A program made the position numbers and the translations under genes. Below, piece after piece: positions 1 through 33,892 of a DNA stretch of 33,892 bases (position 1 is its first letter; each line of letters opens with the position of its first letter). Below the pieces are notes generated by a model that saw only the letters and a list, made by a program, of their open reading frames with translations, searched no databases and was not told the origin of the DNA. This stretch comes from Desulfobacteraceae bacterium. GTDB taxonomy: Bacteria; Desulfobacterota; Desulfobacteria; Desulfobacterales; Desulfobacteraceae. The stretch is taken from contig JAIVHE010000298.1 of the NCBI GenBank assembly GCA_020201255.1, positions 1 through 33,892 of the forward strand, given 5' to 3'.

Positions 1-713
1 CCCGGATGTTTTACAATGCCCTCAAAGGGGGGATCTCCTGCCACATTTCCCACAAGGGTTATGGCATCCATGTCAAACCCGGGTGGAATGGTTATGGGCT
101 GGCCTTCATTTGAATCCACCACCGGCCGGGGGTCAATGTATTTTTTCATGGCCCGCTTGCAGTCCTCCTGGATGCTGCGTACAGCTGCCCCGATCTGGTC
201 ATCTTCATACCGGCCCAGGTCTTCGTCAAAAAAATCCAGCAGCCGGCCTTCTCGCTGCAAAACAGACAGGGAGTGGAGGAACAGCCGCTGCCTTCGATCC
301 TGTTCAATTTTCTGGTCCAGGAAATCTTTTTTTCCGGCTTTGGGCAACGGTTTTGCCGGCTGTGCCGGTAACCGGGTTTTGAACACAGGGGCCAGAACCA
401 CGCCCAGTATGAACCAGAGAATCCATCCCAATAACAGGATGATACCAGTCACCGCCGGCAGGACCCACAGATAAAAACGGTCCTGCAAAAGCATAACCAT
501 GGCCGGCATCTCATTTACCAGCCATGTTTTTCCCGCATCTGTGGCAACAGCAGCAGCAACCTGTTCAAGACCAAAATAAATGACCGCCCCAAGTGCTGTA
601 GCCACTGCCGCCATAAACACAGACACCACCCAGAATGATGTTCTGTGAAATTGTTTTACACTGTCCACTTCACCCTCTTTGTCCACTGCACCCTCTTTTG
701 CACCTGGATGCAT
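1..713 (-). CDS. DUF2760 domain membrane protein (3' end cut by window edge)
   Basis: I read this by reverse translation. It starts at an ATG at 713 (MHPGAKEG...) and stays open to the window edge, so the C-terminus is missing. Two hydrophobic segments are seen, at about residues 27-50 and 76-100. A charged linker follows, then a region with SVLQREGRLLDFF and EDDQIGAAVRSIQ, which is the characteristic core of the DUF2760 family. The family has no established function; the domain is normally cytoplasmic, behind membrane helices. An AGGA lies about 11 bases before the start. The gene is separated from the glycan operon by a terminator-like hairpin, so it is probably an independent transcript. 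The family call is confident; nothing can be said about role. Confidence 0.75.
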   Translation of the reverse strand, partial: MHPGAKEGAVDKEGEVDSVKQFHRTSFWVVSVFMAAVATALGAVIYFGLEQVAAAVATDAGKTWLVNEMPAMVMLLQDRFYLWVLPAVTGIILLLGWILWFILGVVLAPVFKTRLPAQPAKPLPKAGKKDFLDQKIEQDRRQRLFLHSLSVLQREGRLLDFFDEDLGRYEDDQIGAAVRSIQEDCKRAMKKYIDPRPVVDSNEGQPITIPPGFDMDAITLVGNVAGDPPFEGIVKHP

Positions 714-758
714 CTTAATTTATCCTGCATGGCACGTTGTGCCGACGCTTTGCCCATG

Positions 759-792
759 AAAAAAAAACCATGCTGCCTTGTACAACATGGTT
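759..792 (-). terminator. Rho-independent terminator of the glycan operon
   Basis: On the minus strand the arms AACCATG and CATGGTT (786-792 and 766-772) flank a 13-base loop and are followed directly by a run of T. It lies about 160 bases downstream of the last glycosyltransferase stop (948) and before the DUF2760 start, which fits the end of the minus-strand polysaccharide operon. The stem is only 7 bp and not GC-rich, so strength is uncertain. Confidence 0.5.
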
Positions 793-947
793 ATCCTGAA
801 TGATACAAAATTTGATCTGTTCAAGCAATAATTTTTTCACCCACTCCCTTCATCTTCATTGAAAAAACAAGTCAAAAATCACAACAACTATATAGTTTAT
901 AGCATTTGAATTGTGTCTATTTCTTATAATATTAGGTACAAAAGGAA

Positions 948-2117
948 TCAATTTATCTGCGAAGATCTATAAAAAGATTTGGTATCCAAAAGAATCTTCG
1001 CATAAATTTTTCTTATTTCATCTGCCGTCCTTTTTACATCAAACAATTGTCGGGTATGATCATATCCTTTCAGGCAGTGTTTTTCAGCCAGGCCGGGATT
1101 TTCCAGATAAAACATCATGTGTTGCGCCAAATCATGCGGATTGGCGGCTTTTGCAAGCAACCCGGTTTGTTTGTGTTTGATCACATCCGGAAACCCGCCG
1201 ATATCGGTTGTGATAGTTGGAATCTTCATCAGCAGGGATTCAACCGCCCCCCCGACGTTTTCTGAATGCGAGGGATGCACCGCCATATCAAAACTGGAAT
1301 ACAATCGGGTCACATCCCTGCGTGTTCCCAGAAAAAACACCCTGTCACCCAGTTTTTGCCTACCGTATGCAATCACTGCTTTTTCATAGGCAACAGCGCC
1401 TGCCCAGGCCCCTCCGACAACCACCAGAGCAACATCATATTTTTGATTCAATAAGATGGCAACCGCATCAATCAGGTCCTCATGTCCCTTAAGCCCCCTT
1501 TTCTGCCCAAGATATGGTTTGGGGGGATACATATAGGCAACCAGGCCGATCAGTTTTGTTTTTTTACAGATCCCCAATTCATTATAAAGGTATGCCTTAT
1601 CCCCTTTGGTAAAATTATCCACATCCGTGCCATAATATGAAAGAAACACCTTTGTTTTATCGACCAGCAATGACTGGTATTTTTTTTTGGTCCATTCACA
1701 AGATGCCACCCAGTAATCGTTTTTATCTGCCGGCATAAGCTCCATTGTCCTGAAAAAAGCATGTTCCAGATGCAGGGGTCCGGGCACCTGAAATATTTTG
1801 GGAATGGAATGGTTACGCATTGCCAGGCGCATCAAAAGGGTAGTGGAAAAAAAATGGGAATGAACCAGATCCGGGCGGATTTTTTGTAGTAATTTTTGAA
1901 ATTGCTGTATTTGAAACGGCAGATTCACTGCTGATTTCAATGAAAGATCCATATCAAGGATATGCACCTTTACACCTGCAGCGGTATAATCTGATGCGTT
2001 TCCGGAATAAGACGGTAGCACCACATGCACCTCGACATTGCACTTCACCAGTTCTCTCATCTGACGTACGGCCCAGGATGCGCCCCGGGAAGTTTTTATA
2101 AGATGCAAGACCTTCAT
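948..2117 (-). CDS. GT4-family (group 1) glycosyltransferase
   Basis: A 389-residue protein of typical GT-B glycosyltransferase length. The N-terminal half begins MKVLHLIKTSRGASW, a Rossmann-like acceptor domain with the GT4 start pattern. The C-terminal half carries VVVGGAW and then HSENVGGAVESLLMKIPTI with TDIGGFPDVI, the EX7E-type nucleotide-sugar binding segment of glycosyltransferase group 1 (PF00534). It should transfer a sugar from an activated nucleotide donor to the growing lipid-linked glycan at the cytoplasmic face of the membrane; donor and linkage cannot be read from sequence. It is the last gene of the minus-strand operon, 156 bases after the GT2 gene. The ATG directly follows an unusual 24-bp tandem repeat. 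Confidence 0.85.
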   Translation of the reverse strand: MKVLHLIKTSRGASWAVRQMRELVKCNVEVHVVLPSYSGNASDYTAAGVKVHILDMDLSLKSAVNLPFQIQQFQKLLQKIRPDLVHSHFFSTTLLMRLAMRNHSIPKIFQVPGPLHLEHAFFRTMELMPADKNDYWVASCEWTKKKYQSLLVDKTKVFLSYYGTDVDNFTKGDKAYLYNELGICKKTKLIGLVAYMYPPKPYLGQKRGLKGHEDLIDAVAILLNQKYDVALVVVGGAWAGAVAYEKAVIAYGRQKLGDRVFFLGTRRDVTRLYSSFDMAVHPSHSENVGGAVESLLMKIPTITTDIGGFPDVIKHKQTGLLAKAANPHDLAQHMMFYLENPGLAEKHCLKGYDHTRQLFDVKRTADEIRKIYAKILLDTKSFYRSSQIN

Positions 2118-2118
2118 A

Positions 2119-2184
2119 CGGTTCTTTTCTGCAACCCTGGTGCGATTTTTTTCTGCAACCTTGATGCTGTTCTTTTTGCAAATG
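2119..2184. repeat. 24-bp tandem repeat upstream of the GT4 start
   Basis: Two adjacent 24-bp units at 2119-2142 and 2143-2166 share the core TTTTCTGCAACC and most flanking bases. A degenerate third unit (CTGTTCTTTTTGCAA...) follows at 2167-2184. The array ends two bases from the ATG of the GT4 gene, so it covers its ribosome-binding region. It could be a slippage product or an expression-tuning repeat. Confidence 0.6.
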
Positions 2185-2273
2185 AAAAAATGGCCATTTT
2201 CTCCCTATACCTATCTATGTGCTTTCCTGTGTTTACCTTCATCGCTTTTTGTTGATACAGTAAAAATGAGATG

Positions 2274-3242
2274 TTAAAAGAAAATTTTGCGTATAGAAGA
2301 ACGTATCTTCACGCCATAATCCCTGTCAAACCTTTTTTTCAATGCTTCAGGCAACATTTTCTGCATCAGCCATTCCGCCAGATATGAACACTGCAATGCC
2401 CGTATACCTTTGTGAAATGCAGGCCTTTGCGCCAACCCATAATACCTGCCCATCATCCGGTAAACATCCAGGGTAACCATGACATTGTTCAATCGGGAAG
2501 AACCGCTGGCCAGACCGCCGCAGTGAATCCGATAGCTGCCCATAACCTGGTCGATAAATCCGTAATCTCCATGAATCAGGTTCCCTGCATGAACAATCAT
2601 ATCCCCGAACGGAGCCCTGCGTATCCAGTCCGGTGCGATATCCGGGCGGTTTCTGAACACCACACTCAACATGGGAGAAAAATTGCTGTAACGAAGCAAA
2701 TAATCCAGGCAGTATGTTTCCCGGCGCCTGGGCGGATACCCCATATCCGAAACAAGGCTTTGCCCGGTTTCATCCACAGTTCCAATTTTATGAAAACACC
2801 CTGAACAATCGGTATGCCGGTCTAAAAAATCCACCTGTTTTTGCAATTTCATCGGATCCGTCCAGAAATCATCCCCATCACAGATGGCAATGTATTTTCC
2901 GCAGCACGCCCTGAAGGTTTGAATAAAATTGAACTGCCAGACCCCCTGACAGCCGATGCGTTCAGGATCATTGCGGTTTCTGAGAAAAAGACGGATGATA
3001 TCAGGATACCGTCTTGCATAGTCTTGACAAATTTCACGTGTGCCATCACTTGATTCATCTTCTCCCAGACAGATCTCAAACGAAAAATCGGTTTTTTGCA
3101 TCAGGATACTGTCCAGGCACTGCCCAATGAAACGGGCATGGTTATAAGTGATCACCCATACACTCACATAAGGTTTCACCGGCATATCCTTCATTGGTTT
3201 TTCTACATAAGACCGGATTATGTTGCCGTTCGATTTTTCCAT
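2274..3242 (-). CDS. GT2-family glycosyltransferase
   Basis: 322 residues. After a short leader the GT-A fold starts with PYVSVWVITYNHARFIGQCL, then EICLGEDESSDGT and AICDGDDFWTDP, the nucleotide-binding and DxD-like signatures of family 2 glycosyltransferases (PF00535). It should transfer a sugar from a nucleotide donor during glycan assembly in the cytoplasm. The C-terminal part after about residue 200 matches the usual variable acceptor domain. The ATG is preceded by GGTGGAG. The start overlaps the 3' end of the sulfotransferase gene by 25 bases, so the two are probably translationally coupled. Specificity is unknown. Confidence 0.85.
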   Translation of the reverse strand: MEKSNGNIIRSYVEKPMKDMPVKPYVSVWVITYNHARFIGQCLDSILMQKTDFSFEICLGEDESSDGTREICQDYARRYPDIIRLFLRNRNDPERIGCQGVWQFNFIQTFRACCGKYIAICDGDDFWTDPMKLQKQVDFLDRHTDCSGCFHKIGTVDETGQSLVSDMGYPPRRRETYCLDYLLRYSNFSPMLSVVFRNRPDIAPDWIRRAPFGDMIVHAGNLIHGDYGFIDQVMGSYRIHCGGLASGSSRLNNVMVTLDVYRMMGRYYGLAQRPAFHKGIRALQCSYLAEWLMQKMLPEALKKRFDRDYGVKIRSSIRKIFF

Positions 3243-3925
3243 GGAAATTCTCCACCCGGATATGGCGTATCAAGAAATTCACACATTGTTTTTAATGCAC
3301 CGGGTGTTGCCACATTGATCCGTAAAAAGCATTCCGGATATTGTGAAAAATAATCACAGATGCTGTCTGCATAGTCATTGTAAAATCTCAGAAGAATATC
3401 CCGGTTATACGGATCTTCCGGCGGCGTCTGAAACACCTGCCGGCAATATGCGGCCGGCCATCCTTTATAAATATATTCCGCATTTTCCAGATCCCGGGGT
3501 GTCGGCGGGACCTGTCCCTGATCAGACCAGGCCTTTGCATGAAACCGTGTCACAGACTGGTACCATTGTTGTGCACAATCCCGGATTGTAAGGATAAACC
3601 TGCTGTCGGAAAACTGCTGGTGCAGCTTCAGGTACATCCCGGGCAGACTGAACGGCACATCCTGGAAAGCTTGTGCACTCCGACAAAAGCCGTATATGCG
3701 TGAATATTTTTTTTGCACCCAGTCATCAAAAAAAATTTCAGCAGCCCGCTCATTTCCCAACAGATACCCCAGATCATTCATGGCCTGGCCCCACGAGGTA
3801 GTGCCGGTCTTGTTCAACCCGATGCAGAAAACCTTTTTCCCACCGTTCCTGCCCAACATGGCTGCTTTGCCATTCCATGTGTGACAAAAAGAATAGAGAC
3901 GCCATTTGAATGGAACTTTATCCAT
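3218..3925 (-). CDS. Sulfotransferase family protein
   Basis: 235 residues. A PAPS-binding 5'-phosphosulfate loop is visible as LNKTGTTS (residues 37-44, after KVFCIG), and a second PAPS-contact segment as FILTIRDCAQQWYQSV (about 110-125), with the conserved Arg and Ser spacing of the sulfotransferase fold. The pattern fits the Sulfotransfer_4-like group (PF17784). It would move a sulfuryl group from PAPS to an acceptor. Placed between the flippase and two glycosyltransferase genes, the likely acceptor is a sugar of the glycan made here. An alternative start at Met24 would still keep the PAPS loop. Family confidence is high; the substrate is inferred from context only. Confidence 0.8.
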   Translation of the reverse strand: MDKVPFKWRLYSFCHTWNGKAAMLGRNGGKKVFCIGLNKTGTTSWGQAMNDLGYLLGNERAAEIFFDDWVQKKYSRIYGFCRSAQAFQDVPFSLPGMYLKLHQQFSDSRFILTIRDCAQQWYQSVTRFHAKAWSDQGQVPPTPRDLENAEYIYKGWPAAYCRQVFQTPPEDPYNRDILLRFYNDYADSICDYFSQYPECFLRINVATPGALKTMCEFLDTPYPGGEFPWKNRTAT

Positions 3926-3934
3926 TTTACTTTT

Positions 3935-5290
3935 TCAATCCCCGGGTGTTTTTTTTTGAATTTGTGAGATGTTGCGTTTATTTACAAAAACCAATGAAAA
4001 TACAACCAGTGCCATATTAACAGCAACAATCGCCACCACAATTCCTTTTAACTGCCAGTAGACAGCCCCGATCACATAAGCCCCCACAGCAACCACCGCA
4101 ACCACTGCCCATATAATTGCAAGCAGATCGGTACGCATATCATAGCTTACTTTTAAAAGCAATTGCCTTGCAGCGGCAAAGCAGCCGCCAGCCAACAAAA
4201 GCCAGGGAAAAATCCAGCTGTAGGAACGAAATTCCACACCCAGTAAAAGAGTACCAACTATTGGATATGCAAAAAGAAGCCCCATAAACAACACAACAGA
4301 AAACAATAAAATACCGAAAGCTGCTGTTTTGTTGATCCGCTGTATCTGCTCGAAAGATGCGGTTTTGCCATCCAGCGCCCCCACCTGGTACAGAACCGGC
4401 TCAATGAGCAGAATCAAAAAATTGCTGACCAGCAGCATGGGAACGAATGCCAGTTGATAGACTGCTGCATAACCGCCCACATCTCCGGGATGGCCAAAGT
4501 ATTGTAAAACCCATCGTTCGGCCATCATAACCAGCCAGATGCAGATAGTGCTCACAACCAGCGGCGACTGGAAAGAGCGCATGCGGGCATTATCCATTTC
4601 AACATCCGGGTGTGCAGGATTTTTTTCCGGCTGAGCCCGGAAAAAGAGCCGGTATAAAAAAATACCGTGAACAATCACAACCAGGATACCGGCCAATACA
4701 AATCCACTGAGAACTATCTCTGCGACAGGCAGGGCAAAAATGATAACCAGGCCGATGGCGAAAACAAACCGCATCAGTTCGAAGCTTCCCTGGATTATCC
4801 CCCGGAACCGTCTTTTACGGGCCGCATCCTCCAGCGCCATTGCCACCCGGTTGAAAATCAGAAGAATGGCAAAAATCCCGGTTGCCAGGATAAAAGAACT
4901 GCCTGGAACAGCTTTGATATAATGGCCGGATAGCATGGTAATAATACAGCACAGCCCAATGCCCCCCATGGCCAGAACCATGGATTTTCCCAGATTCTCC
5001 ATGAATCCATATGGCTTTCCGGCCCTGCACCACAAAGAATAAAAGCGCACCGCCGTCTTTCCAATGGGATCCCCGAAAATCAGAACAGCCAGTGTCGAAA
5101 GGCTGATTGCCAAAGCCAGTTTCCCATATTCATCCGTGGACATCAGGTGCGTTAAAAACCGGGTTCCGGCAAAAAGGGCAAGAACAGAGGAGATAAGACC
5201 GAATCCAACCCAGAAGGCCTCACCGGCCCATGTCCATGCACGGTTTGCCTTTGCAGGACTTTTATTATGCCCTTGATTGGTTTCTGGCAA
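3935..5290 (-). CDS. Wzx-like polysaccharide flippase (MATE/MOP superfamily)
   Basis: 451 residues, mostly hydrophobic, with about 12-14 predicted membrane helices and short charged loops. The N-terminal pattern (TWAGEAFWVGFGLISSVLAL, then ...RFLTHLMSTDEYGKLALAISL) is typical of O-antigen/oligosaccharide flippases (PF01943/PF13440). It should move lipid-linked oligosaccharide from the inner to the outer leaflet of the cytoplasmic membrane. The only available start is a TTG at 5290: an in-frame TAA lies six bases upstream, the first internal Met is about 50 residues in, and no clear ribosome-binding site precedes it. A repeat-rich 138-base gap separates it from the aminotransferase gene. Confidence 0.8.
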   Translation of the reverse strand: MPETNQGHNKSPAKANRAWTWAGEAFWVGFGLISSVLALFAGTRFLTHLMSTDEYGKLALAISLSTLAVLIFGDPIGKTAVRFYSLWCRAGKPYGFMENLGKSMVLAMGGIGLCCIITMLSGHYIKAVPGSSFILATGIFAILLIFNRVAMALEDAARKRRFRGIIQGSFELMRFVFAIGLVIIFALPVAEIVLSGFVLAGILVVIVHGIFLYRLFFRAQPEKNPAHPDVEMDNARMRSFQSPLVVSTICIWLVMMAERWVLQYFGHPGDVGGYAAVYQLAFVPMLLVSNFLILLIEPVLYQVGALDGKTASFEQIQRINKTAAFGILLFSVVLFMGLLFAYPIVGTLLLGVEFRSYSWIFPWLLLAGGCFAAARQLLLKVSYDMRTDLLAIIWAVVAVVAVGAYVIGAVYWQLKGIVVAIVAVNMALVVFSLVFVNKRNISQIQKKTPGD

Positions 5291-5294
5291 AACT

Positions 5295-5459
5295 TATGAC
5301 ACATCCTTTTTCATGATCCAGCTGCTTTCCCGGCAAACCCGATTTCATAGCAAGACCGATGGTATGACACAACCTGTTTCAAAGCAAGGCATGCTTCATA
5401 AAACAGGCTGTCCACAGCAGGACATGCTTCATGACACCGCCTGTTTCATGACACCCTCT
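5295..5459. repeat. Degenerate direct repeats around the aminotransferase 3' end
   Basis: A motif of about 22 bases, consensus YATGACACNNCCTKTTTCA, occurs at 5295-5316, 5363-5384 and 5430-5451. A half copy (CATGACACC) is at 5448-5456. A second shared motif, GGMCATGCTTCAT, lies at about 5389-5400 and 5421-5432. On the minus strand the copy at 5430-5451 encodes the last residues of the aminotransferase (MKQAVS stop). The copy at 5295-5316 reads MKKDVS stop. This looks like repeated duplication of a gene tail. Confidence 0.55.
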
Positions 5460-6622
5460 ACCTGATCCACCACATAATGAATGGCGGCCGGGGTCAGGGT
5501 GGGATGCACCATGAACATGATCGATGTTTCTCCCAGCCGGCGGGCAACAGGCAGACGTTCTTTTCCGCTGCTGTCCTTTATACCGCCCTGTATCCGGTAC
5601 AGCCCTTTTTGAAACGCTTTTTCCCTGTAAATTTCCGGGCAGATCCCTGTATTACACGGCACTCCTGCATCATTTAATGCATCAATGACCATCTCCCTGC
5701 TCCATCCACCCTTTAATGCATCCTGTTCGATAAACACATAATATTTGTAATAAGAATGATAATACGCAGACCCGGGCACGGTTACCCGTAATCCCGGGAT
5801 ATTTTTGAAACCATTGGTGAGCAGATCCGCATGGGACCGCCGTGTTTTTACCCATCGATCCAGTTTTTGGAGCATCACGCTTCCCATGGCTGCCTGCATT
5901 TCCGTCATCCTGCCGTTCGTTCCAAAACAATGTATCAACCACTTGAATCCGGGTTTATGGTTCTGACAGAATGTTTCATCATACTCTTTTCCATGGTCTT
6001 TGAAACTCCAGACCTTTTTCCAGATATCTGGATTATGTGTCACCAGCATGCCGCCTTCACCGCCCGTGGTCATGATTTTATCCTGGCAGAAGGAAAAAAT
6101 AGCGCAGTCCCCGAAACTGCCGGCCATTTTTTCTTCAAATTTCGCTCCATGGGCCTGGGCACAGTCTTCTATCAAAAAGATCCGCTCCTGTTCACAAAAG
6201 GATTTGATTTTTTTCAGATCACAGGGCCAGCCCCCCAGATTTACGGCAATCACCGCTTTTGTCTTTGGGGTGACGGCCCTTGAAATGGTGTCAAGGCCAA
6301 TGTTCTGGCTCACCGGATCCACATCCACAAAAACAGGAACCGCCCCCTGAAATGCCACGCAACTGGCGGACGCGACAAATGACCGGGGCGTGACAATCAC
6401 TTCATCATCTGTGCCGATATCCAGGGCCATCAGCGCCATATCAAGGGCAAGGCTGCCATTGGCAAGGGCCACGGCATGGTCGGTTCCAATATACCGGGCA
6501 AAGTCATTTTCGAACCTGTTTACTGCGTTACCTGTCCACTGGTTGACTTTTCCGGAGGTGAGGACATCAACCGCCGCCTTGATCTCATCATCTGCAAAAA
6601 ACGGCCATGGTGCAAATTTCAT
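5429..6622 (-). CDS. DegT/DnrJ/EryC1/StrS aminotransferase (PglE-like)
   Basis: 397 residues, full length for sugar aminotransferases of fold type I. The PLP Schiff-base lysine is K182 in SFCQDKIMTTGGEGG; the preceding LIEDCAQAHGA (about 150-160) holds the Asp that contacts the pyridine nitrogen; ALANGSLALDMALMAL (about 52-67) forms part of the phosphate site. It should aminate a 4-keto or 3-keto nucleotide sugar using glutamate. Next to a 4,6-dehydratase, a hexapeptide acyltransferase and a PglC-like transferase, the likely product is UDP-4-amino-4,6-dideoxy-GlcNAc, as made by PglE. It starts 1 base after the acyltransferase gene ends. The ketone position used is inferred. Confidence 0.85.
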   Translation of the reverse strand: MKFAPWPFFADDEIKAAVDVLTSGKVNQWTGNAVNRFENDFARYIGTDHAVALANGSLALDMALMALDIGTDDEVIVTPRSFVASASCVAFQGAVPVFVDVDPVSQNIGLDTISRAVTPKTKAVIAVNLGGWPCDLKKIKSFCEQERIFLIEDCAQAHGAKFEEKMAGSFGDCAIFSFCQDKIMTTGGEGGMLVTHNPDIWKKVWSFKDHGKEYDETFCQNHKPGFKWLIHCFGTNGRMTEMQAAMGSVMLQKLDRWVKTRRSHADLLTNGFKNIPGLRVTVPGSAYYHSYYKYYVFIEQDALKGGWSREMVIDALNDAGVPCNTGICPEIYREKAFQKGLYRIQGGIKDSSGKERLPVARRLGETSIMFMVHPTLTPAAIHYVVDQVEGVMKQAVS

Positions 6623-6623
6623 T

Positions 6624-7088
6624 TCATTTCTCCAGAGATTTCACAATTCTGACCGGGCTGCCATAGGCCAGTACATTATCGGGTATGTTTTTGTTCACAA
6701 AGCTGTGGGCCCCTATGACGGCATTCTCTCCAATGGTGACCCCCGGCATTATCGTGCTGTGGGTACCGATGCGGCAGTTTTTCTTTAACAAGACCCGCCC
6801 TTTTTTGCCATCGATGGTTGATACCGAATACACCGAACAATGGGATCCCACCTGAACAAAATCTTCTATCACCACCCCTTCACGGGCATTGATATAGGTA
6901 AACGCGCCGATATCAGTTTTATATCCCAGAAAAAATCCCGCCGCCCCCTGCACAATCCAGTGATATTTTGTGGGCTTGCCGTCAACGATTTTTGGATATT
7001 GCCAACCGTTACTTAACTCGTCAGAGTTACTATTCTGTTTGATGCCGGGCATCGGCTCGGCAGGATCGCTTCCAAATCTGTCATTCAT
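6624..7088 (-). CDS. Hexapeptide-repeat (left-handed beta-helix) acyltransferase
   Basis: 154 residues with several [LIV]-G-X4 turns: IGAFTYINAREGVVIEDFVQVGSHCSV, then CRIGTHSTIMPGVTIGENAVIGAHSFVNKNIP, ending YGSPVRIVKSL, the standard tail of trimeric bacterial transferases. It is expected to N- or O-acetylate an amino sugar with acetyl-CoA. Its place between the aminotransferase and the priming transferase suggests a PglD-type role on a UDP-4-amino sugar. Unlike PglD it lacks the N-terminal Rossmann-like substrate domain; instead there are about 50 residues with HWIVQGAAGFFLGYKTD, closer to sugar-3-N-acyltransferases of the FdtC/QdtC type. It overlaps the upstream gene by 8 bases. Confidence 0.75.
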   Translation of the reverse strand: MNDRFGSDPAEPMPGIKQNSNSDELSNGWQYPKIVDGKPTKYHWIVQGAAGFFLGYKTDIGAFTYINAREGVVIEDFVQVGSHCSVYSVSTIDGKKGRVLLKKNCRIGTHSTIMPGVTIGENAVIGAHSFVNKNIPDNVLAYGSPVRIVKSLEK

Positions 7089-7695
7089 CTTTTGTGTTCC
7101 CCATAAATTCTGTAGCAGTGACGTGCCCTTTCTGGTGTATGCCCTGCTGCCTGAAAACCTGCACCAGGGTCATCAGCAAAATCTTCATGTCAAGCAGAAA
7201 ATCATGATGATCAACATACCACACATCCATCTTGAATTTATCCTCCCAGGAAACGGCATTTCTGCCGTTCACCTGGGCCCAGCCTGTGATGCCCGGCCTG
7301 ACCTCGTGCCGTCTGGCCTGGACTGCATCATACCGGTCCAGGTACTGCATCAAAAGGGGCCTGGGCCCCACCAGGCTCATCTCCCCTTTCAACACATTCA
7401 CCAGTTCCGGCAGCTCATCCAGGCTGGATCTGCGCAACTGGGCACTGAACCGGGTGAACCGTTCCGCATCCGGCAGAAGCCTGCCGTTTTCATCTGTTTC
7501 ATCTGTCAGGGACCGAAACTTGTACATCATAAACGGCCGCCCCTTCCATCCCGGCCGCATCTGCCTGAAAATAAACGGAGATCCCAGTTTCACCCGCACC
7601 ACCAATGCCATCAGCACAAACACCGGCAACAGGACAAAGAGCAGTACCAGGGCAATGGAAAAATCAACCAGCCGTTTCATTGTATTCCGGTACAA
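7081..7695 (-). CDS. PglC-like monotopic phosphoglycosyl transferase (initiating sugar transferase)
   Basis: 204 residues, the short monotopic form (PF02397). One re-entrant membrane helix (VDFSIALVLLFVLLPVFVLM) is followed by the catalytic Asp-Glu dyad, D93-E94 in SSLDELPELVNVLKGEMS, then VGPRPL and RPGITGWAQVNGR. It should transfer a sugar-1-phosphate from a UDP-sugar to undecaprenyl phosphate at the inner membrane. I keep the TTG start at 7695 (MYRNTMKRLVDF) because it gives the MY...KR N-terminus of PglC and puts the dyad at residues 93/94, as I recall for Campylobacter PglC; an ATG at 7680 is the alternative. It overlaps both neighbours. A bacillosamine-type donor is inferred from the adjacent genes. 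Confidence 0.85.
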   Translation of the reverse strand: MYRNTMKRLVDFSIALVLLFVLLPVFVLMALVVRVKLGSPFIFRQMRPGWKGRPFMMYKFRSLTDETDENGRLLPDAERFTRFSAQLRRSSLDELPELVNVLKGEMSLVGPRPLLMQYLDRYDAVQARRHEVRPGITGWAQVNGRNAVSWEDKFKMDVWYVDHHDFLLDMKILLMTLVQVFRQQGIHQKGHVTATEFMGNTKDE

Positions 7696-9556
7696 TCTGG
7701 TGCAACCCCTTTCTTATCCCATCCGCGTCTCTGGTTTCTGCTGCATTTTTCAAGGCTTCCAGCCTGGAGGTCAGATGGCTCACATCCCCGGTATGACTGT
7801 TCAGGACCCTGATTTTTTTGTGATCCGTGGAGATCACCCCCTCCTGGTCGGTCATCAGTTCTTCATACAGTTTTTCCCCGGGCCGCAGCCCGGTATATAC
7901 AATTTTTATGTCCTTATCCGGCTCAAATCCTGAAAACCGGATCAGATCCCGCGCCATTGCATCAATCTTGACGGGCTCTCCCATTTCAAGGATAAAAATT
8001 TCCCCGCCTTTTCCCATGGCACCGGCCTGGAGGATCAGCTGGCAGGCCTCTGGGATCAACATGAAATATCGGATCATGTCCGGATGGGTTACCGTCACCG
8101 GTCCCCCTTCCTGGATCTGTTTTTTAAAAAGAGGAATCACGCTGCCCACACTACCGATGACGTTGCCGAACCGCACCGTCATAAATCGTGTACTTGATCT
8201 GTCACAGGCATTTTTTTTCTGGACCAGCAGCTCTGCAATGCGCTTGCTTGCCCCCATGACATTTGCCGGATTCACCGCTTTATCGGTTGATACAAATACA
8301 AACCTGTCACAGTCTGCATTCTGTGTTGCTTCCACAAGATTTTGTGTGCCGCAGATATTGTTTTCCACAGCCTTCCAGGGATGATTCTCCAGCATGGGAA
8401 CATGCTTGTACGCAGCTGCATGAAATACAATTTCCGGGGCGAACTGACCGAATATTTTGGCCAGTTCGGCTTTGTTCTGGATATCGGCCAGCACCGGAAT
8501 CACGGCAACATCGGGAAAATTTTTCCTCAATTCCAGATCGATTTCATACAAAGGGCTTTCCGCCCTTTCCAGCAGGACAATCCTTTCAGGGGAAAACCGG
8601 CATATCTGCCGGCACAACCCGGTACCGATGGACCCCCCGGCCCCGGTAACCAGTACGCATTTTTTGCCCAGATAACCGCCGATCTCCTTTTTGTCCAGCG
8701 TCACCGGTTCTCTTCCCAGAAGATCTCTGTATTCGACATTTCGTATGGCACTGATACTGATTCTGCCGTCAATCAATTCCCCCATGTCCGGAATGGTTTT
8801 AAAAGAAACATCTGCTTTTTGGCACATATCCACAATATGCCGCATCCTCTCCGAGCCGGCAGACGGAATCGCGATAATCAAATCTTCTATTTCCATACTG
8901 CTGACCACGGATTCCAGGGCATCTATGGTATGCAAAACCGGAACCCCGTGAATTTTTCTGCCGATTTTGGATATATCGTCATCCAGAAACCCCACCACAT
9001 GCGACTGGACAGCCGGATTTTCCCGGAACTGACGGCAGATTTTTTCCCCGCAGTCCCCGGCCCCGATGATCAGCATCCGCCGGCCTTTTCGCCTGCTTTT
9101 TCCAAACATGGACACAAGTTTGTCCGCCAGATCCCGCACCCCGACGGTTTCGGTAAAATTTTCAAAACACAGCCGGGTAAACACCCGAAGCCCGATGATC
9201 AGCATGACGGTCAAACACCAGTCAATGATAAACACAGATCTGGACAGCATTTCAAATCTGTTTTTATACAAAAGGAACACGATCAGAATCAATGTGGCAA
9301 CCGTTGATGCCTTGATGATATTCATCAGGTCATTGATGCTGGTATAGCGCCACATGCCTTTGTACAGATCAAAAAAATAAAAACAGATCAGTTTAATCAC
9401 CAATACAAGGACAACCAGATCCCAAAATTTTTCCAGGGCCCACACAGGTACATCAAATTCAAACCGGATCAGATGTGCCAGATAAAATGACCCCCACAAC
9501 ACAAGGGCGTCCAGCAGTATTATCAACAACATATTTCGGGTGATTTTAATTTTCAC
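7664..9556 (-). CDS. WbpM/PglF-like membrane UDP-sugar 4,6-dehydratase
   Basis: 630 residues from the GTG at 9556, which has AAAAGG about 10 bases upstream; an upstream TTG at 9598 would add 14 residues. There are four N-terminal membrane helices (to about residue 120), a first Rossmann motif MLIIGAGDCGEK (about 175), then the SDR domain with VLVTGAGGSIG (about 303) and STDKAVNPANVMGASKR. A Met (about 434) replaces the catalytic Tyr of the YxxxK motif, as is usual for the retaining large dehydratases WbpM and PglF. It converts UDP-GlcNAc to the 4-keto-6-deoxy sugar. It overlaps the WecA-like gene by 11 bases and can feed both the reductase branch and the aminotransferase branch encoded around it. 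Confidence 0.88.
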   Translation of the reverse strand: MKIKITRNMLLIILLDALVLWGSFYLAHLIRFEFDVPVWALEKFWDLVVLVLVIKLICFYFFDLYKGMWRYTSINDLMNIIKASTVATLILIVFLLYKNRFEMLSRSVFIIDWCLTVMLIIGLRVFTRLCFENFTETVGVRDLADKLVSMFGKSRRKGRRMLIIGAGDCGEKICRQFRENPAVQSHVVGFLDDDISKIGRKIHGVPVLHTIDALESVVSSMEIEDLIIAIPSAGSERMRHIVDMCQKADVSFKTIPDMGELIDGRISISAIRNVEYRDLLGREPVTLDKKEIGGYLGKKCVLVTGAGGSIGTGLCRQICRFSPERIVLLERAESPLYEIDLELRKNFPDVAVIPVLADIQNKAELAKIFGQFAPEIVFHAAAYKHVPMLENHPWKAVENNICGTQNLVEATQNADCDRFVFVSTDKAVNPANVMGASKRIAELLVQKKNACDRSSTRFMTVRFGNVIGSVGSVIPLFKKQIQEGGPVTVTHPDMIRYFMLIPEACQLILQAGAMGKGGEIFILEMGEPVKIDAMARDLIRFSGFEPDKDIKIVYTGLRPGEKLYEELMTDQEGVISTDHKKIRVLNSHTGDVSHLTSRLEALKNAAETRDADGIRKGLHQIVPEYNETAG

Positions 9557-10520
9557 TCCACGAGTACCTTTTCCGGATGATAATGGAAAAAACAGCAAAC
9601 ATCAGCCCATAAAACACATACATGCCAAACAGGTGAAACACGCCTTCCGGTTGCGCAAATATGGCGGAAAATCCAATGATCAGCTGCATCATGCCATATC
9701 CCAGTGACACTTTCCAGTGCCCGATGCCTGCCTCATTGACCAGGACCTGATAGATGTGCTTGCGATGGGGCTCTATCAATGAATCTTTGTTTTTTATCCT
9801 GACAACCATGGTGAAAAGCTCATCAAAATAAAACGGCGCCAGAAACCCGGCCATAACCATAAAATCCGCCAGATCCCGTGATAAAAAGACAATGAGGCTC
9901 GCAAACACAAATCCCAAAAGAATGCTGCCCACATCTCCTAAAAACACTTTTGCCCTGGGAATATTAAAACACAGAAACCCCAGACAGGAAAATGCCATTC
10001 CAAGCCCCAAAGAAACATACGCCTGATCCATGCCCGAAAGCTGTGCATGAAAACTCACCAGCAAAAACGCCACAAATCCGGCTATGCCGGCTATGCCGTC
10101 TATGCCGTCCATGAAATTGTAAAAATTGGCCGTTCCCACAATGAAAACCAACACCGGCAGCCAAACAACATAATCAACCGCAACCGCCTGTTTTGCATTC
10201 AAAAAAAACACCAGAAAAATCAGGCCGCACCCAAAATGAATCAGCAGACGTTGTGATACAGGCAAAATATATTTATCCGCTCCCCAGAAACTGGCCAAAG
10301 ATATCACCAGGGCCGGAATCCATATAAACACGGGAATTTTCAGTATCAGACTGGAAAAAACCAGGGCGGCCAGGATACCGAAACCTCCCCCTTTGGGAAT
10401 GTTGTTTTGATGTGAGCTTCTTTTGCTGGGCCTGTCAATGGCACCGATCGCGGCACCATATTTCATGATAATCCATGATCCCGTCACCCCTGACAAAAAG
10501 CTTAGCAGAACAATGAACAT
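9546..10520 (-). CDS. WecA/WbpL-like polyprenyl-phosphate HexNAc-1-phosphate transferase
   Basis: 324 residues with about 9-10 membrane helices, belonging to the MraY/WecA family (PF00953). Family motifs are DRPSKRSSHQNNIPKGGG near the N-terminus, NFYNFMDGIDGIAG with the Mg-binding acidic residues, KVFLGDVGS, and the cytoplasmic His-containing loop EPHRKHIYQ. It attaches a HexNAc-phosphate to undecaprenyl phosphate and so starts lipid-linked glycan synthesis. It sits between a keto-reductase gene and a WbpM-like dehydratase, the WbpV-WbpL-WbpM arrangement known for QuiNAc/FucNAc-primed O-antigens; specificity is inferred from that arrangement. It starts 3 bases after the upstream gene ends. 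Confidence 0.88.
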   Translation of the reverse strand: MFIVLLSFLSGVTGSWIIMKYGAAIGAIDRPSKRSSHQNNIPKGGGFGILAALVFSSLILKIPVFIWIPALVISLASFWGADKYILPVSQRLLIHFGCGLIFLVFFLNAKQAVAVDYVVWLPVLVFIVGTANFYNFMDGIDGIAGIAGFVAFLLVSFHAQLSGMDQAYVSLGLGMAFSCLGFLCFNIPRAKVFLGDVGSILLGFVFASLIVFLSRDLADFMVMAGFLAPFYFDELFTMVVRIKNKDSLIEPHRKHIYQVLVNEAGIGHWKVSLGYGMMQLIIGFSAIFAQPEGVFHLFGMYVFYGLMFAVFSIIIRKRYSWSEN

Positions 10521-10523
10521 GTT

Positions 10524-11519
10524 TTATACCTGAACCTTTGCTTTTCTTTTGTGCCTGCGGGTTGACAGATACCATTGAACTGTTGTCATAATACCATGAT
10601 CCACCGTCACCCGTGGTTTCCATCCCAGCAGCATCTGGATTTTGGAAGCATCCACCTGGAGGTTTCCCCAGAGCCGGTCATACATATGGTCCAACCCTGC
10701 AAGGGAAAGGCAGATTTTCATGTATTTTTCAGGCACGGCAACCAATCTGGGCTTCCTGCCCATGGCAGCAGCGATTTTTTGCATCAACTGCGTGGTGGAC
10801 AAATCCTGATGGTCACTGACCACAAAGGTCTGGTTGGCTGCTTTTTCATGACAGAGGCACAAGCACACGGCATCCACCAGATTTTCCAGACAAACAAAGC
10901 TTCTTTTGTTGGAAACCGCCCCAAAAGGCAGCGGCACCCCCGAATACATAAGATCCAGTAACTTCAAAAAGTTGGCTTTCACATGGGATCCGTAAACCAG
11001 AGGAGGGCGCAGGATAACCACTTCCATGCCGGTATCTGCTCCGATTTTTTCAAGGGACTTTTCCGCTTCATACTTGGCAGCTGCATAGGCATTTTGCGGA
11101 TTTGCCCGGTCTGTTTCACAAAACGGCCCTGCAGAGCTTGTTTTACCGTTTACCATGATGGAACTCATAAAGACGAAACGCTTCACGCCATGTTGGGCCG
11201 CCTGGGCAGCCAGGTTGCGGGTCCCTTCATGGTTCACGGAAAAAAAACGCCGGTGCAGGTCAGGATCATCTCCATTGACTGTATGGGCCAACCCCGCCAG
11301 ATGCACCACCTGGTCAATGCCCTTCAAACATGCAGACCAAGGAGTATTCCCATCCACATCATCCACAAAATACCGGTTCCCGGTTCCAAATTCCGACAAC
11401 TGCCTTTCCTTTTTATGCCATTTTCTGAAAACACAGGTCAGATTGTATTTTTGAACGATAAGTTCCCGGTACAGGGATTTGCCCACGAATCCGGTGGCAC
11501 CGGTGAGCAGAATATTCAT
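10524..11519 (-). CDS. NAD-dependent epimerase/dehydratase, WbpV-like UDP-4-keto sugar reductase
   Basis: 331 residues, an extended SDR. The NAD(P)-binding GATGFVG lies at residues 7-13, the catalytic Ser in FMSSIMV (about 119-120), and the Tyr-Lys pair in NAYAAAK (Y145, K149), followed by VVILRPPLVYG. With the WecA/WbpL-like and WbpM-like genes directly downstream, the best guess is reduction or epimerisation of UDP-4-keto-6-deoxy-GlcNAc to a QuiNAc- or FucNAc-type sugar, as WbpV does; a UDP-glucose/GlcNAc 4-epimerase is the alternative. It is the first gene of the minus-strand operon, so its promoter should lie in the gap shared with gspG. Confidence 0.8.
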   Translation of the reverse strand: MNILLTGATGFVGKSLYRELIVQKYNLTCVFRKWHKKERQLSEFGTGNRYFVDDVDGNTPWSACLKGIDQVVHLAGLAHTVNGDDPDLHRRFFSVNHEGTRNLAAQAAQHGVKRFVFMSSIMVNGKTSSAGPFCETDRANPQNAYAAAKYEAEKSLEKIGADTGMEVVILRPPLVYGSHVKANFLKLLDLMYSGVPLPFGAVSNKRSFVCLENLVDAVCLCLCHEKAANQTFVVSDHQDLSTTQLMQKIAAAMGRKPRLVAVPEKYMKICLSLAGLDHMYDRLWGNLQVDASKIQMLLGWKPRVTVDHGIMTTVQWYLSTRRHKRKAKVQV

Positions 11520-11858
11520 TTGCAGACGACCCCCTGACTTTGCCTCAACTGGTTTTGATCAGATACGCCCGATTCCGTGGGGCCGACACCGGATATACCA
11601 CATGATGTTGATCTGGAGTCTTTTTTTTTGGTAAAAGTCTTTAACAATCGCGCATTCCTGCTATTTTATTAATGTTGGATATGTTTAATAAACTTCACTG
11701 CCAAAGTCAATGTACATCTGCTGTCCCTGCAGGACAATCGCCTTTGTTCCTGCTCAAAAAATATAGCGTAATGAAACCGTTTATGGTATATGTCTATAAA
11801 TAAATAACATACAAAGGATACAATGTTTACCAGGGCGCTGTTTGAAGGACAACAAACA
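11520..11858. promoter_or_regulatory. Divergent intergenic region between glycan operon and T2SS operon
   Basis: About 340 bases with no coding signal, AT-rich at the gspG side. A TATAAATAAATAA stretch at about 11794-11806 is a reasonable -10 region for the T2SS operon, but I see no matching -35. On the minus strand a TTGACT at about 11704-11709 could be a -35 for the glycan operon, without a good -10. Promoters for both operons must be here or inside the flanking genes; exact positions are not supported. Confidence 0.35.
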
Positions 11859-12293
11859 ATGACAATGAACAACAAGGGATTTTCTTTTATAGAACTTATG
11901 GTGGTCGTAATCATTTTGGGCATTCTGGCCGGGATGATTGTACCCCGCTATATGGGAAGAACAGATGATGCAAAAGTGATCAAGGCAAAAGTGGATATTG
12001 CCGCCATTGAAACCAGTTTGAAAATGTATCACCTGGACAATGGTTTTTATCCCACCACGGAACAGGGACTGACGGCTCTCATTGAAAAGCCCACCACGGA
12101 TCCGGTTCCACCCGACTGGAATGACAAAGGGTACCTGGACAAACGCAGGGTTCCCAAAGACCCCTGGGGAAGGGAATACCTGTATCTTAGCCCGGGGGTC
12201 AACGGGGACTATGACATATTGTCCTATGGTGCGGACGGGGTTCCGGAAGGGGATGGTAAAAACCAGGATATCAAAAGCTGGGAACTTGAGTGA
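11859..12293 (+). CDS. gspG: Type II secretion major pseudopilin GspG
   Basis: From the ATG at 11859 (GAAGGA nine bases upstream) the protein has 144 residues. The prepilin peptidase site is [22 protein letters not shown], with Glu at +5 and a hydrophobic assembly helix. The C-terminal [13 protein letters not shown]...[11 protein letters not shown] is the GspG signature with its calcium-binding loop. It polymerises into the periplasmic pseudopilus that pushes substrates through GspD. An upstream in-frame ATG at 11823, itself preceded by AAAGGA, would give a longer leader. It is the first gene of the T2SS operon; the next gene overlaps its stop (GTGA). Confidence 0.93.
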
Positions 12294-12808
12294 TCCTGAA
12301 AAAACCATACGGGTTTACCTTGGTGGAGATCATCGTCGTGATCACCATTATGGCAACCCTCATGGCATTTTCCATCCCTGTATTCCAAGGCACCGGCGTT
12401 TTTACAACCAGAATGCAGGGGGTAAAGGACCTGGCCGGGTTGATCACGTCCCTCAAATACAGGGCCATGCGGGAAAACCATGACATTTTTTTACACATTG
12501 ATCCGGCAGGTGATCATATCTGGATGACCGATACATCCATGGATGGCCCTGCACTGGAAACCGCCAAAGCCAGCGCTTTTGAACTTACCCAAAATCTGCG
12601 CATCTCCGAAATTGAGTTTGCGCGAACACCATCGCATGATCGGGAAAACACGCCGACCCGATCCATCCGGTTCAGCAGGCAGGGGTATTCGGATCTGGTC
12701 ATCCTGCACCTGGACGGGGCAGATACCCCTGTTTCCCTGAAAATAGAACCGTTTCTCATGGACGTTGAAACGGTTTTTGACCGTATATCATTTGATGACT
12801 GCACCTAA
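12290..12808 (+). CDS. gspH: Minor pseudopilin GspH-like
   Basis: 172 residues from a GTG that overlaps the gspG stop. The short leader ends in Gly and the mature protein begins [19 protein letters not shown], a prepilin helix with Glu+5. The rest ([26 protein letters not shown], then [13 protein letters not shown]) fits the beta-rich globular domain of GspH/FimT pseudopilins (PF12019). It would be a minor component of the pseudopilus. The call rests on the prepilin motif, length and place between gspG and gspI. Confidence 0.85.
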
Positions 12809-13214
12809 ATTTTGCATAAAACAGGACCATGGATTCACCCTTCTTGAGGTCATGGTGGCCATGGTAGTGCTGGCTTTGGTGCTGGTTACCCTGCTGCAGC
12901 TGCATTCCGGCACCATACAACTGGCAGGAGCCGGCAAATTCAAAGGCATGATCCCGTTACTGGCAGGCCGGCAACTGGCCGCCCTGACCGCTGATCCGGA
13001 TGCGCCATACAGCCTGTCAGGCGATTTCGGTCAGGGATATGAAGGCCTTGAATGGACTGCCTCCATTGAAGATGCCGTGTTTGAAGAACCAGCCGCCTTG
13101 TCGGAACCGCAGGCAGGCCGGTTGAAAAAAATCCGGATTGACATATCCTCTCCCAAAACCGGCAGGTCCCATACCATTACCACATGGCGGTACCTGGTTG
13201 AAACCGATGACTAA
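12795..13214 (+). CDS. gspI: Minor pseudopilin GspI
   Basis: 139 residues from the ATG at 12795, which overlaps gspH by 14 bases; a TTG at 12765 would be earlier but gives an over-long leader. The prepilin site is KQDHG|FTLLEVMVAMVVLALVLV with Glu+5. The globular part has the short GspI/GspV-type layout (LAGRQLAALTADP, then GLEWTASIEDA and LKKIRIDI). GspI nucleates the pseudopilus tip with GspJ and GspK. Typical length for the family. Confidence 0.87.
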   Translation: MTAPKFCIKQDHGFTLLEVMVAMVVLALVLVTLLQLHSGTIQLAGAGKFKGMIPLLAGRQLAALTADPDAPYSLSGDFGQGYEGLEWTASIEDAVFEEPAALSEPQAGRLKKIRIDISSPKTGRSHTITTWRYLVETDD

Positions 13215-13881
13215 TCCAAAAAAAAACGGATTCACCCTGCTGGAAATCCTGGTGGCCATGACAATTTTGGCCATCACCCTGGCTGCTTTGTACGCTGTTT
13301 TCAGAACCTTTGTAACCTCAGCCGAGCTGGTGAAACATGACATACAAAGGCAGGAACGCTTCCGGCTGGGCATGCAGGTCATGGCTGCAGATCTGGAACA
13401 GGTTCTCCTGTCCCGGCCCCCCCGATACCACCCGCCTGGTTTTAATGAAGATCCGGACATGTTCCGGTTTGTGGCCACAAAAACCGGCATTGGCGGGAAT
13501 TTTTTCTCCCAATTGCAGTTTACCAGCCTCAATCACCTGGATTCAGGGCCAACCGCAATTCATGGGACGGGCAGGATTCTGTATTATGTGCACCGCCACG
13601 GCAACCGTTTTGACCTGCACCGGTCAGACAGATCATATCTTTCGGAAGATAATCCAGATCCCTGCAGGGACCCGGTTCTGATCAAAGACATCCACGCCTT
13701 TTCTCTCACCTTCACAGACAGCCGGGGAACGGAACACACAATCTGGGATTCAGACGCAGATGCCTTTGCATTCACCCTCCCCACCCGGGTCATCATCGAC
13801 ATACAAACGGCACAGGAAGAATCCCTGCACCGGATCAAAACAGCCGTTTTTCTGCCAATATCCAGAAAGGTGGAAAAATGA
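13207..13881 (+). CDS. gspJ: Minor pseudopilin GspJ
   Basis: 224 residues from the ATG at 13207, overlapping gspI by 8 bases. The prepilin site is PKKNG|FTLLEILVAMTILAITLAAL with Glu+5. The larger globular domain contains RFRLGMQVMAADLEQ, the conserved stretch after the GspJ helix, and ends in a beta-rich segment (RVIIDIQTAQ). It forms the tip complex with GspI and GspK. Its stop overlaps the gspK start (ATGA), so expression is coupled. Confidence 0.9.
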   Translation: MTNPKKNGFTLLEILVAMTILAITLAALYAVFRTFVTSAELVKHDIQRQERFRLGMQVMAADLEQVLLSRPPRYHPPGFNEDPDMFRFVATKTGIGGNFFSQLQFTSLNHLDSGPTAIHGTGRILYYVHRHGNRFDLHRSDRSYLSEDNPDPCRDPVLIKDIHAFSLTFTDSRGTEHTIWDSDADAFAFTLPTRVIIDIQTAQEESLHRIKTAVFLPISRKVEK

Positions 13882-14996
13882 AGGGCAGCCAGAACGGTAT
13901 GGCACTTTTTGTGGTTCTGGGGGTGATCTCCGTGCTGCTGGCCACAGGACTGCACCTTGCCAGACTCACCAATGAATCTGTCATCACGGCGGGTCATCAG
14001 GCCGACCGGTTTGCGGCCCGGCAAATGGCATTATCCGCCATCCACCTGGCCATGGCGGTGCTGGCTGATGATGCGGAAAAGACTGATATCGATTCCATCC
14101 AGGAGGACTGGGCCGATCCTGAGCTGCTTTCCCGGATGACGGAACAGCTCGGCTATACCAGAGGCCGGATATCCCTTGAAATCAGTGATGAACTGGGAAA
14201 AATACAGGCAAATGCGCTGCTCCGGCGGTTTCCCGGCAATACAGTGAACCAGGACCAGGTACGGTTGTGGGAAAATTTTCTGGACCTTCATATCTCTGAT
14301 GACAGATCCCGGGACATCCAGGATCCGGCCGCCATTATCAATTGTCTCAAAGACTGGCTGGATTCAGGAGACGATGGTGCCGTGTCCGGACTTTCCGGTG
14401 CTGAATCCGCATATTATGAAGGGCTTTCACCCCCATATGTCTGTGCCGACGGGGTATTCAACCATGTTTTGGAACTGTTGAACGTAAAAGGCTTCGACCC
14501 TGATTTTCTTTCCGCCCTGCAGGAGAACACAGAACGTGACAGCTCAGAAGAAACCTTGCCGAAACCGCCGGCGGCACTGGGGGACATTTTTACTGTTTAC
14601 GGGATTTCAGACCTGCCCGGTGAGGGAAAAACCTACCACTACCCCGGCCGGATCAACATCAACACCGCCGGTATCGATGTACTCAAGGCCCTTCTCCCCC
14701 GGGGAATGGACGGGTTTGCCCAGGATCTGCTTGACTATCGTGCCCAAAAATCAGAAGATGGTGAAATGTTTGTAAACCCGCTTGACAAAGGGTGGTATAA
14801 TCGGGTTATAGATTTGTCTGCAACGGAAAAAGAAAGTTTTGACCGCATGATCCGATATGACAGTAATATTTTCAAGGCAATATCCACCGGCCGGCTGAAC
14901 CAGGCGGAAGTCACTATATCCGCTTATATCAAACGGCAGCAACAGGAAAAGACCAACCAGTGGATCTGCCGAATCATCCAGATGGAAAGGAACTGA
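13878..14996 (+). CDS. gspK: Minor pseudopilin GspK
   Basis: 372 residues, the large pseudopilin. The N-terminus is MKGSQNG|MALFVVLGVISVLLATG: the prepilin peptidase Gly is present, but Glu+5 is missing (Val there), as is normal for GspK at the pilus tip. Downstream are ISLEISDELGKIQANAL, the inserted alpha-helical domain, and PGRININTAGIDVLKALLP, the helix-hairpin-helix-like segment of PF03934. It caps the pseudopilus and may contact GspD. It is followed after 3 bases by gspL. Confidence 0.9.
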   Translation: MKGSQNGMALFVVLGVISVLLATGLHLARLTNESVITAGHQADRFAARQMALSAIHLAMAVLADDAEKTDIDSIQEDWADPELLSRMTEQLGYTRGRISLEISDELGKIQANALLRRFPGNTVNQDQVRLWENFLDLHISDDRSRDIQDPAAIINCLKDWLDSGDDGAVSGLSGAESAYYEGLSPPYVCADGVFNHVLELLNVKGFDPDFLSALQENTERDSSEETLPKPPAALGDIFTVYGISDLPGEGKTYHYPGRININTAGIDVLKALLPRGMDGFAQDLLDYRAQKSEDGEMFVNPLDKGWYNRVIDLSATEKESFDRMIRYDSNIFKAISTGRLNQAEVTISAYIKRQQQEKTNQWICRIIQMERN

Positions 14997-14999
14997 GCT

Positions 15000-16430
15000 G
15001 TGGCCGGCCGGTATCTGCTGCTGAACATCACTGCCCATGGTATTGATGCCACAACAGTTGAACGCACATTTTCAAAAACCAGGCAAAAAGAGTATGCCTT
15101 TGCGCCTCTGGATGCGTTGCAGGATCCTTTGGAAGATGCATCCCGATACCAGCAAGCCCTTACCGTCATTGCCACCCAAATCGACCTGACCGCCAGCGCT
15201 GAAGCGGTGGTGTTCATCTCTTCACAGGATGTGTGTTTCCGCAATCTGAGCCTGCCCTTTACCAGCCCCGGTAAAATTTTTCAGGTACTGCCCTTTGAAC
15301 TGGCCCCATACCTGCCCGGGAACGACTATGTGTCGGCTTTTGTGAGCCAGGATGTGTGCTTTGTCCAGAACCAGCAGCTGATTTTAACAGCCTCTGTAGC
15401 TGCATCCATGGTCTCGGATATTACCGCATGCCTGGAGGCATATAAAATCAGACCCGGGCTCATCACCCCCAGGGGATATGCCCTGGCCGTATCGTATATG
15501 GAAACCCGCAAAAAAACCCCGGATCACATCTTTATCCACCTGGGACCCAATGACATCACCTTTGTCCTCATTGCCGGATCAAAACCGGTTATGGTCAGGG
15601 CATTGGCAGCATCGGACAGAATGGATGACCTGGTTGCAGAAACCGTGTTTCACATGGTCACGGGATTCAGACAAAAATCCGGTCTTGATACCCGGTTCGA
15701 CCTCTGCCTTGCACCGGAACAAGGTTCTGCGGATACAACAGAGATGACACGAAAATTGACGCAGATGATGTCGCAGCATGCATTTTTTCGTACCGACACC
15801 ATTACTGCCATGGCCCCGGACACCGGTGCCATATCTGACATATTGTTTCAAACACCCCGACTGGTATTGAATTTTTCTCAAAAACCCTATGGCCCCGGGG
15901 CGTTTTTCCATAAATTCCGATCAGAAATCCTGGCAACCGGTGTGATGGGCGCAATAATTTTCGCCCTGCTTGTTTTCAGTCTGTACCAGAATATTGTTGG
16001 CCTGGAAAAGCAGATTGCGGCCATACGAGATACCAGCGCCGGCCTGTATCAAAAAACCTTTCCACAGAATGAGATTCTGCCCGGGCATTCCCCGCTGCTG
16101 CTCATGCAGGCCCGGGTAAAACAGGCATTGCAGCAAAAAGGCGGAACCAACCGGTCCCGGGACATGAACCAGACACCGGATATTGCGGCCATAGATGTAT
16201 TGTATGAATTGTCCTCCCGTATTCCATCCGATATGAACGCCCAATTGTCCCGGCTTTTGTTCAACCATGGCCAGGTAACCATCTCGGGCAATACCGACAG
16301 TTTCAATACCGTGGACAGATTAAAAAATGTATTGGAAACATCTGACATATTCAAGACCGTGACCATCAATACGGCTGATGCCGGAAAAACAGATGACAAG
16401 ATTTTCTTTCAATTTAACATAAGCTTGTGA
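15000..16430 (+). CDS. gspL: Type II secretion inner-membrane platform protein GspL
   Basis: 476 residues from a GTG. The N-terminal 300 residues are a cytoplasmic actin/PilM-like fold (VVFISSQDVCFRNLSLPFTSPGKIFQVLPFELAPYL is the recognisable GspL region). One membrane helix, MGAIIFALLVFSLYQNI, lies at about 314-330, then a periplasmic PilN-like ferredoxin domain (VLYELSSRIPSDMNAQLSRL to the end). It links the GspE ATPase to the membrane platform and to GspM. The position between gspK and gspM supports the call, since GspL is poorly conserved in sequence. Confidence 0.87.
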   Translation: MAGRYLLLNITAHGIDATTVERTFSKTRQKEYAFAPLDALQDPLEDASRYQQALTVIATQIDLTASAEAVVFISSQDVCFRNLSLPFTSPGKIFQVLPFELAPYLPGNDYVSAFVSQDVCFVQNQQLILTASVAASMVSDITACLEAYKIRPGLITPRGYALAVSYMETRKKTPDHIFIHLGPNDITFVLIAGSKPVMVRALAASDRMDDLVAETVFHMVTGFRQKSGLDTRFDLCLAPEQGSADTTEMTRKLTQMMSQHAFFRTDTITAMAPDTGAISDILFQTPRLVLNFSQKPYGPGAFFHKFRSEILATGVMGAIIFALLVFSLYQNIVGLEKQIAAIRDTSAGLYQKTFPQNEILPGHSPLLLMQARVKQALQQKGGTNRSRDMNQTPDIAAIDVLYELSSRIPSDMNAQLSRLLFNHGQVTISGNTDSFNTVDRLKNVLETSDIFKTVTINTADAGKTDDKIFFQFNISL

Positions 16431-16437
16431 CTTGCCC

Positions 16438-16974
16438 ATGAAGCATTTGTCAACCAGAGAAAAAAACACCATTGTCCTGGGGAGTTTACTTACCCTTGTG
16501 TTTTTGGCTGTGCAGTTCATATATCTTCCGCTGGTGGATAAAAAAAAGGACCTGGAGCGGATTTCCAGGGTGGAACAGGAGACGGTCAGACAAATGGTCC
16601 AGCTGCATGAACAATACCGGGATCTCACCGGAGAACCGGATATGGAACAAACAATTTTGGCAGCCAGACCCCGTGATTTTACCCTTTTTTCCTTTCTTGA
16701 CAGCGAAGCGGAAAAAAGCGGGGTCAAAAAAAATATCGATTATATGCGACCCTTTTCCCAGGATATGGATGATGGAACCTTTCTTATTTCAAAAGTACGG
16801 CTCAAGCTGAAAAACTTGTATTTAAACGATTTTATTGATTTTATCAAAGGGGTGGAAACATCTGATTACGGCGTATCTGTCATTTCCCTTTCCCTGTCCA
16901 GAACCGGAGACCAGGCAACCATGCTGGAGGCTGTCCTGGAAGCCCGGACCCTGGTGCAAAAGGAACCGCTGTAG
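16438..16974 (+). CDS. gspM: Type II secretion protein GspM-like
   Basis: 178 residues from the ATG at 16438 (a TTG at 16432 gives two more). A short cytoplasmic N-terminus, a single membrane helix (NTIVLGSLLTLVFLAVQFIYLPLV), a coiled-coil-prone stretch (DKKKDLERISRVEQETVRQM) and a small periplasmic domain (SKVRLKLKNLYLNDFIDFIKGVE) match the GspM/PilO layout. It should pair with GspL in the inner-membrane platform. Sequence conservation in this family is low, so the call leans on topology and gene order. Confidence 0.82.
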   Translation: MKHLSTREKNTIVLGSLLTLVFLAVQFIYLPLVDKKKDLERISRVEQETVRQMVQLHEQYRDLTGEPDMEQTILAARPRDFTLFSFLDSEAEKSGVKKNIDYMRPFSQDMDDGTFLISKVRLKLKNLYLNDFIDFIKGVETSDYGVSVISLSLSRTGDQATMLEAVLEARTLVQKEPL

Positions 16975-16975
16975 C

Positions 16976-17854
16976 ATGACTGTGAAACGCTTTTTCATAT
17001 ACCTGGTATATTTTACAGGGGCAATCGCCGTTTTTACTGTTATGCGGTTCCCCCACCAGGAAGCAGCCAGAAAAATCAGTCTTGCGGCGGAAAACATGTT
17101 TCCGGGCATCAGGATTACCATGGACCGGGCATCCCTTTGTCTTCCACCGGGAGTTACCATAAAAGATACGTTCATACACCTGGGTGACACCCTGACCCTC
17201 GCACCAGATGATTTCCAGCTGTATTTTCCTGTTTCTTCCATCCTGGGCCTGAAAAACGATATGCATTTTTCAACATCCCTTTTGGAAGGGAATGTAAGCG
17301 GACATATCATGGATATATCGTTGAAGGAAAATACCTATTCAGGGCTGCAAATAGCCATGACCGGATTGAAGATCAAAGATAAGACCCTTGCGATGCAGGG
17401 GATGACCGCACAATTATCTTTTGGTCTGTCAGGCACTTATCATGTACCCGAAGGGCAGACAAATCCGGCCGGCAAAGGAGAGCTTCTGCTGTCCAGGGGT
17501 ACCTGTGCAATCCGGGATGATTTTCTCAACACCATGGGAATCACGAACCTTGATTTTACCAAGATCACCCTGGCTTTTGGCAGGGACAAAAACAAAATTA
17601 TCATATCAGAACTGCTGGCTAGCGGCGACATCATCAAGGCCACAGCCCGGGGAGAGATGACCTTTACCGGCGGCAACCCCACAGACCCGGAAAACTGGAT
17701 AGTTGCGCTTACAGGCAGCCTGCATCCGCAACCGGCATATGTATCGAAATTTGCAGGCATACTGTCCATGGAAAATCTGTTCAAAACCAACCCGGAAAAA
17801 GGGATCCCCTTCACCATAACCGGCCGGGCAGCAACCCTGGAAATGAAATTATGA
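16976..17854 (+). CDS. gspN: Type II secretion protein GspN
   Basis: 292 residues from the ATG at 16976, one base after the gspM stop. One N-terminal membrane helix (FFIYLVYFTGAIAVFTVM) precedes a periplasmic beta-rich domain with ITMDRASLCLPPGVTIKD, GELLLSRGTCAIRD and NTMGITNLDFTKITLAF, the pattern of the long GspN proteins of deltaproteobacteria (GspN family, AsmA-like). GspN is dispensable in some systems and its exact role in secretion is not settled. Its place between gspM and gspC is the usual one in this group. The stop overlaps the gspC start (ATGA). Confidence 0.8.
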   Translation: MTVKRFFIYLVYFTGAIAVFTVMRFPHQEAARKISLAAENMFPGIRITMDRASLCLPPGVTIKDTFIHLGDTLTLAPDDFQLYFPVSSILGLKNDMHFSTSLLEGNVSGHIMDISLKENTYSGLQIAMTGLKIKDKTLAMQGMTAQLSFGLSGTYHVPEGQTNPAGKGELLLSRGTCAIRDDFLNTMGITNLDFTKITLAFGRDKNKIIISELLASGDIIKATARGEMTFTGGNPTDPENWIVALTGSLHPQPAYVSKFAGILSMENLFKTNPEKGIPFTITGRAATLEMKL

Positions 17855-18765
17855 AACACCTGTTTATTATCCTTCAGCTTCTGCTGCTCACCTTTGGCGC
17901 ATATACAGTGGTGGGCATGGTATATCACAACATGATATCACCGCCTGGCAGCCGCATCCAGGACATAAAGATCCAGCCCGGGGAGCTGACGGATCCGGAA
18001 AATACGGCCCGCAAGGTTCCGGACCCCAAAAAATACACCGCCATTGCCGACAGAAACCTGTTCAATGTACTCACCCAAAGCCCTGAACCCGACCTTGAAG
18101 CATCCCCGGCTGAAAACCTCAAAAAACCTTTGGAAAAAACCCGTTTGCAGCTGGCCCTGTGGGGAACCGTAACAGCGGCATCTGAAAATACGTCCTATGC
18201 CGTGATTGAAAACAAAAAAACCCGGGAACAATCCCTTTTCCAGGTGGGAGACCAGGTGGAAGGGGCCACCATCAAAAGAATTGACCGCAGCCAGGTCATA
18301 TTGCGCGTCAACGGCCAGGACCAGATACTGGAAGTGGATATAACCCTGACCCCGTCTTCCCCCACGGCCTCAAAATCGGCGTTGCCCCAACCGCAAACCC
18401 AGGTTTCTCAGACAGGTTCTTCCCTTCAGGAACAGGCGGATGCAGGCTTGCCGGCCCTGATGAAACAAGCCAGGATCAGACCGTTTTTCTCGGACGGAAA
18501 ACCAGATGGCCTGTTGCTGTACGGCATCAGAAATGATTCGGTTTTTCAACAGATCGGGCTGAGAAACGGAGATATCATCAAATCCATCAATGACAGCCAG
18601 ACCCTGTCTGCCCAGGATGCCGTGACCATCTACCAATCTTTGGACGCCTCTTTGGAGGATGTTTCCGATATCCGTTTTACCATACTGCGGCGGGGCAAAA
18701 CCCAGGAAATCCTTTACAATGCGCAAAATAATGAATACACAGTGGAAACCGCTTCCGATGAATAA
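17851..18765 (+). CDS. gspC: Type II secretion protein GspC (HR and PDZ domains)
   Basis: 304 residues. N-terminal membrane helix (FIILQLLLLTFGAYTVVGMVY); homology region at about 60-165 with AIADRNLFNVL, LQLALWGTVTA and SLFQVGDQVEGATIKRID, the domain that binds the GspD N0 domain; a low-complexity linker; and a C-terminal PDZ domain (about 205-295: LLLYGIRNDSVFQQIGLRNGDIIKSIND). It connects the inner-membrane platform to the secretin and may help recruit substrates. It lies directly before gspD, as expected. Confidence 0.9.
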   Translation: MKHLFIILQLLLLTFGAYTVVGMVYHNMISPPGSRIQDIKIQPGELTDPENTARKVPDPKKYTAIADRNLFNVLTQSPEPDLEASPAENLKKPLEKTRLQLALWGTVTAASENTSYAVIENKKTREQSLFQVGDQVEGATIKRIDRSQVILRVNGQDQILEVDITLTPSSPTASKSALPQPQTQVSQTGSSLQEQADAGLPALMKQARIRPFFSDGKPDGLLLYGIRNDSVFQQIGLRNGDIIKSINDSQTLSAQDAVTIYQSLDASLEDVSDIRFTILRRGKTQEILYNAQNNEYTVETASDE

Positions 18766-18774
18766 GGAAAAATT

Positions 18775-20784
18775 ATGGGCGAATTGACCATGAAACGAAT
18801 ATCACACCACCCGAAATATATATTTTTGTACCTGTTACTGGGCAGTCTTTTATGCCTCACACACCTGCCGTTTTCCCCGCTGCAATCGGCCATGGCCCAA
18901 GAAGCTTCTTCCACAGAATATGTATCCATTGATTTTGACAATGTGGACATCAGGGTCTTTATCAAATTCATCAGCAAGATCACCGGGAAAAACTTTGTGG
19001 TGGACAGCCGAATCAGAGGCAATGTTACCATCATTTCTCCCACCAAACTGTCTGTGGAAGATGCCTATAAAGTGTTTGAATCCGTACTGGAAATTCACGG
19101 ATTTACCACTGTGGAATCCGGCAGCGTCATAAAAATTGTGCCCGTGCCCGATGCAAAGTCAGACAATATCGACACCCGGTTGACAACCGGGTCCGAAGAA
19201 TCCGCAGACCGGCTTGCCACCCGGATCATTCCGCTGGATTATGCGGACTCAGATGAACTGCAGCGCCTGTTCATTCCGCTGCTGCCCAAGGGCAGTGTGA
19301 TCCTGTCCTACAGAGACACCAACATGCTCATTGTCACAGCGTCCCTTTCCAGTATCGACCGGCTGTTAAAAATCATACACACCATTGATGCCCCCAATAT
19401 CGGCAAAACCATTTCCGTAATACCGGTCCAGCATGCGGATGCCGCAAAACTGGTGGCCACCCTTTCCAAAATTTTTACAGCCAGGATCAGGGATGAAAAA
19501 AAAGGCCCGGACACCGGCATGATGGTGGATTTTGTGGCGGATGAAAGAACCAATGCCCTTGTTATTCTGGCCAACGAATTGGAAACAAAGCGGGTGGAAG
19601 AACTGGTGGCGCTTCTGGACCAGGAGGTCCCCAAAGGAGAAGAAAGAATCCGGGTGTATTACCTGGAACATGCCTCTGCCGAAACCATGGTCACGGTTCT
19701 CCAGGAAATTCCGGCCCAGGACAAAAACAAAACCACAGAAGGACAAAAACAGGCTCCGCTGCTTTCCGATTCCGTGCATATCAGTGCGGACAAGGCCACC
19801 AATTCGCTGATCATCATGGCCCGGAAAGAAGATTATGCCGTGCTGGAGGAAGTGATTTCCAAACTGGACATCCCCCGGTCCATGGTCTATATCGAATGCC
19901 TGATCATGGAAGTCAATGTTACCAGGGGCCTTGACATCGGCACGGAATGGCGGACCTCCCAAGGCTTTGACAATGACGAAAAAGTGGGGTTTTCCGGTTT
20001 TGGCGCCACCGGTGACGGCGGGTTCGGCAGCCTGGACAGCGTATCCGACAATGCCGACCTTCCCAGGGGGTTTTCTTTGGGGGTCCTGGGCAAAAACATC
20101 AACATCGGCGGTGTTGCCTTCCCGGATATCCAGGCCATTGTCAAAACATTTCAAAGCGACAAGGATGTGCATATCCTTGCCACCCCCCAGCTGCTGACCA
20201 CGGAAAACGAAGAAGCCGTCATCACCGTGGGCAAGAACGTACCGTTTCAGACCCGGTCGGCCGCAGAATCCGCCACCGAGGTTTACAGCTCCTTTGAATA
20301 CCGGGACGTAGGTATCAGTTTGAAAATCACCCCCCAGATCAGCAAGGGCCGCCTGGTGCGGCTCAATGTGTTCCAGGAGCTGACCAAACTGGATTCGGTG
20401 AACCAGAACAACCCGGACCGGCCCACCACCCTCAAACGCCAGATCGAAACCGCCATTATCGTGGAAGACACCCACACCGTGGTCATCGGGGGGTTGATCG
20501 ATGAAAGCATGACCAGAACCGAAAACAAAGCCCCCTGCCTGGGAGATATCCCGGGCCTGGGGTGGGCGTTTAAAAACGTTTCCGAAGGGGAAGAACGCAC
20601 CAACCTATATGTATTTTTAACCCCCAGGGTGGTGAAAAATCCCCTGGAGGTCAGGCAGATCCTTGATGAAAAACAGGAAAGCATCAACAAAGACCTTGAA
20701 AAAGGAAAAATCCCTTTATATAAAAAACTGGACCGGTTCAAAGAAAAACTGTCCGAAGAACCGGCACAAAAAGTGTTTCCCTAA
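18775..20784 (+). CDS. gspD: Type II secretion outer-membrane secretin GspD
   Basis: 669 residues, full length. A signal peptide ends at about SAMA|QEA (residue 41). N0 begins YVSIDFDNVDIRVFIKFISKITGKNFVVD; N1-N3 repeats follow (ATRIIPLDYADSDELQRLFIPLL; ISVIPVQHADAAKLVATLSKIF; IRVYYLEHASAETMVTVLQEI). The secretin core includes VGKNVPFQT, YRDVGISLKITPQI, VVIGGLI and APCLGDIPGLGWAFK. The charged tail may be the S-domain that binds a pilotin. It forms the multimeric outer-membrane channel. AAGGAAAA precedes the ATG at 18775; an ATG at 18790 is a possible alternative. Confidence 0.95.
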   Translation: MGELTMKRISHHPKYIFLYLLLGSLLCLTHLPFSPLQSAMAQEASSTEYVSIDFDNVDIRVFIKFISKITGKNFVVDSRIRGNVTIISPTKLSVEDAYKVFESVLEIHGFTTVESGSVIKIVPVPDAKSDNIDTRLTTGSEESADRLATRIIPLDYADSDELQRLFIPLLPKGSVILSYRDTNMLIVTASLSSIDRLLKIIHTIDAPNIGKTISVIPVQHADAAKLVATLSKIFTARIRDEKKGPDTGMMVDFVADERTNALVILANELETKRVEELVALLDQEVPKGEERIRVYYLEHASAETMVTVLQEIPAQDKNKTTEGQKQAPLLSDSVHISADKATNSLIIMARKEDYAVLEEVISKLDIPRSMVYIECLIMEVNVTRGLDIGTEWRTSQGFDNDEKVGFSGFGATGDGGFGSLDSVSDNADLPRGFSLGVLGKNINIGGVAFPDIQAIVKTFQSDKDVHILATPQLLTTENEEAVITVGKNVPFQTRSAAESATEVYSSFEYRDVGISLKITPQISKGRLVRLNVFQELTKLDSVNQNNPDRPTTLKRQIETAIIVEDTHTVVIGGLIDESMTRTENKAPCLGDIPGLGWAFKNVSEGEERTNLYVFLTPRVVKNPLEVRQILDEKQESINKDLEKGKIPLYKKLDRFKEKLSEEPAQKVFP

Positions 20785-20787
20785 ATC

Positions 20788-22476
20788 ATGATCCAGCTGT
20801 TTATCGATATTCTGACAGAAGAATTCGGATTTCCCAAAAAGGAAACCGATAAAATTTTGGCATCCTATGAACAGGACAAAACCAGCCTGAAGGAAACCGT
20901 GCTTGCTGCCAAGATAATATCGGAACAGGATGTGCTCGAAATCCTGGGCAGAATGTACCACATGCCGGTATCGTCCATGCTGGAACCAGACCATGCAGAT
21001 GATACCTGGACAAGGAATATCTCCCGCAATTTTTTAAAAAAAGCCTGCATGGTTCCTCTCATCAAACAGACCGGCCGGCCCGTCATTGCAATCAATGACC
21101 CGTCAGACCTTGCCCCGGCCGATGATGTGGCGGCCCTGATCGGTCTCATAGACCATGACCTTGTCCTGGCCCGTAAAAACAGTATTTTATCGGCCATCAA
21201 TATTTTATATGACCGGTCAGGAGACAGTGCCCGGCAGCTGGCCCGGGAAATGGAAGGTAATGACCCCTTGATGGATGAGCTGGAGCAGACAGCCGACCTG
21301 CTGGATGATGTCAGTGATGCCCCGGTCATCCGCCTGGTAAACCGGATGATTTCCCAGGCGGTCAAAGCAGGTGCCAGTGATATTCACATCGAACCCTTTC
21401 AGCACAGCCTCAAGATCCGTTACCGCATCGACGGGATCCTGTATGAACGACTGACCCCACCCAAAAGAGTCCAGGCCTCTTTGATTTCCAGAATCAAAGT
21501 CATGGCCGGCATGAATATTGCTGAAAAACGCATTCCCCAGGACGGCCGTGCCCAGGTGCGCATCGGGGACCAGGAAATCGACATCCGTATTTCCACCGTC
21601 CCCACCAGCTATGGTGAACGCCTGGTAATGCGGCTGCTCAACAAATCCGGATATTTTCTCTCTTTGGACCAGTTCGGGCTTTCTGTAGATCATTTTGACC
21701 GGCTGAACCGTATCATCCGGCAGACCCACGGCATTGTCCTGGTCACCGGTCCCACCGGCAGCGGCAAAACCACTACCCTGTATGCCGGTCTGTCGGAAAT
21801 CAATTCCACGGACAAAAACATTATCACCATTGAAGATCCGGTGGAATACAACCTGACCGGTATCGGCCAGATCCAGGTGAACCCCAAAACCGGGGTCACC
21901 TTTGCCAAAGGATTGCGGGCCATTGTGCGCCAGGATCCGGATGTGGTGCTGGTGGGAGAAATCAGGGACGTTGAAACAGCGGGTATTGCCATCCAGTCGG
22001 CTCTCACCGGCCATCTGGTATTTTCCACCCTCCACACCAATGACGCGGCCGGGGCTGTCACCCGTTTAAAGGACCTGGGGGTGGAGCCTTATTTGATCTC
22101 CTCGTCGGTCAATGCCATCATTGCCCAGCGGCTGGTGCGTATCCTGTGCCCCCACTGCCGGCAGCAATATTTTCTGACACCAGCTGATGTGAAAAACCTC
22201 AACACCAACGGACAGGACCTGGCAGGCAAAAAGATTTACAAACCCCGGGGATGTTCCAAATGTTTTGAAACCGGGTATTTCGGACGTCAGGCCATTTTTG
22301 AAATTCTGGAACTGGATGATGAGATCAAGCACATGATCCTGAAAACCTCTGAAACCAACCGGATCAGGGAAGCAGCCGTGAAAAAAGGCATGGTCACCCT
22401 GCGCCGGGACGGCATGACCAAAGTGTTCCAGGGAATTACATCCATCAGAGAGGTGTTCCGTGTCACCCAGGAGTAA
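20788..22476 (+). CDS. gspE: Type II secretion ATPase GspE
   Basis: 562 residues, full length. The T2SSE_N domain (about 60-150) precedes the ATPase core: Walker A GPTGSGKTTTLYAG at about 321, Asp box TIEDPVEYNLTGIGQIQVN at about 346, Walker B DPDVVLVGEIRD at about 383, and His box ALTGHLVFSTLHTNDA at about 405. A four-cysteine zinc motif CPHC...CSKCFETGY (about 454-493) is present, as in GspE rather than most retraction ATPases. It powers pseudopilus assembly from the cytoplasm with GspL. gspF, which normally follows, is here inverted about 0.9 kb further on. Confidence 0.96.
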   Translation: MIQLFIDILTEEFGFPKKETDKILASYEQDKTSLKETVLAAKIISEQDVLEILGRMYHMPVSSMLEPDHADDTWTRNISRNFLKKACMVPLIKQTGRPVIAINDPSDLAPADDVAALIGLIDHDLVLARKNSILSAINILYDRSGDSARQLAREMEGNDPLMDELEQTADLLDDVSDAPVIRLVNRMISQAVKAGASDIHIEPFQHSLKIRYRIDGILYERLTPPKRVQASLISRIKVMAGMNIAEKRIPQDGRAQVRIGDQEIDIRISTVPTSYGERLVMRLLNKSGYFLSLDQFGLSVDHFDRLNRIIRQTHGIVLVTGPTGSGKTTTLYAGLSEINSTDKNIITIEDPVEYNLTGIGQIQVNPKTGVTFAKGLRAIVRQDPDVVLVGEIRDVETAGIAIQSALTGHLVFSTLHTNDAAGAVTRLKDLGVEPYLISSSVNAIIAQRLVRILCPHCRQQYFLTPADVKNLNTNGQDLAGKKIYKPRGCSKCFETGYFGRQAIFEILELDDEIKHMILKTSETNRIREAAVKKGMVTLRRDGMTKVFQGITSIREVFRVTQE

Positions 22477-22840
22477 AAGCAAAGCAATGGCCATCTGCAT
22501 GATCATGGTGCTGTGCTTGTCGGTACCCGGGGCCGCAGAAGAAAACCGCACCGGAAAAAAAAACCGAATCATCCGTTTTTATCAGGATCACATCTCAGGA
22601 GCTAACGGCAGCCGCTGCCCCATGTCTCCGTCTTGCTCTGAATACGCGGCACAGGCCCTGGAAAAACACGGCCCTGTCATGGGGTGGATCATGGTGTTCG
22701 ACCGGGTGATGCGATGCGGCAGAAGCGAAACCAGGCTGGCGCCGCAAAAACGGATCAACGGCGAACGTAAAAGCCATGACCCGGTCTCGGCCAATGATTT
22801 CTGGTGGTTCAAACCACCACCGGATAAGATGTTACAATGA
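22460..22840 (+). CDS. YidD-domain (membrane protein insertion efficiency factor-like) exported protein
   Basis: 126 residues from a GTG inside the gspE 3' end; an ATG at 22487 behind AGGAG is the alternative. An N-terminal signal peptide (MAICMIMVLCLSVPGAAEE) is followed by the YidD pattern IIRFYQDHISG...SRCPMSPSCSEYAAQALEKHG...RVMRCGR (PF01809), with its conserved cysteines. Classical YidD is a short, unsignalled protein beside rnpA-yidC, so an exported copy in a T2SS operon is a different use of the domain. It is coupled to the TPR gene by an ATGA overlap, suggesting a functional pair. No function should be assumed from the family name. Confidence 0.8.
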   Translation: MSPRSKSKAMAICMIMVLCLSVPGAAEENRTGKKNRIIRFYQDHISGANGSRCPMSPSCSEYAAQALEKHGPVMGWIMVFDRVMRCGRSETRLAPQKRINGERKSHDPVSANDFWWFKPPPDKMLQ

Positions 22841-24816
22841 TACAGATGCCGATACAATCCGAGGCATGGTCCGATGCATGGTCCGGTGCATGGTCCATGC
22901 GGCCCGGCGTGTCAATGCCTGCATCCCGGACCAGGGCATCCTTGTTCCCGGCCTTTCGGCACTGCCAGGTGCCATTTTACCCGCTGCTGTCCAAACGCAC
23001 GCTGATGCAATGGATATGGATACTGGCATGTCTGGTGTGGATGGGCATTGTCATGCCCGGAAGCGGTCCTGCCCCGGCAGATTCACGTGAACTTGTGATT
23101 TCAGCGGACAGGCAGTTTGCCTATGCAGATACCCTTTTCAATGACGAGGATTTTTCCACCGCAGAAGTTGAATTCAAGCGGTTTATCCATTTTTTCCCAG
23201 AGGATACCAGAATTTTGGAAGCGGCATACAAAACAGGAATGGCACTGTTTTTCCAGGAACGGTTCCATAATGCGGCCCGGCAATTCAATGACATCATCCG
23301 CGATGATCCGGATATATCAAACCCCTTCACCCAAGAGAGTTATTTTATGCAGAGCCGGGCTTTCATGCACCTGGAAAACATGGGGTATGCCCAGGTGGTA
23401 CTGCAAAATTTTGTAAAGCTCACTGATGATCCAGATACCCGGGACCGCATTTATCTGGATCTGGCAAAACTGCACATCCGGGCAAGCCTTCAGCCCGGCA
23501 CGGATGAACTGGACCAGGCCCTGGCATACCTGGAAAAAATTCCCCGGGGCAGTGCAAAGGATGCGGAAAAAAAACAACTGACAGCCCGCATTCAAAAAAC
23601 CCAATCCGTTCCTGAAAAAAGCCCGGTTTTGGCCGGTATTCTGGCCGCAATCCCCGGTAGCGGTTTTCTCTACACCGGCCGAGTCCATGATGCTGCGGCT
23701 GCGTTCCTTGTCAACACCGGGCTCGGGCTGGCAGCCTGGAAAGCCTTTGACCAGGACAATCCTGCCCTGGGAGGGGTAGTTGCCCTTGTGGGAGGCGGTT
23801 TTTACACCGGCAGGACAGACCGCCATAATGATCAACCCCACCACGACTCCCATGACCAGAATAATGACAGGCTCCACCAGGGCGGTAACAGCCGTCACTG
23901 CGGACTGGACATCTCTTTCATAGAGATCTGCGGTTTTGGTGAGCATTTTTTCCAGTTCCCCGCTTTTTTCCCCCACCTGGATCATCCGGGAAGCCAGCCC
24001 GGGAAAATAGGGACTTGTGGAAAGCGCCACCCCGAGCTCTCCGCCCTGCTCCACCCGGTCGGCCGCCGCCTGGATCACATCCGATATCACCCGGTTGCCG
24101 GCAATCTTTCTGGCAATTGTCAATGCCGTCATCAACGGCACCCCGTTTTCCAGCAAAGACCCCAGGGTCCTGGAAAACCGGGCCGTGATCAATTTTCGGA
24201 TCAAAGAACCGGCAAGGGGAAGGCGGAGAATGAACAGGTCGGTATACAAAACCCCTGTGTCGGTTTTCCGGATCAGATAAAGCCCCAGGCCCGCCATGAC
24301 CGGCAGCAGAACCAAGGCCCACCAGAAACCGGTAAAAAAGTCACTGATCCGGATCAAAATCAAGGTGGGCAATGGAAGGGTCTGGTTCATATCAGAAAAA
24401 ATCTGGATGATACCGGGTACGATATAGGTGAGAAGAATCACCAGCACAAGGAAACCGATGACAGACATGATCATGGGATAGGCCAATGCGGCCTGGATCT
24501 TTTTTTTGGTCTCTTCCCTGCGCTCGGCAAAATCCGCCAGCCGCTCCAGCACGACCTCAAGGGTGCCGGAAGACTCTCCTGCCGCCACCATATTGACATA
24601 CACCCCGGAAAACACGTGGGGATAGAGTGTGAGAGAATCGGCAAAACTGCTGCCCTCTTCAATGGCATCCTTGATCCGGGACAAAACCTTTTGAAACGCC
24701 CTGGAACGTGTCTGGCCAGCCACCGTAGCCACGGCATTTGCCAGTGGAAACCCGGCGGACAACAAGGTGGCAATGAGCCGGGTAACCATGGTGATTTCAG
24801 AAGAATTGATTTTTGA
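22837..24816 (+). CDS. TPR-type exported protein, 3' truncated and running into antisense gspF
   Basis: The frame encodes 659 residues, but only the first about 325 (to 23811) look genuine. These hold an odd N-terminal extension with three AWS repeats, a signal-like helix (MQWIWILACLVWMGIVM, from Met57), tetratricopeptide-like helices (ADTLFNDEDFSTAEVEFKRFI; TGMALFFQERFHNAARQF) and a membrane segment beginning LAAIPGSGFLYTGR. Related proteins continue after the last GFYTG with a helix of the NIY-A type. Here the frame switches into the reverse complement of gspF, giving a His/Gln/Gly-rich nonsense tail. It overlaps the YidD gene by ATGA. The real protein has lost its C-terminus; an ATG at 23005 is an alternative start. 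Confidence 0.6.
   Translation: MIQMPIQSEAWSDAWSGAWSMRPGVSMPASRTRASLFPAFRHCQVPFYPLLSKRTLMQWIWILACLVWMGIVMPGSGPAPADSRELVISADRQFAYADTLFNDEDFSTAEVEFKRFIHFFPEDTRILEAAYKTGMALFFQERFHNAARQFNDIIRDDPDISNPFTQESYFMQSRAFMHLENMGYAQVVLQNFVKLTDDPDTRDRIYLDLAKLHIRASLQPGTDELDQALAYLEKIPRGSAKDAEKKQLTARIQKTQSVPEKSPVLAGILAAIPGSGFLYTGRVHDAAAAFLVNTGLGLAAWKAFDQDNPALGGVVALVGGGFYTGRTDRHNDQPHHDSHDQNNDRLHQGGNSRHCGLDISFIEICGFGEHFFQFPAFFPHLDHPGSQPGKIGTCGKRHPELSALLHPVGRRLDHIRYHPVAGNLSGNCQCRHQRHPVFQQRPQGPGKPGRDQFSDQRTGKGKAENEQVGIQNPCVGFPDQIKPQARHDRQQNQGPPETGKKVTDPDQNQGGQWKGLVHIRKNLDDTGYDIGEKNHQHKETDDRHDHGIGQCGLDLFFGLFPALGKIRQPLQHDLKGAGRLSCRHHIDIHPGKHVGIECERIGKTAALFNGILDPGQNLLKRPGTCLASHRSHGICQWKPGGQQGGNEPGNHGDFRRIDF
22864..22899 (+). 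repeat. Three 12-bp tandem repeats in the TPR gene
   Basis: Units GCATGGTCCGAT, GCATGGTCCGGT and GCATGGTCCATG lie head to tail at 22864-22875, 22876-22887 and 22888-22899. They are in frame and encode AWSD-AWSG-AWSM in the N-terminal extension of the TPR protein, before its signal-like helix. Confidence 0.7.
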
Positions 24817-25014
24817 AAAAAAGCCGAATACCGACAGATCTATTTTTTTTTGGGGGCCTTTTTCATCAGCCGTTGACCTGACCTGGGCCAGGAACACCGG
24901 ATACAACTGCTGTTCCCGGAGCCTGGACTGGGCCCCGGGCAGGCTGTCCGCATCCACCATGCCGGTGACATTTTTACCCTTTGTATTGAGTGCCTTGTAT
25001 TCAAATACCGCCAA
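23317..25014 (-). CDS. gspF: Type II secretion platform protein GspF, inverted, last residues replaced
   Basis: The frame runs 565 residues, but GspF homology covers only about residues 1-400 (25014-23815). The start is TTG at 25014 with MAVFEYKALNTKGKNVTG, the standard GspF N-terminus. Two T2SSF domains follow (RLIATLLSAGFPLANAV...; RFSRTLGSLLENGVPLMTALTIA), each with membrane helices and the QVGEKSGELEKML signature. The last helix reads EPVIILVMGVVVGLIIMAVC and then breaks: the usual short final stretch (L-P-I-F-x-x-N type) is missing, and about 165 residues of TPR-gene antisense follow. GspF is the polytopic centre of the inner-membrane platform. Orientation opposite to the rest of the operon is abnormal. 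Confidence 0.88.
   Translation of the reverse strand: MAVFEYKALNTKGKNVTGMVDADSLPGAQSRLREQQLYPVFLAQVRSTADEKGPQKKIDLSVFGFFSKINSSEITMVTRLIATLLSAGFPLANAVATVAGQTRSRAFQKVLSRIKDAIEEGSSFADSLTLYPHVFSGVYVNMVAAGESSGTLEVVLERLADFAERREETKKKIQAALAYPMIMSVIGFLVLVILLTYIVPGIIQIFSDMNQTLPLPTLILIRISDFFTGFWWALVLLPVMAGLGLYLIRKTDTGVLYTDLFILRLPLAGSLIRKLITARFSRTLGSLLENGVPLMTALTIARKIAGNRVISDVIQAAADRVEQGGELGVALSTSPYFPGLASRMIQVGEKSGELEKMLTKTADLYERDVQSAVTAVTALVEPVIILVMGVVVGLIIMAVCPAGVKTASHKGNYPSQGRIVLVKGFPGCQPEPGVDKERSRSIMDSAGVEKTATGDCGQNTGQNRAFFRNGLGFLNAGCQLFFFRILCTAPGNFFQVCQGLVQFIRAGLKACPDVQFCQIQINAVPGIWIISELYKILQYHLGIPHVFQVHESPALHKITLLGEGV
23809..23817. other. Rearrangement junction between TPR gene and inverted gspF
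   Basis: Left of this point the plus strand encodes the TPR protein up to GFYTG; right of it the minus strand encodes GspF up to MAVC. Neither gene has a stop codon near the joint, and each frame continues far into the antisense strand of the other. The missing 3' ends of both genes were not found elsewhere in the window. Confidence 0.75.
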
Positions 25015-25114
25015 TGGAATGTATTTCCTTTTTTTTCGGGATCAGTAAAGGCCCTTTTATATTTTCCAACTGGCAGACGTTCGGGACGGTCAGACCGACT
25101 CGAAAAAAAATCAT

Positions 25115-26101
25115 TTAATTTCTGTCCGTTTTCGGATGTCGCATCACATCAACTCTTTTCAGATTGGGGTCGATTTTCACAACGGCTATGTTTTCACCAG
25201 AACTCCGAAAATCTCCAATAGAGCCAAGCTGATATACGTTTATGGTGTCAAACAGGGTGTATTCCCGCCACTGGTGCTGGTGACCGGAAAATATGGCAAG
25301 GATTTTGTCTTTGTGGACGGCTGCGATCTCATAAAACCGGTCATTTTTATCAATGGACATGTCACTGAAAAATATGGACTGCAAAGTAAGTGAATCAGGG
25401 GTATCCATATCTTTTGCCGGCGGATGATGACAAAAAAGAATGGCGGGTTCAGGCCGGTTCAGAAGGGATTCCAGCCAGTCCATCTGCTCTGGATCAAAAG
25501 ATCCCTGGCATAAGGTTTCCGACCTGAAGCCCAGGCAGATAGTGAAAAGCGAATCCCCACGGTTGCTGTTTAAAAATATCATCTGAATCCCTTTATGAAT
25601 GAAGGAATAATACGGATCAATGTTCAGAACCTTTTTCCATACCGCCTCCACACTTTCCGGATTCAGGGTGGGAACATGATCCAGGGTGGTTAGATCAAAA
25701 CCCACATAGTAATCATGGTTGCCCAGGGCTATATGATATGGGAGAATCAGATGGTCAAATAAACGCTTGAACACTTCAGGGGGCGTATCACCTCTGCCTT
25801 GGTAATCATATGGATTTTCACTGAACAGGCATCCCACAAGATCCCCTGTTACCGCGACAAAGTCCGCATGTGCGTAATTTTCATTCATCAGGTCAACGGC
25901 AAGCATCAGGTTCGCCAGATTTCTCTGATTATTGAAAAATATGTCATCAGGATTCCCCGGCACACGTAGATGGATATCGGAAACAACAACAATTTCAAAT
26001 GGTTTGGTTTTTTCGGAAATATTCGTATCTGTCCAGCAGCCGCTGACAGTAACAGACAAAAAAACCATCAGGCAGATGTTTTTTTTTATGGTTGTTTTCA
26101 A
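25115..26101 (-). CDS. Calcineurin-like metallophosphoesterase lipoprotein
   Basis: I choose the TTG at 26101 (GGGGA upstream) because it gives a classic lipoprotein leader, MKTTIKKNICLMVFLSVTVSG|C, with lipid Cys22; earlier in-frame starts (up to 26230) put the leader mid-protein. The metallophosphoesterase motifs (PF00149) are in order: VSDIHLR (D42, H44), AVTGDLVG, LGNHDYY, LFCHHPP and FSGHQHQW. It should hydrolyse a phosphoester at a two-metal site on the periplasmic side; the substrate is unknown. It is transcribed toward gspF's 5' end (the two genes are in tandem on the minus strand, 100 bases apart) and shares no obvious function with T2SS. Confidence 0.82.
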   Translation of the reverse strand: MKTTIKKNICLMVFLSVTVSGCWTDTNISEKTKPFEIVVVSDIHLRVPGNPDDIFFNNQRNLANLMLAVDLMNENYAHADFVAVTGDLVGCLFSENPYDYQGRGDTPPEVFKRLFDHLILPYHIALGNHDYYVGFDLTTLDHVPTLNPESVEAVWKKVLNIDPYYSFIHKGIQMIFLNSNRGDSLFTICLGFRSETLCQGSFDPEQMDWLESLLNRPEPAILFCHHPPAKDMDTPDSLTLQSIFFSDMSIDKNDRFYEIAAVHKDKILAIFSGHQHQWREYTLFDTINVYQLGSIGDFRSSGENIAVVKIDPNLKRVDVMRHPKTDRN

Positions 26102-26437
26102 CAAGTTATCCCCGTGATATATTCGGTGATTGTCGGCCTTGGATATTTCCATAAGAGATGACACACTCATTTTGATAATATTTTTATACGCAACAGCCAA
26201 CAGCAGACTTAATTGCAAACCTGTCTGCATTCTTTCACATATTTAATTTTTTCAAAACGCAGACAAATTATCATGACAGTCCCATAAAAACAAGCAAATA
26301 AAAACGGCCTGAAGATCTGCAAAAAGGCTTCTCTCTTGATTTTTTTTCGGAGTATGATTGATATTCACATCAAGCCCCTTGATTTAATATCGTCCTTGTG
26401 TAAAAGTTCTTCGATACCGACATATTTGGAGCATCTG
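26102..26437. promoter_or_regulatory. Divergent intergenic region with a candidate sigma70 promoter
   Basis: About 336 AT-rich bases between the phosphoesterase and the plus-strand exported protein. TTGATT (26336-26341) and TGATAT (26359-26364) are 17 bases apart and could drive the plus-strand gene, with a leader of about 68 bases. The match to consensus is moderate. I see no other structure apart from longer upstream starts possible for either gene. Confidence 0.3.
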
Positions 26438-28183
26438 ATGATAAAAAAAATTGTTCTTGCTGTTATGTTGATTCTTGCTTTCAGTCCACCAAGCTTTTCA
26501 GAAACCCGCAATGTTTCGTTACTTGCCGAAAACATAAGAGAACACCTGCCGGATAATGCACAATCCTTGTATGACCGGAACACCTTGTATTTTACTGTCG
26601 GCCACTATCTGGCAAAACATCTTACCGCTGCAACATCAACCACCCGGGCACACCACCTGTTTGACCTGTACGCAAAACTGGTTGCAGAGATGCGGGCCCA
26701 CAGGGGTATTTTGCCTTTGAGTGCGGTATATTACGGTATGTTTGAATATATGGTTATACAAGATTTTTTGACCAGATCCGGTGTACAGCGTATCCATCAT
26801 ACGCCTGTTTCGGACCGGGCATACACAGGGATTGAAATATACCGGGGATTTGAGGAGTTTTATGCAGAAAAATTACGGTATGAATCCTTTTTATCACTGT
26901 ATGCCGCCACCCATTCCGATAGCTTTGTCTATGGGGGGTTGATCACAAAATATGTCGCTGTCTTTAACGGGTTGATGTTGAACCTGCATGCTACCATGTT
27001 AACCTGGGCAGGATTACTGGATGACGTCCTTTATGTAAAAACCAATGCTCCGGAATATTTTCCTTCCGACAGGATTACCATAACACTGACCGCAGACCAA
27101 ATGGACAATTTCACAATTGACGCCATCGCCATTACTGACGGGCAGAGGCAACAGGCACAGTTCAACAATTTTACTTATGGCGGCACGCATATATCCTTAG
27201 ATACGGTAGTACCGCAGTTTTCTGAATACAAAATCTTTGCAGTCCTTCCGGTTCCAGCAGGTGCGAATACGCTTTTTGATGAAGCACAGGTTAATATTGA
27301 CATCAAAAACCCTTTTCTCATTACCCCGGACCAGATACAATTTTCACCTTATCTGCTGGATGTATATGAAAATCACACCCTGAAAGGCACAAAACTGCTG
27401 CACCCCCTTGACTTCATATTCACGGGTGGATTTCCGGATGATCCGTCAACCGAAGAAAACGAAGCAGAGATAAATCTGGCAATACCAGGGGATTTCACCC
27501 ACCTGATCATGTATCTGGGAAGACTGGCGGACGGCACACCTGTGGGTGCGGAAATGACAACATCAATGGAAGAAAAACATTTTTCCATCAGATTGATCAA
27601 ACTGCTGGAAAAGGTGGATGACCCTTTTGACTCCAGCAGCCATGACTTGCCCCTGGTAACGGTAAACACAAAAAAATATAAACATGTAAACGCCCGGCGC
27701 CTGAACAGCGATGATCTGAACACGCTGTTTTATCACAGCCATGACATATACCAACGGGTGATCACAGATATCTACGATTCACTGGATTATCAATACCAAT
27801 TTTACTGGTCTGGAAACCTGGATGACAAAAACATTTATCTCATTGATGACGGACTTGCAGGCGGTGCAGCGTGCACTGATTATTGGCTGGCACTTTTTGA
27901 AGAGATCGCCGGTATATGCATAAAAGAGGCCCGAATGGACCGGACCGGCTTCATAGAGTACTATACCAGCGACCCTGTGGGCACAACCGTAAAAATTCCT
28001 GGATTGTTAAACCCGTTTCCCTTTGAGGTTTATGTGGCAAGCCTTCTCAATTCTTTTGGGTTTGCCGTCATAGATCCGGAACCTCACATCTTCTCTTGTG
28101 ACAATTCCACAGAAACAGGAATTGCCATACCGGATAAACTTTTTGGTTCAGCAGATCTGGTGGACATCAGATTTATCCATTAA
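26438..28183 (+). CDS. Exported protein of unknown function (581 aa)
   Basis: From the ATG at 26438 (GGAG upstream) there is a clear signal peptide, MIKKIVLAVMLILAFSPPSFS|ETR. I do not recognise the family. The N-terminal third is helical (ENIREHLPDNAQSLYDRNTLYF; HHLFDLYAKLVAEMRAH). The middle (about 215-300) looks beta-rich and Ig-like (DRITITLTADQMDNFTIDAIAI; EYKIFAVLPVPAGANTLF). The C-terminal part is acidic with several aromatic residues and ends at VDIRFIH. No lipobox, no C-terminal anchor and no catalytic motif were seen. Codon use resembles the neighbours. It is likely periplasmic or secreted; with a T2SS nearby, secretion is possible but unproven. Confidence 0.75.
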   Translation: MIKKIVLAVMLILAFSPPSFSETRNVSLLAENIREHLPDNAQSLYDRNTLYFTVGHYLAKHLTAATSTTRAHHLFDLYAKLVAEMRAHRGILPLSAVYYGMFEYMVIQDFLTRSGVQRIHHTPVSDRAYTGIEIYRGFEEFYAEKLRYESFLSLYAATHSDSFVYGGLITKYVAVFNGLMLNLHATMLTWAGLLDDVLYVKTNAPEYFPSDRITITLTADQMDNFTIDAIAITDGQRQQAQFNNFTYGGTHISLDTVVPQFSEYKIFAVLPVPAGANTLFDEAQVNIDIKNPFLITPDQIQFSPYLLDVYENHTLKGTKLLHPLDFIFTGGFPDDPSTEENEAEINLAIPGDFTHLIMYLGRLADGTPVGAEMTTSMEEKHFSIRLIKLLEKVDDPFDSSSHDLPLVTVNTKKYKHVNARRLNSDDLNTLFYHSHDIYQRVITDIYDSLDYQYQFYWSGNLDDKNIYLIDDGLAGGAACTDYWLALFEEIAGICIKEARMDRTGFIEYYTSDPVGTTVKIPGLLNPFPFEVYVASLLNSFGFAVIDPEPHIFSCDNSTETGIAIPDKLFGSADLVDIRFIH

Positions 28184-28396
28184 CAGAAAATTGCCGCTGG
28201 TTTTCTGGCATCCACCATTACTTTTTTGTCTGTTACAGGTAAAAGCAGTCCTGTTTTGGTACCTGAAATATGAACCTCACGCAAAAAAAACCTTTCAAGA
28301 ATAAGCTTTTTCCGTTTATAGGCATTATCGGCCCGAATCTTTTTTTTGCATACATCACAACCCCATTAGTTCCGGGGCAATTTTACTGCTGCCGTG

Positions 28397-28549
28397 CTAT
28401 TGCAACTTACCCTTGTTCTGCTCAGCCTGTTCCTTTATCTGGGTTTCGAGCTGTTTCAGGCCGTTGGCCAGTCCATTGACAAAATTGTTGGCCTGGCTCA
28501 CCGGGATGATCAATGTTCCGACGTCCACAGTTGCATTGTCCGCAGGCAT
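28397..28549 (-). CDS. Short coding-like minus-strand frame (50 aa), probably a 5'-truncated gene tail
   Basis: From an ATG at 28549 the frame reads MPADNATVDVGTLIIPVSQA, continues NNFVNGLANGLKQLE, and ends in a charged helix EQAEQNKGKLQ before TAG. Third positions are GC-rich, as in nearby genes, and the tail looks like a real helical protein end. The opposite-strand translation here (MFCSACSFIW...) does not. No ribosome-binding site precedes the ATG, and the upstream DNA is the sense strand of the BACON-like gene, so the original 5' end is probably missing. I do not recognise the family. A chance open frame remains possible. Confidence 0.35.
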   Translation of the reverse strand: MPADNATVDVGTLIIPVSQANNFVNGLANGLKQLETQIKEQAEQNKGKLQ

Positions 28550-30479
28550 ACTGACTGTTCTGCTGTTGACCGGCTGGCTGACTGCATCGGCATCGGCATT
28601 TACCGCTGGTGAACTGAAGGTATCACCCGAGGCGATCGAGATCGGTACGGTCAGACTTCTTCCCGGGACCGCATCCGGATCTTTCTCCTTCAGTATCGCT
28701 GTTGTGGGCGGCCCTGTTCCCGATGCTCCTGTGCAAGCAGAAGAAGAAGAAGCAGAAAGTGCAGAGGAAACCGCCTCCTTTTTTGCGGCAACCGATGCAC
28801 CATGGATAACCCTTTCGTCAGCAGAAGGAGAAGCACCCGGTTCCATCACGGCAGAGGTTACCGTTTCTGAAGGCATGGGAGAAGGCAGATGGGACGGCAA
28901 CATCACCATCATGTCCGGTCTGGACCCTGATACTGATCCTGTTTCAATACCGGTTTCCCTGACAGTGGTACGCAGTATTGGTGATCAGTTAACGGTTTCA
29001 CCAACCAGTCTGAATCTGGTTGTCACGGAAAAAAATGCAGGACAACAGACCTTTCCCGTTGATATTATCAATGCCGACCCGGACAAATCCGCGTATGACT
29101 GGAGCGCCCAGACAGATGCCGCATGGTTGACCCTGTCCAGATATTCCGGTACAGGTAATGACACCATTTCCCTGACAGCAAATCCACAGCTTTTGTCCAT
29201 GAATGAAGATTTTGACGGGGATGGTATGCTGGACGGCGCAACCGGTACCGTAATCTTCAGATCCAACTTGAATTCAGAACAAAATGCAGATCCGGTGGTC
29301 TTGACGGTTCAGCTCAGAACCGCCCGGTCAACCGATCTGTCCGTGCATCCGGGACAGCTGTTCTGGAGTATTGAAAAAGATGCGGCTTCCGGTGAAATTT
29401 CCTTTGATCCACAGATTCTTCAGGTTTTTTCAGGACCGGCCGGGTGGACAGCATCCACTGATGTCAACTTTCTTTCCATCGACAACGGTGCCGGCCAGGT
29501 CAGCGCAGACCCGTATGGTCAACTGTCGGTTTCCCCGGTTTCCGGTCTTGTCAGGGCAATGGAGTATGGGAATCACACAGGCACCATAACGATATCCGAT
29601 CGATACAGCCAGTTTTTTCGCAATATACCGGTAACCATCAATATCAGGCGCCCGGGTGAACCAGTTTCCTTGCCTGTTCCGGCACCGGAAATGTATCAGA
29701 TCTCCCCCTACTACAGCATGATTGAAACCGCCGCAGCCAGTCAACTGCACCTGCAACTGCCCGTACCTGACAGCCTGGTGTACCACCCTACACCGATGAT
29801 GTGCCAGGATGCCGGCGGACAATGGCTTGACCCGGACAATGTACCCGGAAATCTCAATGAATACTGCAGCCTGAACCAGTATGTATATGTGCTGATGGAA
29901 TTCCCCCAGATGGCGCCTGGCCTGGTGTACGCCTGGGACAAATTCGGACAATTCTTTCTTGCCTATAACAACGGCATAAAAACCAGCGGAGCAGATGCCC
30001 ATACCTATGCGGACGGTCCTGTGCCGTTCATTCCGTTCGGTCCGGTCCAGCTGCTGGAATACCATGGCTCCATGGTGATCAGCACCCGGGTCGGCGCAGA
30101 CCTGAACACAGCCGTTGAAACCCAGCGCATCCAGATCAACCTCAGAACCCTGGAAGGCACATGGAACGTAACCGAATCCTATAATGGAATGCTGTACAGT
30201 TACGGCAATGCCAATCTGCTGAATTTGAATCGAAAACCGGCAGAACCCGGATATTACACCGGCACATGGGGCACCACCCCGGTTACAGTGGTACCCGGGG
30301 ACGGGATTACATATCTGCATCAGCTGTCCTTCATGCAATACGGCATTACCTTCACCTATGAGATACAAACCCTTTCCGCCGGTCAAATGTCGGGAAGATG
30401 GCGGTTCACATGGCCTGGCGGCGCAGGCAACTGGGAAACATTTCAGGCCGGCCGCCAATTGCAGCTTCCATCATGGTAG
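28506..30479 (+). CDS. Exported multi-domain protein with BACON-like repeats
   Basis: 657 residues from the ATG at 28506; the start is uncertain because this ATG lies inside the minus-strand coding-like frame, and the n-region (MINVPTSTVALSAG) lacks the usual positive charge. The hydrophobic core ILTVLLLTGWLTASASA|FTAG is a clear signal sequence. Three beta-sandwich modules follow, beginning LKVSPEAIEIG, LTVSPTSLNLVV and LSVHPGQLFWSI, each with a W-(I/L)-T-L or similar and a G-x-I-x-I strand, resembling BACON (PF13004). A Glu-rich linker sits in the first. The C-terminal about 250 residues form another domain (YYTGTWGTTPVTV) that I do not recognise. Likely a cell-surface or secreted protein. 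Confidence 0.7.
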   Translation: MINVPTSTVALSAGILTVLLLTGWLTASASAFTAGELKVSPEAIEIGTVRLLPGTASGSFSFSIAVVGGPVPDAPVQAEEEEAESAEETASFFAATDAPWITLSSAEGEAPGSITAEVTVSEGMGEGRWDGNITIMSGLDPDTDPVSIPVSLTVVRSIGDQLTVSPTSLNLVVTEKNAGQQTFPVDIINADPDKSAYDWSAQTDAAWLTLSRYSGTGNDTISLTANPQLLSMNEDFDGDGMLDGATGTVIFRSNLNSEQNADPVVLTVQLRTARSTDLSVHPGQLFWSIEKDAASGEISFDPQILQVFSGPAGWTASTDVNFLSIDNGAGQVSADPYGQLSVSPVSGLVRAMEYGNHTGTITISDRYSQFFRNIPVTINIRRPGEPVSLPVPAPEMYQISPYYSMIETAAASQLHLQLPVPDSLVYHPTPMMCQDAGGQWLDPDNVPGNLNEYCSLNQYVYVLMEFPQMAPGLVYAWDKFGQFFLAYNNGIKTSGADAHTYADGPVPFIPFGPVQLLEYHGSMVISTRVGADLNTAVETQRIQINLRTLEGTWNVTESYNGMLYSYGNANLLNLNRKPAEPGYYTGTWGTTPVTVVPGDGITYLHQLSFMQYGITFTYEIQTLSAGQMSGRWRFTWPGGAGNWETFQAGRQLQLPSW

Positions 30480-30525
30480 GCGTTGTGAATAAGGAAACAA
30501 ATTTTTATCCTCTGAGGAGATAACA

Positions 30526-31779
30526 ATGAAAACAATACAGGTGGTTATCACAACAATTCTGGCGGCTTTTCTTTTCACCGCCTGCGGAACTGCGACTGTT
30601 GACTCCATTCATCCGGTGGTTCGTACGGCCAATCTGGGAAACGAAAAAACCATTGTCATCCTTCCCTTTGCCGATTACACGCCGGCAGACTCTCCTGTGG
30701 GATACTGGCGCCGGAACATGCTGATAATGGAAGCGCTGCAGGATGAGATCCTGCGTTTCGGATATGCCCCTGCCGTCAGCGAAGATGTCATTTCTTATCT
30801 TTCCCAAAAAAAGATTATCAACCAGAATACGGTGCCCGAGCTGTCAAGTGCCAATACCGTACTGCAGGCGGAACTGGCCAAGGACTGGTCCGATATCATG
30901 AAAAGTGAAATTGCCAAAGTCCTGCATGCAAATCTGCAAAAACAAAATCTGGAGACATCTCATGATCCCGATGCCCAGTATAAATCCATCGCCCTGGACC
31001 ACAACGCCATTCAGGAAATCGGCATGGCATTCAATGCCGACTATGTAGTCAGAGGCCGTATAATAGTGTTCAAAAACGGCAGAGAAGACAGTTTCAACCC
31101 ATTACAAACCGGTGTACTTCCTTTTTTCTTCAATACCGGATCACGAGCGCTGTTCGGCATTGCGGAATCGGAAAACTATGAAATGATTGATAAAATGGCC
31201 ATCGGCGGTATATTGGGCGCTGCTGTTTCCATGAATGACTGGCCCGTGGACAGTGACACGACAACTTCTCTGGGAGGCGGGCATCCGCGCTTTGGCGGCG
31301 GCTTGATCACAGAAACATCCTATTCAGACTGGAATACAGCGATATGGGGTGTTGCAGGCGCCGGTCTGGCCCACCTTGCCCACAAAGGCGGGCGCGTTGA
31401 CAATGCCGTTGTCCAGCTAAGAATGATCGTGCAAAACACCAGAAACGGTGAAATCGTATGGACAAATCGGGCAGAAGTGAAAACAATGACCCAGAGTGCC
31501 TTCAACAAAAAAGATGGTGACGTCCTTATGGCCCGGGCCATTCAGCAGGTTTGTGAACGACTTTTTGACAATTTTGTTGCCTCCGATGCTGACAGGCGGG
31601 TTGTCCGCATGTATGATGACGGTACTTTCTATGTCACCCCAGCGGGGGGTCTTAAAGCCCACAGCAATCCCCTTGATCCCATACATATTGAATCCCCGGC
31701 CGCTGTTTCGAAAGACCGAAAGACCTTCAAACCGCTATCGGAAACCCGTGACCCGGTCAAAACGGCTGTCGAACGCTGA
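30526..31779 (+). CDS. Outer-membrane lipoprotein, CsgG/GNA1162-like
   Basis: 417 residues behind a strong ribosome-binding site (GAGGAGATAAC). The leader MKTIQVVITTILAAFLFTA|C has a lipobox with Cys20. KTIVILPFADYTPAD and the later FNADYVVRGRIIVF and LRMIVQNTRNGEIVW are the strands of the CsgG/GNA1162 type of lipoprotein fold, where a nucleotide-binding-like alpha/beta domain faces the periplasm. Members act in curli export or have unknown envelope roles; no csg partners are here. A Gly-rich stretch (about 245-290) may be an insert. It starts 46 bases after the BACON-like gene and is probably cotranscribed with it. The fold assignment is tentative. Confidence 0.65.
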   Translation: MKTIQVVITTILAAFLFTACGTATVDSIHPVVRTANLGNEKTIVILPFADYTPADSPVGYWRRNMLIMEALQDEILRFGYAPAVSEDVISYLSQKKIINQNTVPELSSANTVLQAELAKDWSDIMKSEIAKVLHANLQKQNLETSHDPDAQYKSIALDHNAIQEIGMAFNADYVVRGRIIVFKNGREDSFNPLQTGVLPFFFNTGSRALFGIAESENYEMIDKMAIGGILGAAVSMNDWPVDSDTTTSLGGGHPRFGGGLITETSYSDWNTAIWGVAGAGLAHLAHKGGRVDNAVVQLRMIVQNTRNGEIVWTNRAEVKTMTQSAFNKKDGDVLMARAIQQVCERLFDNFVASDADRRVVRMYDDGTFYVTPAGGLKAHSNPLDPIHIESPAAVSKDRKTFKPLSETRDPVKTAVER

Positions 31780-31805
31780 TGCCATTTGATTTCATGGATT
31801 TCCTG

Positions 31806-31949
31806 CAAAGGAGAAGGTTTTTGTCCCGCGACAGGAACAAAACACAGGCGAAAATTGTAAAAAGTATAGTTTCCATAATGCGGGAGACTGTAATAAAGGA
31901 TTGAATATTTGTCTATGATTTCAGGCAGGACGAATAAATACGAGGGACA
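31806..31949 (-). mobile_element. IS remnant A (5' end of a transposase gene plus left terminus)
   Basis: This stretch aligns without gaps to 33714-33857 (constant offset 1908), with about 80 percent identity by eye. On the minus strand it holds the terminus TGTCCCTCGTATTTATTCG, a leader, and the ATG at 31876 of a transposase frame beginning METILFTIFACVLFLSRDKN. Similarity stops at about 31806, 24 codons in, close to the stop of the lipoprotein gene. It is a 5'-end remnant only. Confidence 0.7.
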
Positions 31950-31970
31950 CCCCAATTATTCAATTATTCA

Positions 31971-32741
31971 CTATTGAAATGAAATCACATCATCATCTCC
32001 CAGAAAAGAGACGACATCCCGGTTTTTTACAGCAGCTTGTTCCTGCACTTTTGACATTTTTTCAAAAATTTGTATGTTGCCCATGGACAGCATCTGAGCG
32101 TAAGCAATTGGCAGGCTGCCTGCTTTGCGGAGTTTCAGAAACCAGTCATCATCCAGGCTGTTCAGCTTTGCCTCGTCTATTCGGTACAGCCCGGTAACGG
32201 GTTCTTCCCGATCTCCCAGTTTGATTTTCAACGACCATTCTGTCAGAAGGTCCGCATCTGCCAGAGATGCCACAGCCGCATCAGTTGCGGTCTTGTTCTG
32301 TTCCACCTGAGATAAAAATTGCAGTATGTCCTTCACGGGTTTGGATAATTCTTTGTTGTCATCAAAAAACGGTTCCCCTGCATTTTTATCTTCATTGACC
32401 AGCCCGGAATCTTCATCAACACACAGCAGCATTTCATTCTTCGGCCCTCCCCTTGCCAGGCGGAACGGATACCCCCTGAAAGCGGAAGGGATATATTTTC
32501 CCAGCCATTGCCCGCTGGGAGCCACAAACAGGTTGGTACCGGGGGTGAGAGACAGCACCGCAACCAGCATAAAATGGTCTTTCTGTTTTACAAAAGCAAG
32601 GGGCATGCTTAGGGATGCATTGGGTATTTCTGCGCTCACCAGAGGGGCGATGCACTCTTTGCCGGCAAAGTTATAGGAAGTAAATCTTGTCCAGGATTTA
32701 TCGGCGTGGTTGTTTTTGGTGATGGCGGATAGATGTGTCAT
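31971..32741 (-). CDS. SapC family protein
   Basis: 256 residues matching the SapC family (PF07277): VSAEIPNASLSMPLAFVK, MLVAVLSLTPGTNLFVAPSGQWLGKYIPSAFRGYPFRLA, LLCVDEDSGLV, GEPFFDDNKELSKPVKDILQFL, and YRIDEAKLNSLDDDWFLKLRKAGSLPIAYAQMLSMGNIQ. Length is usual. The family was named from surface-array work in Campylobacter, but its biochemical role is unclear; no signal peptide or membrane helix is visible, so it is likely cytoplasmic. No S-layer or other sap gene is nearby. It stands alone between two IS remnants, and its ATG has only a weak, distant AAGGA, which suggests acquired or displaced DNA. Confidence 0.85.
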   Translation of the reverse strand: MTHLSAITKNNHADKSWTRFTSYNFAGKECIAPLVSAEIPNASLSMPLAFVKQKDHFMLVAVLSLTPGTNLFVAPSGQWLGKYIPSAFRGYPFRLARGGPKNEMLLCVDEDSGLVNEDKNAGEPFFDDNKELSKPVKDILQFLSQVEQNKTATDAAVASLADADLLTEWSLKIKLGDREEPVTGLYRIDEAKLNSLDDDWFLKLRKAGSLPIAYAQMLSMGNIQIFEKMSKVQEQAAVKNRDVVSFLGDDDVISFQ

Positions 32742-32859
32742 AGGGTATTTGGGTCCTTGCGGATATCTGGATTAACAAAATTTGCATGGCAATAATGGTG
32801 TAAAAGCTACTGCCGTGCAGTATGCTCACAAAATCATGGTTTGTACAGTCACTGAAATC

Positions 32860-32920
32860 ATAGTAAATGAAGAAAAAATTGTCAATGATTTCAGGTAAGA
32901 CGGAATGAATACGAGGGACA
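32860..32920. mobile_element. IS remnant B (left terminus only)
   Basis: GTCAATGATTTCAGGTAAGA and the terminal ACGAGGGACA (32881-32920) match the outer 39 bases of copy C (33819-33857) with one extra base. Similarity fades leftward before the transposase ATG. It has the same orientation as copies A and C. The stop of the DUF2442 remnant lies two bases beyond the terminus. Confidence 0.6.
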
Positions 32921-32921
32921 G

Positions 32922-33108
32922 CTATATGATGGCCAAAGATCTATCATACAAAGTTTCAGGTGCAATATCGATATTCCCTGGCCATACAACTGTTCCATGC
33001 TCAACTCGTGCAGCCATAAAAATAGAACCTTTCAGCCGATAAAATGGTCGTTTGTCAATGATAGAAGTCATATCAAACAAACGCTTTTCACCATTTTCAT
33101 CCTTATTG
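32922..33108 (-). pseudogene. DUF2442 remnant lacking its N-terminus
   Basis: On the minus strand the frame reads NKDENGEKRLFDMTSIIDK, then FYRLKG and VVWPGNIDIAPETLYDRS before TAG, the conserved core of DUF2442 (PF10387). There is no start codon in frame before the core: a TAA lies just upstream, and the first about 15 residues of the usual domain are absent. A nearby ATG in another frame (MKMVKSV, resembling a DUF2442 start) stops after ten codons, suggesting an internal deletion or frameshift. The DUF4160 stop is about 10 bases upstream. DUF2442 proteins often pair with DUF4160, so this was probably the second gene of that module. Confidence 0.65.
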
Positions 33109-33111
33109 TTT

Positions 33112-33381
33112 TTATCTTAATGGTTCGATACGGAAAGGTTCCTCACCTGCGATTGCAAGCTCCCAATTAGCAAGTAGTTCATCTTTGTAGAGATCTACCC
33201 ACACCTGTAGCATTTTCAATTGTTTAGGTGGGATACTACCAGCAAGAACGGCTCCATCGTCAATCGAAACTGAAGCTTTCATACCCTGATAACGCGCATC
33301 AATATGAGGTAAATGATGACGTTCATTCTCCTCAAAAAAAATAGATACTATAATCCCGTAAAACATGCAGATTGTTGGCAT
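33112..33381 (-). CDS. DUF4160 domain protein
   Basis: 89 residues from the ATG at 33381, which has a perfect AGGAGG five bases upstream; a TTG at 33399 is in frame but lies before that site. The sequence MPTICMFYGIIVSIFFEENERHHLPHID...YQGMKASVSIDDG, then LAGSIPPKQLKMLQVWVDLYKDELLANWELA, is the full DUF4160 (PF13711) pattern. The family is small and of unknown function, usually next to DUF2442 and often in mobile, toxin-antitoxin-like settings. A good promoter lies 44 bases upstream. The downstream partner is broken, so only half of the pair remains intact. Confidence 0.88.
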   Translation of the reverse strand: MPTICMFYGIIVSIFFEENERHHLPHIDARYQGMKASVSIDDGAVLAGSIPPKQLKMLQVWVDLYKDELLANWELAIAGEEPFRIEPLR

Positions 33382-33424
33382 GAAACCTCCTGAAAGCAAT
33401 TGATTCTTAATGAAATCATACTAA

Positions 33425-33453
33425 AGAATACGAGAGATAGTGAGTATTGTCAA
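33425..33453 (-). promoter_or_regulatory. Sigma70-type promoter of the DUF4160 gene
   Basis: On the minus strand a perfect -35 TTGACA (33453-33448) and a -10 TATTCT (33430-33425) are separated by exactly 17 bases. Transcription would start near 33418, leaving a leader of about 37 bases before the AGGAGG and ATG of the DUF4160 gene. Confidence 0.65.
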
Positions 33454-33511
33454 GCAGACTGCGGAAAACCCAGCGAATAACCTTGGTCCGAAAAAGTATA
33501 GGTGAGAAATG

Positions 33512-33784
33512 TTACTCTGACCCCGCTTCCCTATCCAATGATACGGCTTTCATCCGTGAACAGGTCCTGGAGATCGGAACAACAATGAGAACACCTTTCC
33601 AGTCTTTCCAAAACCTGGATAAAAACACCCAGAAAATCCGGTCCCTGATTCTAATCTTCGTCCGTTTGTTCTTCTGTTTCATAATTGCAAGCTGCTGACG
33701 CAAGGCAAGGTTCTCAAGGTGAAGATTTCTATCCCGTGACAGCAACAAAATACAGACCAGCATTGTAAAAATCATCGTTTCCAT
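33512..33784 (-). pseudogene. Truncated integrase-core transposase gene (IS remnant C)
   Basis: From the ATG at 33784 the frame reads METMIFTMLVCILLLSRDRN, then ENLALRQQLAIMKQKNK and IRDRIFWVFLSRFWKDWKG, the N-terminal helix-turn-helix region of DDE integrase-type transposases (IS3/IS481-like group). Homology ends at about residue 69 (33578). The last about 22 residues (PISRTCSRMKAVS...) come from unrelated sequence, and the whole catalytic DDE domain is missing. It cannot be active. The open frame also extends upstream to 33889, but that part is the IS leader and terminus. Confidence 0.75.
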
Positions 33785-33857
33785 AATGCGGACGACTATA
33801 ATGGAGGGTTGAAGATTTGTCAATGATTTCAGGTAGGACGAATAAATACGAGGGACA
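33578..33857 (-). mobile_element. IS remnant C (longest of three)
   Basis: This copy spans the terminus TGTCCCTCGTATTTATTCG (ending at 33857), the leader and 69 codons of transposase. Copies A and B match its outer 144 and about 40 bases. All three point the same way and end at the same terminus, so that sequence is likely the IS left end. No opposite end was found. Confidence 0.7.
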
Positions 33858-33892
33858 ACATACCAAAAGAATAAATGAAAAATCTCCATAAA

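Follow-up and report, generated by a model that had tools for sequence, protein, structure and literature searches.

Do a TPR-protein gene and gspF form a tail-to-tail fusion in this Desulfobacteraceae bacterium, and does such a fusion call for an inversion within its T2SS gene cluster? The window, that is, the whole stretch of 33,892 nucleotides analysed here, corresponds to contig C337 of G000, a draft genome of 3.38 Mb (602 contigs, 77% complete) that is most likely a metagenome bin and belongs to the genus whose publicly available members bear the name Desulfotignum. Two long open frames overlap in it on opposite strands, one of 659 aa on the plus strand (22837-24816) and one of 565 aa on the minus strand (23317-25014). 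Homology of the plus-strand frame to the TPR protein ends at GFYTG (23811), and the T2SSF/GspF homology of the minus-strand frame ends at MAVC (23815-23817). Both frames are unbroken up to a join at 23813/23814 and, past the ends of homology, each one reads its neighbour in antisense until the next stop. The first-pass annotation of this DNA had described two overlapping frames that are protein-like at first and antisense thereafter. This pattern is present, with the switch located at 23813/23814.

The genuine parts of both genes are readily recognized (Table 1). Residues 1-400 of the minus-strand frame contain the two T2SSF domains (PF00482) that characterize GspF, a protein of about 400 aa, and are 90% identical to the GspF of Desulfotignum sp. 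S09.Bin188, a sister genome (G005) with about 91% DNA identity. The orthologue in G005 passes the TIGR02120 GspF model (426.3 bits, cut-off 424). The TPR protein was matched in 33 of the 39 genomes searched, and its gene probably starts at 23005 rather than at 22837.

Table 1. Features around the TPR-gspF join, in window coordinates.
Feature	Coordinates	Strand	Remarks
gspE (T2SS ATPase)	20788..22476	+	Intact; PF00437, 483.8 bits; 93% aa identity to G005
yidD-like gene	22460..22840	+	PF01809, 60.1 bits
TPR-protein gene, genuine part	23005..23813	+	TPR_14/TPR_6; lacks the last 46 codons
Junction	23813..23814		Blunt; 268 bp of G005 sequence absent
gspF, genuine part (400 residues)	23814..25014	-	PF00482, 219 bits, two domains
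Spurious 3' tail of the TPR frame	23814..24816	+	gspF antisense
Spurious 3' tail of the gspF frame	23317..23813	-	TPR antisense

Gene order in relatives was determined by searching related loci with the proteins of the window (tblastn). The order gspE-yidD-TPR with a convergent gspF was found in at least 13 genomes (G005, G008, G022, G030, G021, G029, G034, G035, G015, G048, L085, L087 and L097), one of which, Desulfospira joergensenii DSM 10085 (G021), is an isolate; in L097, no yidD was detected by tblastn. T2SS gene content, order, and orientation in D. joergensenii DSM 10085 and Desulfotignum sp. S09.Bin188 match those of the window. Hence, although no T2SS gene other than gspF lies on the minus strand, as the first-pass annotation stated, the description of gspF as lying on the wrong strand does not hold, because this is the usual layout in Desulfobacteraceae relatives. 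Within the family, the convergent position of gspF in the T2SS cluster is conserved and nothing unusual. A minority of genomes depart from this layout: in G003 the order is codirectional (gspE-gspF-yidD-TPR), in G002 gspE and gspF are directly convergent without yidD or TPR between them, and the layouts of G017 and G020 also vary. The position of gspF thus varies within the genus (L065, 6302-8879; L072, 755-3704), and gspF is convergent after the TPR gene in most other family members.

The window differs from the convergent cluster of its relatives in the sequence between the two genes. In the relatives' loci inspected, the TPR gene and gspF have separate stops and conserved C-termini, GspF usually ending in LPI-(F/V)-E-(I/M)-NQL.. 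and the TPR protein carrying a conserved IYGS(I/V)xxAHKxN.. tail after GFYxG. Equivalent positions of TPR and GspF lie 178-271 bp apart in the convergent relatives and 3 bp apart in the window, which lacks 268 bp there. Likewise, the GspF C-terminal end (approximately LPI-x-E-x-NQL, followed by a stop), carried by nearly every one of the 23 relatives compared, is absent from the window. By comparison with relatives, both genes have therefore lost their usual C-termini, in agreement with the earlier claim.

Alignment of the window with G005 is colinear through both genes (90.6% over 12.6 kb) and reveals a single blunt loss of 268 bp in the window, at 23813/23814. Judged from G005, the lost segment takes in the 3' end of the TPR gene (46 codons), the spacer, and the final 11 codons of gspF (LPIVEINQLIM in G005), and we attribute the missing C-terminal end of GspF to this loss. 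The remaining indels within the T2SS genes are of 3 or 9 bp, and the TPR N-terminal region also differs in length. At the join, the left flank ends in ..GGCAG and the right flank begins with GACAGACC.., no base of the lost segment being shared in register. A microhomology deletion at GGCAG was rejected, because the shared GGCAG is one base out of register and the join is consequently blunt. No N is present at 23813/23814, the missing 268 bp were not found elsewhere in the draft genome, and the junction had no plasmid match.

Similar losses recur across the draft genome. We compared about 441 kb of it with 1.1 Mb of G005, of which about 179 kb aligned (an approximate figure, as it is a sum of matches). 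We counted 41 length differences of 40 bp or longer, and in 32 of them the draft was the shorter sequence. At near-blunt junctions, defined as those with at most 12 bases remaining between the flanks, 22 losses were found in the draft vs. 2 in G005 (binomial p ~4e-5). Losses in the draft appear to occur about once per 5-6 kb of aligned sequence and to involve stretches of roughly 50-400 bp. Fifteen lie wholly within one G005 gene (gene calls in G005 being simple longest open frames), and 11 of these 15 shift the frame. Thus, like losses number 32 in about 179 kb of the assembly, and essential genes are among those affected.

Three of the broken genes are lysS (lysine--tRNA ligase; net loss of 166 bp, without Ns), bamA (net loss of 149 bp, without Ns) and dnaG (DNA primase; net loss of 127 bp, with an N at its join), all of them frame-shifted; rsmE, a pilQ-like secretin gene and a BCCT-like transporter gene are also broken. 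NCBIfam matches of the G005 copies confirmed the identities of lysS, BamA, dnaG, and RsmE, and the secretin and the transporter were named from sequence only. In the draft, lysS and bamA are each found as two fragments around the join, lacking query residues 158-211 and 398-442, respectively, and no second intact copy of either gene was found in this genome. At another join, 20 Ns replace 290 bp. Frame-shifted lysS, bamA, and dnaG are not tolerable in a free-living cell, and for this reason we regard their breaks as assembly errors. Base composition was rejected as the cause of the dropped segments, since their GC content equals that of the flanks (0.488 vs. 0.485). One locus, L159 (contig C541 of the draft), bears the broken lysS and bamA and has also lost the whole of lpxB, which in G005 is present between the neighbouring genes; the boundaries of this loss lie a few bases at most from those of the gene. 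Some of the larger losses, such as that of lpxB, may be genuine differences in gene content. The conclusion of an artefact is independent of them, as lysS, bamA, and dnaG suffice.

The first-pass annotation held that the arrangement needs an inversion, its breakpoint lying at about 23811-23815. Such an inversion, whether natural or derived from an amplification chimera, would have put gspF on the minus strand. This proposal fits the strand of gspF, opposite to that of the other T2SS genes, and the variable orientation of gspF in the family, where a few relatives such as G003 are codirectional. However, the closest relatives share the order and orientation of the window with both gene ends intact, and the alignment with G005 runs colinearly with only a gap between the two genes. 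Moreover, a reversed orientation on one side of the join was not found against close relatives (G005, G008, G021, G022 and others). Because a convergent gspF is the normal state in relatives, no inversion is needed; at least 13 genomes have this arrangement already, and a loss of about 268 bp in direct orientation suffices. The comparison of gene order in relatives, which had been suggested as a check, yields the same convergent order with intact, separate stops and argues against the inversion, which the colinear alignment with G005 already refutes.

A recent, real deletion of 268 bp in the strain would also remove both 3' ends, and its products would be a GspF whose 165 C-terminal residues are foreign and a TPR protein extended by an antisense tail. 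The lack of Ns at the join, the integrity of both frames up to it, and the clean state of the rest of the T2SS cluster relative to G005 are consistent with such an event. Nevertheless, similar blunt losses are found in lysS, bamA, and dnaG, the assembly makes such joins about once per 5-6 kb of aligned sequence, and the breakpoint has no in-register microhomology. These data make a real deletion improbable. If it had occurred, the T2SS would probably be impaired. That a genuine 268-bp deletion arose in this Desulfotignum relative and that its T2SS still uses a GspF whose long C-terminal tail derives from antisense sequence is more improbable still.

Altogether, the TPR-gspF fusion is very probably a local assembly error in the draft genome rather than a biological fusion. 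In the organism, the TPR gene, following gspE-yidD, and gspF would be convergent, with their own stops and, like those of close relatives, a short spacer in between. The assembly would have lost about 268 bp spanning both 3' ends and joined the flanks bluntly, after which each frame would run on through its neighbour in antisense up to the next stop. We read this join as one more of the recurrent errors of the draft, as it has the same form as the others (blunt, a few hundred bases, in direct orientation), and a collapsed scaffold gap or a wrong local join may underlie it. The many similar losses in conserved or essential genes of the draft lend support to the assembly chimera that the first-pass annotation had named as its fallback. 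Local assembly errors in MAGs result in incomplete protein-coding genes, and IDBA-UD assemblies are suspected in particular (Chen et al., 2020; PMC7111523). The draft resembles the cases of that report in its putatively unsupported joins or gaps, its incomplete or incorrect genes, the large number of errors per genome, and the presence of Ns at some joins. The view that the fusion is not real biology is thus strongly favoured, and fusions, truncations, and long antisense tails in this genome should not be taken as biology. Caution with its gene structures is warranted because the draft appears to lose stretches of about 50-400 bp every 5-6 kb or so.

The long chimeric tails of the window exist because the antisense frames are already open in the intact G005 genes, over 345 codons in gspF and 170 codons in the TPR gene. 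Antisense open runs of 282-412 codons are found in other genes of the window, and open tails of such length are unremarkable. The TPR-gspF spacer of G005 (L063, 1791-1840) contains three imperfect tandem units of 16-18 bp, CCAAGTGAGACTGCG-like. A dispersed spacer repeat was rejected as the cause of the broken assembly, as the AAGTGAGACTGCG motif, with one occurrence in G005 and none in the other 14 genomes searched, is a local tandem repeat only. To the right of gspF, from the metallophosphoesterase gene onwards (25115-33892), no sequence of G005 corresponds closely to the window. Relative to G005, the window has about 170 extra in-frame bases, with CATGGTCC repeats, between yidD and the TPR gene (22848-23064). 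The aligned part of the TPR gene lies 243 bp from yidD in the window, compared with 75-186 bp in 12 related loci.
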